Shown here: piece after piece, positions 1 through 64,000 of the stretch
Position numbering within the stretch: the stretch's first letter is position 1
Layout: each line of letters begins with the position of its first letter
NCBI GenBank assembly: GCA_028818755.1
Contig: JAPPNF010000156.1
Location: 100,453 to 164,452 of the forward strand
Source: Deltaproteobacteria bacterium
GTDB taxonomy: Bacteria; Desulfobacterota; Binatia; UBA9968; JAJDTQ01
Direction: 5' to 3'
Length of the DNA: 64,000 nucleotides
Program-made: the position numbers and the translations under genes
The notes under the pieces: model-generated
What the model was told of the DNA's origin: nothing
Databases searched by the model: none
The model's input: only the letters and a program-made list of their open reading frames with translations

Positions 1-54
1 CACCGTGGTGCTGGTCACCGGCGGTGCGCCGCCGGGTCTCGCGGCCGCGGCCGC

Positions 55-157
55 CGCGGGCGCCGCCCCCCCCCGCCCCGGCGGCCCCCCCGCCGGGGGG
101 CGGGTGGGGGGGGGGGCGCCCCGCGCGCGCGGGGGGGGGGGGGGGCCCCCCCCCCGC
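55..157. other. low-complexity G/C homopolymer tract, probable contig-end artefact
   Basis: This stretch is almost entirely runs of C and G, including uninterrupted runs of about ten or more bases. Nothing else in the window looks like it. It sits at the very start of the window. Tracts of this kind are typical of failed base calling or mis-assembly at a contig end, so the ORFs predicted through it (poly-Gly/Pro/Ala/Arg) should not be treated as genes. Confidence 0.7.
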
Positions 158-162
158 CTGTT

Positions 163-321
163 GCGCAAGCGTTCGCCCGGCGTTTCGTTACAACGCCAAG
201 CGCACCGGTATCGATCATCGCTTTGGTGACAAAGGACATGGGGTATCCTCCGAACTCGATTCGGACGCTCCGCTGCTACGGCTACATCATGCCTGCGGAT
301 GCCCGGCCCAAGGCCGCCTGA
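163..321 (+). CDS. possible C-terminal end of a gene cut by the homopolymer tract
   Basis: After the homopolymer tract, one + frame stays open for about 52 codons to a TGA and reads like ordinary protein (for example IIALVTKDMGYPP). The two other frames are compositionally odd. No start codon lies between the tract and this segment. It may be the tail of a gene whose body is corrupted or missing upstream. I do not recognise the family. Support is only the amino-acid look of the frame, so confidence is low. Confidence 0.2.
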   Translation, partial: AQAFARRFVTTPSAPVSIIALVTKDMGYPPNSIRTLRCYGYIMPADARPKAA

Positions 322-675
322 CCGCCCCCTCTCTCGCCACCCCGGAAAGCATCGGGCCACATCGGGGAAGCCCGCCGCTCCCATCCGCTGCACCGGCACG
401 CTGAAAGCAGGTCTCTTACAAGCCCTGTTTCAGCAGAGTTGCGCCGCCTCCTTCACCTCGCCTCCGTGCACCACTTCTTGATTCTACGATACACAAGCAA
501 GTGACGAGGTCAATACTATCGGAAAAAGATTTTATTAAAATAAAATTAACGAAAAGCTCGTTTCCAAACGGTTCGAACTCCCTGTTGGCCCGAATGCCAA
601 GTGATCGGTCGAGCCGGAACTCCTGGGGCTCAAGGTTTGTGGATAATGCGGTATTGATGGGTTAGTTTGGGGCTG
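322..675. other. non-coding region with an AT-rich patch upstream of the MFS gene
   Basis: No convincing ORF is present. Around 520-555 there is a sharply AT-rich stretch (TTTTATTAAAATAAAATT) in otherwise GC-rich DNA. It could contribute to the promoter of the downstream transporter gene, but no clean -35/-10 pair is evident. Confidence 0.4.
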
Positions 676-1905
676 ATGGAGGACAACCGATTCGTGAGAC
701 GAAACAGCGGACTTCGCGCCATCGGCAGGGACCGGCTGGCGCTCCTGGGGTATATGACCGGCGGGCATTTCGCCGTGCACTGGTTCGGCCAGCTCTTTCC
801 CATGATCCTGCATCCCCTGCAGGTGGCCCTCCGGCTGAGTTATGTGCAGGTGGGTCTTCTGACCACCACCCGGGAGCTGACCACCGGGCTCACGAACCTG
901 CCCGCCGGGCTCCTGGGAGACCGTCTGGCGCGTCACCGGACCGCGATCCTGTGCTCGGCCCTCCTTGCTTTCGGGGTGGCATACCTCACCTTCGGGCTTG
1001 CCCCCGGCTACCTGTACGCGCTGGTGGCGGCCGGGCTGGTGGGCGTCGGCATCGCCCTGTGGCATCCCACGGCCATGGCGTCGCTGTCGAGCCGGTTCCC
1101 GCAACACCGGGCCACGGCGTTCGCCATCCACGGCATGGGCGCCACCACCGGCGACACCTTGACGCCGCTGGCCGTCGGCATCCTGTTGAGCCTCTATCCC
1201 TGGCGCAACGTCATGGCGCTGCAGTTCCTGCTGGCGGTGGCGCTGAGCGTTCCCTTGTGGATCGGCTTGCGCGGCATCTTTGCCGCGCCGCCGTCCGCGT
1301 CCCCGACCGGGAGCGCGCAGGAGTCCGGATTGGGCGAGTTCCTCCGCAATCCCGCCTTCCTGGGCGTGGCCCTCGCCAACGGACTCATGAACGCCGGCCG
1401 GATACTGATCATCACCTTCTTCCCTCTCTACGTGCAGGAAACCCTCGGCTACGGCTCCGCGGGACTGAGTTACTACTACGCGCTGCTGCACGTGCTCGGC
1501 ACGGTCTCCCAGCCCGTTCTGGGCTACCTGTCGGACCGCCTGGGTCGAAAGGCGGTGCTGCTGCCGTCTTTCCTGTTGCTGGCGGTGCTCTACACGCTGA
1601 TTCCGCTGGTGCGTGCGGGGATTCCGCTGGGCATCGTCGTGACCCTCATCAGCCTGTTCTTCTACACTCTCAGCAACATAACCGCGGCCGCCGTCGTGGA
1701 TGTGGCGGGCTCGCGCATACAGGCCACCTCGCTGGGCATCACGTTTCTCTCCAACAGCCTGTTTACCCTGCCCGGTCCGGTCATCGCCGGATACCTGGTG
1801 GGGCTCTACGGCATGGCCTCGGTCTTCTACCTGTCCGGCGGCTTTCTGCTGGCGGCCGTGGCGGCGATCATCCCGCTGCGGCTCTACAGGGGTTCGGGAC
1901 GGTGA
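676..1905 (+). CDS. MFS transporter, fosmidomycin-resistance (Fsr)-like
   Basis: A 409-residue, strongly hydrophobic protein with the alternating helix pattern of a 12-TM major facilitator. The cytoplasmic loop after helix 2 carries the MFS signature GDRLARHR, and a related GYLSDRLGRKA loop lies between the two halves. The N-terminal HFAVHWFGQLFP followed by LSYVQVGLL is characteristic of the Fsr-like branch, so a drug or small-molecule exporter is likely; the substrate cannot be read from sequence. The ORF track uses a TTG three codons upstream. I prefer the ATG at 676, which has a GGGG just before it. The gene is followed after 76 bp by a phosphopantetheinyl transferase on the same strand. 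Confidence 0.85.
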   Translation: MEDNRFVRRNSGLRAIGRDRLALLGYMTGGHFAVHWFGQLFPMILHPLQVALRLSYVQVGLLTTTRELTTGLTNLPAGLLGDRLARHRTAILCSALLAFGVAYLTFGLAPGYLYALVAAGLVGVGIALWHPTAMASLSSRFPQHRATAFAIHGMGATTGDTLTPLAVGILLSLYPWRNVMALQFLLAVALSVPLWIGLRGIFAAPPSASPTGSAQESGLGEFLRNPAFLGVALANGLMNAGRILIITFFPLYVQETLGYGSAGLSYYYALLHVLGTVSQPVLGYLSDRLGRKAVLLPSFLLLAVLYTLIPLVRAGIPLGIVVTLISLFFYTLSNITAAAVVDVAGSRIQATSLGITFLSNSLFTLPGPVIAGYLVGLYGMASVFYLSGGFLLAAVAAIIPLRLYRGSGR

Positions 1906-1943
1906 TGCTTCGGCGTCGTTTCGGTTGGACGTATACTGCGCCT

Positions 1944-1980
1944 GTCGAAGGGCTCGGCATGAGCGGTGACGGGAACGGAT
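1944..1980. repeat. partial REP-like intergenic repeat
   Basis: The short gap between the MFS and PPTase genes contains CTGTCGAAGGGCTC followed by CATGAGCGG. This is a degenerate relative of the palindromic elements at 6.13 and 61.2 kb (core TCCTTCGAC ... GGACGAACGG). It looks like one half-unit only. Confidence 0.4.
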
Positions 1981-1981
1981 C

Positions 1982-2731
1982 ATGACGTCCTGGTCGCTCT
2001 CGGTACCGGACCTGGAGCTGCCGCGCGACGCGGTCCACGTGTGGCGTACGCGGACCGAGGTCTCCGCCCCCCGGCTGGCGCCCCTGGCCGCTCTGCTGGC
2101 GCCGGACGAACGCGCCCGGGCGGGCCGGTTCCTTTACGAGGAGGACCGGCGGCAGTACACCGTGGCCCGGGGCGTGCTGCGAAGCATCCTGGCGCGCTAC
2201 CTTGAGGTGGAGCCGGCCGCCATCGAGTTCCGCTACGGCGCCCACGGCAAGCCGTCGCTGGCGGAGAGTCCCGGCGGCAGGGACGTGCGCTTCAATCTGT
2301 CCCATTCCTACGGGTGGGCGCTGCACGCTTTCGCCGTCGGCCGGGAGGTCGGCGTCGACGTCGAGCGCATTCGGCCGGAGACGGACATCATGGGGGTCGC
2401 CCGCCATTCCTTCTCGCCGGTCGAGGTAGAGGCCCTGACGAGTCTCCCGGAAGGACAGCGGCGTGAGGCCTTCTTCAACTGCTGGACCCGCAAGGAGGCG
2501 TTCATCAAGGCCCACGGCGAGGGCATCGCGCTGGGCCTGAGCCGGTTCGACGTGACGTTGCGGCCGGGCGAGCCGGCGGCGTTGTTGCGGTTCGAAGGCG
2601 AACCGGCCGAAGCGGCGCGGTGGTCCATGCGTGCGCTGGACGCGGGCGAGGGCTACAAGGCGGCGCTGGCGGTTGAAGGAGAGGAATGGCATCTACGGTG
2701 CTGGGAATACCCCGACGACGGCTTGCCGTAG
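1982..2731 (+). CDS. 4'-phosphopantetheinyl transferase, Sfp/Gsp type
   Basis: A 249-residue enzyme predicted to transfer the phosphopantetheine arm of CoA to a serine of acyl-, peptidyl- or aryl-carrier proteins in the cytoplasm. All family motifs are present in order: GKPSL (about residue 89), FNLSHS (104), GVDVE with the Mg-binding acidic residues (124-128), and WTRKEAFIKAHGEG (168-181). Length is normal for the two-fold pseudosymmetric Sfp class, which is commonly linked to polyketide, nonribosomal peptide or lysine-pathway carrier proteins. No carrier protein or megasynthase is present in this window, so its client must be elsewhere. It starts at ATG, 76 bp after the MFS gene. Confidence 0.93.
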   Translation: MTSWSLSVPDLELPRDAVHVWRTRTEVSAPRLAPLAALLAPDERARAGRFLYEEDRRQYTVARGVLRSILARYLEVEPAAIEFRYGAHGKPSLAESPGGRDVRFNLSHSYGWALHAFAVGREVGVDVERIRPETDIMGVARHSFSPVEVEALTSLPEGQRREAFFNCWTRKEAFIKAHGEGIALGLSRFDVTLRPGEPAALLRFEGEPAEAARWSMRALDAGEGYKAALAVEGEEWHLRCWEYPDDGLP

Positions 2732-2801
2732 GGCCGGGTCAAACCCGCCCGTGCCCGGGTTGCCGCCGGACACGGGAGCGAATACGAGAGGAGAGAGTCA
2801 A

Positions 2802-3350
2802 ATGGCGCGCATCGCGAAGATCGAGAAGAGGGAAGACCTGAGCCCGGAGCACCACGGGGTGTTCGACGCCATCGCCGAGAGCCGCGGCAGGGTCCAGGGG
2901 CCGTTTCCCATGCTCCTGCACAGTCCGGAGCTGGCCGGGCGCGTGGCACACCTGGGCGCCCACGTGCGTTTCGAGATGGGGCTTTCGCAGAAGCTGAAGG
3001 AGCTGGTGATCCTTACCGTGGCGCGGGAGCTGGACTGCGGGTTCGAGTGGTCGGTGCATGCCGGGCACGCGCGCGCCGCGGGGATCTCCGACGACTGCAT
3101 CGAGGCCCTGCGGACGCGGCGGGAGCCGGCGGGGCTCACCCCGGAGGAGGCCGACGTGCGCCGCTACGCCCGTGAGCTGCTCCAGTCCCATCGCGTGAGC
3201 GCGGACGCCTTTGCCGCGGTGGAAGCGCGCCTGGGGCCGGCCGGCTGCGTGGAGCTTTCAGCCCTCATCGGATACTATGTGCTGCTGGCCTGCGTCCTCA
3301 ATTCCATGGAAGTGGAGCCGGCAGAAGGCGAGAAGCCGCTGGATCTGTAG
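2802..3350 (+). CDS. carboxymuconolactone decarboxylase (CMD/AhpD-like) family protein
   Basis: A 182-residue all-helical protein of the CMD superfamily. The central segment ELDCGFEWSVHAGHARAAG matches the single-cysteine form of the family motif (E-x2-C-x3-W-x2-H). The second redox cysteine of AhpD is replaced, so peroxidase chemistry of the AhpD type is unlikely. The ATG is preceded by a good GAGGAGAGAG ribosome binding site. The gene lies 70 bp after the PPTase and 73 bp before the sulfatase and may be co-transcribed with them. True substrate unknown; a decarboxylase or isomerase step in aromatic or acyl catabolism is only an inference from family membership. Confidence 0.85.
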   Translation: MARIAKIEKREDLSPEHHGVFDAIAESRGRVQGPFPMLLHSPELAGRVAHLGAHVRFEMGLSQKLKELVILTVARELDCGFEWSVHAGHARAAGISDDCIEALRTRREPAGLTPEEADVRRYARELLQSHRVSADAFAAVEARLGPAGCVELSALIGYYVLLACVLNSMEVEPAEGEKPLDL

Positions 3351-3423
3351 AGATATCACCGGTTGCCGGCGACAAGTCACGAGGACTGTGTACCGGCGCG
3401 ACGGAAGAAACGGACGGAGCGAA

Positions 3424-5019
3424 ATGAGCGACAGACCCAATTTCCTGTTCATCATCACCGACCAGCACCGGGCGGACCACCTGGGTTGCTACGGCAATCC
3501 GGTGGTGCAAACGCCGCACATCGACGGGCTGGCGTCGTCGGGTACCCGCTTCGAGCGGTTCTACACGGCCACCCCCATCTGCATGCCCAACCGGGCGACT
3601 TTGATGACCGGGCGGATGCCGTCGCTCCACGGCGTCCGGCACAACGGCATCCCGCTTTCCCTCGAAGCCACGACCTTCACCGACGTCATGGCCGCCGCCG
3701 GATACCACACGGCCCTCATCGGCAAGTGCCACCTGCAGAGCATCAAGGACGATCTCCCGGTCATCGGCATGCCGGAGCCCGACCCGGAGCGCACCCGGCC
3801 GCCCGAGCGGCTCCGCGAGGCGCGGAAGGACTTCGGCGGGCGTTACGACCAGGAACTGCCGTCCACCTGGGCGCGGGACCCGGAGTTCGAGCCGGTGTTT
3901 CCCTACTACGGGTTCCAGCACGTGGATCTGTGCATCAAGCACGCGGACCAGGTGGTGGGGCACTACGACCGTTGGCTGCGGGCGCGTCACCCGGACCCCG
4001 ACTCCCTGCGCGGGCGCGCCAACGAGCTTCCCGGCAATGATTGCAAGGCCCCCCAGGCATGGCGCACCCGCATGCCCGAGGAGCTCTATCCCACCACCTA
4101 CGTGGCCGAGCGCACCATGGCGTTCCTGGAGGAGCACGCGCGCTCCGGCCGCGAACGGCCGTTCTTCATCCAGTGCTCGTTTCCTGACCCGCACCATGCG
4201 TTCACGCCTCCGGGAAGGTACTGGGATCTCTACGACGCCGAGCAGATCGCGCTGCCGGGCTCGTTCCATCGCGGCGAGCATCCGGTGCTGCCGCACCTGG
4301 CGCGGCTCTACGAGGAACGGGACCGCGGCGAGGCCAACCGTGACGGCCAGCGTGGCTTCGCCATCACCGACCGGGAAGCGCGCGAGGCCATTGCGCTCAC
4401 CTACGGCATGATCACCATGATCGACGACGCCATCGGGCGCATCCGCGCGCGGCTGGAGGAACTGGGGCTCGCGGACGACACGGTGATCGTCTTCACCAGC
4501 GACCACGGCGACTTCATGGGCGACCACCAGCTCCTGCTCAAGGGCGCGCTGCACTATCGCGGCCTCGTGCGGGTGCCGTTCATCTGGGTCGATCCGGCGA
4601 CCGGTACGAGGGGAGTCGTCAACCCGAGCCTGTGCGGCACCCTGGACCTGCCCAGCACCATCCTGCACCGGGCCGGCCTGGAAGGGCACAACGGCATGCA
4701 GGGAGTGAGCCTCCTGCCCGCCATGGACGGCTCGGGCACGGGTTACGACGCACTGCTCATCGAGGAGCACCAGCGCCGGGGCTACATGGGCTTCGACAAC
4801 AACTTCCGCGCCCGCACCCTGATCACGCCCGACCTGCGCCTGACTCTGTACGAGAACGCGGACTGGGGTGAGATCTACGACCTCGAAAACGATCCGGACG
4901 AGATCCGCAACCTGTGGGACGAGTCCGGTTCCCGTCGCGCCGAGCTGACCGAGGCGCTGGCCCGCAAGATGATGGAGCTCACCGATACGAGCCCCCTGGC
5001 CACGCACCACGGGCCGTAG
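3424..5019 (+). CDS. sulfatase (formylglycine-dependent alkaline-phosphatase superfamily)
   Basis: A 531-residue hydrolase for sulfate (or phosphonate) esters. The N-terminus NFLFIITDQHRADHLGCYGN carries the first metal-ligand aspartate of the family. C53 in CMPNRATLMTGR is the C-x-P-x-R site that a formylglycine-generating enzyme converts to the catalytic residue. A second metal site, TSDHGDFMGDH, lies in the C-terminal half. There is no signal peptide, so it is probably cytoplasmic. The ORF track extends the frame upstream to 3211, but that overlaps the CMD gene; the ATG at 3424 follows GGACGGAGCGAA and fits the family N-terminus. Substrate cannot be inferred. The maturation enzyme is not in the window. 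Confidence 0.92.
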   Translation: MSDRPNFLFIITDQHRADHLGCYGNPVVQTPHIDGLASSGTRFERFYTATPICMPNRATLMTGRMPSLHGVRHNGIPLSLEATTFTDVMAAAGYHTALIGKCHLQSIKDDLPVIGMPEPDPERTRPPERLREARKDFGGRYDQELPSTWARDPEFEPVFPYYGFQHVDLCIKHADQVVGHYDRWLRARHPDPDSLRGRANELPGNDCKAPQAWRTRMPEELYPTTYVAERTMAFLEEHARSGRERPFFIQCSFPDPHHAFTPPGRYWDLYDAEQIALPGSFHRGEHPVLPHLARLYEERDRGEANRDGQRGFAITDREAREAIALTYGMITMIDDAIGRIRARLEELGLADDTVIVFTSDHGDFMGDHQLLLKGALHYRGLVRVPFIWVDPATGTRGVVNPSLCGTLDLPSTILHRAGLEGHNGMQGVSLLPAMDGSGTGYDALLIEEHQRRGYMGFDNNFRARTLITPDLRLTLYENADWGEIYDLENDPDEIRNLWDESGSRRAELTEALARKMMELTDTSPLATHHGP

Positions 5020-5054
5020 GGGGCGGAGTCGACGGACGGCGTCCGCGCGGATGC

Positions 5055-5080
5055 GGGCGGGTTTGAAACCCGCCCCTACA
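5055..5080. repeat. short palindromic intergenic repeat
   Basis: GGGCGGG, a short AT spacer and CCCGCCC form a stable hairpin between the sulfatase and LLM genes. Related copies lie near 7284-7306 and, more degenerate, 2733-2750. All three are intergenic, so this is a dispersed element that may double as a transcriptional stem-loop. Confidence 0.55.
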
Positions 5081-5126
5081 CCTGGTGTTCCTGAGGCGGG
5101 GCCTCCTGGTGGGCGGCATATATTCG

Positions 5127-6155
5127 ATGGGAGACAGAAGACTGGAATTGGGCTTGGGATTGCGCGCGCGGCATCCGTCCGTGCTTGCGGAACATTCGCG
5201 GGAAGCGGAGGAGGCGGGTTTCAGTCACGTCTGGCTGTATGATTCGCCGCGGTGCGCCGAGCCCTACGTTTCGTTGCCCTATTGCGCCATGGCCACGTCG
5301 CGGGCCGTCGTCGGGCTGGCGGTGACGAACACCCAGACCCGCGATCCCACCGTGGTGGCCAACGCCTTCGCGACCCTGGCCATCCTCACCGGCGGCCGGG
5401 TCAAGTTCGGCGTCGGTTTGGGCGACAGCGCGGTAAAGTTCCTCGGCAGGAAGCCGTCCCGTTTCGACGCCTTCCGGGAAAGCATCGACGTCGTGCAGGG
5501 GCTCCTTCGGGGTGAGAGCGTGCGGTACAACGGCCGCCGGCTGGCGCTTCCGGCGGTGCCCGACGTCAAGCCGCCGCTGCTGCTGGCGGCCGAGCGGTCG
5601 CGGACCTTCGAGCTTGCCGGGGCAATTGCCGACGGGGCCATCATCAGCCCGGGCGGTTCGCCGCGCTTCCTGCGCTACGCCATCGAGAGGATTCGAGAAG
5701 GGGCGGGGCGGGCCGGGCGGGAACCGGATGCGCTCCACATCTGCGCCTGGACCCACTGCGTCGTGGGCGAGAGCACGGCAGAGGCCATGGATGCGTTGGC
5801 GCCGGAGGTGGGCCGGACCCTGTTCAAAGCCGCGCTACGGGTTCCGCCGGAGGTGTTGGGGGCCTCAGGACCGTTGTTGTCCGAGGAGTTGCGTGCCCAC
5901 GTGCTCGACGGGGCCACGCGGCAGGATCATGAATACGATCTCGCGCGTACCCTGCGCTCGGCACTGGGCGACGACTTGTTCCGGGAGATGACCCTGGTGG
6001 GCACGCCCGACGACTGCGCAGGAAAGATCGCCGAGCTGGCGAAGGTGGACGGCCTCAGCCAGCTCATCGTCAACGTCTACGGGCGGGACCGCGAATTTGC
6101 CCTGAAGACGTTGGGCGGCCAGATGGCCCACCGTCCTTCGACTTCGCTTCGCTAG
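5127..6155 (+). CDS. LLM-class flavin/F420-dependent oxidoreductase
   Basis: A 342-residue TIM-barrel protein of the bacterial luciferase-like superfamily. GLGLRARHPSVLAEHSREAE at the start, LAVTNTQTRDPTVVANAFAT and GGRVKFGVGLGDSA in the middle resemble the Mer-like/F420-dependent branch, so a hydride-transfer role using FMN or F420 is likely. The ORF track begins 14 codons upstream at 5085, inside repeat-derived sequence. I chose the ATG at 5127, where family similarity starts. The last residues (PSTSLR) are encoded by a REP-like repeat that runs into the 3' end, so the native C-terminus may have been altered. Confidence 0.85.
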   Translation: MGDRRLELGLGLRARHPSVLAEHSREAEEAGFSHVWLYDSPRCAEPYVSLPYCAMATSRAVVGLAVTNTQTRDPTVVANAFATLAILTGGRVKFGVGLGDSAVKFLGRKPSRFDAFRESIDVVQGLLRGESVRYNGRRLALPAVPDVKPPLLLAAERSRTFELAGAIADGAIISPGGSPRFLRYAIERIREGAGRAGREPDALHICAWTHCVVGESTAEAMDALAPEVGRTLFKAALRVPPEVLGASGPLLSEELRAHVLDGATRQDHEYDLARTLRSALGDDLFREMTLVGTPDDCAGKIAELAKVDGLSQLIVNVYGRDREFALKTLGGQMAHRPSTSLR

Positions 6156-6210
6156 CGCTGCACTACGCTGAGGACGAACGGGCGCAAGATTGGACCGTTC
6201 GTCCTGGGCT
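6132..6210. repeat. REP-like palindromic repeat overlapping the end of the LLM gene
   Basis: A GTCCTTCGACTTCGCTTCGC unit, an imperfect middle and GGACGAACGG are followed by a partial inverted copy (CCGTTCGTCCT) near 6194. It is a diverged member of the family seen as a perfect inverted pair at 61.2 kb. Its first 20 bp or so are translated as the C-terminus of the upstream ORF. Confidence 0.75.
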
Positions 6211-6244
6211 TGACGATGGATACGCGCCCACGTGTCCCGGCTGC

Positions 6245-7174
6245 CTACAGCGGTACGGCCTCGCCCTCCGGCACCTTGTCCTTGTCGATGTGCTTCAGTG
6301 CCTGCAGGACGAAATCCTGTCCGAACACCTCGGTCCAGCCTTTTTGCAGCCTGCCCACCATGGGGCCGGGCTTGCCCTCGCCGATGTCGTTGCCGTTGAT
6401 TTGGGTGAGCGGCAGCACGCAGCGGGAGGTGGTGGTCATGAACGCTTCGTCGGCGTTCATGATGTCGTAGAGCTGGAAGTTCGTCTCGTCCACCGGGATG
6501 TCGAGGTGTTCAGCGATCTCCAGCACCGCGCCCCGGGTGACACCCGATAGAATGGTCTGGACGGGCGCGGTGACCAGGGTGCCGTTGCGCACGATCCAGA
6601 AATTGGCCGCGGTGAGCTCGGTGACGTTGCCGTCCAGGGTCAACAGCAGGGCATAGGCCTCGGGGTCCACCAACTGGGCCTGCTGCTCCGCCAGCCACAG
6701 GTGCATGCGGCTGGTGCTCTTGATCTTGGGGTCCCACACCTGGGTGGGGATGGCGCGGATGTGCGTGGTGATGACGTGGCCGCCGTAGATATAGTGGTGG
6801 GCGAACTTGTTGAAGGCGATGGGTTCGCACAGGATGACCACCGTGGCCCGGCCTGCCTTGTCCGGCCCGCGGGTGACGTAGTGGCCCACGAAGTAGTCCT
6901 CGTCCGCTCCCAGCAGCCCCTTGTTCTGCTTCACCAACTCCACGGTGGTCTCGTGCATCTCGTCCGCCGTGAGGCCGGCATCCAGCTTCACCGCCTTGAG
7001 CGAACGGTAGAGCCGGGCGATGTGCCGGTCCAGTTGAAATATCTCGCCGCCGAAGGTCCGCGTCCGCTCGAACACGCCCAAGCCGGACAGGAAACCCCGG
7101 TCGTAGATGGAAACGCTCGCCCGACTCTCGGGCAAGAACTCGCCGTTGACGTATGCCGTGCGCTCTTCTGCCAT
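6245..7174 (-). CDS. class IV aminotransferase, branched-chain amino acid aminotransferase-like
   Basis: A 309-residue PLP enzyme of fold type IV. K152 in IKSTSR is the expected PLP-lysine, and E186 in VTELTAANF is the usual glutamate near the cofactor pyridine nitrogen. SIYDRGFLSGLGVFE is the N-terminal family signature. It probably interconverts branched-chain amino acids and 2-oxoacids, but D-amino-acid transaminase or aminodeoxychorismate lyase relatives share these motifs. The ATG has AAGGGAGC just upstream. It is transcribed opposite to the preceding LLM gene (convergent ends, about 90 bp apart). Confidence 0.88.
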   Translation of the reverse strand: MAEERTAYVNGEFLPESRASVSIYDRGFLSGLGVFERTRTFGGEIFQLDRHIARLYRSLKAVKLDAGLTADEMHETTVELVKQNKGLLGADEDYFVGHYVTRGPDKAGRATVVILCEPIAFNKFAHHYIYGGHVITTHIRAIPTQVWDPKIKSTSRMHLWLAEQQAQLVDPEAYALLLTLDGNVTELTAANFWIVRNGTLVTAPVQTILSGVTRGAVLEIAEHLDIPVDETNFQLYDIMNADEAFMTTTSRCVLPLTQINGNDIGEGKPGPMVGRLQKGWTEVFGQDFVLQALKHIDKDKVPEGEAVPL

Positions 7175-7283
7175 GGAAAGCTCCCTTCGGGTGATTTCTG
7201 ATCCCCAATGGTAGGACGTTCTGCGGGCATCTGTAAACAGGTAACCAAGGGGTGTGGATCCGCCTGCAGCGCGCCGCAGAGGC

Positions 7284-7308
7284 GGGCGGGTTCGAACCCC
7301 CTTACAAC
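7284..7308. repeat. short palindromic intergenic repeat, diverged copy
   Basis: GCGGGCGGGTTCGAACCCCC resembles the element at 5055-5080 and lies between the aminotransferase and HAD genes. The GGTTCGAACC core superficially resembles a tRNA T-arm, but no tRNA body surrounds it. Confidence 0.45.
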
Positions 7309-7327
7309 CGCGGCTTCGCTGGCGGTG

Positions 7328-7957
7328 TCATCGAGCTTCCACGAGCAAGCGGAAGAGCTCGCCGGGCGAATCCACGATGTGGTCGGGGGCTTCCTTCGCG
7401 AGCGTGGTCCGGCTCTGATAGCCCCACGTGACCCCGGCGGTCCGCACGCCGGCGGCCCTGCCGTGGCGGATGTCGCCGCGGGTGTCGCCGATCATGAACG
7501 CTTCGCGCGGCGGGACGTGGAAGCGCTTCAGGGCGTGGATGATCTTGTCGCCCTTGGTCCCGGGTTGCCGCGCGTCGAGCACCAAGGAGACGCACTCGTC
7601 CACGCCGTTGCGCGCCAGCCCGTGCCTCACCAAGTGGTCGTAGTTGGACGTCACGATGACCAGGGTGTGGCGCTCCGACAGGGCGTTCAGGAGATCGGGG
7701 ATGCCCGGGAACATGGCCGGATCGTAGCCGTCGGCTTCCAGGATGGCGTGGGTCCGCCGGGTGTAGCGGTCGATGTCCGGTTCCGGAACGCCCAGCAGCA
7801 CTGCGAGGCCCGCGGCATTCAGGTCCTCGATGGTCTCGAAGTCGTCGCGGGTCGGCGGCCGCCCCAGCCCGGTATCCGCGGCGGTCCGCTGGAAGGCGCT
7901 CAGGAGTTGGTCGAACGAGTCGACGAGGACACCGTCGTAGTCGAAGTTGAGCAGCAT
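7328..7957 (-). CDS. HAD-family phosphatase, phosphoglycolate-phosphatase-like
   Basis: A 209-residue haloacid-dehalogenase hydrolase. D6 in FDYDGVLVDS is the predicted nucleophile and D8 the acid/base. Motif II is VTSNYDH, motif III the lysine in TKGDKI, and motif IV IGDTRGDIRHG. A helical cap of about 70 residues between motifs I and II places it in subfamily I (phosphoglycolate phosphatase or beta-phosphoglucomutase type). It starts 16 bp after the stop of the MoxR ATPase on the same strand and may be co-transcribed with it. Substrate unknown. Confidence 0.88.
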   Translation of the reverse strand: MLLNFDYDGVLVDSFDQLLSAFQRTAADTGLGRPPTRDDFETIEDLNAAGLAVLLGVPEPDIDRYTRRTHAILEADGYDPAMFPGIPDLLNALSERHTLVIVTSNYDHLVRHGLARNGVDECVSLVLDARQPGTKGDKIIHALKRFHVPPREAFMIGDTRGDIRHGRAAGVRTAGVTWGYQSRTTLAKEAPDHIVDSPGELFRLLVEAR

Positions 7958-7973
7958 GCGGCGGGGCCGCGGT

Positions 7974-9014
<1,041 letters not shown>

Positions 9015-9040
9015 GACGGTAAGGTTCCTTCCGTGTTGAG

Positions 9041-9125
9041 CCCTCACCCGGCCTTCGGCCACCCTCTCCCGGAGGGAGAGGGACGATTCTCCCCTCTCCC
9101 TCCGGGAGAGGGTCGGGGTGAGGGA
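9041..9125. repeat. paired CCCTCTCCC/GGGAGAGGG palindromic repeat
   Basis: Two hairpin-forming units lie between the MoxR and TPR-gluzincin genes: CCCTCACCC with GGCCTTCGGCC and CCCTCTCCCGGAGGGAGAGGG-like arms, then CTCTCCCTCCGGGAGAG with GGGGTGAGGG. The same units occur in the opposite order at 39891-40000. They are dispersed REP-type elements and may stabilise or terminate transcripts. Confidence 0.75.
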
Positions 9126-9126
9126 G

Positions 9127-10734
9127 CTACGAGCCGCGCAGCCTCCTCATGATCTCTCGTGTCCTGCGCGCCCCTTCGTCGTCGCCGGCGGCCTCGTAGA
9201 CCCCGACGAGGACCTGGTACACGCCGCGGTGGAACGGATTGATCTGGAGCGCTTCCAGCAGGGCGGCGCGGGCCCGCGTGTAGTCGCCGGCCTCGTGGTG
9301 AAGCCGGCCCAGGAGGTAGTAGGTGTGGACCCGGTCGGGATCGAGATACCGCCCCTTCTCCAGGTGCGGCAACGCCTCGTCGTAACGCCGCGTGTGTATC
9401 AGGGTTTCGCCGAGCCGGTTCAGGATGATGGTCGAGTCGGGTCCGGCGCGGAGCGCCCGGCGATACTCCGCGCTGGCGGCGCGAAGGCGGCCGCGCTGGC
9501 GCAGGCGGTCGCCCAGGTGGGTGCGGTTCCTGGCGATCTCGGACTGGATCTCGCTCAGCTCCACGGCCGGCTCGGTCTCTCCCTCCTGGGCCACCTTGTA
9601 GCGGCGTATGCGGCTGCCCTGGACCAGCTTGAGCCCCTGACCCTCGACGAACCGCTGCCAATCGGCCTCGAAACCGTCGAGCGGCACGCCCATGACCGTT
9701 TCGATGGCTTCGGCGGTGGACAACCGGCGGACGTTGGAGAGGACGTCGCGAATGCCCGCGGCGCCCTTCACCTGCCTTATGTAGTCAACGGCCGAGGCTA
9801 CCTCCGCATAGGCGAGCTGGACCTGTTCCGGCGTGTCCAGGCGGATCAGGGACGGTTCCATGTCCTTGAAGCTGACGAACTCCTGCCGCTCGATGGCCGT
9901 GGCCAGCAGGGTTTCGTTGGCCGGGGTCAGGTAGTCCGGTTTGGCCCCCTGTTCCGGGTTGCGCCACACGGTCTCGTAGTAGCGGGCGATGCCTTCATGC
10001 AGCCATATGGGCGCCTTGTTGTGGGTGATGTTGACGATGACCCGGTGGATGTACTCGTGGACGAGGGAATCGAGCCAGCGGTAGCCGTGGGCCATCGCCC
10101 GCGGCGATATGATCATGACCTTGTTGAACTTGCACAACCCGATGGCGCCGGTCTCCTCGATGTCACGGAGCGAGAAGGTGGTGATGGCCGTGAAGGACTG
10201 GACGTCCGGGGCGATCTCGATCCGCACCCTGCCGCGCGGCCGGTAGCCAAGCGCCCGGCCCACCTCCTCGTGCGCCTGCTCCAGCGCCGCCAGCGCCGGC
10301 TCCGCCAGGATGCCGTCGCTCTCTTCGTGGAGGTGGAGCACGAAGTGGTCGCTCTCGTAGCGCTTCATGTGCCGGACGACGTCGTGGGTCTGCTGCAGCA
10401 GCAGGCGCAGGGCCTGGCGCTGCTCGTCCTCGGCCTCGATGGCAAGGGCCTTCTCCACGGTGGCGAGAGCCCTGGCGTAGGCGCCCTCGTAGTAGGCCAG
10501 GAGCGCCGCCAGGTCCAGTGCGTCCAGGGATCGGGGCTGTTCCCGCAGAAGCCCCTCGATCACCGGGCGCGCATCCTCGACCCGCCAGGCTCCGAGGAGT
10601 TGCCGCGCGGTCTCGACCGCGGAACCGTTCGGCGCGGTTTCCGCACCCCGCGCGGGCGCCGCGACGAGGGCGAGAACCCCCGCGAGCCACAGGATCCGGC
10701 AGGTGAGCTTGAAGACGGTGGACAATCTTGCCAT
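9127..10734 (-). CDS. exported TPR protein with gluzincin (Peptidase_MA-like) domain
   Basis: A 535-residue protein with a clear signal peptide (residues 1-30, ending APARG/AE). A helical TPR-like segment follows (about 40-120), then a metalloprotease-like domain with HEYIH at 226-230 and HEGIARYYE at 246-254. These match the HExxH zinc motif and the downstream glutamate segment of gluzincins. C-terminal tetratricopeptide repeats occupy about 390-530. It is expected in the periplasm or cell envelope. It sits between the DUF4175 and MoxR genes on the same strand, which suggests a shared envelope function. Whether it is an active protease is untested. Confidence 0.82.
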   Translation of the reverse strand: MARLSTVFKLTCRILWLAGVLALVAAPARGAETAPNGSAVETARQLLGAWRVEDARPVIEGLLREQPRSLDALDLAALLAYYEGAYARALATVEKALAIEAEDEQRQALRLLLQQTHDVVRHMKRYESDHFVLHLHEESDGILAEPALAALEQAHEEVGRALGYRPRGRVRIEIAPDVQSFTAITTFSLRDIEETGAIGLCKFNKVMIISPRAMAHGYRWLDSLVHEYIHRVIVNITHNKAPIWLHEGIARYYETVWRNPEQGAKPDYLTPANETLLATAIERQEFVSFKDMEPSLIRLDTPEQVQLAYAEVASAVDYIRQVKGAAGIRDVLSNVRRLSTAEAIETVMGVPLDGFEADWQRFVEGQGLKLVQGSRIRRYKVAQEGETEPAVELSEIQSEIARNRTHLGDRLRQRGRLRAASAEYRRALRAGPDSTIILNRLGETLIHTRRYDEALPHLEKGRYLDPDRVHTYYLLGRLHHEAGDYTRARAALLEALQINPFHRGVYQVLVGVYEAAGDDEGARRTREIMRRLRGS

Positions 10735-10797
10735 GGAACGGCGCCGCCGGAAGTTACGCTTCGGTGATAGGCATCCGCGTCCGCTTCGTACCGCCGG

Positions 10798-13700
10798 CTA
10801 CTGCGACAACTCCCTGAAGTAGCGCTCGACCTGTTCCTTGAACCGGTCGGGCACGCGCTCCTTCAACGACTCGAGGACCTCCTTGCGAAACTTCTCGGGC
10901 TTGTAGTCGTCCTTGCCGGGAAGCTTGAACTTCTCCGTGTCCAGGCCGGTGAGGTTCTCGTCGATGTCGTGATCCGGGAACTGCGGCGGCATGCCGGTGG
11001 GCGGCAGGAACTGTCCGGGAGGCAGGAAGCGGCCGCGCCGGAACACGTGCACCAGGGGCACGCGCCCGAACCTGCCCCGCTGCGCCAGCCGCTGCATCGC
11101 CTGCTGCATCTGCTGGCTCGATTGGGAGAGGCGGTTGATGGCCTCCTGCTCCGGCGGGATGGCCTGCCCCGGCCGCAGCGAGCCCAGCTCGTGGGTGGCC
11201 GCGCCCATGAATTCGCCCGCCTCGGCGATGTTGTTGACGATCTTCGGATCCAGCGACGGGAAAAGTTGGAACAGGTAGCGCAGCCGTTCCACCAGGTCCC
11301 GGGTCCGAGTCGCCAGCACGTCTTCGCGAGTGGCGAGCTCCCGCACCGAGTCCTTCTGGGACGGAGTCAGCTCCGGGTCGGGGATGCTGGCGATGGCCTG
11401 GTATTCCCGTGCCAGCGCCTTCAGCAGTTCCAGGGCCGCCTTGCGCGCGTCATCGAGGGGGCCCATTGCCGCGAGCTCTTCGGTGGCCGGAACGAACTGC
11501 TTGGAAAACGCGTCGAAGTCACGGTTCTTGAGCATTTCTCGCAGTCCCGACAACAGCCCGCGGATGGCGGCGTCACGTTCGCGTTCGGCCGGAGGACGGG
11601 CGCGGTCGCTTTCCAGGTCGGGCGGGGCCAGGAGATGGGAAAGCACCGCCAGGTCGGCCTGTGCGCTTGCCGCAAGCCGGCCGAGGGCCTCCTCCCGTTG
11701 CGCATCGACCTCCGCGGTGGCCTCCTTGTGAGTGCCCTCGGTTCCCAGCAGGATTTCCTGCTGTTCCTGGAGGATCTGCTGCAGCTCGTCACTGGACCGG
11801 CTCATGGCCCCCTGCATGCGGGACATCTGGGATCCCTGGGCCTGTTGCTGCTGGTTTCGGAGCATGGCAGCCAACTGCGCCATCTGGTTGAACAGCTCCC
11901 GCGCCAACTGCATCGCGCCCTCGATGTCGCCTTCCCTGAGCTTCTGGCGGATCTGGTCCATCATGGAGCGCATGTCGGAGAACGGCATGTTGCGCAGGTT
12001 CTGCGGGTTGACGAACTGGTTCGGAACCTGTTGGGCGAACTGCATGAGCGAGGCCTGCAGCTCCTGGAGCTGCCGGGAGAGCTTGGACAGTTCCTTGAGC
12101 ACCTCGTCCAGCTCCTTGTTGCCGCTGCGCAGCTTGTCCAGCGAATCCAGGAAGCGCTCCTGGTTCTTGACCATGTCCCGGGCGTTGGCCGCCATGTCCT
12201 GGCCCGCGAGGCGCCGGCTTACGTCCTCGCTGAGCATGGACAGCCGTTCCAGCTCCGTGGCCATGGCGTCGTGGGCCTGTTCCCGTTCCGCCGGCGATTC
12301 CGCCTGGCGCATCCCCTCCACGAGTTCCTCACGGGCGTGCTGGAGGTTCCGTCTCAGGGTCTCGAGGTCGGACCAGGTGGCGAAGTCGCTGATGCGGTCC
12401 TCGCGGGTGCGCCGCATGGCTTCGTCCACGCGCTGCAACATCTGCTCGAGGCCCTCCCCCAGGCGTTCGGCCGGATCGCCGACGATCTGGTCGTCAGGCG
12501 GGGCTTCCAGGTGATCGCCCAGGAGGTCTATCATCTTGTCGGAAATGTCCCGGATCATCTCGGCCACCTGGCGATGCTCGGCCTTGAGGTTCTTGAGGCG
12601 GAGGCTCAGGGGCCGCGACTTCACCAGCTTGGGCCCCGAGATGGTGTCGTTGTCCAGCACCTCGAGATGGTAGACCACGACGTCGCCTTCCTCCAGGCCA
12701 ATGCTGTCCAGATCCCAGATGAACGTTTCCTCCAGGGAACGTGCGACCTCGTCGCGCCACACCGGGATGCGCTCCTCCCGTTCCCCGACGGCCGCCACCA
12801 GGGTGACCTGGCGGAGCCCGTAGTCGTCGCTGGCGCGATACTCCAGGGCCAGCCTCTCGTCGCCGTTCACTTCCAGGTCTTCCGTCGGCTTGAGCAGCTC
12901 CACCAGCGGGAAGCTGTCGGGCACGGCCACCATCTCGTACGGTATCGGCAGGTTCTCGAAGCCGAAGGCGTCCTGGAGGCGGATGCGGTATCCCTGCGAA
13001 CGGAACAGCACGACGCTGCCCTGAGCGTTGTCTCCGGTGATCTTCAGCGGGACCTCCCGGCCGTCGTCCAGGGCGACCACCGCGTGCGCCATGCTCTTGT
13101 TGGTGGTGGCGGAGAAGCTCAGGGTCGAGCCTTTCACGCCGTGGACGTTGCCGCCGGTGAAGGTCTGGTCGGGAAGGCCGGTGTAGTGGGGCGGATAGAG
13201 CGTCACCTGCAGGTCGGTAACGGATGGCCGGTCCACCGCGGTGATGGTGTACCAGGGAGACTCAAACGGCCCGGTCACCACCTGGTAAAGAACGTTTTGG
13301 GTCACTTCGGGCAGGACGGCCGTGTAGCGCCCGGTCTTGGCCAGGTCCATGGCGGCGGTCTGCGGTTTCTCGGTCGCCGGTTCCGCTCCCGCCGGCTTGA
13401 ACACGAGCTCCACGACGTCCGGACGCGCCCCGGAGGTGCCGGCTTCGATGGAAACGGCGGCGCCGCGGATTACGCGCACGTCGCGGGTCACCACGTTGAT
13501 GAAGATGTCGGCCGGGGGCAGGTGCTCCAGCGGATGCGCCACCAGGGCCAGGGTCCGGCCGGGGAAGTCCGGGAGCAAGACGGCCAGGGCCAGAACCGGC
13601 GCCGCCGCCAGCGCCAGCAGCCGTGCCTTGACCCGGAGCGGCCGCAGATCCACAAGGGCCGCGGGTTCCATGCCGCGTATCTGCTCGCGGGTCTGGCGGA

Positions 13701-14121
13701 TCAGCGCGAGGATCATGGCGGCGGAAGCGCCCGCCGGACGGGCCGGGTCGGCGACCTGCGGGTAGAGCTGCAGCGAGTTGATGAGATTGTTGCGGAGTTC
13801 CGGCCGTTGCCTCTCGATGGCTCGGGCCGCCCAGGACAGGCTGCGGGACCTCAGGAAACGAAGGAGCGTGATGCCCGCCATTGCCAGCACGGTGACGATG
13901 GAAAGCACGCTGAACGCCAACGGGGCGTAGGGAAGGAACTCCTTCACCGCGTCCACGCCCACGCCCAGGGCCGCCAGCACCGCCAGCGCGGTGCCGGCAA
14001 GGCACAACGCCTCCAGGCCTTCGACTCTCCGGAGCCGGTTCACGAACCGCCGCAGGAGGTCATCAATCGGACGGTAGTCTTCTTCGTGCAAGGGAGGCTC
14101 CTCGCCTGGAAGCGTACCCAT
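10798..14121 (-). CDS. DUF4175-family large membrane-anchored protein
   Basis: About 1,107 residues. Two or three hydrophobic helices near the N-terminus (about 35-95) and another near 160-185 anchor it. A beta-rich extracytoplasmic portion (about 190-500) follows, then a long charged alpha-helical region rich in Q, E, R and L (about 520-1000) likely to form coiled coils. This architecture and its place next to a MoxR ATPase match DUF4175 proteins, whose function is not established. The track start is GTG at 14151 with no ribosome binding site; I prefer the ATG at 14121. The gene heads a probable operon with the TPR-gluzincin and MoxR genes. Confidence 0.8.
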   Translation of the reverse strand: MGTLPGEEPPLHEEDYRPIDDLLRRFVNRLRRVEGLEALCLAGTALAVLAALGVGVDAVKEFLPYAPLAFSVLSIVTVLAMAGITLLRFLRSRSLSWAARAIERQRPELRNNLINSLQLYPQVADPARPAGASAAMILALIRQTREQIRGMEPAALVDLRPLRVKARLLALAAAPVLALAVLLPDFPGRTLALVAHPLEHLPPADIFINVVTRDVRVIRGAAVSIEAGTSGARPDVVELVFKPAGAEPATEKPQTAAMDLAKTGRYTAVLPEVTQNVLYQVVTGPFESPWYTITAVDRPSVTDLQVTLYPPHYTGLPDQTFTGGNVHGVKGSTLSFSATTNKSMAHAVVALDDGREVPLKITGDNAQGSVVLFRSQGYRIRLQDAFGFENLPIPYEMVAVPDSFPLVELLKPTEDLEVNGDERLALEYRASDDYGLRQVTLVAAVGEREERIPVWRDEVARSLEETFIWDLDSIGLEEGDVVVYHLEVLDNDTISGPKLVKSRPLSLRLKNLKAEHRQVAEMIRDISDKMIDLLGDHLEAPPDDQIVGDPAERLGEGLEQMLQRVDEAMRRTREDRISDFATWSDLETLRRNLQHAREELVEGMRQAESPAEREQAHDAMATELERLSMLSEDVSRRLAGQDMAANARDMVKNQERFLDSLDKLRSGNKELDEVLKELSKLSRQLQELQASLMQFAQQVPNQFVNPQNLRNMPFSDMRSMMDQIRQKLREGDIEGAMQLARELFNQMAQLAAMLRNQQQQAQGSQMSRMQGAMSRSSDELQQILQEQQEILLGTEGTHKEATAEVDAQREEALGRLAASAQADLAVLSHLLAPPDLESDRARPPAERERDAAIRGLLSGLREMLKNRDFDAFSKQFVPATEELAAMGPLDDARKAALELLKALAREYQAIASIPDPELTPSQKDSVRELATREDVLATRTRDLVERLRYLFQLFPSLDPKIVNNIAEAGEFMGAATHELGSLRPGQAIPPEQEAINRLSQSSQQMQQAMQRLAQRGRFGRVPLVHVFRRGRFLPPGQFLPPTGMPPQFPDHDIDENLTGLDTEKFKLPGKDDYKPEKFRKEVLESLKERVPDRFKEQVERYFRELSQ

Positions 14122-14298
14122 TGGTGCGCTTAGCCTGGGTTTGTAAGACACATTCTAGAACTTTTTTCCGGATGCACAAGGGCTAGCGGCACGCGCGGGA
14201 CGCCGTCGGGGACCGATCTGGCAACCCCTCGGGGCTTGTGGTACAAAGACGGACTCACCTGCATTCCCCGCAAGGTCTCCGTTGAAAGGACTCGTTGA

Positions 14299-15882
14299 AT
14301 GGACCGCGACTACACGGAACTGCCCCTCGTCTGTCATGAAGGGCACGAAGACCACGACCACGACGATGTGCCGCTGCCTGATGAAGACCACCCCATGTGG
14401 CGGTCCGAGCGCATCTCGCTGACCTCGGTCGGCATCGACATCGGCTCGTCGACGTCTCATCTCATCTTCTCCCGCCTGGTCCTCCGCCGGCAAGGCATCT
14501 CCCTGTCGAGCCGCTTCGTGGTGGTGTCGCGGGAGATCGTCTACGAGTCGCCGATCCTGCTGACGCCCTATGTCGACAAGCTGACCATAGACACGGAGAA
14601 GCTGAACGAGTTCATCCACGACGCGTACGCGCGCGCGGGCCTTACCCGGCGGGACATCGATACGGGAGCCCTGATCGTTACCGGCGAGGCCGCCAAGAAG
14701 GAGAACGCCGAGGCCATCGCGGCGCTGTTCGCCGAGGAGGCGGGCAAGTTCGTGTGCGCTACCGCGGGTCACAACCTCGAGGCGATCCTGGCGGCCTACG
14801 GGTCGGGCGCGGTGGAGGCGTCGACCGGTGACGGCGACGTCGCTTGCATGAACGTGGACGTTGGCGGCGGCACCAGCAAGATCGCCATCACCCGCGGCGG
14901 ACAGGTGGTGGATACGGCGGCGCTGGAGGTGGGCGCCCGGCTGGTGGCGCTGGACGAGAATCAGAAGATCGACCGGCTCGAGGACGCGGGGGCCCGCATC
15001 GGACAGGCCAGCGGCGTGTCGCTGGCCCTCGGCAAGGTACTGGGGGAGGCCGACAAGGAACGCATGGCCGGGACGCTGAGCGGATGCCTCCTGGAGGTGC
15101 TGGGGCGCGGGCCGCTGTCCCCGCTGACGCAGGAAATCATGCTCACGCCGGCGCTCTCGTACCAGGAACCGATACGTTCCGTCCAGTTCTCCGGCGGGGT
15201 GTCGGAGTACATCTACGGTTACGAGACCGGGGACAAGGGAGACCTGGGCAACCACGTCGGGCGGAAGATCCGCGACGGCGCCGTGGAGCTGGCGACCCGC
15301 GAGTCGTGGGAGTTCAAGGAACCCGAGGTGCGCATCCGCGCCACCGTCATCGGCGCCTCCCAATACACCGTGCAGGTCAGCGGCAACACCATCTTCCTCT
15401 CCGATGACTCCGTGCTGCCGCTGCGGAATCTCCAGGTGATCACGCCGCACTTCCGCCAGACCGAGCCCCTGACCACGGAGGATGTCCGCAGCTCCATCGA
15501 GAGCGCGCTGCAGCGCTTCGACATGACCGAGGGAGACCGCGGCGCGGCGCTGGCGCTCCACTGGGAGCTGGGTCCCTCCTATCCGCTCATCAAGACGCTG
15601 GCTACCGGTGTGGTGGAGGGCATGAGAGAGCATTTGCGGCAGGGACAGCGTCTCGTGCTGGTGTTCGACGCGGACATCGCGAAGTTGGTGGGAAACATCA
15701 TCGACAAGGAGATCCTTCCGGGGTGCGGCGTCATCTCCATCGACGGCATCGACCTCAAGGACTTCGACTTCGTCGACATCGGCGAGGAGCTGCCGGACGC
15801 CAAGGCGGTGCCGGTGGTGATCAAGTCGCTGATCTTCCGCCACGAGGAGTGGGGCAGGGGGCGCTTGCTGGCGAGCGACTGA
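14299..15882 (+). CDS. eutA: EutA-like ethanolamine ammonia-lyase reactivating factor
   Basis: A 527-residue actin/Hsp70-fold ATPase. GIDIGSSTSHLIFSRL is the phosphate-1 loop of the ASKHA fold, and VDVGGGTSKIAI is phosphate-2. The remaining sequence resembles EutA, which exchanges damaged cobalamin on ethanolamine ammonia-lyase. No eutB, eutC or microcompartment gene lies in the window, so this copy is an orphan here. The N-terminus has an added acidic, histidine-rich segment (HEGHEDHDHDD, residues 13-23) that could bind metal. It is divergent from the DUF4175 gene, with about 180 bp between the start codons. The symbol is by similarity; partner unknown. Confidence 0.85.
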   Translation: MDRDYTELPLVCHEGHEDHDHDDVPLPDEDHPMWRSERISLTSVGIDIGSSTSHLIFSRLVLRRQGISLSSRFVVVSREIVYESPILLTPYVDKLTIDTEKLNEFIHDAYARAGLTRRDIDTGALIVTGEAAKKENAEAIAALFAEEAGKFVCATAGHNLEAILAAYGSGAVEASTGDGDVACMNVDVGGGTSKIAITRGGQVVDTAALEVGARLVALDENQKIDRLEDAGARIGQASGVSLALGKVLGEADKERMAGTLSGCLLEVLGRGPLSPLTQEIMLTPALSYQEPIRSVQFSGGVSEYIYGYETGDKGDLGNHVGRKIRDGAVELATRESWEFKEPEVRIRATVIGASQYTVQVSGNTIFLSDDSVLPLRNLQVITPHFRQTEPLTTEDVRSSIESALQRFDMTEGDRGAALALHWELGPSYPLIKTLATGVVEGMREHLRQGQRLVLVFDADIAKLVGNIIDKEILPGCGVISIDGIDLKDFDFVDIGEELPDAKAVPVVIKSLIFRHEEWGRGRLLASD

Positions 15883-15883
15883 T

Positions 15884-16852
15884 CTACCCCTTATCGGAAC
15901 CCTTCCTTCTTTCCTTGAGCCGCGCGGGATGGTTCGGGTCCAGCGGCCTGAAACCGGCTATTGAAAGCCACACCCTCAGCAGATGACGTCCGGTTCCCTC
16001 CGCGGCAAACCCCGTGCGCGAATGCAAGACCACGTGGTTGTTGAAGTACTCGATGTCGCCCGCTTCGAGCTCAAGGGAAACCGCGACCCTGTCGGCCACG
16101 GTGTCGAATACATCAAGGGCGCGGTTCTGCCTCTTCGTCAACTCCGGCACACCTGCCAACTTCTGTGCGCGCCTGATGTGGACCGGGTAGGCGCAGGCGT
16201 TGAAAACGCCGTCTCGCAGGCTCAGGAAAGGTAGCCGGGTCCACGGGTGGCCGTGGTCCGGATGCGGGTGAGTCAGAGCCACGTAAAACGGCTGGGTGAG
16301 CACTTCCAACAAGTCGGGATGCTCAGCCGCGAGGATGTTGTAGACGGTGGCGGCGCTGGCCAGCCGGCGGGTTCCACCCTTACGAGAGGGTTGCACGCAC
16401 AGGAATCCGATGACGTCCTCGGGGTCGGCGTGAAAAGGAAGCGCCCCTGCAGCGCGAAAGCCTAACCGGTCGCGACTCCCCGCCTCCGCCCGTACGTGGG
16501 CCATGGTCACCCCTCCCGGCTGCTCTGCCGGCTCGCCCAACAACCGGCTCAGCGCCCGGAAGGCACGGGCAAGCTCGCGCTCGGTCATGTCTCCCGACGG
16601 CAGACCGCGAAGGATTCGAAAGCCAAGTCCCGATTTCAGCTCCCGCGCCGTCACGGCCATTTGCGAAGCCAGCAGCGGCCGGGCAGGCATCCCATCCAGC
16701 TCGTCTAGATGGTTCTCTCTCAGGGACACGGGCAACTCCGCCAACTCGGTGTCGGTAAAGCGATGGCGCCAGGCCACCGACCGGTCGAGGTCGTGGGGTT
16801 CCCATGCGGCAGGGTCTGCGGTTTCGGGAAAGTGTCTGGTTTCGTTCGCCAT
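15884..16852 (-). CDS. TauD/TfdA-family Fe(II)/2-oxoglutarate dioxygenase
   Basis: A 322-residue dioxygenase of the clavaminate/TauD fold. The iron facial triad is H141-x-D143 (FHADPED) and H277 (VLHSRTGF), with R293 in HLLRVWLS for 2-oxoglutarate. The FNNHVVLHSRT stretch is typical of the branch acting on small carboxylic acids or peptidyl substrates. The ORF track fuses it to HlyD as one 770-residue protein, but the HlyD C-terminus continues in another frame and stops at 16864. An internal ATG at 16852 starts the dioxygenase 11 bp later, so it is a separate, probably translationally coupled gene. Substrate unknown; the neighbours suggest modification of an exported compound. Confidence 0.88.
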   Translation of the reverse strand: MANETRHFPETADPAAWEPHDLDRSVAWRHRFTDTELAELPVSLRENHLDELDGMPARPLLASQMAVTARELKSGLGFRILRGLPSGDMTERELARAFRALSRLLGEPAEQPGGVTMAHVRAEAGSRDRLGFRAAGALPFHADPEDVIGFLCVQPSRKGGTRRLASAATVYNILAAEHPDLLEVLTQPFYVALTHPHPDHGHPWTRLPFLSLRDGVFNACAYPVHIRRAQKLAGVPELTKRQNRALDVFDTVADRVAVSLELEAGDIEYFNNHVVLHSRTGFAAEGTGRHLLRVWLSIAGFRPLDPNHPARLKERRKGSDKG

Positions 16853-16863
16853 GGCCAAGCGCG

Positions 16864-18196
16864 TCACTTCTCGCGGAAAGCATCCTGCCGGTAGCCCCGA
16901 AGGGGCTGGAGGAGGTATTCGATGAGCCGTTGTTTGCCCAGGATGACCGAAGCCTCCGACGACATGCCGGGCAAGAGTTCGATTCGTCGCCCCTCGACCT
17001 CCATGAAGGTCCGATCGAGTTCGATGATGGCTTTGAACACGGGACCGGCCGTTTGGGCGCCTGTTTGCCGGCGCAACGCCGTTCGCGATGTCCGTAAGCG
17101 CCGGCGGTCCGGACTGCGCTCCGGCGTTCACGGCATCATGGCCAACATAGCTCACGGTGCCGTTGATGGCGCCGTAGCGGCGAAAGTCGAAGCTGGTGAC
17201 CTTGAGGATGACTCGTTGGCCGGGCTTCACGAAACCGATGTCGGTGTTGGCAACGAAGGCCTCCACCCTGATCCCGGCGTTGCGAGGTACGATCACCATG
17301 AGCCGCGCGCCGGGCTCCACCATGCCGTTTTCCGTGTGCACGGCGAGGTCTTGGACGACGCCGTCGACAGGGGACAGGAGGGTGTGCCGGGCGCGGTGCT
17401 CTCTGGCCTGCCGGATGTCCTCCCGCAGCACGATCATCCTTTCCCGGACGGCTGCGAGCGCTGAGCGTCGTTGCCGGTAGAACTCGGCGACGGCCCGCTC
17501 CTTTTGCGCTTCGATGGCCTTCAGAGAGGCTTTGGTCTTGGCCAGCTCCGTCCGGCGAAGCGCGATGTTGCCCTCGAGTTCCACCAGCCGCTCCTGCTCT
17601 TCGATCAGGGCGAGGCGGGAACCGTGGTTTCCGTGGAACAGAGTCTCGCGCATGGCGGTCCTCTCCTGCAGGATAGGCAACAACCGGCTTTGCTTGGCAA
17701 GCGCGGCTTCGATGGTGCGGCGTTGCGCCCGTTGTTCCGCCATTGTGCCGTCCAGCTCGTGGAGATGGGCGCGGTGCGCGGCGATCTGATCCGCCATGAG
17801 GGCCTTGTTGATGGAAATGATCTCCGGCGGGGCGCCGGCGGGTGGACGGAAAGGCTGGTCCTTGCGCCAGTTCAGCGTCGCTTCGAGACGTGCCGCCTCC
17901 ACCGACTTGATACCCAGTTCGGCCGTGAGCTTGGAGATCTCCGCATCCACCAGGGTCGTATCGAACTCGATCAGGACGCTGTCCCGCTCAACCAGGCTTC
18001 CTTCCTCGACGGCGATGCGCCTGATCTTGCCCTGCTCGAAGGAACGGATGACCTTGACCTGCCCGGTAGGAACGACGCGTCCCGGCGCCACCGCGGCCAA
18101 CTCCACTTCGGCGAGCGAGGCCCAGGCCAAGGTGGCGATGAGAAAGACGCAGAGAGAAACGAGCAGTATGATATCCGCGTGGCGCGATCTGTTCAT
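16864..18196 (-). CDS. HlyD-family type I secretion membrane-fusion protein, frameshifted
   Basis: One N-terminal membrane helix (about 9-30) is followed by a lipoyl-like half (APGRVVPTGQVKVIRSFEQG), a long coiled coil (about 130-260), and the second barrel half (LLSPVDGVVQDLAVHTENG). This is a periplasmic adaptor of the HlyD/PrsE type. The reading frame then goes wrong. The expected C-terminus (FKAIIELDRTFMEVEG ... LIEYLLQPL) lies in the adjacent frame and ends at 16864, so a one-base shift occurs at about 17,060-17,090. It may be a sequencing error, a decayed gene or, less likely, recoding. No partner ABC transporter or TolC gene is visible. A strong small ORF lies 18 bp upstream. Confidence 0.82.
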
Positions 18197-18214
18197 TTCA
18201 GGATCCTGCGGCGG

Positions 18215-18295
18215 TTATGTCGAGGGGAACATGACGGTTCGATCAGGCCAGAATATGTGACTTTCCAGAAAGGCTCCCATGAGCTCGAAACGCAT
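18215..18295 (-). CDS. 26-residue small ORF upstream of HlyD, candidate precursor or leader peptide
   Basis: ATG opens a 26-codon frame (begins MRFELMGAFLESHIF, ends MFPST) preceded by AAAGGAGGCGAGG, the strongest Shine-Dalgarno in this block, at good spacing. It ends 18 bp before the HlyD start. It is too short for the ORF track. Position directly upstream of an export adaptor and a 2-oxoglutarate dioxygenase would fit a small ribosomal peptide substrate. It could equally be a leader peptide controlling hlyD translation. There is no double-glycine, lanthipeptide or other known RiPP leader motif. Translation is well supported by the ribosome binding site; function is inference. Confidence 0.45.
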   Translation of the reverse strand: MRFELMGAFLESHIFWPDRTVMFPST

Positions 18296-18802
18296 CCTCG
18301 CCTCCTTTGAAAATAGAGTTGCGTGAATCCGTATTGGACCCGGTGAGGCGACGGGAGGGCGTGGCCTCCCGCCGCCCCTTGCTAAAGTTCGACTCCGAGG
18401 GACGTACTCGGGGCAACGGACTCCGATGGCAGTGCGCCCCTACGCTACGGCATGCCCATTGCTTCCGAGTAGTCGTTGACGGCACGCTCCGCGTCGACCT
18501 TGTACGGGGCGCAGTTGTCGCTGGCGCCTTTCGCCGCCCACACAGATTTAGTCGGCTGGAGGAAGAGCGAACTTTAACGGCAATTCCACCAAAAGACAAA
18601 CTTTTCTGATGGTGAAACCGTTTCACGTAGGGCTGAATTGGTGAAGCTGTCGAAAGGGGGGCGTTAACGCGACGCTCTACTTGCTCGATTCCGCGTTCAA
18701 GGAGAGGCGCGCAGGCTGCCGGAGAGCCGGCCGCGGGGTTGAGAGTCCCAGACCCTGCCCGCGGCTGGTGAGTTTGAACGGGCCTTAGTGCGAGTGCGGA
18801 CG
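18296..18802. other. 500-bp intergenic region upstream of the peptide-hlyD-tauD genes
   Basis: No established gene. On the minus strand a GTG-started frame at 18543-18445 encodes 32 residues of plausible composition (AERAVNDYSEAMGMP at its end) but lacks a ribosome binding site. A hairpin with CGGGAGG / CCTCCCG arms lies near 18350-18370, and a perfect 15-bp palindrome near 18.62 kb is listed separately. The length and these elements suggest a regulated 5' region. Confidence 0.4.
18612..18626. promoter_or_regulatory. perfect 15-bp palindrome, candidate operator
   Basis: GTGAAACCGTTTCAC is a perfect inverted repeat around a central C, about 315 bp upstream of the small ORF and hlyD. The TGAAA...TTTCA arms resemble LacI-family half-sites. 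No regulator gene is adjacent. Confidence 0.4.
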
Positions 18803-19456
18803 CTAGTGCGCCACCTGGGCCATGGCCATGGTGATGGACTCTTCGATTTCGGCGATGACGCTGCTGACCTCGCGGCCGATCAGGTCCATCACGCGGAGTT
18901 GCTCGATGCGGGGACGGACGCGCTCCATCTCCCGTTCCGAGAATATGTCGCCGAGGATGTCACAGGCGTCCACCAGGCAAACCAGCGCGACGTCCCGCGG
19001 GTCGGGCATGTCGTCGGACAACAGCACGTCCTCCATGCGCAGCTTGACACCCCTTTCCACGCGCCCGTCGATGGTCGGATAGCGGCGGGAGTGGAACACC
19101 CATAGGAACTTCTCGTCCTTGGCCTCGAGGATGCCGCGCTCGATGAGGCTGTCCATGGCCCGCTGGCGGATGTCGGCGGCCTGCTCCCGCGCCAGCAGTT
19201 CCACCCACGCCTTGGTGTTCATCGTCTCGCCGGCATTGGCGATTCGGTCCAGGGCTCCGTCCACCAGCGCGTTGCCGGTAGGCGTCGCGTCGATCACCTG
19301 AAGCTTCTCGGGATCGGTGTCGATGCGGTTGGCGAAGGCCAGATCCATCAGCACGGCGCCCACCATGATGTGCTCGACGGCGCCTCCGCGGATGGGCAGG
19401 AACAGGCCGTCGTCGTCCAGCATCAGCAGCAAGATTTCTTCGGTGAATGTGAGCAT
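18803..19456 (-). CDS. GPP34 (GOLPH3/VPS74-like) family protein, copy A
   Basis: A 217-residue protein matching the GPP34 family: MLTFTEEILLLMLDDDG at the start, LMDLAFANRIDTDPEKL, and the helical tail typical of the fold. Eukaryotic GOLPH3/Vps74 binds phosphatidylinositol-4-phosphate and Golgi glycosyltransferases; the bacterial role is not established. The track start upstream runs through the STAS gene in another frame; the ATG at 19456 is the family start and lies 13 bp after the STAS stop, so the two are probably co-translated. Copy B at 20108-20761 has the same length and roughly 70% identity by eye, without gaps. Confidence 0.85.
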   Translation of the reverse strand: MLTFTEEILLLMLDDDGLFLPIRGGAVEHIMVGAVLMDLAFANRIDTDPEKLQVIDATPTGNALVDGALDRIANAGETMNTKAWVELLAREQAADIRQRAMDSLIERGILEAKDEKFLWVFHSRRYPTIDGRVERGVKLRMEDVLLSDDMPDPRDVALVCLVDACDILGDIFSEREMERVRPRIEQLRVMDLIGREVSSVIAEIEESITMAMAQVAH

Positions 19457-19469
19457 GGCGTCGCCTGAC

Positions 19470-19802
19470 CTATTCCGCCGCGAGCGCGGCATCGCGAGTC
19501 TCGTGGTATTCGAGCATGTTGAGGAACCCGCTGACTTCCATGACCGACTTGCACGAAGGCTGCAGCGCGCATACCGCCAGCTTGCCGCCTTCGTTCTGGC
19601 ACTTTTTCGCACTGACCAGGACCACGCGCAGCCCCGCGCTGCTGATGTACTCCATGTTCTCGCAGTCCAGCAGCAAGCGGTGGTCGCCACGCTCTATGAT
19701 CTCCGAGATCCGCTTCTCGAGCTCCGGGCTGGTGAACCCGTCAACGCGCCCGTTCGGGGCCACCACGACCACCGATCCCCTCGTTTCCTCTTGAATCTCC
19801 AT
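19470..19802 (-). CDS. STAS-domain anti-sigma factor antagonist
   Basis: A 110-residue single STAS domain. VVVAPNGRVDGFTSPELEKR is the N-terminal strand-helix, and DCENMEYISSAGLRVVL holds the serine that partner-switching kinases phosphorylate in SpoIIAA/RsbV proteins. No anti-sigma kinase, phosphatase or sigma factor gene is adjacent; the only close partner is GPP34 copy A, 13 bp downstream. The ATG at 19802 is preferred over the track start at 19865 because the family begins there. An inverted repeat about 40 bp upstream may be its operator. Confidence 0.85.
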   Translation of the reverse strand: MEIQEETRGSVVVVAPNGRVDGFTSPELEKRISEIIERGDHRLLLDCENMEYISSAGLRVVLVSAKKCQNEGGKLAVCALQPSCKSVMEVSGFLNMLEYHETRDAALAAE

Positions 19803-20107
19803 CCGACACCTTTTCTCTGTTGCGTGAAACCTTGTCCGAAAGACGGTAGCAACGGTTACCGTCATGGATTGGCTCTCAACTGAACGCGAACCCCCCTACG
19901 AAGGCCGCCAAAGAATATCACAGTTCCGATACCTGGGCAACAAGCCGACGCGCTCGTCCCTGAAGCGTATGAATCAGCCGGGAGGCCGTGGAAGACGGGG
20001 CTCTCGTGGCCATGAAGGCCGTGGCGAAGAGGTTGGCGGATGGTGCGGATACGCCGGTGTCGAACCGCGAGAACATGCCGGACAGGAGGAATTCACGGGA
20101 CGCGACA
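19803..20107. other. intergenic region between STAS gene and GPP34 copy B
   Basis: About 305 bp with no gene that I can support. It contains the inverted repeat listed next and otherwise shows nothing. Confidence 0.4.
19842..19863. promoter_or_regulatory. inverted repeat upstream of the STAS gene
   Basis: GACGGTA and TACCGTC are separated by 8 bp, 40 bp upstream of the STAS start codon. Candidate operator for the STAS-GPP34 unit. Confidence 0.35.
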
Positions 20108-20761
20108 CTAGTGCGTCAACGGGGCCATGGCCATGGTGATGGACTCTTCGATGTCGGTGACGACGCCGCCCACCTCACGGCCGATGAGATCCATCATTCG
20201 GAGTTGCTTGATGCGGGGACGAACCCGTTCCATCTCGGGTTCCGAGAATATAGCGTCGAGGATACCGCAGGCGTCCAACAGGCCGATCATGGCAACGTCC
20301 CGGGGGTCCGGAGTATCGTCGGACAGCAGTACATCCTTCAACCGCAGCTTGGCCTCGCGTTCGATGCGTTCGTCGATGGTTGGATAGCGCCGGATAGAAC
20401 GAAAGATCCGGAAACTCCCGTCTTTGGCCTCGACAATGCCGCGTTCGATGAGTGTGCTCACGGCCTGTTGGCGGATGTCGGCAGCCTGCTCCCGGGCCAG
20501 CACCTCCATCCACACCTTGGTACTCATGGTCTCCCCGGCATTGGCGATGCGTTCCAGGGTCCTGTCCAGCAGCGAGTTGCCGGTGGGTGTCGGGTCGGTC
20601 ACCATCAGCTTCTCGGGGTCGGTGTCGATGCGGTTGGCGAAGGCCAGGTCCATCAGCACGGCACCGACCAGGATGTACTCCACGGCGCTGCCTCGGACCG
20701 GCCGGTACACACCGTCGTCGTCCAGCATCAACAGCATGGTTTCTTCGGTGAATGTGAGCAT
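20108..20761 (-). CDS. GPP34 (GOLPH3/VPS74-like) family protein, copy B
   Basis: A 217-residue paralogue of copy A, sharing LMDLAFANRIDTDPEKL, RIANAGETM, VLLSDD-PDPRDVA and IEESITMAMA. Differences cluster in the N-terminal 30 residues and around 115-125. Sequence just upstream of its ATG matches the end of the STAS gene upstream of copy A, and the 3' flanks also align. The pair therefore arose by tandem duplication of a STAS-GPP34 unit, with the second STAS gene since lost. Function unknown. Confidence 0.84.
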   Translation of the reverse strand: MLTFTEETMLLMLDDDGVYRPVRGSAVEYILVGAVLMDLAFANRIDTDPEKLMVTDPTPTGNSLLDRTLERIANAGETMSTKVWMEVLAREQAADIRQQAVSTLIERGIVEAKDGSFRIFRSIRRYPTIDERIEREAKLRLKDVLLSDDTPDPRDVAMIGLLDACGILDAIFSEPEMERVRPRIKQLRMMDLIGREVGGVVTDIEESITMAMAPLTH

Positions 20762-20790
20762 GGCGCCTCCTGACCTATTGCGCCGCGACG
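20762..20790 (-). pseudogene. remnant of a duplicated STAS gene 3' end
   Basis: Upstream of GPP34 copy B, GTCGCGGCGCAATAGGTCAG mirrors the last codons, TAG stop and spacer of the intact STAS gene in front of copy A (GCGGCGGAATAGGTCAG). Similarity stops after a few codons, so only the tail of a second STAS copy survives. Confidence 0.5.
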
Positions 20791-20852
20791 GTGACGGTTT
20801 TACAGGAGATTCGTTAACGATTTTCGTGGGTTGCGAAAGAATCCCGCGCCCA

Positions 20853-22424
20853 CTACTTCTTCCCGGGCTCGAACCCGCCCTGTTCGTGGTAGACGACTCT
20901 CTTGTCCTCCTCGAAGGCGCGCACCGATGGAATCGTTCCGCGCAGCCCCAACTCCTTCCAGCGCTCGGCCACCTGGTCGTACATCTCCCGCCTCAGCGTG
21001 GTGCGCTTGGAGAACACCGGCAGGTAGCGGTGCTCCTTGCAGGCGTTGATCAGCGCCTTGGAACCGTACGGCCGCTCTTCCGGCGGGTTCTGGGTGGGAT
21101 CCAGCCAAGTGCTCCAGGTGTTCCGTAGCATGTCGATGTCCTCGATGGGATTGCAGCGGCTGCTCATGGCCCAGATCACCTGGTCCATGTCGGTGGGGTC
21201 GATGTCCTCGTCCACGGCGATGATCCACTTGGTGAAGTAGGCGCCGCCGGGCACCTGGGCGGCCAGCGCCAGGCACTGGGCCGCGTGGCCGGCGTAGCGC
21301 TGTTCCAGGCTGATGACGGTCATGCCGAAGCCGCCGGCCCCGGCCGGATGGGCGTAGACGCCCTGCACGCCCGGTATGCCGAGCTTGTCCAGGTCGTCCC
21401 AGATGCGCGCCGAGCGGATGACGGCAAAGAAGCCGCTCTGTTCGCAGGACGGGTAGTCCGCCATGATGGCATTGGTGAGCACGGGGTTGGAGCGGTAGTG
21501 CACGCGTGTGATGTCCACCAGCGGGCAGCCGGCCTCGGGCCGGCCATAGTACCCGGGGAACTCCCCGAAGGGCCCCTCGGTCTTCACCGAGTTGGGGTGG
21601 ATGACCCCCTCGACCACGAGCTCGGCGTTGGCCGGCAGCAGCAGGTCGCTGGTCTGGGCCCGCACCACCGGGACCGCCTCGCCCTTGATGCCGCCGGCAA
21701 ACTCATACTCCGACACGTTCTTGGGGAAGGTCTGGGAGCCCACCAGCATGAACAGCGGATCGATTCCCCAGGCTGCCGCCACGGGCACGGACTCACCCTT
21801 CTCCCAGTACCGGGTGATGTGGAGCCGGGCGTCCTTTCCCGGAGACAGGTAGAGGCCCACCTGTTGTTTGCCCTGGAGCATCATCCGGTAGGTGCCCACG
21901 TTCAGGTACCCGGAATCCGGGTCGCGAGTGAAAACCGCGTCGGCTGTGCCGGCGTAGCGGCCCCCGTCCAGCGGCCAATGCCTGGGAATGGGGAGCTGCT
22001 CGAGGTCGATGTCGGCTCCTTCGAGCGTGTTCTCGTATACCGGAGCCTCGTTCGCCGGAACCTCGCGCGGGGGAATCCGGTCCTTCATCTTGTCCTTGAG
22101 CCGTCGAATGAGTTCCAGCGTGGGCGTTTCGGGCGGCTCCTCGATGGTCAGGGCGATGCGTTTCGAGCTGGGACCCAGGATGTTCCACAACATCCGGGCG
22201 CCGATCGGGCTGTCCTCGTACCCCTTGGGGTTGTCGAACAGGATAGCCGGGGACGGGTTCTGCTTGGCCACCAGGTAGGTGATGGCGCTCATCTCCTCGT
22301 CGCGGTCCACGGGCTTGTCGATCTGGATCAGTTCGTTGATTCCCTCCGCGCGGTCGAGCCACTCGCGGATATCCTGTATCGGACGGCCTGCCGCCGACGG
22401 CTCCGTCCTGTTTGCCTCAGCCAT
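20853..22424 (-). CDS. UbiD-family prenylated-FMN-dependent (de)carboxylase, copy 1
   Basis: A 523-residue UbiD-type enzyme. EGPFGEFPGYYG contains the conserved acidic residues near the prenylated flavin, and VVEGVIHPN and WAMSSRCNPIEDID are other family blocks. Such enzymes reversibly decarboxylate aromatic, heteroaromatic or unsaturated acids and need prFMN from a UbiX-type prenyltransferase, which is not encoded in the window. The gene lies 127 bp downstream of a class II aldolase on the same strand, suggesting a short catabolic operon. Another UbiD lies at 61.4-63.0 kb. The ATG follows AAGGAAGGTG. Confidence 0.9.
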   Translation of the reverse strand: MAEANRTEPSAAGRPIQDIREWLDRAEGINELIQIDKPVDRDEEMSAITYLVAKQNPSPAILFDNPKGYEDSPIGARMLWNILGPSSKRIALTIEEPPETPTLELIRRLKDKMKDRIPPREVPANEAPVYENTLEGADIDLEQLPIPRHWPLDGGRYAGTADAVFTRDPDSGYLNVGTYRMMLQGKQQVGLYLSPGKDARLHITRYWEKGESVPVAAAWGIDPLFMLVGSQTFPKNVSEYEFAGGIKGEAVPVVRAQTSDLLLPANAELVVEGVIHPNSVKTEGPFGEFPGYYGRPEAGCPLVDITRVHYRSNPVLTNAIMADYPSCEQSGFFAVIRSARIWDDLDKLGIPGVQGVYAHPAGAGGFGMTVISLEQRYAGHAAQCLALAAQVPGGAYFTKWIIAVDEDIDPTDMDQVIWAMSSRCNPIEDIDMLRNTWSTWLDPTQNPPEERPYGSKALINACKEHRYLPVFSKRTTLRREMYDQVAERWKELGLRGTIPSVRAFEEDKRVVYHEQGGFEPGKK

Positions 22425-22551
22425 GTTTCACCTTCCTTGTCTTGTGATGTTCGTGTTCCTCGTGGTCAGCGGTTTCGCCGGTTGACCCCTTGGCCTGACC
22501 TTTGGGAGCCGGTCCCCGTGTCGCCGCGGTCGTTCCGTAGACGACCGGCGG

Positions 22552-23316
22552 CTACTCCTTCATATCCTCCGGCAGCAGCCCGGCGAAATAGGCGAACGCG
22601 TGATGGGCGCGCCCGCGGTTGGTGGCCCCCATGACGGCGATGTTCCGGCCCGGCATGGACGGCGCCTCGCCGATGCTGCTGGCTACCCACTGCATGTAGG
22701 CGGTACGCTCGAGGTAGACGGCGTGGCTGGTGGCCTCCTCGACACAGTCGCCCACCGTGGTCATTCCGTGACCCTGCATCAGCACGGCCATGCGGTCGGC
22801 CAGGGTAGCCACCAGCTCGGCGCCGTCCTGGACGCTGTAGATGAGCCGGGGGCTGTGAAAGATGGGCGTCTCCGGTGCGAACGCCGAAGCCTGGTTGTAG
22901 ATGGGACGGATGGGCACGCCGGCGATGGCGAAGGCCGTGGCCAGGGGCTGGTGCGTGTGCACCACCGAGTTGACGTCCGGGCGCGCCTGCAGGATGGCCG
23001 CGTGGATCATGGTTTCCCGGGGCGGGATCTTGAGATTGATCACGGCTTTCTGGTTGCCGGCCTTGGCCCAGTTGGCCTCGCTGTTCTCCATGTAGGCGTC
23101 GATGTCCACTTCCATGATGTCCTTGGCACGGATCGACCCCAAGGGCGCCAGCACCGGCTTGATCAGCAGCCGGTTGGTGCCGGGGATGCGCGCGCTCACG
23201 TGGCCGTGGTAGTCGGCGAGTCCCTGGTGGAAGAGGATGCGCGTGGCCAACGCCACGGTCTTCTTGAGCCGACCGAGTTCGCGCGCGTTGAGTTTGCCCT
23301 TCTGCGACTTGGCCAT
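22552..23316 (-). CDS. class II aldolase/adducin-family protein
   Basis: A 254-residue metal-dependent aldolase-fold protein. The HTH in VVHTHQPLAT and the histidine in GHGMTTVGD are the expected zinc ligands, and DYHGHVSARIPG is the N-terminal substrate and phosphate loop. It probably cleaves or epimerises a sugar phosphate or hydroxy-acid, or decarboxylates in the manner of related fold members. The ATG at 23316 has a strong GAGGAGGAAT ribosome binding site; the track extends upstream to 23478 without support. It leads an operon with UbiD copy 1. Confidence 0.88.
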   Translation of the reverse strand: MAKSQKGKLNARELGRLKKTVALATRILFHQGLADYHGHVSARIPGTNRLLIKPVLAPLGSIRAKDIMEVDIDAYMENSEANWAKAGNQKAVINLKIPPRETMIHAAILQARPDVNSVVHTHQPLATAFAIAGVPIRPIYNQASAFAPETPIFHSPRLIYSVQDGAELVATLADRMAVLMQGHGMTTVGDCVEEATSHAVYLERTAYMQWVASSIGEAPSMPGRNIAVMGATNRGRAHHAFAYFAGLLPEDMKE

Positions 23317-23412
23317 GGAGATTCCTCCTCGATAACGCCGAACCGGGCCCCGCGCCGGGATTCGTGTTTCACGCGGACCGGACGGGAGGGCGGAACGCTT
23401 CGTCAGCGGAAA

Positions 23413-23436
23413 TGAAAAACGGGCGGAAAGCCCGTT
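23413..23436 (-). terminator. rho-independent-like terminator or attenuator, minus strand
   Basis: AACGGGC / GCCCGTT arms with a 5-nt loop are followed on the minus strand by TTTTTCATT. It lies about 100 bp upstream of the aldolase ATG, in the gap between divergent genes. It would therefore act either in the aldolase leader or against antisense transcription from the ileS side. Confidence 0.4.
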
Positions 23437-23537
23437 GGAACGGGGGTTTTCATAGCACAGGGGACCCCGCGAATCCAACCGGCTCCCGTAGACTCCCGGC
23501 GCGGCTTTGTGTTACAAATGGTCCGGGAGGATTCAAG

Positions 23538-23621
23538 ATGGGACGGTCCTCCCGCCTTCCGCCCGAACCAATTTCCCACAAGGTCGTTTCGGAGCTCCGG
23601 AAGTCGCTTGCCGGCAAGTGA
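23538..23621 (+). CDS. 27-residue small ORF upstream of ileS
   Basis: ATG with GGGAGG at 8-bp spacing opens 27 codons (ends VVSELRKSLAGK), stopping 12 bp before the ileS start. It contains a single isoleucine, so a classic isoleucine attenuator is not indicated. It may be a leader peptide, or chance. Confidence 0.28.
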   Translation: MGRSSRLPPEPISHKVVSELRKSLAGK

Positions 23622-23633
23622 GGGACGAAGTTC

Positions 23634-26540
23634 ATGGACTACAAAGAGACGCTCAACCTCCCCAAGACCACGTTCCCCATGCGTGGCAACCTGCCGCAGA
23701 AGGAGCCCGTGCAGGTGGAAAAGTGGGAGCGTGAAGCCGTCCACGAGAAGATGGTGGAGGCCAATCGAGGCCGTCCCAAGTTCATCCTGCACGACGGTCC
23801 GCCGTACGCCAACGAGCGCATCCACATCGGCCACGCCCTCAACAAGGTCCTCAAGGACATCATCATCAAGTACAAGAGCATGAGGGGCTATTGCACGCCC
23901 TACATCCCCGGCTGGGACTGTCATGGACTCCCCATCGAGCTGCAGGTGGAGAAGAACCTGGGGCGGGAGAAGAAGAACCGGCTCAGCAAGGTGGAGGTGC
24001 GCAAGCTGTGCCGCGCCCACGCGGAGAAGTTCATCGGCGTCCAGCGGGAGGAGTTCAAGCGGCTGGGCGTCTTGGGGCGCTGGGCGGAGCCCTACCGCAC
24101 CATCGACTTCGAGTACGAGGCCACGGAGGTCCGCGAGCTCGGCAAGTTCATGGCTAGCGGCTCCATGTACCGGAGCAAGAAGCCGGTCTACTGGTGTGCT
24201 TCCTGCGCCACGGCGCTGGCCGAGGCCGAGGTGGAGTACGACAACCAGCGCACTCCGTCGGTCTACGTGAAGTTCCCCATCAAGGACGCCAAGGGCAAGC
24301 TGCCGGACGACGGGGACGGCGCCTTCGCCATCTGGACCACCACGCCCTGGACGCTGCCGGCGAACCAGGCCATCGCCCTGCATCCGCTGATGCGCTACCG
24401 TCGCGTGCGCACCCCCGCGGGCGTGCTGGTGGTGGCGGAAGAGCTGCTGTCCTCGCTGATGGAGGCGTTCGGGTACGAGGCCGGTGCGTTCGAGGTGCTG
24501 GAGGGCTCCTGGTCCGGGGCCGATCTCGAAGGCATCGTGTGCTCGCACGCGTGGCTGGATCGGGACGTCATCGTCATCCTGGGGGAATTCGTCACGGCGG
24601 AGCAGGGCACCGGTTGCGTCCACGTCGCGCCGGGACACGGGCACGAGGACTTCGAGGCGGGCCAGCGTTACGGCCTCGACGCCTACGCGCCGGTGGACGA
24701 CAACGGGCGGTTCACCGCGGACGCCGCGGAGTTCGAGGGCGACATGGTCTTCGACGCCAACCCGCGGATCGTCGCCCGGCTGGAGCAAGTGGAACGCCTG
24801 CTCGCCTCCGAGGATATCGACCACAGCTACCCGCACTGCTGGCGCTGCAAGCAGCCCGTGCTGTTCCGCGCCACCGAGCAGTGGTTCATCTCCATGGCTC
24901 ACACGGGCCTGCGGCAGGGCTCCCTCGACGCCATCGAGCAGGTGCAGTGGATCCCGCCCTGGGGGCAGGACCGTATCATGGGCATGATGGTCAACCGGCC
25001 CGACTGGTGCATCTCCCGGCAGCGTTCCTGGGGCGTTCCCATCCCGGTGCTGTATTGCATGGACTGCGGCGAGACGCACTTGAGCGAGGCGTTGTGCGAG
25101 CACGTGGCCGGGCTGTTCGAGCAGGAGGGGTCCGACGCGTGGTTCCTGAGGCCGCCGGAAGAGCTGGCCCCGCCCGGGTTCCGCTGCCAGAGTTGCGGCT
25201 CCACCCGCTTCTCCAAGGAAGAAGACATCCTGGACGTCTGGTTCGACTCCGGCGTAAGCCACGCCGCGGTGGTGGAACGCCATCCCGAGCTGGGCGGCAG
25301 GGCGGACCTCTATCTCGAGGGCAGCGACCAGCACCGCGGCTGGTTCCACACCTCGCTGCTGACGTCGGTGGCCAACCGCGGCCGCGCTCCCTACGACGGC
25401 GTGCTCACCCACGGCTTCGTGCTGGACGGCAAGGGGCACAAGATGTCCAAGTCCATGGGCAACGTCACGGCGCCCCAGGAGATCATCAAGAAGTTCGGCG
25501 CCGACATCATCCGGCTGTGGGTGGCGGCGGAGGACTACCGCGACGACGTGCGCATTTCCGACGAGATCCTGAACCGGCTGGTGGAGTCCTACCGCCGGCT
25601 GCGCAACACCGCGCGCTTCCTCATCGGCAACCTCAACGACTTCGATCCCTCGACCGACGCCGTGAGGGCGGACGCGCTGGAGCCCCTGGACCGGTGGATC
25701 CTCGACCGCACCCAGCGGCTGCTGGGGCGTTGTCTCGATGCGTTGGACCGGTTCGAGTTCCACGTCGTCTACCACGCGCTGAACAACTACTGCAGCGTGG
25801 ACCTGAGCTCGCTCTACCTGGACATCGTCAAGGACCGGCTCTACTGCGAGGGGCCCGGCTCCACCGCCCGGCGATCCGCGCAGACCGCGCTGCACAAGAT
25901 CCTGCAAACCCTTGTCCACCTGATGGCGCCCATCCTGTCGTTCACCGCCGAGGAGATCTGGGAGCATGCGCCGGGGTCGGACGGCCCGGACAGCATCCTG
26001 CTCTCGCCCATACCGGAGCCGGACGAGAGTCTTTCGGATCCGGCTCTCACCGCGGAATGGGAACTGCGCCTGAACCTGCGCGGAGAGGTGCTGAAGGCGC
26101 TGGAGGTGGCGCGTCAGTGCGGGGCCATCGGCCATTCCCTGGACGCGCGGGTGGTGCTGTATCCGGACGTCTACGACAAGGCGCCGGACATTCAGGAAGT
26201 GTTGCGCGCCGGCGCGCCGATGCCGTGGGAGGACATGTTCATCGTCTCGCAGGTGTCGGTGGCCGCGGGAGAGCCGCCGGGCGAGTTGGTCTACCCGGAG
26301 CCCAACGCCGGGGACGACACCGGCGGGACGGGCGCGGGCAACGCCGCAGGGCAAGGGACGGGCTATGAGAGCGTCCTCCTGGGCGGCTCCATCGGTGTCT
26401 ATCCGGCGGCCGGCGAGAAATGCGAGCGGTGCTGGAAGTACCACGAGGCGGTGGGAGAGGACGCTGCCCATCCGGGGGTCTGCCCCCGTTGCGCGGAGGT
26501 GTTACGATCTTTACCGGAGGCCGAAAGCGCGCGCGCATAG
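23634..26540 (+). CDS. ileS: isoleucyl-tRNA synthetase
   Basis: A 968-residue class I aminoacyl-tRNA synthetase that charges tRNA-Ile. HIGH is at residues 64-67, within PPYANERIHIGHAL. The editing domain contains the threonine-rich WTTTPWTLPAN. KMSKS is at 603-607. A C-terminal zinc finger has EKCERCWKYHE and CPRCAEVL. Length and order fit bacterial IleRS. The ATG has GAGGGACGAAG upstream. Its 3' end overlaps lspA, the common ileS-lspA arrangement. Confidence 0.97.
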   Translation: MDYKETLNLPKTTFPMRGNLPQKEPVQVEKWEREAVHEKMVEANRGRPKFILHDGPPYANERIHIGHALNKVLKDIIIKYKSMRGYCTPYIPGWDCHGLPIELQVEKNLGREKKNRLSKVEVRKLCRAHAEKFIGVQREEFKRLGVLGRWAEPYRTIDFEYEATEVRELGKFMASGSMYRSKKPVYWCASCATALAEAEVEYDNQRTPSVYVKFPIKDAKGKLPDDGDGAFAIWTTTPWTLPANQAIALHPLMRYRRVRTPAGVLVVAEELLSSLMEAFGYEAGAFEVLEGSWSGADLEGIVCSHAWLDRDVIVILGEFVTAEQGTGCVHVAPGHGHEDFEAGQRYGLDAYAPVDDNGRFTADAAEFEGDMVFDANPRIVARLEQVERLLASEDIDHSYPHCWRCKQPVLFRATEQWFISMAHTGLRQGSLDAIEQVQWIPPWGQDRIMGMMVNRPDWCISRQRSWGVPIPVLYCMDCGETHLSEALCEHVAGLFEQEGSDAWFLRPPEELAPPGFRCQSCGSTRFSKEEDILDVWFDSGVSHAAVVERHPELGGRADLYLEGSDQHRGWFHTSLLTSVANRGRAPYDGVLTHGFVLDGKGHKMSKSMGNVTAPQEIIKKFGADIIRLWVAAEDYRDDVRISDEILNRLVESYRRLRNTARFLIGNLNDFDPSTDAVRADALEPLDRWILDRTQRLLGRCLDALDRFEFHVVYHALNNYCSVDLSSLYLDIVKDRLYCEGPGSTARRSAQTALHKILQTLVHLMAPILSFTAEEIWEHAPGSDGPDSILLSPIPEPDESLSDPALTAEWELRLNLRGEVLKALEVARQCGAIGHSLDARVVLYPDVYDKAPDIQEVLRAGAPMPWEDMFIVSQVSVAAGEPPGELVYPEPNAGDDTGGTGAGNAAGQGTGYESVLLGGSIGVYPAAGEKCERCWKYHEAVGEDAAHPGVCPRCAEVLRSLPEAESARA

Positions 26541-27025
26541 TCGCCCTGCTGGCCGTGATCCTGCTGCTCGACCAGGGCACCAAGCTGCTCGTTGACCACA
26601 CGATTCCGCTGCATCACTCGATTCCCGTCGTCGAGGGCTGGGTGGACCTGACCCACGTCCGCAACACCGGCGCCGCGTTCGGGTTGATGGCGAGCGGCCG
26701 CCGGGCCCTGGCTTCCTACCTCCTGATCGCCTTTTCGCTGGTGGCCGTCGGCTTCGTCATCCACCTCCTGCGCCGGCTCTCGGAACGGGACACCGGGCTC
26801 ATCCTGTCGCTGACGTTCATTCTGGCCGGGGCGCTGGGCAATCTCGTGGATCGATTGTTCTATGGCGAGGTGATCGATTTCGTCGACGTCTACTGGAACG
26901 CCTGGCACTGGCCCGCGTTCAACGTGGCGGACAGCTTCATCACCATCGGCGCGGTGCTGTGCTTCTGGTGCCTCATGCGCACCAAGGGCCGGGACCCCTT
27001 CGCGCCGGTCCGGGCCGGCCGCTGA
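26489..27025 (+). CDS. lspA: lipoprotein signal peptidase (signal peptidase II)
   Basis: About 178 residues with four membrane helices. NTGAAFG, the aspartate in GNLVDRLFYGEVIDFVD and FNVADSFITIG hold the two catalytic aspartates of the aspartyl peptidase that removes prolipoprotein signal peptides. No ATG lies where the family begins. The nearest in-frame starts are TTG at 26489 and ATG at 26420, both inside ileS, so lspA overlaps ileS by at least about 50 bp. I used the TTG, giving a near-normal length. Likely clients nearby include the lipoproteins at 27.8, 49.4 and 51.7 kb. Confidence 0.92.
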   Translation: MRGGVTIFTGGRKRARIVALLAVILLLDQGTKLLVDHTIPLHHSIPVVEGWVDLTHVRNTGAAFGLMASGRRALASYLLIAFSLVAVGFVIHLLRRLSERDTGLILSLTFILAGALGNLVDRLFYGEVIDFVDVYWNAWHWPAFNVADSFITIGAVLCFWCLMRTKGRDPFAPVRAGR

Positions 27026-27037
27026 CCTCCCGCGCTC

Positions 27038-27799
27038 ATGGAACGGCAGGTTACCATCCGTAACGGCAGGGGCGAACGTCTGGCCGGCGCGCTCCATCTG
27101 CCCCCGGGGGAGGCCGGTTCCCAAGGCGTGATCCTGTGCCACGGCATGGAATCGAGCAAGGAGAGCCTCAAGCTCGTACACTTGGGTGAATCCCTCAGCC
27201 GGGCCGGCTACACGGTGCTGCGCTTCGACTTCACCGGAGCCGGCGAATCCACCGGCGACTTCGAGTCCATCACCTGCACCCGCCAGGTGGAGGATCTCGA
27301 GGCCGCCCACGAGTTGCTGAAGGAGCGGGGAGTGGCCCGGGTAGGCATCATCGGTTCCAGCATGGGCGGCACCACGGCGCTCGTGTACGCGGGTGCCGCG
27401 GAGGGCGTGGCGGCGTTGGCGACCCTGGCGGCGCCCTTCAACCCGCGGGAACTGCTGGAACGGGATTTTCCGTCCGAGGCCGTCGCGCGGTGGCGGGCGC
27501 GGGGTTCCATCGAGTTCAACGGCCACCGGCTGACGACGGATTTCCTGGAAGAGGCCTTGACCATCGACGTCGCCGGAGCGGTGGCGCGGATCACCTGTCC
27601 GGTGCTGGTGATCCACGGGGACGCGGACCCGACCGTGCCGGTGGAACAGGCCCGGCGGCTCCATGCCGCCGTTCCCGGCGAGAAGCGCTTGTGCATCCTT
27701 CCCGGGGCCGACCACCGGTTCACGCGTGAGGAGGACCGTGTCGCGGCATTGGGCCAGGCGGAAGAGTGGATGGCGCGGCACGTGGGGAGGTCGGCGTGA
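27038..27799 (+). CDS. alpha/beta hydrolase
   Basis: A 253-residue serine hydrolase fold. HGMESSKES is the oxyanion region, the nucleophile elbow is GSSMGG, the acid HGDADPTVP and the histidine GADHRF. It starts 12 bp after lspA and its stop overlaps the next start (GTGA), so it belongs to the ileS-lspA transcription unit. The family is close to bacterial acyl hydrolases; substrate unknown. Confidence 0.85.
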   Translation: MERQVTIRNGRGERLAGALHLPPGEAGSQGVILCHGMESSKESLKLVHLGESLSRAGYTVLRFDFTGAGESTGDFESITCTRQVEDLEAAHELLKERGVARVGIIGSSMGGTTALVYAGAAEGVAALATLAAPFNPRELLERDFPSEAVARWRARGSIEFNGHRLTTDFLEEALTIDVAGAVARITCPVLVIHGDADPTVPVEQARRLHAAVPGEKRLCILPGADHRFTREEDRVAALGQAEEWMARHVGRSA

Positions 27800-28194
27800 G
27801 TTGGCGCGGCGTGCTCTGCGCGGCGCTGTTGCCGGCCCTTGTCGGCTGCAAGGGCGGGGGCGACGCCACGGCGCGGGGAGCGGCGGAGGCGTTCATGGAC
27901 CGGCACTACGTCGAGGTCGACCTGCCCAGGTCCAGGGAGTACACCACCGGCCTGGCCCGCAGCAAGGTGGACAAGCGGATCCGCCTGACCGCCGGGCACG
28001 CCGTCGACGCGGGCACGCGCAAGCCCCGTGTCTACTACAAGCTGCTGGAAGAGCGGGAGGCCCGCGGACGCGTTGCGTTCGTCTACCAACTCACCATCCG
28101 GCCGGAGGGCGCCGGCGAGTTTTCCCGCAGGCTCCTGATCCGGGTGCGCAGGGAAGAGGCGGGCTGGCGGGTGTCGAACTACATGGAATACTGA
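27796..28194 (+). CDS. putative small lipoprotein
   Basis: A 132-residue protein with a lipobox-like LVGC after a short hydrophobic leader (VLCAALLPALVGC), so probably processed by the LspA encoded just upstream. The rest is a small alpha/beta domain resembling the NTF2-like or DUF4019-type fold of exported proteins (AEAFMDRHY ... WRVSNYMEY). The start is GTG at 27796, overlapping the hydrolase stop, with GGGGAGG as ribosome binding site. Function unknown. Confidence 0.65.
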   Translation: MSWRGVLCAALLPALVGCKGGGDATARGAAEAFMDRHYVEVDLPRSREYTTGLARSKVDKRIRLTAGHAVDAGTRKPRVYYKLLEEREARGRVAFVYQLTIRPEGAGEFSRRLLIRVRREEAGWRVSNYMEY

Positions 28195-28207
28195 CGCGCC
28201 AGTTGTT

Positions 28208-29479
28208 ATGAAAATAGGTGCCATGACTCTGAGTGAACAAGGACCTCTGTCACCCTATCGTATCCTGGACCTGACCGACGAGCTGGGCTTCCTGTGCGGC
28301 AAGACCCTTGGCGACCTCGGCGCCGACGTCATCAAGGTGGAGCGCCCGGGCGGAGACGCCTCCCGCCGCATCGGGCCGTATCTCGACGGCGAGCGCGATC
28401 CGGAGAAGAGCCTCTACTGGTTCGCCTTCAACAACAACAAGCGCGGCATCACCCTGAACCTCGAGGCGCCCGAGGGGCAGGCGCTGTTCAGGCGCCTGGT
28501 GGAGAAGACGGACTTCGTGCTGGAGACTTTCCGGCCGGGCTGGCTGGAAGAGATCGGTCTCGGCCACGACGCCATCCGGGCCGCCAACCCCGACACGGTG
28601 CTGGTGTCCATCACTCCCTTCGGACTCACCGGTCCCTACAGCCGGTATCTGGCGACGGACATTGAGATCATGGCCATGAGCGGCTGCATGTCGCTCACCG
28701 GCGACCCGGACAAGCCGCCGCTGCGGGTGACGTTTCCGCAGAGCTACCAGTGGACCGCCTCCTACGCCGCCATGGCCGCGCTGGTGGCCCACACCCAGCG
28801 CCGGCGCACCGGCCGGGGCGAGCACGTGGACGTGTCGGCGCAGGCGTGCATGCTGTGGGGCTTTTCCCACGCCCACACCTTCTGGGACCTCAACCGCTCG
28901 GTGGAGAAGCGCGCCGGCTCGTTCATGACCGGCCGCACCATCACCGGCGCCAAGATGCGGGTGTTCTGGCCCTGCAAGGACGGCTACCTGAACTTCATCA
29001 TCTACGGCGGCGAAGCCGGTCGCAAGACCAACCAGGCGCTGGTGGAGTGGATGGCCGAGAAGGGCGCGGCGCCTGCGTTCCTGCTGGAGAAGGACTGGCG
29101 CACCTTCAACATCGAGCAGGTGACCCAGGAAGAGATCGACGTCATGGAGGAGCCCATCGCCGAGTTCTTCACCGGCGTCACCAAGCAGGAGTTCTTCGAG
29201 GCCGTGACCGGGCGGGGCATGCTGGGCTATCCGGTGTCCACCGCGCAGGAGCTTCTCGCCGACCCCCAACTCAAGGCGCGCGACTTCTGGCAGGAGGTGG
29301 AGCACCCGGAGCTCAACCGCTCCATCACCTACCCGGGAGGGTTCGCCCGCTTCTCCGAGTTCCCGTGCCGGATCCGCCGCCGGGCGCCGCTCATCGGCGA
29401 GCACAACCGGGAGATCTACGGGGAGTTGGGACTGGACGAAACGGAGATCGCACGTCTGGAGAAAGAGGGCGTGGTCTAG
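28208..29479 (+). CDS. CaiB/BaiF-family CoA-transferase, copy 1
   Basis: A 423-residue class III CoA-transferase. LGDLGADVIKVERPGGD is the N-terminal CoA-binding signature, and the aspartate in ATDIEIMAMSG is in the position of the catalytic Asp that forms the acyl-aspartyl intermediate. LIGEHNREIYGELG is the family C-terminus. It moves CoA between organic acids. The ATG at 28223 (with AGGTG upstream) is an alternative start. A second paralogue follows 14 bp later; family III enzymes can form interlocked homo- or heterodimers, so the two may work together. Confidence 0.9.
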   Translation: MKIGAMTLSEQGPLSPYRILDLTDELGFLCGKTLGDLGADVIKVERPGGDASRRIGPYLDGERDPEKSLYWFAFNNNKRGITLNLEAPEGQALFRRLVEKTDFVLETFRPGWLEEIGLGHDAIRAANPDTVLVSITPFGLTGPYSRYLATDIEIMAMSGCMSLTGDPDKPPLRVTFPQSYQWTASYAAMAALVAHTQRRRTGRGEHVDVSAQACMLWGFSHAHTFWDLNRSVEKRAGSFMTGRTITGAKMRVFWPCKDGYLNFIIYGGEAGRKTNQALVEWMAEKGAAPAFLLEKDWRTFNIEQVTQEEIDVMEEPIAEFFTGVTKQEFFEAVTGRGMLGYPVSTAQELLADPQLKARDFWQEVEHPELNRSITYPGGFARFSEFPCRIRRRAPLIGEHNREIYGELGLDETEIARLEKEGVV

Positions 29480-29493
29480 GGAATGGAAGGGTC

Positions 29494-30708
29494 ATGAAGG
29501 CACTGGAAGGTCTCAAGGTGGTGGAGGCCGCCGCGTACGCGGCCGGCCCGGTGGTGGGCAAGCATCTGGTGGACCAGGGGGCCACGGTGGTGCACGTGGA
29601 ATCGCGCACGCGTCCCGACGGCTTCCGCACCCACTATCCGCCCTACAAGGACAACATCCACGGGCTCAACCGTTCGGGACTGTTCGCGCTGTGCAACAGC
29701 GAGAAGCTGGGCATCACGCTGAACCTGAAGAAGGGTCCGGAGGCGCTGGCGCTGGCCAAGCGCATCGTGAGCTGGGCGGACGTTCTGGTGGAGAATTTCA
29801 GCCCCGGCACCATCGGCCGGCTGGGCCTGGGGTACGAGACCCTGAGGGAGGTCAACCCGCGGCTCATCATGCTGAGCAGCTCCAACCTGGGGCAGAGCGG
29901 ACCCCACGCCCACCATCCCGGCTTCGGCTCCCAGCTTTCCTCCCTGGCGGGCTTCACCAATCTCACCGGATACCGGGACGGGTCGCCGCAGATCCTCTAC
30001 GGCCCTTACATCGACTACATCGCCGTGGGCTACGGTGTGGTGGCGGTGCTGGCGGCGCTGGAGTACCGGGAAGCTACCGGGCGCGGACAGCACATCGACC
30101 TGGCGCAGTACGAGACCGGGCTCCAGTACCTCGCGCCGCTGCTGCTCGATTACACTGTCAACGGCAACATCGCCGTTCGCGACGGCAACCGTCACCCCGA
30201 GGCCGTGCCCCACGGCGCGTTTCCCTGCGCCGGCGACGACAACTGGTGCGTCCTCAGCGTGGCCTCGGACGAACAGTGGCGGGCGCTGTGCCAGGCCATG
30301 GACCGGCCGGACTGGGGCGGCCGGGACGAGTACGCCACCGCCGAGCGGCGGCGGAAGCGGGCGGACGAGCTGGAAACGCACATCGGCGAGTGGACCCGCC
30401 GGTTCGAGGCCCGCGACCTGGTGGAGAAGCTCCAGGCCGCGGGCGTGCCGGCGGGCGTGGTGAACGGCATGGACCAGGTCTACGACGACCCGCAACTCGT
30501 GCACCGTGGCCAGTGGAACCGCATGGACCATCCGGAGATCGGCACCATGTCGTATCAGCGCGCGCCCTTTACCCTGTCCGAAAGCGACGGCGGCCCGGAC
30601 CGACGCGACCCCCTGCTAGGCGAGCACAACGAGCACTTCTACCGCGAGCTGCTGGGGCTCTCGGAGGAGGAGTTCGAGACGTTCACGCAGGAAGGTATTA
30701 TTGATTAG
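29494..30708 (+). CDS. CaiB/BaiF-family CoA-transferase, copy 2
   Basis: A 404-residue paralogue of the preceding gene: DQGATVVHVESRTRPDGFR, WADVLVENFSPGTIGRLGLG and LLGEHNEHFYRELLG. At the catalytic position the sequence has PGFGSQLSSLAGFTNLTG, where the usual aspartate is not obvious. This copy may be a regulatory or acyl-specific partner, or may use another residue. The ORF track extends it to 28750, inside the first copy; the ATG at 29494 with GGAAGG is clearly the start. Confidence 0.88.
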   Translation: MKALEGLKVVEAAAYAAGPVVGKHLVDQGATVVHVESRTRPDGFRTHYPPYKDNIHGLNRSGLFALCNSEKLGITLNLKKGPEALALAKRIVSWADVLVENFSPGTIGRLGLGYETLREVNPRLIMLSSSNLGQSGPHAHHPGFGSQLSSLAGFTNLTGYRDGSPQILYGPYIDYIAVGYGVVAVLAALEYREATGRGQHIDLAQYETGLQYLAPLLLDYTVNGNIAVRDGNRHPEAVPHGAFPCAGDDNWCVLSVASDEQWRALCQAMDRPDWGGRDEYATAERRRKRADELETHIGEWTRRFEARDLVEKLQAAGVPAGVVNGMDQVYDDPQLVHRGQWNRMDHPEIGTMSYQRAPFTLSESDGGPDRRDPLLGEHNEHFYRELLGLSEEEFETFTQEGIID

Positions 30709-30758
30709 GAACGTCTCCAACCAAGGTGCGTTCGGAGGCTTGAAAATCCGCCCAGTAG

Positions 30759-30773
30759 TGGCATAATATGCCA
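30759..30773. promoter_or_regulatory. palindromic operator of the parDE-type locus
   Basis: TGGCATAATATGCCA is a perfect inverted repeat around a central A, with an extra half-site ATGCCA a few bases downstream. It ends 27 bp before the antitoxin start and contains a TATAAT-like core. This fits autoregulation by the antitoxin. Confidence 0.65.
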
Positions 30774-30800
30774 ATAATGCCATTTGAAGGGGGGTGGACT

Positions 30801-31106
30801 GTGCCGACACGCAACGTCGTTCTAACGGATCATCAGACACGCTTCATCGGGCAGATGGTCAAGTCCGGCCGCTATCAGAACGCCAGCGAGGTGTTACGCG
30901 AGGGAATCCGGCTAGTGGAGCGGCAGGAGGCGGAAGACGAGGCCCGTCTAAAGGCGTTGCGTGAAGCCGCCAACGTGGGCTTGGCTGACATCGATGCGGG
31001 ACGTTTCGAGAGCTTTGACACATCGGAGTCGCTTCGGCGTCACCTTGAAGCTTTGGCCGAAGAAGCCGTCGTCGCCAAGGGTGCCGGGCCAGACGATGAG
31101 AGATGA
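30801..31106 (+). CDS. type II antitoxin, ParD/CopG (ribbon-helix-helix) family
   Basis: A 101-residue antitoxin. RNVVLTDHQTRFIGQMVKSG and YQNASEVLREGIRLVE form the ribbon-helix-helix DNA-binding domain of ParD, followed by a flexible toxin-binding tail. The track start at 30768 lies inside the palindromic operator, so the GTG at 30801 (with GAAGGGGGG before it) is a better start. It overlaps the toxin start by 4 bp. It is expected to repress its own promoter through the palindrome and neutralise the ParE-like toxin. Confidence 0.85.
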   Translation: MPTRNVVLTDHQTRFIGQMVKSGRYQNASEVLREGIRLVERQEAEDEARLKALREAANVGLADIDAGRFESFDTSESLRRHLEALAEEAVVAKGAGPDDER

Positions 31107-31468
31107 CGGAACATCAGAGATGGCGCATTCGTCTTGCGGCGGCAGCCAAGGCAGACCTCCGGAGCATCCTGCGCTGGACTGCTCAGCATTTCGGCGAAAT
31201 ACAGGCTCGCATTTACGCGGACACCTTGGGGGCGGCTATTGATGATCTTGCGGAAGGCCCACGCGTCACCGGCGCCAGGGAACGCAGCGATATCGCCAAG
31301 GGAGTCATGACCCTGCACGTCGCTCGTGGAGGGCGGAAGGGCCGGCACTTCGTCCTGTATCGCGTCAATACCCAAGGTCCCACGCAAGTCATCGACGTGC
31401 TCCGTTTGCTGCACGACTCCATGGATCTGTCACGTCATATAGAGCGAGACGACGACGAAAATCACTGA
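31103..31468 (+). CDS. type II toxin, ParE/RelE superfamily
   Basis: A 121-residue toxin-like protein. AAAAKADLRSILRWTAQHFG is the ParE N-terminal helix pair, and the C-terminal HFVLYRVNT ... IDVLRLLHDSMD is the usual core ending. ParE toxins poison DNA gyrase, while RelE relatives cleave mRNA; the ParD-type partner favours ParE. Start overlaps the antitoxin stop (ATGA), so the pair is translationally coupled. Both genes look intact. Confidence 0.85.
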   Translation: MTEHQRWRIRLAAAAKADLRSILRWTAQHFGEIQARIYADTLGAAIDDLAEGPRVTGARERSDIAKGVMTLHVARGGRKGRHFVLYRVNTQGPTQVIDVLRLLHDSMDLSRHIERDDDENH

Positions 31469-31522
31469 AGGGACGGTGGAAGTCTCAACGATCGCTTCTC
31501 CGTTCCGTGGTCGGACGTGACC

Positions 31523-31990
31523 ATGTTCGAGTTGAACGAAACAGCGCTTGCCAGTGTCAAGGCCCATGCCGTGAAGACCTATCCCGAGGAATGCTGTGGC
31601 GTCATCCTCAGAGGTGTCGGCGGCGACGAGGTCCATCGGCTCGTCAACATCCAGAACCGGCTGCACGCCACCGATCCCGAGACCTTCCCCAGAGACGCCC
31701 GGATCGCCTACACCATGGACCCGAAAGAATTGGAGGCGGTCCTCAAGCAGGCGGAGCAAAGGGGCGTGTCTCTGAAGGCCGTCTATCATTCCCACCCGGA
31801 CCACGACGCCTATTTCTCCGCCGAGGACAAGGCGTGCGCCACGCCCTTCGGCGAGCCCACCTACCCGGACGCCGCTCAGATCGTAGTCTCGGTCATGAGC
31901 GGCAATGTCGGCCGAGTGGCGGTGTTCGCCTGGAATCCTGACGTCGAGGATTACGTCGAAACTTCGCTGAAGAGAGTCGCCGACCGTTGA
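31523..31990 (+). CDS. JAMM/MPN+ (Mov34/PAD-1) metalloprotease
   Basis: A 155-residue JAB domain. The catalytic set is complete: the glutamate in YPEECCG, H89-S-H91-P in YHSHPDHDAYFSAED and the aspartate ten residues later, matching E...HxHPx(7)SxxD. Bacterial relatives remove C-terminal extensions from ubiquitin-fold sulfur carriers or act as isopeptidases, often beside ThiS/MoaD and E1-like genes. None of those is here. It is coupled to an alpha/beta hydrolase whose start overlaps its stop. The ATG at 31523 is preferred over GTG at 31517. Confidence 0.88.
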   Translation: MFELNETALASVKAHAVKTYPEECCGVILRGVGGDEVHRLVNIQNRLHATDPETFPRDARIAYTMDPKELEAVLKQAEQRGVSLKAVYHSHPDHDAYFSAEDKACATPFGEPTYPDAAQIVVSVMSGNVGRVAVFAWNPDVEDYVETSLKRVADR

Positions 31991-32844
31991 AGCCCGAGCA
32001 TCACAGCCTCGATGTTCGAGGGCTTCGGGTGCATTGGGTCGAGTGGGGCGAGCGGGGACCGTACCCGGTCATTCTGATCCACGGCTTCCGTGATCATTGC
32101 CGGACCTGGGATTTTCTCGTCGCGGAGTTGCTCGCGATTCTTCCGGACCTGTGGCTGGTGGCGCCGGACTGCCGGGGTCACGGCGACAGCGGCTGGGTCG
32201 GCGCTGGAGGCTACTACCACTTCTTCGACTATCTGATGGACCTCGATTCCCTCGTGGGGCATCTTGGCGTCCCGAACGTGCGGTTGGTCGGTCACTCCAT
32301 GGGCGGTACCATTGCCTGCCTGTACGCGGGGACACATCCCGAGCGTATCTCGAAGCTCGCGTTGGTGGAAGGGTTGGGGCCGCCGGACATGTCGTTCGCC
32401 GACGCTCCCCGCCGCGCGGCGCGGTGGCTGGACGAGGTTCCGGCCGTGAGGGAGGGTCCCGGTTACGCGAGCCTGGAGGAGGCCGCCGATCGCCTGCGGC
32501 GCGCCTACCCCAGGCTTACCGCGGAGCGGGCGCGCCATCTGGCGTGTCACGGCATGCACCGGACTGAGGCGGGCGCATGGCAATGGAAGTTTGATCCGCT
32601 CCACCGGACCACCTCGCCGCAACCCTTTTACCTCGAGCAGTTCCGCGAGTTCCTGCGCCACGTCACCTGTCCGACCCTGGTGGTTCAAGGCGCCGAGAGC
32701 GAGCATCGCGCGCGCGGCGATATCCAGGCGCGGTACGGCTGGCTGCCGCGTGCCGATCTCGTGATCTTGCACGGCGCCGGCCATATGGTTCAACAAGACA
32801 ACCCCGAGGCCCTGGCCCGGACGCTGGCACCTTTCCTGGCATGA
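31987..32844 (+). CDS. alpha/beta hydrolase
   Basis: A 285-residue hydrolase. LIHGFRDHCRTWDF is the oxyanion loop, the nucleophile elbow is GHSMGG, and HGAGHMVQQDNP holds the catalytic histidine. The start is TTG at 31987, overlapping the JAMM stop by 4 bp, so expression is coupled to it. Similar proteins include epoxide hydrolases, C-C hydrolases and haloalkane dehalogenases. The substrate is not predictable. Confidence 0.85.
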   Translation: MKPEHHSLDVRGLRVHWVEWGERGPYPVILIHGFRDHCRTWDFLVAELLAILPDLWLVAPDCRGHGDSGWVGAGGYYHFFDYLMDLDSLVGHLGVPNVRLVGHSMGGTIACLYAGTHPERISKLALVEGLGPPDMSFADAPRRAARWLDEVPAVREGPGYASLEEAADRLRRAYPRLTAERARHLACHGMHRTEAGAWQWKFDPLHRTTSPQPFYLEQFREFLRHVTCPTLVVQGAESEHRARGDIQARYGWLPRADLVILHGAGHMVQQDNPEALARTLAPFLA

Positions 32845-32915
32845 CCCGGGGCATTCGGCTTGCGGTTTGAAATGCCCATTCGATGTTGCTACCGTGCGAG
32901 CCAGGGAGAGCAATC

Positions 32916-33200
32916 GTGGGGAACGACGTAAGACTGTTCCTGCGGGCGGGAGAGCAGGTCAAGCACAACCGCAACCTCCAGTGGGGCGTCGGAATCGTGG
33001 AGGAAGTGATGACCTCCAATGTACCCGGCGGCACCTGCCTCGCCCGGATCCGCTTCCAGGACGGCCGCCTCCGCGTCTTCCACAACGACCTCGATAACGA
33101 AGGCTGCTGCTACTACTTCGGCATCCGCCACTACGACGATCCCAACCACAAGAGCGTCCGCCGCCAGCTCCTGGCATACTTCGATTCCGAAGACTGCTGA
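32916..33200 (+). CDS. DUF3553-like small protein
   Basis: A 94-residue soluble protein. FLRAGEQVKHNRNLQWGVGIVEEV and the following beta-rich stretch resemble the DUF3553/CarD-like small beta-barrel pattern (a V-x-H, W-G-x-G core). The C-terminal NEGCCYYFGIRHY is distinctive. I chose GTG at 32916 because a GGGAGAG site precedes it and the family similarity starts there; the track uses an upstream start. Function unknown; assignment to DUF3553 is from motif memory and moderate. Confidence 0.55.
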   Translation: MGNDVRLFLRAGEQVKHNRNLQWGVGIVEEVMTSNVPGGTCLARIRFQDGRLRVFHNDLDNEGCCYYFGIRHYDDPNHKSVRRQLLAYFDSEDC

Positions 33201-33221
33201 TCGCCACCTCGCCCAATACGG

Positions 33222-33249
33222 AAAGGGGCGACCGGATTGGCCGCCCCTC
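33222..33249. terminator. weak hairpin between convergent genes
   Basis: GGGGCG-A-CC and GG-C-CGCCCC arms form a 9-bp stem with one mismatch and an AT-containing loop, between the DUF3553-like gene (+) and dienelactone hydrolase (-). T-tracts are short on both sides, so this is a possible bidirectional terminator only. Confidence 0.35.
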
Positions 33250-33311
33250 GATAGCGAGTAACGTAACGGGACTCCCGGTAACACCTGTGTGCCGCCGGGA
33301 TAGTTGGATTG

Positions 33312-34040
33312 CTAGCCCGACAGATTGGCCTTGAAGAAATCCGACGTTCGCTGCCAGGCGTCGGCCGCGGCTTCGGGATGCCAACGGTCGGCGTTGGTGT
33401 TGTTGTTGAAGGCGTGCTTGGCGCCGTCGCCGTGGATCTTGAGGTCGATGCTCTTGTCGTGTTTGGCCAGCTCGGCCTTCAGGGGCTCGATGCCGGGCAT
33501 GATGTTGGGATCGTCCTCGGCGTAGTTCCCCATGAGAGGGCAGGTGATGTTGGCCACCTGCTCCAGCGGATCGGGGTTGCGGCCATAGTACACCACCGCG
33601 GCGTTGAGCTGGTTGCACTTGGTGGCGAAGTTGAGCGACTGGCCGCCGCCCCAGCAGTAGCCCACCACGCCCACCTTGCCGTTGGCGAAGCCCTGGCTCT
33701 TGAGATATTCGAGCGTGCTCGTCAGGTCTTCCACGCAGCCGCCCGGATCCAGGCTCCGGATGGCCGCGATGGCGTCCTGCGACGTCGTGTACTGCCCGGT
33801 GCCGCCGGTGCGCTGTAACAGGTCCGGCGCCAGCGCGGCGAAGCCCTCCTTGGCGAAGTGCCGCGCCACGTCCTTGATGTGGTCCACCAAGCCGACGTTC
33901 TCATGTATCACGATGACCGAGCCCAGGTTGGCGCCGCCCTTGGGCCGCGACAGGTAGCCCGTGCAGCTTCCGTACTCGACCATTCCCGATTCGAGATCGG
34001 GGTCATTCTCGTCGACGAGATAGGGTATGGTATCCGCCAT
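33312..34040 (-). CDS. dienelactone hydrolase family protein
   Basis: A 242-residue cysteine hydrolase. C in VGYCWGGGQ is the nucleophile, E in IHENVG the partner that activates it in dienelactone hydrolase, and GAKHAFNN holds the histidine. It opens lactones in aromatic-catabolic pathways, or acts as a general esterase. The ATG at 34040 has a GAGGAGGAATACC ribosome binding site. The track's longer form reads through a MITE and is artefactual. The MITE lies only 38 bp upstream of the start codon and may affect its promoter. Confidence 0.9.
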   Translation of the reverse strand: MADTIPYLVDENDPDLESGMVEYGSCTGYLSRPKGGANLGSVIVIHENVGLVDHIKDVARHFAKEGFAALAPDLLQRTGGTGQYTTSQDAIAAIRSLDPGGCVEDLTSTLEYLKSQGFANGKVGVVGYCWGGGQSLNFATKCNQLNAAVVYYGRNPDPLEQVANITCPLMGNYAEDDPNIMPGIEPLKAELAKHDKSIDLKIHGDGAKHAFNNNTNADRWHPEAAADAWQRTSDFFKANLSG

Positions 34041-34077
34041 GAGTGGTATTCCTCCTCGGTGTGAGTGCCGGACTACT

Positions 34078-34242
34078 CTAGTGTCGTGTCCCACGTAACA
34101 GTTGACAAATCTGCTTGTCTTTTTCGTCGTCGGCTGCGTTGCTCTTCCTCGCGTGGTGCCCGCCACTGCTCGTCATCGCGCCTTGCCGACAACGAAAAAT
34201 CCTGCGCATCTTTGTCAATTGTTACGTGGGACACGACACTAG
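34078..34242. mobile_element. 165-bp MITE with long terminal inverted repeats
   Basis: A non-coding element bounded by CTAG on both sides. Left end GTGTCGTGTCCCACGTAACA and its near-exact inverse at the right end form terminal inverted repeats of about 36 bp with two or three mismatches. Similarity continues inward (TTTTTCGTCGTCGGC against TTTTTCGTTGTCGGC inverted), so the whole element folds into a hairpin. CTAG ends fit the target duplication of IS5-type elements, but CTAG is palindromic and its assignment to repeat or target is ambiguous. It sits between the TRAP permease and dienelactone hydrolase genes. No transposase is present. Confidence 0.85.
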
Positions 34243-34273
34243 TCAACAAGCTCTAAATCGGCAACTGCATCCG

Positions 34274-36445
34274 CTACGCTGCCGCCGGTCGGGACCCTCG
34301 CCTTTTCCTCTGCAGCAGATACAGCCCGGCGAACAGCACCCAGGCGCCGAACTGGACGCCCAGGCGCAGGGTGTCGGCGTCGCCCGACAGGAGGTCGGGC
34401 CGGAAGGCGGCGACGCAGATCACGATCAGCAGCGCGCGCTCGGGCCAGCCGCAACGGTCCGCGAAGAAGCCCTGCATGGCGGCCGCAAAGGCCATCATGG
34501 CCACGAGGCCGTTTACGATCACCCACAAGACGCTGAACAGGTCGTCGAGCCAGATGATGGTGCCGTCCGCGGTGACGCCGGAGATCAGCAACAGCTCCAG
34601 GTTGAAGATGAACACGAACGGCAGGATCGCCGTGCGCAGGTCGTAGGTGAACCCCTGGATACCTGTCCTTATCGGATCGGATCCTGCGATGGCGGACGCC
34701 GCAAAGGCCGCCAGGCCCACCGGCGGCGTGTCGTCGGCCAGGATGCCGAAGTAGAAGACGAACAGGTGGGCCGCCAGCACCGGTATCACCAGGCCCGCCT
34801 GCCCGCCGAGGGTGACTATCACCGGTGCCGTCAGGGTGGCCATGACGATGTAGTTGGCGGTGGTGGGGAGGCCCATGCCCAGGATCAGGCTTGTGAGGGC
34901 GGTCAGCAGCAGCATCAGCACCACGTTGCCCAGGGAGATGATCTCGATGGCCTCTATGAACCGGCTGCTGAGTCCCGTCAGCGTCACGGTGCCGACGATG
35001 ATGCCGGCGGCCGCGGTGGCTACCGCGATGGGCGCCATGTTGCGGGCGCCGGACACGCAGCCCTGCAGGATCTCGCGGACGCTCTGGGCCAGTCCCTGCA
35101 ATATCGCCTGCCCGAGTGATCCGGGTGCCGGGTTGTCCGGAGAGGGTCGAAGGACCGCCGCGCAGCTCTGGACCAGCCGTTGGATGACCATGATGGCCAG
35201 CGTCAACAGAATCGCGTTGAACGCGGCGGAAATCGCGGAGAACCGCAGTATGACCAGCGTGTAGATCAGCGCCAGGATCGGAACGAGGAAGTGGACGCCC
35301 TTGAGGAACGTGGTCCAGAATGGCGGCAGCTCTTCCACGGGTATCGCGGTCAGGTTCAGCTTGAGCGCTTCGAGGTGCACCACGTAGAGCAGGGCGATGT
35401 ATGAGAGCACCGCCGGTATGGCCGCGGCCGTGACGATGTCGATGTACGGGAGCCCCAGAAACTCCGCCATGATGAAGGCGGCGGCGCCCATGACCGGTGG
35501 CAGGAGCTGGCCGTTGGTGCTCGCGCCGACCTCCACCGCCCCGGCCTTGTAGGCCGGAAGCCCTACACGTTTCATCAACGGAATGGTGAAGGTTCCCGTG
35601 GTGGCCACGTTGGCGATGGATGAACCGGACACCATGCCGGTCAGGCCCGATGCCAGCACGGCGGCCTTGGCCGGTCCGCCGCGGAAACGTCCCACCATGG
35701 CGTACGCCACCTGCACGAAGTACTCCGCCGCTCCCGCCCGGTCCAATAGCGCCCCGAACAGCACGAACAGGAAAACGAAGTCCGTGGATACGCCCAGCGG
35801 TACGCCCCAGATGCCGCTGTCCGACAGGTACATGTGGTCGACGATGAACTCGAAGGGGATGCCGGGGTGGGCGAGAAACCTCGGCAGGTACGGTCCGATG
35901 AAGCAGTAGAGCAGGAAGACCGTGCCCAGCGCCGGCAGCGCCAGTCCCAGGGAGCGGCGCGCCGACTCGAGCAGCAGGAGCACGAACGCCGCGCCGATCC
36001 ATACGTCCCGCGTCAACGGGAGGCCGGAACGTTCGATGATCCCTACGTAGTCCCACGCGAGGTAGGCGGTGCCACAGCCCGCCAGGGCCGCGATGATGAA
36101 GTCGTACCAGGGAATCTTTACGGGATCGCGCTTGTGCCGGCCCGGAAACAACTGCTGCATCAGGGCGTTGAAGCGCTCCAGTGTCGCGGTCCGCCGTATG
36201 GCCGGAAAGGCCAGATAGACCAGCAGCACGGCGAAGGTCAGGTGGATGCTGCGGGCGATGATGGAGTTGATGGGATCGTAGGCGATGTAAAGCTGGAACA
36301 GGGACCAGCAGAGCGCAAGCACCCAGAGGAACCCCCCGACCGGCCCGCCGGGAGAACGGGTCTTTCCTTCGCCCTCGCCCAACTCGGCCAACGCTTCGAG
36401 GTCGACGGTCTCGCCGGCAGTGTCGTCGCGATCGGATGAATTCAC
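34274..36445 (-). CDS. TRAP transporter fused permease (TAXI type)
   Basis: A 723-residue integral membrane protein in which the small (4-TM, DctQ-like) and large (12-TM, DctM-like) TRAP subunits are fused. Recognisable DctM segments are GLTGMVSGSSIANVATTGTF and GASTNGQLLPPVMGAAAF, and the second half repeats them (LGMGLPTTANYIVMATL). It works with the TAXI binding protein encoded 116 bp upstream and imports small organic anions using ion gradients. The N-terminal 35 residues are charged and cytoplasmic. Confidence 0.93.
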   Translation of the reverse strand: MNSSDRDDTAGETVDLEALAELGEGEGKTRSPGGPVGGFLWVLALCWSLFQLYIAYDPINSIIARSIHLTFAVLLVYLAFPAIRRTATLERFNALMQQLFPGRHKRDPVKIPWYDFIIAALAGCGTAYLAWDYVGIIERSGLPLTRDVWIGAAFVLLLLESARRSLGLALPALGTVFLLYCFIGPYLPRFLAHPGIPFEFIVDHMYLSDSGIWGVPLGVSTDFVFLFVLFGALLDRAGAAEYFVQVAYAMVGRFRGGPAKAAVLASGLTGMVSGSSIANVATTGTFTIPLMKRVGLPAYKAGAVEVGASTNGQLLPPVMGAAAFIMAEFLGLPYIDIVTAAAIPAVLSYIALLYVVHLEALKLNLTAIPVEELPPFWTTFLKGVHFLVPILALIYTLVILRFSAISAAFNAILLTLAIMVIQRLVQSCAAVLRPSPDNPAPGSLGQAILQGLAQSVREILQGCVSGARNMAPIAVATAAAGIIVGTVTLTGLSSRFIEAIEIISLGNVVLMLLLTALTSLILGMGLPTTANYIVMATLTAPVIVTLGGQAGLVIPVLAAHLFVFYFGILADDTPPVGLAAFAASAIAGSDPIRTGIQGFTYDLRTAILPFVFIFNLELLLISGVTADGTIIWLDDLFSVLWVIVNGLVAMMAFAAAMQGFFADRCGWPERALLIVICVAAFRPDLLSGDADTLRLGVQFGAWVLFAGLYLLQRKRRGSRPAAA

Positions 36446-36561
36446 GGGGTCGCCCGGATAGCCTGAGCCGTTGGTGTTTCCGTCAAGTGAACCGGCCCGG
36501 GGCCGGGCGCCTCCGCCCGCGCCCCGAGCCGTGCGTCATTTCGGGGAAGGAAGCCGGTTGC

Positions 36562-37527
36562 TTACTGCCAGCCCTTCTCCTTGTAGTACTTCATCGCTCC
36601 CGCATGCAACGGAGCCGAGAGGCCGCCCAACATGTCCTTCGGCTGCAGGTGCTTGAAGTTGGCGTACGAGTTGCGGAGCGTGTCGAGGTTCTCGAAGATA
36701 GTCTTGACTACCGTGTACACGGAGTCGGCCGACTCCTTCTCGCCGGTGACGAAGGTCGCCTTCACGGCGTAGGTCGGAACGTCGTTGTCCACGCCCTTGT
36801 AGGTCCCGCCGGGGATCTTGGTCATGACGTAGAAGGGGTTGTCCGCCACCAGCTTCTTGATCGGCGCGGTGTCCACCGGAACGATGTCGATGGCGGTGCT
36901 GTTGGCGATCTCGAGGCCGCCGCCCCACGGCACCCCGATGGTATAGAAGAACGCGTCGATCTTCTTGTCCACCAGCGCGCGGTTGGCCTCGTTCTGCTGC
37001 AGGCCTTCGGCCTTGATGTCCTTGTCCTTGTCGATGCCCGAGAGGCGCAGCACATCCTCAGCGTTGCCCCGCTGTCCCGATCCGGGGTTGCCGATGTTGA
37101 CGCGTTTGCCCTTGAGGTCCGCGATGGTCTTGATGCCCGTGTCCTTGCGGGTGACTAGCATGACCGCCTCGGGATGGACGGTGAAGACCGTGCGCAGTCC
37201 CTTGTCGGCTTTGCCCTTCCAGTTCTTCTTGCCGTTGGCGGCGGCCCAAACCCAGTCCGACTGGGCCACGCCGTAGTTCAGCAGCCCCCGCTGGATGGAC
37301 CTGATGTTGAAGACCGATCCGAGCGCCGGCCGGCCGATGCAGTTGTAGCCCTTGCCGCCCAACTTGTCGTTGACGATCTTGCAGATGTTCAAAGCCACCT
37401 GGTAGTAGACGCCGGTCGTGGAGCCGCCGCCGATAACCAGGAAGTTTTGTGCGGCGGCGTTCGTGGCCGACAGGGCCAGGGTGCCGCACAGTGCCAGACC
37501 GATCATAAACGTGAGTAAACGCTTCAT
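36562..37527 (-). CDS. TRAP transporter solute-binding protein, TAXI family
   Basis: A 321-residue periplasmic binding protein. The signal peptide MKRLLTFMIGLALCG ... NAAAQ is followed by FLVIGGGSTTGVYYQVA, the N-terminal TAXI signature, and GKRVNIGNPGSGQRGNAEDVL in the ligand pocket. It delivers substrate (in this family often glutamate-like or other organic acids) to the fused permease downstream. The ATG at 37527 has AAGGAGGACACTC upstream; the track start at 37614 precedes the signal peptide without support. It is divergent from the glutamine-synthetase-like gene, across about 230 bp. Confidence 0.92.
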   Translation of the reverse strand: MKRLLTFMIGLALCGTLALSATNAAAQNFLVIGGGSTTGVYYQVALNICKIVNDKLGGKGYNCIGRPALGSVFNIRSIQRGLLNYGVAQSDWVWAAANGKKNWKGKADKGLRTVFTVHPEAVMLVTRKDTGIKTIADLKGKRVNIGNPGSGQRGNAEDVLRLSGIDKDKDIKAEGLQQNEANRALVDKKIDAFFYTIGVPWGGGLEIANSTAIDIVPVDTAPIKKLVADNPFYVMTKIPGGTYKGVDNDVPTYAVKATFVTGEKESADSVYTVVKTIFENLDTLRNSYANFKHLQPKDMLGGLSAPLHAGAMKYYKEKGWQ

Positions 37528-37757
37528 GAGTGTCCTCCTTCGGTTAGGGTTGCAGTCGTGAAACCTCTTGGAACCAACAGCCGTGTCCATGCCACAACGG
37601 GTAGCGCAATGCAACAGGACCTTTCTGTGAAAGGTGGTTTTGACAAACGGGCAGCGATGGATGCGTCAGTGGATATTTCCGCGTTCCTGCGATAGGAACC
37701 TATGAAACCCCGTGTTTCGGGCAACCCGCCCAGGGTTATCTCATCGTAGCAACGTCC

Positions 37758-39158
37758 ATGGACATTCCGAGCAAGGATGACGGAGCGGTAGAAGTCGCGG
37801 GCATGCTCAGCGTCGAGCAACTGCGGGAAGCCGTGGCCGAGGGCCGGGTCGACACCGTGCTGGTGGCGTTCACCGATCTCTACGGACGGTTCATGGGCAA
37901 ACGGCTGGACGCCGGCTACTTTCTGGACGCGGCGGCCTCCGAGGGCACCCACGCCTGCGACTACCTCCTGACCACGGACATGGAGATGGAGCCGGTCCAG
38001 GGATACCGGCTGGCCAACTGGAAGCGGGGTTACGGCGACTTCCACCTGGTGCCCGACCTGAGCACCCTGCGCCGCCTGAGCTGGCAGGACAAGACCGCGA
38101 TGGTGCTGTGCGACGTCAAGGAGACCGTCTCCCACGAGCTTGTGGCGGAAGCGCCCCGCTCGGTGCTGCACGGGCAACTGCAACGAGCCCGCGCCCTGGG
38201 ATTCGAGGCCATGGCCGCGTCCGAGCTGGAATACTACCTGTTCGAAGACTCGTACCGGCAGGCGTCGGAAAAGCACTATCACGACCTGGTCCCCGCGGGC
38301 GGCTACATCGAGGATTATCACGTGCTCCAGGGATTCCGGGAAGAAGGGTTTCACGGGGCGGCACGGCGCCACCTGCGGGACTCCGGAGTGCCGGTGGAGA
38401 GCTCCAAGGGTGAGTGGGGACCGGGCCAGCACGAGCTCAACGTGCGCTACAGCGACGTCCTGACCATGGCCGATCGCCACTGCGTCTACAAGGAGTGCCT
38501 CAAGGAGGTGGCGGAGCAGATGGGACTGAGCGTCACCTTCATGGCCAAGTACGCGTCGGAGCTGGCGGGCTCGAGCTGTCACATGCACCTGAGCCTGTGG
38601 CGCGACGGCGGCAACGCCTTCGCCGGAAACGGCGGTCAGGGCGGGTTTTCCGAGGTGTTCCGCTGGTTCCTCGGGGGATGGCTGACGCATATGGCCGAGA
38701 CCATGGTGTTCTACGCGCCCACCATCAACGCGTACAAGCGCTACCGGGCGGAGTCCTGGGCTCCCACCGGCATCGCCTGGGGCCACGACAACCGCACGGC
38801 CGGGTTCCGGGTGGTGGGGCAGGGGAGCGGCTGCCGCATCGAATGCCGTGTGCCGGGTGCGGATTGCAACCCCTATCTCGCCTATGCCGCGGCCTTGGCC
38901 GCGGGCATGGACGGCATCCGGCGACGGATCGAGCCGCCCCCCGCGTTCGATGGCAACCTGTACACCGCCGCCGACCTGCTGCAGGTGCCGGGAGCCCTGG
39001 CTGACGCGGTCAACCTGTTCGAGGCCAGCGAGTTCTGCCGGGACAGCTTCGGCCCCGACGTGGTGGAACACTACGCCCATTTCTTTCGCACGGAAGTGCG
39101 GAAGTACCGCGAGGCGGTGACCGACTGGGAAAGGAAACGCTATTTCGAAAGAATCTGA
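37758..39158 (+). CDS. glutamine synthetase family protein, gamma-glutamyl-amine ligase-like
   Basis: A 466-residue GS-fold enzyme. The metal and ATP sites are visible as ASELEYYLFED, GPGQHELNVRYSD, GSSCHMHLSLW and NRTAGFRVVG. Divergence from canonical GlnA and the C26 amidase gene 13 bp downstream resemble the PuuA-PuuD pairing, in which an amine is gamma-glutamylated and later released. The amine substrate is unknown. The N-terminal domain (AFTDLYGRFMGKRLDAGYFL) is family-typical. The neighbouring TAXI transporter may supply substrate. Confidence 0.88.
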   Translation: MDIPSKDDGAVEVAGMLSVEQLREAVAEGRVDTVLVAFTDLYGRFMGKRLDAGYFLDAAASEGTHACDYLLTTDMEMEPVQGYRLANWKRGYGDFHLVPDLSTLRRLSWQDKTAMVLCDVKETVSHELVAEAPRSVLHGQLQRARALGFEAMAASELEYYLFEDSYRQASEKHYHDLVPAGGYIEDYHVLQGFREEGFHGAARRHLRDSGVPVESSKGEWGPGQHELNVRYSDVLTMADRHCVYKECLKEVAEQMGLSVTFMAKYASELAGSSCHMHLSLWRDGGNAFAGNGGQGGFSEVFRWFLGGWLTHMAETMVFYAPTINAYKRYRAESWAPTGIAWGHDNRTAGFRVVGQGSGCRIECRVPGADCNPYLAYAAALAAGMDGIRRRIEPPPAFDGNLYTAADLLQVPGALADAVNLFEASEFCRDSFGPDVVEHYAHFFRTEVRKYREAVTDWERKRYFERI

Positions 39159-39171
39159 CACGAACACTCCG

Positions 39172-39861
39172 TTGATCGGCCTGACCACCTACGGCCGCGG
39201 CCCGAACAACCGGTTCATGCTTCCCGGCGAGTACGTGGACGCCGTACGCCGCGCCGGCGGGATCCCGCTGCTGCTGCCGCCCGGGGAGGAGCGCCTGGAC
39301 GCCGTCCTGCCGCTGCTGAACGCCGTGGTGCTCACGGGCGGCGGCGACCTTCATCCCGGCCTCTACGGCGGCCAATCGCACGAAACCATCTACATGGTGG
39401 AGACGGAACGGGACCAGACCGAGCTGCAATGGGCCGGGCGCCTGCTGGAGACGGGTGTTCCGACCCTGGCCATCTGCCGCGGTGCACAACTCCTGAACGT
39501 GAGCAGGGGCGGGACCCTCATCGAGCACCTTCCGGACGTCATGGGCGAGACGGTGATCCATCGCGCGCCGCCGCGCGAACCGGTGGCGCACCCGGTGCGC
39601 GTGTTGCCCGAGTCGCGGCTGGCCGGGGTACTGGGCGCCACCGACTTCTCGTGCATGTCCTGGCACCATCAGGGCATTCGCCGCGTGGCGCCCGGATTCG
39701 AGGTGGTCGCGTATGCCCCGGACGGCACGGTCGAGGGTCTGGAGATGCCCGCGCATCCGTGGCTCTTCGCGGTGCAGTGGCATCCCGAGCTGACCGCGGC
39801 GGAGGACCCCATTCAGCAGCGGCTGTTCGATGCGCTGGTGGAGGCCGCGGGCGGGCGTTGA
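39172..39861 (+). CDS. gamma-glutamyl-gamma-aminobutyrate hydrolase-like peptidase C26
   Basis: A 229-residue class I glutamine amidotransferase-like hydrolase. C in AICRGAQLLNVSRGG is the nucleophile, and FAVQWHPEL provides the histidine and glutamate. The family cleaves gamma-glutamyl amides such as gamma-glutamyl-GABA (PuuD). The start is TTG at 39172, 13 bp after the GS-like gene, consistent with one operon and opposite steps of a gamma-glutamylation pathway. Confidence 0.9.
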   Translation: MIGLTTYGRGPNNRFMLPGEYVDAVRRAGGIPLLLPPGEERLDAVLPLLNAVVLTGGGDLHPGLYGGQSHETIYMVETERDQTELQWAGRLLETGVPTLAICRGAQLLNVSRGGTLIEHLPDVMGETVIHRAPPREPVAHPVRVLPESRLAGVLGATDFSCMSWHHQGIRRVAPGFEVVAYAPDGTVEGLEMPAHPWLFAVQWHPELTAAEDPIQQRLFDALVEAAGGR

Positions 39862-39890
39862 ACGGCGCCGCCGTTCGGGATCCTCTCCGA

Positions 39891-40000
39891 CTCCCTCTCC
39901 CTCTGGGAGAGGGTCGGGGTGAGGGCGCCCGGGCAATCGGCTAGCGTGATGCGAGCACCCTCACCCGGCCTTCGGCCACCCTCTCCCGGAGGGAGAGGGT
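39891..40000. repeat. paired CCCTCTCCC/GGGAGAGGG palindromic repeat, second copy
   Basis: Two units like those at 9041-9125 but in reversed order, separated by about 30 bp: CTCTCCCTCTGGGAGAG with GGGGTGAGGG, then CCCTCACCCGGCCTTCGGCC with CCCTCTCCCGGAGGGAGAGGG-like arms. They fill most of the gap between the C26 and SDR genes. Confidence 0.75.
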
Positions 40001-40051
40001 TTTCCTGATCGTTCGCGGGGCTCCTGATTGAAGCATCGTCCGAGTTATTTC

Positions 40052-40852
40052 ATGCGTCTGAAGAACAAGGTGGCACTGATCACCGGCGCCGCCGGCGGTA
40101 TCGGCCGGGAAGCGGCTCTGCTGTTCGCGCGCGAAGGCGCCCGGGTGGTCATCGCCGATGTCGATGACCGGGGCGGCAGGCGCCTGGCAGCCCGCATCAA
40201 ACGGAGCGGCGGGGAGGCCGTGTACTGCCGCGCGGACGTGTCCCGGGACGGCGACTGTGCGGCCATGGTGGAGACCGCGGAGACGGCCTTCGGAGCGCTC
40301 CACGTGCTCGTCAACAACGCCGGCGTCATGCTGGCCGACGACTCCGACGCGGTGGACACCACGGAAGAGGTCTGGGACGTGACGTTGGCGGTGAATCTCA
40401 AGGGGGTGTTCCTGGGCTGCAAGCACGGCATCCCGGCGTTGCGCCGGGCCGGCGGCGGCTCCGTCATCAACACGGCCTCGTTCGTCGCCCTGATGGGAGC
40501 GGCTACGCCGCAGCTTGCCTATACCGCCAGCAAGGGGGGCGTGGTCGCACTCACCCGCGAGCTGGCGGTGATCCACGCACGGGAGAATATCCGTGTCAAC
40601 GCGCTGTGCCCGGGGCCGTTGCGCACGGAGTTGTTGATGAAGGTATTGAACACCGCGCGCAAGCGGCAGCGACGGCTGGCGCACATTCCCATGGGGCGAT
40701 TCGGCGAGGCGCGCGAGGTCGCCCGGGCGGCGCTCTATCTGGCGAGTGACGAGTCGTCTTTCGTCACGGGCACGGAGTTCGTGGTGGACGGCGGCATCAC
40801 CGCGGCCTATGTCACGCCGGAGCCGGCTCGGGTGAGCAAGGGGAAGGGGTGA
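40052..40852 (+). CDS. short-chain dehydrogenase/reductase
   Basis: A 266-residue [11 protein letters not shown] binds NAD(P), NNAGVM is the conserved loop, and the active site has the serine of NTASFVAL with YTASK. ADVDDRG at the end of strand 2 has an aspartate that favours NAD over NADP. The ATG at 40052 is preferred to the track's TTG at 40028. Its last codons overlap the GTG 12 bp before the metH ATG. Substrate unknown. Confidence 0.9.
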
Positions 40853-40860
40853 GAAGAGGC

Positions 40861-44541
<3,681 letters not shown>

Positions 44542-44569
44542 CGCAAAGCCGGTACTGGCTCCAGCCTTT

Positions 44570-44905
44570 TCAAGTCAGCACGCGGAGCGCGGCCTCCGGA
44601 GCCTTGTCAAGAACCCGCAACAGGGCGCGCGCCGCGCCGGTCGGGCAACGTTTTCCCTGTTCCCAGTTGCGGATCGTCTCGTGCGGCACGTCGATACGCC
44701 GCGCCAATTCCATCTGAGAGAGCCCCAGACGCCGGCGAACCCGGCGCGCGTAGCGCGCCATGTCCTGCATGGCCTCGGCGTCGTCCTCCTGCTGCTGCAA
44801 GGCGATCTCCGCCTCGGTGGTGCCGTCCACCACCGCAAGGTCGACCCGCCCTTTGGGTAGGGTTGCCGGATCGTCGGGATCAATCCTGACGCGCGTTGTG
44901 CTCAT
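44570..44905 (-). CDS. XRE-family antitoxin partner of BrnT
   Basis: A 111-residue protein with a C-terminal helix-turn-helix (LGLSQMELARRIDVPHETIRNWEQGKR, split here only for description) and an acidic, extended N-terminal half that could wrap the toxin. Its start (ATG 44905) lies 26 bp inside the upstream BrnT gene, so the two are coupled. Most BrnT toxins pair with RHH-type BrnA; an XRE-type partner is a known but less common pairing. The helix-turn-helix probably binds the palindrome in the promoter. Confidence 0.82.
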   Translation of the reverse strand: MSTTRVRIDPDDPATLPKGRVDLAVVDGTTEAEIALQQQEDDAEAMQDMARYARRVRRRLGLSQMELARRIDVPHETIRNWEQGKRCPTGAARALLRVLDKAPEAALRVLT

Positions 44906-45200
44906 AGTCACCGACCTCCTTCCCGTTGGCCTTGCGGGCCGAAATGATGCGGATCGTAGAACCCCGCATCGTGTAGACGATGACATACGCCCGTCCGTCG
45001 ATCATGCCGAGTAGCCGATAGCGGTCCTCGCCGTAGTCCCGTCGGCGATCCTGCGCCACGATCCGGTGCGGATCCAGGAATACACGGACGGCATAGGCGA
45101 AGTCGAAGCCACGACGCACGAAGCAGGCATGGTTCTTGCCATCGTCCCATTCGAACGCCAGCCCAAGCCTATAGGCCAATGGCCTACTCTTGTCAAGCAT
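44880..45200 (-). CDS. BrnT-family toxin
   Basis: A BrnT ribonuclease-like fold: FEWDDGKNHACFVRRGFDF near the N-terminus, and DRYRLLGMIDGRAYVIVYT and IRIISARKANGKE as the core. Such toxins inhibit translation. The ATG at 45200 used by the track lies within the -35 to -10 promoter, so it cannot be the start if that promoter is used. Translation probably begins further in, near GCGTTCGAATGG, possibly at a non-ATG codon or on a near-leaderless message. Family members typically begin only a residue or two before FEWD, which agrees. Confidence 0.82.
   Translation of the reverse strand: MLDKSRPLAYRLGLAFEWDDGKNHACFVRRGFDFAYAVRVFLDPHRIVAQDRRRDYGEDRYRLLGMIDGRAYVIVYTMRGSTIRIISARKANGKEVGDYEHNARQD
45168..45196 (-). 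promoter_or_regulatory. promoter with embedded operator for the BrnT/XRE locus
   Basis: On the minus strand TTGACA and TATAGG are exactly 17 bp apart. The spacer contains the perfect palindrome TAGGCCATTGGCCTA (plus strand 45172-45186), overlapping the -10. This is a textbook self-repressed toxin-antitoxin promoter. Confidence 0.7.
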
Positions 45201-45421
45201 ACGAGAAGCGCAGGACGTCTTGCGGTGGCAAGGTCTAGCGATGGGTGTCGAAGGCGATGGCCGCGGTCATGCTCCAATCATTGCAGCCCTGAGTTCCCGG
45301 CCGAGTCTTCGTACCTGCCTCTCGGCGTGTCGGGTCGACCTGTCCGCCATCACCGCGACTTCACCTTCCGCAACTTGGAGCTTTTCGCGTTCTTCCGTAC
45401 GGCTACACAGCGGCGTGTGGA

Positions 45422-45460
45422 TTGAGGAGCATCACACATAGTGCTATAGGTATCGTGATG
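45422..45460 (+). promoter_or_regulatory. promoter and operator of the HigBA-like locus
   Basis: TTGAGG and TATAGG are 17 bp apart. CATCAC and GTGATG arms flank the -10 region as an inverted repeat 26 bp upstream of the damaged toxin gene. The promoter looks intact although the toxin is not. Confidence 0.5.
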
Positions 45461-45485
45461 ACGAAAGGCGTTGGCGAGGTCTAGA

Positions 45486-45714
45486 TTGCGGACGTTCAAG
45501 ACCAAAGCGTTCGCCCGCTTCGATCGTGCTGTTTCGGAGGGACGACCTCGCGTTCTTTGTTTTCGGGTTCGCCAAGAGCGATCCGAAGAATCTCCGCCGG
45601 GACGAACTGAAGGCCTTCCGAATGCTGGCGGGTGAAATGCTCAAGCTGGACGAGGTGGGTCTTCAGGCAGTGCTGGCGAATGGAACGATCATTGAGGTGA
45701 AAAACGATGGCTAA
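45486..45714 (+). pseudogene. HigB/RelE-type toxin with internal deletion and frameshift
   Basis: TTG at 45486 opens LRTFKTKAFARFDRA, the standard N-terminus of this toxin family. The frame then breaks. About 20 codons later, in another frame, the C-terminal half resumes (DDLAFFVFGFAKSD ... IIEVKNDG) and ends overlapping the antitoxin start. The expected middle, roughly 35-40 residues including the basic active-site core, is missing. The toxin is therefore almost certainly inactive. Confidence 0.75.
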
Positions 45715-46024
45715 GCAGTACAAGAGCGACGCCCTTGCTGCTGTACATGAGGCGGCGCTCGGTTTGACCGAGGCCGGGGTGATGACGAAGCAGACCATGA
45801 AGGCGTTCGACGAGATGTGTCTGACGCCGGTGGAGCAGATGACGGCAGAAGAGATCCGGGAGCTTCGACTTCGTGAAAGGGCGAGTCAGGCGGTCTTCGC
45901 CCGGCACCTCAACGTGACGACGAGCTTGGTAAGCCAGTGGGAGCGGGGAGAGAAGCGGCCTGGCGGCGCATCGTTGAAGCTCTTGACGCTGGTTGCGAAG
46001 AACGGCCTGCGGGCGGTCGCCTGA
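45707..46024 (+). CDS. HigA-like XRE-family antitoxin
   Basis: A 105-residue antitoxin. RERASQAVFARHLNVTTSLVSQWERG is the helix-turn-helix, and KRPGGASLKLLTLVAKNGL is the usual family tail. ATG overlaps the toxin stop (ATGGCTAA). It appears complete, in contrast to its damaged toxin, so it is a solitary antitoxin that could still repress its promoter or counter related toxins elsewhere. Confidence 0.85.
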   Translation: MAKQYKSDALAAVHEAALGLTEAGVMTKQTMKAFDEMCLTPVEQMTAEEIRELRLRERASQAVFARHLNVTTSLVSQWERGEKRPGGASLKLLTLVAKNGLRAVA

Positions 46025-46168
46025 TCGACTTGGTCGACCCATCCGGCGGGGAACGGGGTAAGGACCGGGTCAGTACAACTCAGATCTCGGACTCTGCCAT
46101 GAGTTTCTCCACAACTTTTGGGGCGATCCTGCACCGTCCGGCCTTCGGGTCTAAGGTCTTTGGAGTTT

Positions 46169-46375
46169 CTAGCCAAGGGTTGTCAGCGTTATGCCGTAGT
46201 CGATCAGCGCTTGTAGAAAGTCGACATGGTCGACAAGGGGCGTGATGTCTACTACCGCCAACTTTCCGAATGCTCTATCGAATACGGCCGCACACACATG
46301 CCCAGTGAACCTCGACTGGAATAGGAAACCGTCCGCCTCCGGCACCTTCACGTAGGTCGCAGTCGACAGCGAACG
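46169..46375 (-). pseudogene. C-terminal remnant of a RES-domain toxin
   Basis: About 65 residues (STATYVKVPEADGFLFQSRF ... HVDFLQALIDYGITLTT) resemble the end of RES-domain NAD-phosphorylase toxins. The upstream part is missing; the frame runs into relaxase-derived sequence. No MbcA/Xre-type partner adjoins it. The RES identification is from the pattern of conserved residues and is moderate. Confidence 0.5.
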
Positions 46376-47421
46376 GGCTGCGGCGATCAGACGGTCCAGT
46401 GTTTCCCCGATCCGAGACCCTTCGCGGCATGGAGGCCGTCCTCCCGTTCGAGCCCGGTGATGGCCCGCTCCGCCGCCTCGACCGCCACCGCCCCCGGCTC
46501 CCGGGCCAGCGCCGCCGCCAGAAGATCCCCGTGGCCGAACACCGCCTGGGCGCTCGGATAGGTGCGCCACCGCCCAGGCCGCGGCCTCCTTCGTCGGCTG
46601 TCCCCGGTCCGTGACTAGGTCCGGGACCCGGCGTTCCCGCTCCGCTCGCCGTGCCCTCGCACGCACGGCTTCGGCCGAAACCCCGATCTCCGCCGCCTGT
46701 CGCTCCCAACTCCGTCGAAGCTCCCCCTTGTCCACGTCCCGCTTTATGGCCCGCGTCGTCAACGCCGCGCGGTCCGCGAGCTTCGGGTTCTCCAGCGGCG
46801 CCCCTTCATTCCGCGCCGCCATCGCCGTCTCGATTTCTGCCCGCCGCGTCGAGAACCCCTCCACTACATCCCGCGATACCCCCGAGATCTCGGACCGCCC
46901 GTCCCCGTGCGTCTTCTCGATCCCGTACCCCAGGTCCTTGACACCCCGGGCCAGCTCGGCCCGGTAGACCGCGCCGATCGCCATCTTGTTGCGGTAGAGT
47001 CCGTCGTTGACCATGGTCCGCCACTTCCCATCCTCCCCCTGGACCATGTTCGCCACCACCGCATGGGTATGAAGCTGCGGGTCGAGGTTTCGGGAGGTGT
47101 CGTAGCGGAAGGTTGCGGCCACCATCGGGTGACATCGCGCCCCGGCCGATGGTGGATCTCCCCGTCCTTGTCCCGCTTGTCCGGGTGCGGGCCGTCCGGC
47201 ACCTTGCCTTCAAGCACGGCCTGGAAGGTGTCGGGATCGACCGGACCCGAAAGTCTCAAATCCTCCGCGCCCCTGCCCGCCCAGGCGCTCGCCTCCCTGT
47301 GGGCGCGATCGGCCTTCGCGTAGTAGCCGTCCTTTCCGTAGTAGGATACGCCCTGCGAGGGCGAGGCGACCACGCCGATCGAGGCTACGATCCGGGCCTC
47401 GCGCCAGGCGCGTCCATACAC
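46376..47421 (-). pseudogene. decayed MobF/TrwC-type conjugative relaxase
   Basis: The N-terminal part (SIGVVASPSQGVSYYGKDGYY, then RAHREASAWAGRGAEDL) is in one frame down to GRDVT. A deletion follows that removes the APKSVS-type block with catalytic residues. The next part (VAATFRYDTSRNLDPQLHTH with the HTHAVVANM histidine motif) is in a second frame. Near 46,560 the helicase-side sequence (FGHGDLLAAALAREPGA) continues in a third frame and ends without the helicase motor. At least two frameshifts and one deletion make it non-functional. It is evidence for a past conjugative plasmid or integrative element. Confidence 0.85.
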
Positions 47422-47644
47422 TGGTTTAGCGCGTCCATGGTGCCCGGATACGCGTTTTCCGGACCGGGTACAAGGGCCGAAAGGCCCGTTTCACAGGCGT
47501 GTCAACGTCTGTCGTCGATTGTCTTTCACCCCAACATACCCTTGTCCCGCCCGTCCGGATCGCGGGCGCTCTCCGTGTGGGCTTTCCAGCATTCTCGCGG
47601 TCTCGTCTGGTGCGGCGCTCGGTGGAGATCGGCAGGAAACACCG

Positions 47645-48001
47645 CTACTGTTCGATAACCGACCTTTGTTTGAAACGGCCTATAATGTCGAAGAAGTTGC
47701 CGTACGGCTCCGTTTTCGTTGCCTTGATCTTGTCAAGTCCTTCGGACCGGAGGTACTGACCAAAGAAGACACGGAACTTGACTCCGTTCTCGTCTGGAAT
47801 CTCCTTCTCGTACCGAAACGCGAACCAGTTGAAAATTATGCAGTTATCACAGGCAGGGGTGGCAACCACGCACTCATCACCCGCTCTGAGTTGACGCAGC
47901 ATCGTTGCGTGCTGACCGGTACTGTGTAAGTCGTAGAATGCGTCGGGACCATAGAGCGCAAAATGGTCGCGCCGACGGCAGTTGTTCAACAAGACCGGCA
48001 T
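47645..48001 (-). CDS. hypothetical protein
   Basis: A 118-residue soluble protein (NCRRRDHFALYGPDAFYDLH near the N-terminus, RVFFGQYLRSEGLDKIKATK later). Family not recognised. The track gives a 272-residue ORF starting at 48463. A strong AGGAGG lies nine bases before the ATG at 48001, where protein-like composition begins, so I take the shorter form. It lies in the accessory island between the decayed relaxase and the protease gene. Confidence 0.5.
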   Translation of the reverse strand: MPVLLNNCRRRDHFALYGPDAFYDLHSTGQHATMLRQLRAGDECVVATPACDNCIIFNWFAFRYEKEIPDENGVKFRVFFGQYLRSEGLDKIKATKTEPYGNFFDIIGRFKQRSVIEQ

Positions 48002-49182
48002 ATCCGACATCCTCCTGGTTCGAAACATCTTCTTCCTTGCACAACCCCCGGACCGTGTTGTTTCACTGGCAAGCCATCCGTAGACCGGCAGACTGCACAA
48101 GGGCCTTGGTACGAATGGCCATTCTTGAGCACGGCCCTCCAGGAAACACAACCGACAGTGAAGCTCGCGGTGGACGCTCGATCCATGGCTATATGGCCTG
48201 AAAGCGCCGACCCCACACGGCGCAGTCGGCGCTTTCAGACCATATTCCCAGTCCCAATAGTCGCGGTCCGAGGCGCCTTCGCGCCTGTTCGGCCACCACC
48301 GTGGCCGTCCCGGCATTTCCGCGAAGTGCGTCCGCAGGTTGTCGTCGCCGTGGACCTCCCTCGTCCGGCAAAGTGGCTCGGCCCGGGAGCCCATCGCGAG
48401 GAATGCCGCATTATCCTGGCGCAGGTCCGGTTCGGTTAGGATAACCGGCTTGGGCTTGCTCACCGGATCGGAGATCAGCCGCTTGTCGTGAGACCCAGCT
48501 CATCGTCTGCCAGTAGAGGGAGTTCGCCGGGCGTGTGGCGACAACCTGATGGCGCTCCAAATCCCGAGATAGAGGAGTGCGAGCGGCAGGTGGACAGGTG
48601 AAGACTCGCTCAGTGTGCCGATGCCTCCTGCCCGGTACGTATTCTCGCCGTTCTTGCGGGTCCATGAAGTCCAATCATGGCCTTTCCCACATGAGAACAA
48701 GGCGCGAATCCACGGCTTCGCAGCCCTGTCGCCCCGCGGCGGCGATTGTCTCTGTCACCCCCGGCCGCACGTGCGGATCCCGCGCGGGTACTGATTTGTC
48801 CAGGCCCCAGAACGTGGGGTCTGCGGACCGATTACCAGATTTCTGGATGTGCACGATAAAAATACTCTTTGCACCCGAGGTAATACGAGAAATACATGCG
48901 TCACGTGTATTGAAGGGTCTGATTTCAGAGCGTCTTGTGCGGGTTGGCTCTGCCGCGAGGGAGAACGGAATGAGCATGACGGTCGGACTCAGGAAGCCAG
49001 GCAGGGGCCGCCTCCGCCGGCGCGCACGCGCTGGACTTGACAACTGCGGAATTGGCGTTTCGTATGATTTTGGCCGAACCGAGCGTCATGACTGCGCCCC
49101 GACCGTGTGCGGCGGGCGTGCGCACTCCGCAGTCTCCGTCCCCGCAATCTGAACCCCGCCCGTGCCGCTTTCACAATAACTT
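48002..49182. other. 1.2-kb accessory stretch without a supportable gene
   Basis: Several overlapping ORFs exist on both strands, but none has a convincing start and composition. The minus-strand frame from 48463 (SKPKPVILTEPDLRQDNAAF) reads plausibly for about 60 residues and may be an eroded N-terminal part of the gene downstream of it. Base composition around 48,840-48,910 is visibly more AT-rich. It is best regarded as decayed island sequence. Confidence 0.4.
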
Positions 49183-49335
49183 CCGGCCACCACATACAAG
49201 GTGCGGATGCGGGCGGTGAACGACGACGGTTCGGGCTCCTGGTCGGAGTGGGCAACGGTGACCACCGCCGCCGACACCGCGCCGACGCTGGTTTCTGCGC
49301 AGGTGGCCGGCAATACCCTGACGCTGGGCATCGGC
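49183..49335 (+). pseudogene. fibronectin type III / SwmB-like repeat remnant
   Basis: In frame +1, TTYKVRMRAVNDDGSGSWSE followed by WATVTTAADTAPTLV and SAQVAGNTLTL is the end of a fibronectin III domain and the start of a SwmB-type repeat, as in long bacterial surface proteins. The frame has no start and changes character after about 50 residues. It is a fragment of a deleted surface-protein gene directly upstream of the protease. Confidence 0.55.
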
Positions 49336-49430
49336 ACGAAGAATCGGTCGACGAACAAGATTGCCTTCATCGGACCGAGTTCCATCGTGTTCCAATACAC
49401 GGCGCCGGTTCCCAAACAAGGAGGTTTCCT

Positions 49431-51749
49431 ATGAGGCATTCTGTCTGGGCGCTCGGTCTGGTTCTTTTCCTCGCGGCGTGCGGTGGCGGTGGCGGAGGAG
49501 GCGGGGACACGATGCTCGACCCGAGACCAAGGCCTCCTGAGCCGCCTCCTCTGACATCCTCGGACCCCGAATACCACCTCGACACGGCGCGGTTTACGAC
49601 GCACCAGCCGGATGTGCTTGAGCAGATCGGTGCACACCACGCCTACGCCAAGGGTCTGACCGGCAGAGGCGTGCGAATTGGGATCGACGACAGCATCGTG
49701 GACTACACGCAAACCGCCGAGTTTGGAAATCGGGTGAAGCTCACGGAAGCGGATGGGGCGAGTCTAGCCTACAACCGCCCGGATGGAGACCGACTTTTCG
49801 GTGATGTTGGCACGTGTAGACTGTTCGATCCAACGTGCAGCGTCTGGGTTGGCGACAGCGAAGGAAATCCGGAAGCGGCAAACAGTTGGATACGTCAGAT
49901 CGTAGACACCGATGGTTGGCCCGCCCAGGACGACTCCGTGTTTGTGCTCGACGAGCACTTCAACGAATTCCATCCGATCGAGCGACTGTTCCGGTGGAAG
50001 GAAGTGCCGACACCATACGGCGAGGGGCGCCACGGGACCATCGTGGCTTCTGTAGCTGCCGGGAGGAACCTTGGTGTCGCACCGGGTGCGACCATTATCC
50101 CTGTTGCACAGAATCTCACGGAAGACCAGAGGGCGGACGGGCTGGCAAGCAGCACTCTACGACATTGGATCGCCTCGCTCCCGGCCACTGATCGCGGGGT
50201 CGTTGATAATCTGCTTGCGAGCGCTGCGCGAGACAACGCTGCGAAGTTCGATATCATCAACAGGTCTTATGGGCGAGCCCTTTTCGACCCGGATGCAATC
50301 TCCAGCGAAATTCGTTCCGAACTTAGGTGGTTCTCTTCGTACCTACCGGAGTACCTAAGGGTGAGTTTTCAGATCGACACGCCCGACGCCGAAAAGACCA
50401 TACTGGTATATGCTGCCGGGAATGACCAGAAACCTTGGTCCGGGTTGGGGGCCGACTATCCCTACTACATTCCAGCGCTCCGCGGACATAGCCTCTCCGT
50501 CGTTGCGACGGATCCCACCACTGGTGTCATTGCGGACTATTCCAACCGGTGCGGCCCTCTACCGACCGACTGGGATACGGCAAGGCATGGTCCGCACTAC
50601 TGCCTGGCCGCTCCGGGAACCGTGCGAGGTCTGGTACCCAATCCGAACACACCAGGGCAAGGTGACGTTGAGGACGGAGTACAGGGCACCAGTTTTGCCG
50701 CTCCCATGGTCTCGGGGGCTTTGGCATTGATGATGGAGCACTTTCGGGGAACACGCGGCAACACCGCGGTGGTGAAACGAATGCTCGACACCGCGGATAG
50801 AAGCGGCCAATATGGCGACCTGGAGACGTACGGCGCGGGGTTCCTGGACCTTGAAGCCGCACTTTCGCCCGTCGGAACCCTCAACGCGGGACAGTCCGCA
50901 CGTTCTCTGAGGCGTACCATTCTGCACGCACCTGTTGCTTTCGGACCGGTTGCCGAGCGCGTCTCAACTATTGAGCTCGCTGCGTTCGACAGGCAGGACT
51001 TTCCGTTCTGGATTCCGTTGTCGTCACGGATCGCTGCGCAAGAGGTTGGTCGGTCGCCGATCCCTGTGCTCGATGAGGGCGTTGGCCCCGCTGCTGGCCT
51101 TGAAGCCCTGGGACAGCATTGGACGACAGTTGGAAGAGTTCAACGCTCCTGGCTACGAAGTGGCCAATGGGTGGCGGGCTTTGGCCCGTCGTCGGCGAGC
51201 TTGGCGCGCCAGCCGGGTGGCCAGGGATGGGGCTACGGCCTGAGCTTCAACGACGACGGGTACCTGGGCTCGCGCACGGCGGGGGCGTTTGGCTCGGATC
51301 TGCGGTCGGGTTTTTCATGGGTCTCGCGTACCTTTGCGCAAGAGCTTGACGCTCGCTGGAGCGTCAAGGCAACGGGGATGTTGGCCTTTGGCGCGCCGCG
51401 CTATGAAGATAACGCGATATTCAAAGCCTCTCCCTCTGTGTTGTCGGCGATGTCGATTCGTGTCGGCACGGAAACCACAGGGCTTACATTGGAGCAGCCG
51501 CTACGTGCAGAGACAGGGACCGGCACGTTCCGCATCGAGAACGGGCGAATCGAAAACGACCGAAGGCTCTACGACGAGCATCGCATTCACCTACGGCCAG
51601 ATTCGCGCGAAGTCCGTATGACGCTACGCCACGAACATGACGTGTACGGCGGGCGTATCGCCTTTGAGGCCGGCGCCACAATCAACGCCGGCCATGTTAC
51701 GGGAGCACGCGAAACGCATATGGGACTGGCTTTTTCGACAGCTTGGTGA
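49431..51749 (+). CDS. subtilisin-like (S8) serine protease lipoprotein with autotransporter-like C-terminus
   Basis: A 772-residue exported protease. Lipobox LFLAAC is at residues 12-17, followed by a poly-Gly linker and a proline-rich segment. The S8 domain spans about 60-490, with D87 (IGIDDSIVD), H201 (GRHGTIVASVAAG) and S421 (GTSFAAPMVSGAL). The C-terminal 250 residues are beta-strand-rich (GWGYGLSFNDDGYLGSRTAG) and end in GLAFSTAW with a terminal aromatic, like an outer-membrane barrel. The track start at 49107 is upstream remnant sequence; the ATG at 49431 has AAGGAGG at good spacing. Expected at the outer membrane or cell surface. Confidence 0.88.
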   Translation: MRHSVWALGLVLFLAACGGGGGGGGDTMLDPRPRPPEPPPLTSSDPEYHLDTARFTTHQPDVLEQIGAHHAYAKGLTGRGVRIGIDDSIVDYTQTAEFGNRVKLTEADGASLAYNRPDGDRLFGDVGTCRLFDPTCSVWVGDSEGNPEAANSWIRQIVDTDGWPAQDDSVFVLDEHFNEFHPIERLFRWKEVPTPYGEGRHGTIVASVAAGRNLGVAPGATIIPVAQNLTEDQRADGLASSTLRHWIASLPATDRGVVDNLLASAARDNAAKFDIINRSYGRALFDPDAISSEIRSELRWFSSYLPEYLRVSFQIDTPDAEKTILVYAAGNDQKPWSGLGADYPYYIPALRGHSLSVVATDPTTGVIADYSNRCGPLPTDWDTARHGPHYCLAAPGTVRGLVPNPNTPGQGDVEDGVQGTSFAAPMVSGALALMMEHFRGTRGNTAVVKRMLDTADRSGQYGDLETYGAGFLDLEAALSPVGTLNAGQSARSLRRTILHAPVAFGPVAERVSTIELAAFDRQDFPFWIPLSSRIAAQEVGRSPIPVLDEGVGPAAGLEALGQHWTTVGRVQRSWLRSGQWVAGFGPSSASLARQPGGQGWGYGLSFNDDGYLGSRTAGAFGSDLRSGFSWVSRTFAQELDARWSVKATGMLAFGAPRYEDNAIFKASPSVLSAMSIRVGTETTGLTLEQPLRAETGTGTFRIENGRIENDRRLYDEHRIHLRPDSREVRMTLRHEHDVYGGRIAFEAGATINAGHVTGARETHMGLAFSTAW

Positions 51750-52039
51750 AACTACTCCACATCTTGTCGATCGGATGCGTTTTTGCCCTCGGCTCGGCAT
51801 GCGCAGGTCCGGACAAGTCCGAGGCTGTTCCGGTCACGCGGGGTTTAGGTCCTCCGGTAGTACGTGACGGCGTCGTGTACACTCCGGCGACGGTGGACCG
51901 GAGGGGTTGCGTGCTCTACAACGTCCAGATCCCTGGAGGAAGGGCTCCTGCCGCCATGGTGTATAGGAGCGCCGAGGGGTTGTTCAGTTACGGACGTCCG
52001 GATCAATGCGTTAGACTCAAACCGTACAGACACGATTGA
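51746..52039 (+). CDS. putative small lipoprotein
   Basis: About 97 residues. A hydrophobic leader (LLHILSIGCVFALGSAC) with a cysteine at the expected position suggests lipidation. The mature part is small and beta-like. The start is GTG at 51746, overlapping the protease stop (GTGA), so it is coupled to the protease and may be its inhibitor, chaperone or an unrelated passenger. Family not recognised. Confidence 0.55.
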   Translation: MKLLHILSIGCVFALGSACAGPDKSEAVPVTRGLGPPVVRDGVVYTPATVDRRGCVLYNVQIPGGRAPAAMVYRSAEGLFSYGRPDQCVRLKPYRHD

Positions 52040-52270
52040 TTGTGGTGACAACAGGGTATCCCGGTCGAGAGTTTGAGATGCGCTGTCGGTGTCATCTATG
52101 GGTCCGCTCCGCATGGCAAGGTGCTGTTTCGGTGACGAGGAGCTTATAAGGGATTCTGCCGCAAAGGCGTGCTGTTCCAGGTGCTCTACTCGATCCGTAG
52201 CGGATGCTTGTATGACCGCAGGGAGAGTCTAAGGGGGCTTGGGGTGTTAATTGGAGAGGAGCGTTTGGTC

Positions 52271-52891
52271 ATGAAGGCGTTTCTGGTAGTTGTCGGCATC
52301 TTGGTGTTAGCGGGTACGGCCTGGGCGGATTACAAGGAGTGTCGGCAGGCGTACAGAGACAAGCAGTGGGATCAAGCGTTCGAGGCGTGCCATGCGGAGG
52401 CCGTGAACGCTGACAAGGGCGAAGGTGACAAGCGTGCCTTGCTTCGGGTGGCATATCTCTACCAGAATGGGCGAGGCACGGGCCGCGACTACAGCGAGGC
52501 TATGCGGTGGTTTCGCAAGGCGGCGGAACGGGGAAGCGGCCGAGCCATGTCGCAAATCGGGTATCTCTACAACAAGGGATGGGGGGTTACTCGAGACGAG
52601 GAAGCGGCGCTACGTTGGTACAAGAAGTCTGCCGAGAGGGGGCATTACTTGGGCCAGTACAACTACGGCATCAACTTGGTGGGCAGAGCTGTTCGGGGTC
52701 TTGGGACGCAAAACGACGTGGTGACCGGCTACATGTACCTGATCTTGTCCAAGGAGCAGAACAAGGGCTCCGTCCGGTTCCGCGAGGAAGCAGTAGGCCA
52801 CTGGATGGGCGTCGCGGAAAACCATCTCACGTACAGCGAGATCGATGAAGCCAAGCGCCGGGCGCGGAAGTGGAAGAAGGTCACCAAGTAG
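52271..52891 (+). CDS. exported Sel1-repeat protein
   Basis: A 206-residue protein with signal peptide MKAFLVVVGILVLAGTAWAD and at least two or three Sel1 repeats: ALLRVAYLYQNGRGTGRDYS, EAMRWFRKAAERGSGRAMSQ and IGYLYNKGWGVTRDEEAALR, plus a weaker third. Sel1 proteins are periplasmic or surface scaffolds for protein contacts. The ATG at 52271 is preferred to the track's 52169; GAGAGGAGCG precedes it. The 230 bp between this gene and the upstream lipoprotein holds no gene. Confidence 0.82.
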   Translation: MKAFLVVVGILVLAGTAWADYKECRQAYRDKQWDQAFEACHAEAVNADKGEGDKRALLRVAYLYQNGRGTGRDYSEAMRWFRKAAERGSGRAMSQIGYLYNKGWGVTRDEEAALRWYKKSAERGHYLGQYNYGINLVGRAVRGLGTQNDVVTGYMYLILSKEQNKGSVRFREEAVGHWMGVAENHLTYSEIDEAKRRARKWKKVTK

Positions 52892-52990
52892 CTTGAGATG
52901 TACCCCCGATGGTCGGCTCGACGATCCTCTTCACGGCCGTTCTTCGGGCCGCTACCGGGGGCCTCTTGTCGGTTCGCGTTCCACGATCGT

Positions 52991-53569
52991 CTACAGTGGT
53001 TTTCCGATTTCCGCTTCGAGATACTCGAGGGCCATGCGCGCGGGCAGATAGTCGGGATCGTGCCGCAGGGCCTCCTCGAAGGAACGCTTCGCCGCGTGAT
53101 AGTTCTCCTGCTTCAGACGCACGTGACCGAGATTGAAATGCGCGAACTGATAGCAACAGTAGCGCTTGGCGGCTATCGCCTTCTCGAACCACGGGACTGC
53201 CTCGTCCGGGCGGCCAAGCTCCATCAGGTACACCCCGATATCGTTGTAGGGATTGCCATAGTCCGGATCGAGGGCGATAGCCTTCTTGCATTCGGCAAGG
53301 GCTTCTTCGAGATGCCCGAGCATGCTGAGAGACCAGCCCAGAAAGGTGTGCCCCTCGGCCGTGGGTAGAATCTCGATGGACTCGCGGAAACTGTCGACGG
53401 CGGCCTGGTATCGGCCGTTGAGATGCAACAGGTAGCCTTGCTGCCAAAGGGCGTAGGCGCGCATCTGGTCGGAGATTTCCGACTGCTCGTCTGAACGTCC
53501 TTGATCCGCGGGCGTCAGCGACAGCGCCACCAGGAACACCGCGGCCAGGAATGGGCGTGCCCCGATCAT
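52991..53569 (-). CDS. exported TPR protein
   Basis: A 192-residue protein with signal peptide (MIGARPFLAAVFLVALSLTP) and three to four tetratricopeptide repeats: GYLLHLNGRYQAAVDSFRES, LGWSLSMLGHLEEALAECKK, IGVYLMELGRPDEAVPWFEK and a fourth ending near 185. It is a periplasmic protein-interaction scaffold. Convergent with the Sel1 gene, about 100 bp apart; no enzyme domain. Confidence 0.82.
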   Translation of the reverse strand: MIGARPFLAAVFLVALSLTPADQGRSDEQSEISDQMRAYALWQQGYLLHLNGRYQAAVDSFRESIEILPTAEGHTFLGWSLSMLGHLEEALAECKKAIALDPDYGNPYNDIGVYLMELGRPDEAVPWFEKAIAAKRYCCYQFAHFNLGHVRLKQENYHAAKRSFEEALRHDPDYLPARMALEYLEAEIGKPL

Positions 53570-53594
53570 GGGCGCACCTCCGTCGGAAAAGTCT

Positions 53595-54413
53595 CTACCC
53601 GCTGAGAAAATTTGCTACCAGCGCCGCGGTCGCCTCCGGCTGTTCCGCTTGGGGGCTGTGGCCGGCGCCCTTCACCAGTCTTACGCCGTTGGAGTTGGGA
53701 ATGCCGGCGGCGTAGGCTTCGCCGTGGGCCGGCGGCACCATGTTGTCGGACTCGCCCCACACCACCAGGGTCGGCGCCGAGATGCGGCGCAAGCGGCTCC
53801 TGAGCGAGCGGTTGTAGAAGTAGGGCGGGTTGAAGCCGAACCGGTTGGTGAAGCGCAGCATCTGGTAGCGCCGCAGTTCGTCCTCGATGTTCTCGGCCCG
53901 GCCGTTGGGGAACAGCGCGTGTCCCGCCGGTGTCTCGTCACTCTCGAACAGCATGGCGCGCAACTCGGAGTAGTCGGTGCCGCGCACCGGGTGGGACATC
54001 ATGAAGATGTCGCCGATGGGAGCACCGGGCACGAACAGGCCCGACGCGTCGATGAGCACCAACCGGCGGACCTTCTCGGGGTGCCGCGCCGCAAGCTCGG
54101 CGGCCGCCCATCCTCCGACACAGGCTCCGACCAGGTCGAAGCGCTCCAGGCCGAGGGCGTCGATGACCTCGAGGTAGTGGAACACCAGGTCCTCGGCCGA
54201 CTCCAGGTACTCGATCTCGTCGGATGCGGCGCACCCCGGGTGAGCCGGGGCGAACAGCCGGCAGCATTCAATGAGCTTCTCGTGGAACGACAACCAGCCT
54301 TCCGTGACGCCGTGGACGTCGGCGAAACCGTGCAGGTAGAGGGTGGGATCGCCGGAACCGTCCTCCAGCACCGACACCTTCCGGCCGTTGATATCGAGGG
54401 TTCGCCCGCTCAT
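53595..54413 (-). CDS. alpha/beta hydrolase with cysteine at the nucleophile position
   Basis: A 272-residue hydrolase fold with YLHGFADVHGV (oxyanion loop), WGESDNMVP (acid region) and GAGHSPQAEQPE (catalytic histidine). The nucleophile elbow reads GACVGGWAAAELA where GHSxGG is usual, so serine is replaced by cysteine. It overlaps the start of the upstream LLM oxidoreductase stop by 4 bp (ATGA), implying coupled expression and perhaps successive steps on one substrate. Confidence 0.82.
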   Translation of the reverse strand: MSGRTLDINGRKVSVLEDGSGDPTLYLHGFADVHGVTEGWLSFHEKLIECCRLFAPAHPGCAASDEIEYLESAEDLVFHYLEVIDALGLERFDLVGACVGGWAAAELAARHPEKVRRLVLIDASGLFVPGAPIGDIFMMSHPVRGTDYSELRAMLFESDETPAGHALFPNGRAENIEDELRRYQMLRFTNRFGFNPPYFYNRSLRSRLRRISAPTLVVWGESDNMVPPAHGEAYAAGIPNSNGVRLVKGAGHSPQAEQPEATAALVANFLSG

Positions 54414-55654
54414 GCGACCGCTCCGGCCGCAAGAGTCTCTTCCATCCCGGGGTAGGCCTTGGCGAACACCCGCGCGGAGTCGTCCCGCAAGGCCGGCGCC
54501 ACCTCGGTGGCGAACAGGCGCTGGCTCTTCAGCGCCAGCTCTCCGGGCATGTTGCCGAGGTGGAACTGGATCAGCAGGTTGCCCACCTGCGACTTCTCGA
54601 TGAGGCTCAGGATCTTCCGGTGCACGGTCTCGGGACTCCCCACGACAATGGACTGGGCCTTGTCGAGCTCGTCCCAGTCGTTGACGTCCCCCAGCATGGA
54701 GCGTTCCGGATCGGAGTGCTTCAGGAACTCCTTCCAGGCGGGCGCGGGGATGTAGGGCACGCCGGCGCCGAAGGTGAGCTGACGGCCTTCCTTGCGCAGG
54801 TGGCCCTTGAGGCAGTTGCGCAGGAAATACCACACGCCCTCCTCGCACTCCTCCTTGGCCTGGGCATCGGTCTCGCTGACATAGGCGGACATCAGGATGC
54901 CCATGCGGAACGGGTGGTAGGTGTCGCCGTGCTCTTCGAGTATCTGGGAGAACTGCTCGCGAGCCTTGTACGTCTCGCCGCCGTGGCTCCGGGACGACAG
55001 GAAGTAGCAGTAGCCGCGCTTGGCCACCTCCACCAGCGTCGACGCGCTCCGGGAGCCCGGCACCCAGATGGGAGGATGGGGCTTTTGGGTGGGTTTCGGC
55101 CACGGGTTGACGTAGCGCAACGGATAGTAGTGGCCCTCGTGGTTGAAGGGGCCGTCGTCGGTCCAGGAGCGCACGACGAGGTCCACCGCTTCCCAGAAAC
55201 GCTCCCGCGACGTCACCGAAGGGATGTCGTAGTTGTAGTTCTCGGGTCCGCCGCCGGGCGCGAACCCGGCAATGACGCGCCCGTTGCTCATGTTGTCGAG
55301 CATGGCGTACTCTTCGGCCACCCGGAGCGGGTTGATGTGGAGCGGCAGCAGGTTGCCGAGCACGACGATCTTGGCCTTGCTCGAGCGTTGCGTCAGAGCC
55401 GCCGCGATGAGGTTCGGCGAGGGCATGAGCCCGTAGATGTTCTGGTGATGCTCGTTCAGCACCAGGCCGTCGAAGCCCAGTTCGTCGGCGTAGGCGAGCT
55501 GGTCGATGTATTCCTGGAAAAGGCCGTGGGACTTCTCCGAGTCCCACAGGCTGTTGGGAACCGTGACCCAGCCGGTGTCGTACTTCTCGTCGAAGTCCTT
55601 GGGCAGGTGGGGGTACGCCATGAAATGCCAACAGAATAGCTGTACTGGGTGCAT
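54410..55654 (-). CDS. LLM-class flavin-dependent oxidoreductase
   Basis: A 414-residue luciferase-like monooxygenase. YADELGFDGLVLNEHHQNIY is the N-terminal family signature, and GNLLPLHINPLRVAEEYAML and GRVIAGFAPGGGPENYNYD are the flavin and substrate loops. It probably oxidises a small organic compound with reduced FMN from a separate reductase. The ATG at 55654 has GGGAGGGAG before it and is preferred over the track start. It is coupled to the Cys-hydrolase downstream. Confidence 0.88.
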   Translation of the reverse strand: MHPVQLFCWHFMAYPHLPKDFDEKYDTGWVTVPNSLWDSEKSHGLFQEYIDQLAYADELGFDGLVLNEHHQNIYGLMPSPNLIAAALTQRSSKAKIVVLGNLLPLHINPLRVAEEYAMLDNMSNGRVIAGFAPGGGPENYNYDIPSVTSRERFWEAVDLVVRSWTDDGPFNHEGHYYPLRYVNPWPKPTQKPHPPIWVPGSRSASTLVEVAKRGYCYFLSSRSHGGETYKAREQFSQILEEHGDTYHPFRMGILMSAYVSETDAQAKEECEEGVWYFLRNCLKGHLRKEGRQLTFGAGVPYIPAPAWKEFLKHSDPERSMLGDVNDWDELDKAQSIVVGSPETVHRKILSLIEKSQVGNLLIQFHLGNMPGELALKSQRLFATEVAPALRDDSARVFAKAYPGMEETLAAGAVA

Positions 55655-55728
55655 GCTCCCTCCCAATGTGAGACGGCGGCCGGCCGGTTTGCGAAAAACC
55701 CCTTAGCCCACGGTCCAGGGGCTGTCAA

Positions 55729-56316
55729 TCAGGTGAAGCTCCGGGACCGCGCCCTTCTCCTGAGGCGGACTCGCGTCCATCCCATCAACCAGCCGATGAG
55801 CAGGACCCCCGCGCCGGCCACGAACCACAACAGCCGCATGTCCCGCTGGAGGTCGGTGCTTTCCTGCTGGAGCCGCCGGAGTTGGCGTTTGTCGCTCTGG
55901 TTGTCCTTGGTGAGTTTGTCGTTGGCGGCCATGAGCTGCAGGTTCTCGCCTCGAAGCTGTTCGAGTTCCGCTGCCTGGGCTTCGACCTTGGCGGTCAGGT
56001 CCTCGATCTGGCGCTCGGGCGGCGGCTCATTCGTCAGGAAGCTCTTGAGCACGTAACCCTGCCGGCCGTCCGGCAGTGACACCAGGTTGTAGTCGCCCTC
56101 CTGTCCCAGGACCTGCATCTCGTTGCCGGTCCTCAGCACCGCGATGATTCTGTGCTCGACGCTCGGTCCCGTGCGCAGCATGAGCTCGCGGTGGCCGCTG
56201 ACGTAGAAAGTCTCGGCGTGCGAGAATGCGCCCGACAAGAGCACGATCAAACCGACGATCCATGCCGGACGGGCCGTGCGGCGGTTCCGCCGCGGTCTAC
56301 GGTATTCACGATTCAT
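55729..56316 (-). CDS. SH3-domain/coiled-coil membrane protein (TIGR04211-like)
   Basis: A 195-residue protein. A signal-like helix (about 23-40), a bacterial SH3 domain (YVSGHRELMLRTGPSVEHRI), a coiled coil (IEDLTAKVEAQAAELEQLRG) and a C-terminal membrane helix followed by an arginine-rich tail match the TIGR04211 layout. It is envelope-located with unknown function. The start ATG is 56316, five bases before the stop of the upstream esterase; the track start lies inside that gene. Confidence 0.8.
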   Translation of the reverse strand: MNREYRRPRRNRRTARPAWIVGLIVLLSGAFSHAETFYVSGHRELMLRTGPSVEHRIIAVLRTGNEMQVLGQEGDYNLVSLPDGRQGYVLKSFLTNEPPPERQIEDLTAKVEAQAAELEQLRGENLQLMAANDKLTKDNQSDKRQLRRLQQESTDLQRDMRLLWFVAGAGVLLIGWLMGWTRVRLRRRARSRSFT

Positions 56317-56321
56317 CAGGA

Positions 56322-57185
56322 TCAAAGACAACCCATCTGCGACAGCACGGTGCGTGCCATCAAGCTGCCCCTTTCCCCCAGTTGACCGGACACCGAGAAG
56401 TGGTGGGTCCCGGGCACCTCCATGTAGCTGCAGTCCAGGCCCCGCTCCTGGCAAAGGGCGAAGAAGTCCCTGGACATGCCGATCCAGCCGCGGGTCTCCG
56501 CCCCGCCCACCGCCACCACGAACGGGGTCCGGTCCAGGGGAGGGTGGAGCATGGCGCTGATCTCCCGCGCTGAATCGGGCGTCAGGCGGATGTCCTCGTT
56601 GGACGAGACGTAGAAGACCGGGTCGGGGTCATACACTCCGGTGATGGCCACGGCGGCCTTGATGATGTCCTCGGGCAGACCGTCCTCTTCCCAGCGGTGG
56701 CTCAAGGCCCTGGCCGTCAGGTGGCCGCCGGCGGAGGAGCCGGACAGGTAGATCCGCTGCGGGTCGCCGCCGTACTCGGCGATGTTGCGGTAGACCCACG
56801 CGATGCCCTCCCGGGTCTCGCGCATGATGTCGGGCACCGTAACCTGCGGGCAGAGGTCGTACTCCAGCAGCACCATGGTGGCGCCGGCCTCGACGAAGGG
56901 TTCGGAAATGAAGCTGTAGGCATCCTTGCTGCCGCCGCGCCAGTAGCCGCCGTGGATGTAGATCTGCACGGGCGCACCGGACTGCTCGGCGGGGAAGATG
57001 TCCAGGGTCATCCGCGGTCCGTCGCCGTAGCGCACGTCGCGATGATGCTTCAGCTTGGCGCGAGTCGCCTCGCTGGCCTTCTCCCGCTCCTCGGTCAACT
57101 GCGGATATTCGGTGACGGTGGTGCGGGGATTGAACTGATACTCCATCTCCTCGCGCTTGAAGTCCTTGTATACGGTTTCCGCCAT
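56322..57185 (-). CDS. alpha/beta hydrolase, kynurenine-formamidase-like
   Basis: A 287-residue HGG-type esterase. YIHGGYWRGGSKDAY is the oxyanion hole, GSSAGGH the nucleophile elbow and PGTHHFSV the catalytic histidine. The N-terminal MEYQFNPRTTV and overall length fit the arylformamidase branch, which hydrolyses N-formylkynurenine or related amides. The substrate assignment is only family-level. The ATG at 57185 has GGGAGGAGAG upstream. It is divergent from the PepP-like gene, across 190 bp. Confidence 0.82.
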   Translation of the reverse strand: MAETVYKDFKREEMEYQFNPRTTVTEYPQLTEEREKASEATRAKLKHHRDVRYGDGPRMTLDIFPAEQSGAPVQIYIHGGYWRGGSKDAYSFISEPFVEAGATMVLLEYDLCPQVTVPDIMRETREGIAWVYRNIAEYGGDPQRIYLSGSSAGGHLTARALSHRWEEDGLPEDIIKAAVAITGVYDPDPVFYVSSNEDIRLTPDSAREISAMLHPPLDRTPFVVAVGGAETRGWIGMSRDFFALCQERGLDCSYMEVPGTHHFSVSGQLGERGSLMARTVLSQMGCL

Positions 57186-57375
57186 GCGCTCTCCTCCCTG
57201 GTGTCGGGCGCGAGCCCTTGCCGAACCCCGGCGGCGCGCCCGCTGCCGGCTCGAACGATCGCTGGATTGTGTCCGTGCAGACCTTGTAGCAGATCCGGTC
57301 AGGTGAAGCGAGAAGATTTCCGCGAACCGGAGCATCCCTTGCCACCGGACGGAACATGCCGTAAGGAATTGCGGC

Positions 57376-58701
57376 ATGGACATGTCGAGCTACGCGGAAC
57401 GGCGTGAAGCCTTCGTCAAGGCCATGGGCGAAGGGGTGGCCATCATCCCGGCCGCGCCCCAGTCCACCCGCTCCAACGACGTCGAGTACCGGTACCGGCA
57501 GGACAACGATCTCCTCTACCTGACCGGCTTTCCCGAACCCAGCTGCGTTTGTGTGCTGTCGCCGGGGCACGACTCCGAGCGTTTCATCCTCTTCGTGCAG
57601 CCGCGGGACCGCGAGAAGGAGACCTGGACCGGAAAGCGCTACGGCGTCGACGGCGCCCGGGAGGTGTTCGGAGCGGACGCGGCCTATACCATCGACCAGG
57701 TGCGGGACGTCCTGCCGGCGCATCTGGCCGAGACCGCCGCGGTCCACTTCGCGCCGGGCCGGGACGAGCGCATGAACACCCTGATCCAGGGTTTGATCGA
57801 CGGCAGCCGGTCGGGGCGCGCCCGCACCGGCCGGGGCGTGGTGTCGCTGGTGGATCCGGGCGCGATTCTCCACGAAATGCGCCTTCACAAGTCAACCGCG
57901 GAACTCGATCTGATGCGCAAAGCGGTGGCCGCCTCTGCCCGGGCCCATGCGGCGGCCATACGCGAGGTCCGCGACGGAAGCCTCGAGTACGAGTTGGAGG
58001 CGCTGCTGGAGTACCACTTCCGCGCCGCCGGCGGGTCGGGCCCGGCCTATCCGTCCATCGTCGCCTCCGGCGCCAACGCGACGATCCTTCACTACACGCA
58101 GAACGACCGCCGCATGCGGGACGGCGATCTGGTGCTCATCGACGCCGGCGCGGAGTTCGACGGCTACTGCTCGGACGTAACGCGCACGTTCCCTGTCGGG
58201 GCGGGCTACTCACCGCCCCAGCGGCGCATCTACGAAATCGTCCTGCGGGCGCAGAAGGAAGCCATCGCCACGGTTCGTCCCGGCGTCTCCATGGAGGACA
58301 TCCACCACCGGGCCACCGAGGTGTTGGTGGACGGTTTGCTCGAACTGGGTCTTCTGTCAGGGGAGGCCGGGGAGCTCATCGAGAAGGGAGCGCACACCCG
58401 GTTCTACATGCACCGCACCGGCCACTGGCTGGGCCTGGACGTGCACGACGTGGGACGCTACCGGATGGACGGCGCCTCACGTCCTCTGGAGCCCGGAATG
58501 GTCCTCACCGTGGAGCCGGGCCTCTATATCGCTGAAGACCTGGAGGACGTGAGCGGCGAATATCTCGGAATCGGCGTCCGCATCGAGGATGACGTCCTGG
58601 TGACCGAAGCCGGGCACGAGGTCCTGTCCGCCGCCATCCTCAAGGAAGTCGACGACATCGAAGCTATCCGCAGGGAGGCGCTGGCGGCCGTATCGGCCTG
58701 A
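57376..58701 (+). CDS. Xaa-Pro aminopeptidase (M24B)
   Basis: A 441-residue metallopeptidase. The N-terminal creatinase-like domain (about 1-165) is followed by the pita-bread catalytic domain. Metal ligands are visible as LIDAGAEFDGYCSDVTRTFP (two Asp), HRTGHWLGLDVHD (His), VEPGLY (Glu) and GVRIEDDVLV (Glu). It removes N-terminal residues before proline. The ATG at 57376 is a few bases after GGAATTGCGG. Length is standard for PepP-type enzymes. Confidence 0.93.
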   Translation: MDMSSYAERREAFVKAMGEGVAIIPAAPQSTRSNDVEYRYRQDNDLLYLTGFPEPSCVCVLSPGHDSERFILFVQPRDREKETWTGKRYGVDGAREVFGADAAYTIDQVRDVLPAHLAETAAVHFAPGRDERMNTLIQGLIDGSRSGRARTGRGVVSLVDPGAILHEMRLHKSTAELDLMRKAVAASARAHAAAIREVRDGSLEYELEALLEYHFRAAGGSGPAYPSIVASGANATILHYTQNDRRMRDGDLVLIDAGAEFDGYCSDVTRTFPVGAGYSPPQRRIYEIVLRAQKEAIATVRPGVSMEDIHHRATEVLVDGLLELGLLSGEAGELIEKGAHTRFYMHRTGHWLGLDVHDVGRYRMDGASRPLEPGMVLTVEPGLYIAEDLEDVSGEYLGIGVRIEDDVLVTEAGHEVLSAAILKEVDDIEAIRREALAAVSA

Positions 58702-58746
58702 CGGAGGGGCCGGTAGACGCGCTTCGAGCCCCCGTGGCCTCCCCGC

Positions 58747-58932
58747 TCACTCGCAGCCGAGGCAGCGGATGGTCTCGAAGATCACGTTCTCGTCACCCGC
58801 TGTACGGGCGTGGTCCAGCACCACGCGAAGGGCCTTGGAGGGGTCCGGAAGCTGGTACTTCGCGGCCATCTCCTGCAGCCATTCCTGCTGCACCCGCTCG
58901 ATCTCCAGGCTCGCGTTGATCTTGTCCTTCAT
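58747..58932 (-). CDS. 61-residue hypothetical protein ending in CLGCE
   Basis: A small soluble protein (MKDKINASLEIERVQQEW ... TIRCLGCE) with helical content and a C-terminal CxxC-like pair. The ATG has AAGGAGC upstream, so it is probably translated. It follows the phosphohexomutase gene on the same strand by about 40 bp. The alternating helix pattern and DPSKALRVVLDHART stretch faintly recall small DNA-binding RHH proteins; no firm family. Confidence 0.5.
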   Translation of the reverse strand: MKDKINASLEIERVQQEWLQEMAAKYQLPDPSKALRVVLDHARTAGDENVIFETIRCLGCE

Positions 58933-58970
58933 TGAATGCTCCTTCCTTGTTTCCGACTCCCCGGCGCCGG

Positions 58971-61187
58971 CTACCCGGCCGCCCAACGGCCAAGCTCCTC
59001 CACCAGGGTCATCCGTGGGTCGCGACGCCACTGCCCGCAGAGCCATGCCAGCGCGGGTTTCAGCGCCGGCAGAGGGTCCGCGGCCGGGGTCATCGCCGCC
59101 GCGTCCCGGCGCAGCCACTGCAACAGTTCGTCCATGCCGGCGAACCTTCCGCTGCCCATTGCTTCCCGCAGGCGCGGCACCGTTTCCGTGGCGAAACGTT
59201 GCTTGTTTTCCAGGTCGATGATGTCCGGGAGCAGCAGCGCGGATTCGTCGAGCGAGACGTCGATGCGTGCGAGCAACTCGTTGTAGAGGGACCGCGCCAC
59301 CCGCTCCGCCTTGCCCCGCACCCGTTCAAGCAGGTCGGTCCCGGCGGCGTCAAGGGGCTCGCCGTCCGGCAACAGTTGGCAGTAAAGCTTCAGCTTGGGT
59401 TCGGTGCCGGACGGCCGCACGGTGATGACGAACTGGTCGGTGTGGGCCTGGAGCACGTTCCGCGGCAGCCGGTCGGTGTCGCTTGCGATGGGGCCGAAGC
59501 GCTCGGGGTCCCAGTAGTCCGTGAAACGGCGTACCGGCTGTCCGGCCAGCTCCGTGGGGGGCGCTTCCCGGAGGCTGGCCATGATCCGGTCCTTCTTTCG
59601 CGTTCCTTCGGCCCCTGCCAGCGTGATGCCGCGATTGACGTTGTCGTAACCTCCCAGCTCCCGGAGCATGTCGACGTAGTAGTCCAGCATGGTCCGGTCC
59701 TCGTCCAGCAGCCTCTGGTAGAGGGCCGCCAGGAACATGCAGGCAGGTGTCGCGTCCTTGTCGCGGATGGCGGGCGCCATGACCACGCCGTGGCTCTCCT
59801 CGGCGGCGAGCACCAGGTCGTGCGGCGAGCACGTGATTTCCTTGTAGCGGCCTGACCGCTCCAGGGTCTTGAGCACGTCCGCTACGTACTTGAACCCCAC
59901 CAGCAGGTCGTCGATCAGCCACGAGTCGCCGGCTTCGGCCACGACGCGTCCGAGCAGCCTGGTGGTGACGAGGGTCTCGATCACGAGACCCCGGCGGCGC
60001 GGCCCGTGGGGGTCCAGCATGAGGTGGTAGCCTAGGATGGCGGCGATCTGGTTGCCGTCGAAGTGGTACCAGGTCCCGTCCGCCAAGCGGGCTTCCAGGC
60101 CGATGCGGTCGGCGTCGGGATCGCTCGACAGCACGATGCCCGAGCCGTGGCGGCCGGCAAACTCACGGGCCGGCTCGGTGGCGTAGGGCACTTCCGGATT
60201 GGGGGCCCTGAAGGGAATCGCCGCGAAGCTGCCGTCCAGCCCCTGGTCCGGGGGAATCAGCAGCGAGAAACCGAGCCGCTCCAGCACCTCCTTCACGGTC
60301 TTCACCCCGCAGCCGCACAGCGGCGTGTAGCCTATCGGCGCTTCGGCCCTGGGAGGATAGAGGTTGCCGTAAAGCTCGACGTAGGTATCGACATAGGCGG
60401 CCGGCAGGTCCGGCGGCAACGGGCGGATCATGCCCGACCGAAGGCCTTCCTCGAAGGGGACGGTCCGCACCTCCGTGGCCCGCTCCATGGCGTCCACCAG
60501 CCGCTGGTCCTCCGGCGCGATGGGCTGGCTGCCGTAGGCGTCGTAGACCTTGATGCCGTTGTCGTCCGGCGGATTGTGGGATGCGGATACGTTGACGCCG
60601 CCCGCGGCGCCCAGTCGGACGATGAAGAACGACAGCTCCGGGGTGCTGGTCACCGCCCGGTCGTCTTCGGGGTCGGCCAGGTAGGCGGCGATGCCGTTGG
60701 CCGCGTAGATCTCGCACGCCAGCTTGGCCAGCGCCCGCGAGGAAACCCCCATCAGGGGGTGTCGCGGTCCGAGGAACCCGTACACGCCGGCGTTGTCGGT
60801 GAACACGCGCACGTCGTTGGCCACCACCACGCTCAAGGTGGCGTCGTGGGAGCGCTCCGTTGCGCCGAAGTTGCCGGAGGAGCTTCCGCGCAGGTAGTTG
60901 CAGTGCCCTTGGACGGTCATGGCGACGGTCGCGGGATTCATCCGGTTGGGGCCGTAGCCCACCGGACCGCGCCGGCCGCCGGTGCCGAAAGGCAGCACCT
61001 GGCGGAAGGCGTCGAACACCAGCGCCGCGCGGTCAGGCTCGAGGTGGTGGTCGAGGATCTCCGGCACGGCAAAGGGAATCTCGCCGCCGGCCCAGCGGCG
61101 AAGGCGTTCCGCGGCTTCGCCGCCTGCGGGGCCGTAACGTTCCATCAGCAGCGTGCACATCCGTTCCAGTCGTGCGAGGTCGGTCAT
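58971..61187 (-). CDS. phosphohexomutase (phosphoglucomutase/phosphomannomutase family) with C-terminal extension
   Basis: A 738-residue enzyme. The catalytic phosphoserine loop is VSASHNPPDDNG, the metal loop SSDPDADRIG, the sugar loop AAEESHGV and the phosphate loop RPSGTEPKLKLY. These are all four marks of the alpha-D-phosphohexomutase family. It is 150-200 residues longer than typical PGM/PMM. The additions lie at the N-terminus and in a C-terminal tail after about 600 (LLPDIIDLENKQRF). The track's 1,313-residue form runs antisense through the UbiD gene; the ATG at 61187 is the real start. Confidence 0.9.
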   Translation of the reverse strand: MTDLARLERMCTLLMERYGPAGGEAAERLRRWAGGEIPFAVPEILDHHLEPDRAALVFDAFRQVLPFGTGGRRGPVGYGPNRMNPATVAMTVQGHCNYLRGSSSGNFGATERSHDATLSVVVANDVRVFTDNAGVYGFLGPRHPLMGVSSRALAKLACEIYAANGIAAYLADPEDDRAVTSTPELSFFIVRLGAAGGVNVSASHNPPDDNGIKVYDAYGSQPIAPEDQRLVDAMERATEVRTVPFEEGLRSGMIRPLPPDLPAAYVDTYVELYGNLYPPRAEAPIGYTPLCGCGVKTVKEVLERLGFSLLIPPDQGLDGSFAAIPFRAPNPEVPYATEPAREFAGRHGSGIVLSSDPDADRIGLEARLADGTWYHFDGNQIAAILGYHLMLDPHGPRRRGLVIETLVTTRLLGRVVAEAGDSWLIDDLLVGFKYVADVLKTLERSGRYKEITCSPHDLVLAAEESHGVVMAPAIRDKDATPACMFLAALYQRLLDEDRTMLDYYVDMLRELGGYDNVNRGITLAGAEGTRKKDRIMASLREAPPTELAGQPVRRFTDYWDPERFGPIASDTDRLPRNVLQAHTDQFVITVRPSGTEPKLKLYCQLLPDGEPLDAAGTDLLERVRGKAERVARSLYNELLARIDVSLDESALLLPDIIDLENKQRFATETVPRLREAMGSGRFAGMDELLQWLRRDAAAMTPAADPLPALKPALAWLCGQWRRDPRMTLVEELGRWAAG

Positions 61188-61212
61188 GGCGTGCAGTCCG
61201 AGTGGGAATGGC

Positions 61213-61305
61213 GTCCTTCGACTTCGCTTCGCTACGCTCAGGACGAACGGGTTTGAATGCCCTGTTTCCGTTCGTCCTGAGCGTAGCGAAGCGAAGTCGA
61301 AGGAC
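61213..61305. repeat. perfect 38-bp inverted repeat pair
   Basis: Left arm begins GTCCTTCGACTTCGCTTCGC and ends GGACGAACGG. The right arm at 61268-61305 is its exact inverse, with 17 bp between. Together they form a long perfect hairpin between the phosphohexomutase and UbiD genes. Related, more diverged copies are at 6132 and 1944. Confidence 0.9.
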
Positions 61306-61361
61306 ATCCAAGTCGAAAGACACTCAAATGGGTCGTACTCCGCGTTCACGGCCTCCCGGAC

Positions 61362-61388
61362 AAAAAAAGGGCGGCCCCGAGGCCGCCC
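61362..61388 (-). terminator. rho-independent terminator of the second UbiD gene
   Basis: GGGCGGCC and GGCCGCCC arms with a 4-nt loop are followed on the minus strand by seven T residues, 18 bp after the UbiD stop codon. It is the clearest intrinsic terminator in the window. Confidence 0.88.
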
Positions 61389-61405
61389 TTTGCAGTCGGT
61401 ACGTG

Positions 61406-62980
61406 CTACCGGCCGGTGCGGGCCAGCGAGTGGACCCAGCCGTGCATGCGGGACTTCGCGTTGGCGATGTCCTTGTCGCTGAAGAAGTTCTTGAGGTCCA
61501 CCTTCTCCACCGCGTAGACCGGGCGCAGGAAGTCGCTCTCGTAGCCGAACGGCACGGTGGCGTCGATGCCCATGCCGCCCTCGAACACGGTGTTGGAGGC
61601 GGTCCATTGCCGGTCGCCGGCGGTCATGCGCTCGGCCGGCATGAAGGTCTGGCCGCGCCCGCCCGGAATCGGGTTCAGGATGTCGGTCTTGGGGTTCACC
61701 CGGGTAGTCAGGCACCACATGATGTCGTCCATGTCGTAGATGTCGGTGTCCTCGCTGGCGGCCACCACCAGGCGCGACCCCTGGGAGGTGGACAGTATCG
61801 CCGACATGAAGTTCCGCTGCCAGCCTTCCTCGATGCGGTTGCGCTTCTTCACCTGGATGATGGCGCCGCCCCAGTCGGTCATGCAGTAGGGGATGTTGAC
61901 GTCCTGGATGATGCCGGGCTGCATGCGCTCGCACAGCAGGTACATGCACGCCTCGCGCACGGTGGTGTCGATGTTGTGGTCGTCCAGGGTGTGCACGCCC
62001 AGCGGGAAGATGATGGGCTTGCCCTCGCGCTTCCGCGTCGTCACCGCGGTGACGTGGAACGTGGGCGCCTTGTAGGCCTTGCCCATGTAGCCGGCCCACT
62101 CCGGATGGAAGTGGAAGCGGCCCTGGATGTCGGCCTTCTCGGACTCTTCGGTCTCGTAGCGGCGGTCCCGCGGGTTCACGTAACCCTCCAGCACCACCTC
62201 GCAGTCGGCCAGCGCCAGCGCGTCCACGGTCTTGGCCTTGACCACCCGCACCGGCGAGCCCTGCACCGCGCCGGCCACGCCCAGTTCGTCGCAGCCCTGG
62301 GGCAGCACCACGTAGTCGAAGCCGGCTCCCGCCAGCAGCGTGCAGGAAGGCGGGACCCCGAAGCACATGGTGATGGGAACGGGCTTGTCTTCCTTGTAGT
62401 ACTTGGACACCACCTGCCACATGTGCGATCCGGGCGAGATCTGGAAGGTGGCGACGTTGCCCCAGCGGAAGTTCATGCGGTTGTAGCCGAGATCGGTGCC
62501 GCCGTCGAAATGCTCGCCGGAGATGAGCCGGTTGCCCGAACCTACGGTCAGCTCCGGCTCGTACTCGGTGTGGCGGACGGGCAGCATGTACTCGTTGACG
62601 TCCTTGGGATCCTTGATGATCTCCTCGTGGACCGGCGCCTCCTCGGAGCTCACCTCCACGGGCGGAATCTGGTTCTTGATGGCATCGGCGAGCTTGCGGG
62701 TGCGGTCGGTGTGGCTCTCCCAGCCGAACATCTTGTTGATGACGCCCATGTCGCCGAACAGGTTGGTCACCGCCCGATGATGAGGCTTGTCCTTGACGTT
62801 GTTGAACAGGATCGGGCAGCCGCCGTCGAGGTTCTTCTGGATCGCGATGATCTCCAGGTCGGGATCGACCTCCTTGTCCGTCTCGATCAGGTCGCCTTCG
62901 GCCTTGAGCCACTCCAGCGCGTTGCGCAGATCATGGATTTGTTCAGCCGGGGCCCCCAGTTTCTTTGCTGCTTTGGCCAT
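61406..62980 (-). CDS. UbiD-family prenylated-FMN-dependent (de)carboxylase, copy 2
   Basis: A 524-residue UbiD-type enzyme. GGCPILFNNVKDKPHHRAVT and the C-terminal TVFEGGMGIDATVPFG match the longer UbiD branch that includes aromatic-acid decarboxylases. Divergence from copy 1 is large, so the two act on different acids. No ubiX is in the window. The ATG has AAGAGGAGTAGG upstream. A strong terminator follows its stop. The 206 bp between this gene and the MFS transporter upstream hold nothing I can name. Confidence 0.9.
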   Translation of the reverse strand: MAKAAKKLGAPAEQIHDLRNALEWLKAEGDLIETDKEVDPDLEIIAIQKNLDGGCPILFNNVKDKPHHRAVTNLFGDMGVINKMFGWESHTDRTRKLADAIKNQIPPVEVSSEEAPVHEEIIKDPKDVNEYMLPVRHTEYEPELTVGSGNRLISGEHFDGGTDLGYNRMNFRWGNVATFQISPGSHMWQVVSKYYKEDKPVPITMCFGVPPSCTLLAGAGFDYVVLPQGCDELGVAGAVQGSPVRVVKAKTVDALALADCEVVLEGYVNPRDRRYETEESEKADIQGRFHFHPEWAGYMGKAYKAPTFHVTAVTTRKREGKPIIFPLGVHTLDDHNIDTTVREACMYLLCERMQPGIIQDVNIPYCMTDWGGAIIQVKKRNRIEEGWQRNFMSAILSTSQGSRLVVAASEDTDIYDMDDIMWCLTTRVNPKTDILNPIPGGRGQTFMPAERMTAGDRQWTASNTVFEGGMGIDATVPFGYESDFLRPVYAVEKVDLKNFFSDKDIANAKSRMHGWVHSLARTGR

Positions 62981-63186
62981 TTCCTACTCCTCTTGTGTGA
63001 TTTTGCGTTCGATTCGCTCCGTGATGTTGACCGCCGGCCGTCATCGTGATTTTGCCGATAACGGAGAACTCTTCCTCAACGCTGCAAAGGAACTCGTCAG
63101 ACGGGGTCGTGCACTCACGAGCGGAGTCAGTCCACATTAGCCAATGGGAGGTGCGGTGTCAACCTTTCGGCGGGCCCTTTCGATCT

Positions 63187-64000
63187 TCACCCGGGTCCGG
63201 GCTGGAACCGCCGCTTCCAGGTGAGGCCGACCCGGATGCTGGCGTAGACCACCGCGAGACACACCAGTTCCAGGATCCACGCGTACTGATACGAGCCCGT
63301 CATGTCGTAGGCGAAACCGCCGAACCAGGTGCCGAGGGCCGCGCCGAGGCCGAAGGTGATCTCCAAAAGGCCCACGATCATGGCGATGTTCCGGCCCCAG
63401 AAAATGTCCGCGATGGTGGAGGCGTAGACCGGGTTGCTGGCGCTGTGGCCGAGCCCGTAGAGGAGGGCGAACGCCACCGACCACCAGCGCGGCGTCTCGG
63501 AGCCCAGGAACATGAGAAGACCGACGCCGGCCACGCCCATGAGGGTGGCCAGGCGCAAGGCGCGCTCGCGGCCGATGCGGTCCGAGGTGAAGCCCCAGAT
63601 GGCCGTGCCGGGAATCCGCGCCACCCCCACCAGGCCGAACGCCGAGGCCGCGGCGAGCTTGCCGAGGCCGCGGTGGATCAGGTGGGCGACAGCGTGGGTA
63701 TACACCAGCGAAATGCCGGCGCCGACGGCGAGGTGTCCCACGGCAATGCACCAGAACGGGACCGAGGACACGGTCCGCCCGAGCGTCCAGTCCGCATGGC
63801 CGGCGGGGCTTCCCGGGGAGGGCGTGACGGCCGCCGCGCCCCGCTCCGGCGCCTCGATGGAGTCGCCGTCCGGAAGCTGGCCGATGTCCTCGGGCCGGCG
63901 TCGCTGAAGCAGCCCGTTGAGCGGCACGTGCGTCACCAGGATGGTCGCGCCCAGCAGCATCATGGCGCCACGCCAGCCGTAGCCCGTGATGAGGATCTGC
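63187..64000 (-). CDS. MFS transporter, C-terminal part (truncated by the window)
   Basis: At least 270 residues of an MFS protein whose N-terminus lies beyond the window. The last six helices are visible, with GFTSDRIGRERALRL as the inter-helix loop. The second half begins after a hydrophilic linker (RRRPEDIGQLPDGDS). The pattern is that of oxalate/formate-antiporter-like monocarboxylate carriers. The track starts at an internal ATG (63963), but the frame is open to the window edge. Confidence 0.85.
   Translation of the reverse strand, partial: QILITGYGWRGAMMLLGATILVTHVPLNGLLQRRRPEDIGQLPDGDSIEAPERGAAAVTPSPGSPAGHADWTLGRTVSSVPFWCIAVGHLAVGAGISLVYTHAVAHLIHRGLGKLAAASAFGLVGVARIPGTAIWGFTSDRIGRERALRLATLMGVAGVGLLMFLGSETPRWWSVAFALLYGLGHSASNPVYASTIADIFWGRNIAMIVGLLEITFGLGAALGTWFGGFAYDMTGSYQYAWILELVCLAVVYASIRVGLTWKRRFQPGPG

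Follow-up and report, generated by a model that had tools for sequence, protein, structure and literature searches.

A conserved STAS-GPP34 gene pair in Binatia and other bacterial lineages suggests a regulated module with a putative function

Why should a bacterial gene for a relative of human GOLPH3 and yeast Vps74 be kept directly behind a gene for a protein of the anti-anti-sigma type? The question is raised by a locus in the window (the whole 64 kb stretch of DNA, from a Binatia bacterium, that was analyzed), in which all genes of relevance are on the minus strand. The gene for a STAS-domain protein of the anti-anti-sigma type, 110 aa in length (19470..19802), is followed by that for the GOLPH3/Vps74-like GPP34-A of 217 aa (18803..19456), and the stretch consisting of the end of the STAS gene and the 13 bp spacer (19457..19483) joins them in what is likely a bicistronic unit. 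On the other side of STAS, and separated from it by ~300 bp, is a 217 aa paralog, GPP34-B (20108..20761), which has no STAS gene of its own, and then a conserved upstream neighbor, a UbiD-family decarboxylase gene (20853..22424; PF01977, 217.8 bits). The two families named in the original prediction are confirmed by Pfam scores far above the cut-offs (gathering scores), with PF05719, matched over its full length by both GPP34 proteins, giving 153.9 bits for GPP34-A and 143.6 bits for GPP34-B against 29.1, and PF01740 giving 67.3 bits for STAS against 22.6. Neither GPP34 reading frame has an internal stop, and the two proteins, which are ~73% identical over their full length in a multiple alignment, align with no more than a single compensated shift of 1 aa, located in the hairpin. 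A separate oddity in the window is a single 770-aa frame (15884-18196, minus strand) comprising HlyD-like and TauD-like domains that are separate in relatives; their junction reads like a frameshift or an assembly error.

The STAS protein scores 83.4 bits with TIGR00377 (cut-off 53.45), and with the model for SpoIIAA equivalogs, TIGR02886, 60.5 bits, which is below the cut-off of 114.75. Its top relatives in the PDB are SpoIIAA (E=2e-13) and anti-sigma F antagonists, and its Ser55 aligns with the serine that is phosphorylated in SpoIIAA (Ser58) and RsbV (Ser56); both this residue and its motif are invariant in 27/27 aligned STAS relatives, so that the phospho-site is intact. The family and the phospho-serine position are thus shared with the SpoIIAA/SpoIIAB and RsbV/RsbW systems. 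In those, however, the STAS gene adjoins that of its own kinase, whereas in the window it adjoins GPP34: no HATPase_c_2 kinase is beside this STAS gene, and no kinase, phosphatase or sigma factor of any sort is beside the STAS-GPP34 pair. A HATPase_c_2 kinase is found elsewhere in the genome (G000), in a cassette on contig C39 with a second STAS and the genome's only SpoIIE phosphatase.

In all nine genomes of the genus, STAS is directly 5′ of GPP34-A on the same strand, the STAS orthologs being 74-100% identical. A GPP34 alignment, whose patterns came from the window's GPP34 subfamily and so favored close relatives, was used to scan a collection of 84,980 species genomes; 80 loci were retained, and in 33 of these STAS is directly 5′ of GPP34 and on the same strand, with a spacer of -7 to 139 bp (median 11 bp). 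Binatia, Nitrospinota, Alpha- and Gammaproteobacteria and Immundisolibacterales are all represented among the 33. Within the class GPP34 is carried by 23 of 148 genomes; each of the nine listed genomes of the window's family has it, as does each of those of another Binatia family (f81), and in a Binatia family other than the window's all 9 genomes have STAS directly 5′ of GPP34. The survey of neighborhoods that had been proposed along with the original prediction thus finds the adjacency conserved well beyond the source organism. Other neighbors of the pairs change between lineages, and no other gene family was seen to cross lineages beside them. For 23 dereplicated pairs, STAS and GPP34 distances are correlated (r=0.77; 0/5000 permutations), which is expected of a unit inherited or moved together, even if the genes simply co-traveled. 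The same GPP34 subfamily has ~13 stand-alone and ~32 membrane-fused genes without STAS (a re-search of the stand-alone loci with two STAS queries found none), so not every GPP34 requires STAS. Fusions of STAS to GPP34 were not seen, and the three annotated regions with actinobacterial and cyanobacterial plasmid GPP34 genes, a sample too small for a conclusion, have no adjacent STAS, the nearest being ~4.6 kb away (Pseudonocardia). Variant arrangements include two tandem STAS genes 5′ of GPP34 in four Binatia loci (L076, L079, L080 and L096), with the second copies that were aligned (L076, L080 and L096) having Gly in place of Ser54 while keeping Ser55, and, in another Binatia family, a STAS gene that is upstream of GPP34 but on the opposite strand (L148, L149).

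The conserved pair suggests a regulated module with a putative function. The reading preferred here, to which a probability of about 0.45 is attached and whose mechanism we infer, is that phosphorylation of STAS switches what GPP34-A binds, with the two genes constituting a self-contained regulatory unit. From the small bicistronic unit there would come a phospho-switch of the SpoIIAA/RsbV type and a GPP34-A that, going by its model, is a soluble protein of GOLPH3 fold. When unphosphorylated, STAS would bind one partner, and phosphorylation of Ser55 would free it. GPP34 is the most likely partner encoded in cis, presumably by physical contact, and if it is the partner, then the timing of GPP34 release would be set by the serine-kinase/phosphatase pair of the cell. 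Freed GPP34 may then engage the membrane or a putative client protein. The obvious candidate source of kinase and phosphatase would be the C39 cassette of HATPase_c_2, STAS and SpoIIE. Its presence elsewhere in the genome is also in keeping with another account, in which the C39 kinase is the target of STAS, here an ordinary anti-anti-sigma factor, and GPP34 is no more than a co-transcribed output, or co-regulated gene, that STAS does not contact. That STAS passes TIGR00377 and resembles SpoIIAA is also as this account would have it, and spacers of 9-11 bp imply co-transcription, not contact. A generic factor would, however, be expected to have its gene next to that of its kinase, like the C39 STAS, and the order of STAS and GPP34 persists in several phyla while all the surroundings change; the account seems rather improbable.

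For the other member of the pair, the AlphaFold model of GPP34-A (pLDDT 86.1) has solely Vps74/GOLPH3 entries as PDB matches at E<=1e-3, which identifies the modeled fold as that of GOLPH3/Vps74. The likeness to human GOLPH3 and yeast Vps74 consists of PF05719, the predicted fold (TM-score 0.68-0.79 by query length) and the beta-hairpin region, whereas identity is 20-24%, the N-terminal extension is absent, the protein is acidic and the gene is paired with STAS. The suggested link to phosphoinositides, which are bound by the eukaryotic proteins, has gained no support. At the positions of W81, R90, R171 and R174, which we take to be the PI4P-contact residues of human GOLPH3, GPP34-A has R23, V32, A94 and R97, and among relatives the first is mostly R/P/Q, the second mostly A/V/T and the third mostly A/P/T/S/D, with the R174 position mostly kept (R in 32/40). 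Lack of conservation at three of the four contacts, together with the strong acidity of GPP34-A (net charge -18), leaves phosphoinositide binding unsupported.

GPP34 also occurs in other settings. G000 has five GPP34 genes, two of which encode fusions to cytochrome P450 (L060:11215-13320, minus strand, on contig C39, 701 aa; L061:9558-11585, plus strand, on contig C32, 675 aa). One of these adjoins a Rieske-type oxygenase gene, and there are GPP34 matches in similarly long frames in the genus, in another Binatia family and in the Nitrospinota group. On contig C43 (L058:6751-10588) a stand-alone GPP34 gene is followed by one for a patatin/NTE-like phospholipase, which has two cNMP-binding domains, and then by one for a thioesterase-domain protein. 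In ~32 related loci (within L099-L145, e.g. L121:3151-6444) GPP34 is fused to a domain with 4-5 TM segments and invariant histidines, and most of these genes are followed by one with ~10 CxxCH motifs (decahaem cytochrome c), beyond which, in the one locus inspected, is a Tll0287-like haem protein; the cluster looks like an inner-membrane electron-transfer operon. A structure model of a membrane fusion was set aside (pLDDT 66.7, with the membrane part mostly <65). From its P450, phospholipase and TM settings, GPP34 is therefore a reused module in these bacteria, and pairing with STAS is one setting. This bears on the suggestion that enzymes with hydrophobic substrates have in GPP34 a generic domain for membrane docking or scaffolding, whose ligand is not PI4P and whose docking is regulated by STAS in some lineages only. 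The two P450 fusions, the ~32 TM fusions beside a decahaem cytochrome, the phospholipase neighbor of the third GPP34 and the retention in GPP34 of a hydrophobic hairpin segment, FLWVF, would all be accommodated, though the strongly acidic charge of GPP34-A (-18) speaks against it, and a GPP34 already fused to membrane segments has no need of a docking domain; the suggestion is considered unlikely.

Copy B poses a question of its own, as the pairing with STAS that is fixed for GPP34-A is not there for GPP34-B. The claim that the STAS stop codon and spacer are repeated 5′ of copy B is real: the 27 bp preceding its ATG (20762..20788, minus strand) are identical at 24/27 positions to those preceding the ATG of GPP34-A (19457-19483), with the next best match to the 27-mer in the whole 64 kb being 20/27. 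Nucleotide similarity of the two units runs from 19483 to 18799 and from 20788 to 20104, and so takes in the last ~14 nt of the STAS gene. The relic comprises the last ~5 STAS codons, the stop and the spacer, and a STAS-tail-like stretch precedes GPP34-B also in three congeners (G001, G005 and G006). A longer relic was sought and rejected: tblastn of STAS against 2.7 kb upstream of GPP34-B gave no hit where one was expected, and in relatives there is no space for it, with only ~8 bp lying between the ubiD stop and the STAS-tail relic in G001 and G005. The relic is so short that loss of a complete second STAS is indistinguishable from a duplication that started at the STAS tail, and it fits either.

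The gene order common to the genus is aldolase, ubiD, STAS, GPP34-A, EutA (the G006 contig ends within ubiD). Four of the nine genomes (G000, G001, G005 and G006) have GPP34-B as an extra copy, inserted after ubiD and so ahead of STAS, and in the other five STAS-A follows ubiD. The four copies form a single clade, whose origin postdates the split of G008; this supports the single duplication originally proposed. Their carriers are divided between two distinct regions of the EutA tree. Between G000 and G001/G005, dS is only 0.09-0.14 for GPP34-B versus 0.45-0.69 for STAS and GPP34-A. A stretch of raised identity in the same comparison, 19750-21100, covers GPP34-B and sequence just upstream of STAS, and points to a recombination tract that lineages within the genus have exchanged. 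The patchiness of GPP34-B could reflect several losses or, more likely because dS is low, passage between lineages by recombination in the flanks. Purifying selection acts on STAS (dN/dS 0.08-0.10) and GPP34-A (0.02-0.29 overall; 0.15-0.17 over distant genome pairs), and the constraint on GPP34-B is weaker (0.23-0.41). In terms of the preferred reading, of a STAS switch acting on GPP34-A, GPP34-B would be a later duplicate without a switch of its own, under weaker purifying selection and recombined within the genus.

The distribution of the pair has a bearing on habitat. By name, 31 of the 80 loci are from the jk18x and p16x MAG series, which we take to be one and the same, and records with SB06xx, MPMI/MPNJ, CO36xxx and OX/OY names presumably also derive from sponges. 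A further 22 of the 80 have RHO, COS or APA codes. The jk18x names are those of a study of Caribbean Ircinia sponges (PMC9531527), and the three codes probably stand for the Rhopaloeides, Coscinoderma and Aplysina of another (PMC8163846). Most of the 80 loci thus appear to be from sponge-symbiont MAGs. None of 197 other genomes sampled from the phylum carries GPP34, and in the Nitrospinota group 7 of 18 do; the identity of GPP34 with Nitrospinota and Alphaproteobacteria copies is 58-61%, compared to 47-53% for IleS in those genomes, a yardstick that is only partly usable as some genomes have a different IleS type (~31% identity). From the sequences this hints at lateral transfer across phyla. 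The same figures would also suit a hitchhiking or selfish arrangement, with the two genes lacking a shared function and moving as a mobile pair from one sponge symbiont to another. Against this are the purifying selection on both genes, their fixed order and short spacing, and the lack of any integrase or transposase noticed beside the pair; the arrangement is considered very unlikely. A broader proposal, which we would call doubtful, is that sponge symbionts of several phyla share laterally transferred GPP34 modules (STAS-switched, P450-fused and membrane/decahaem), with redox and lipid chemistry being scaffolded at the membrane by a regulated GPP34.

Counterparts elsewhere are instructive. 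A 2025 paper on SCO4440 of Streptomyces coelicolor, which states that no prokaryotic GOLPH3-like protein had been described earlier, also deals with a bacterial GPP34 gene beside a conserved partner gene, but there the partner is the D-Ala-D-Ala carboxypeptidase SCO4439, with a role in wall-deficient cells, and no STAS was found in its description (PMC12402492). SypA of Vibrio fischeri is, like the window protein, a STAS-only protein in a Gram-negative and is regulated by a serine kinase, but GPP34 is not involved, its partner being SypE and its output biofilm formation (PMC4517449, PMC10120452). With SypA/SypE already known, the supposed unusualness of a partner-switching regulator in a Gram-negative organism was overstated. 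The GPP34 and STAS families are known, and it is their conserved pairing that appears undescribed; a search that left most subscription papers and preprints outside found no literature linking GPP34 to STAS or to sponge symbionts, and no priority is claimed.

Hardly any role has been assigned to the GOLPH3-like proteins of bacteria, and a conserved partner of known switching chemistry provides a testable handle on the GPP34 fold outside eukaryotes. Surveys of eukaryote-like repeat proteins would overlook such a pair. If the proposal of a regulated membrane scaffold were true, it would be an undescribed prokaryotic role for the fold of a Golgi protein. Since the pair is concentrated in bacteria of different phyla that appear to be sponge symbionts, it is a candidate trait of host association or lifestyle.
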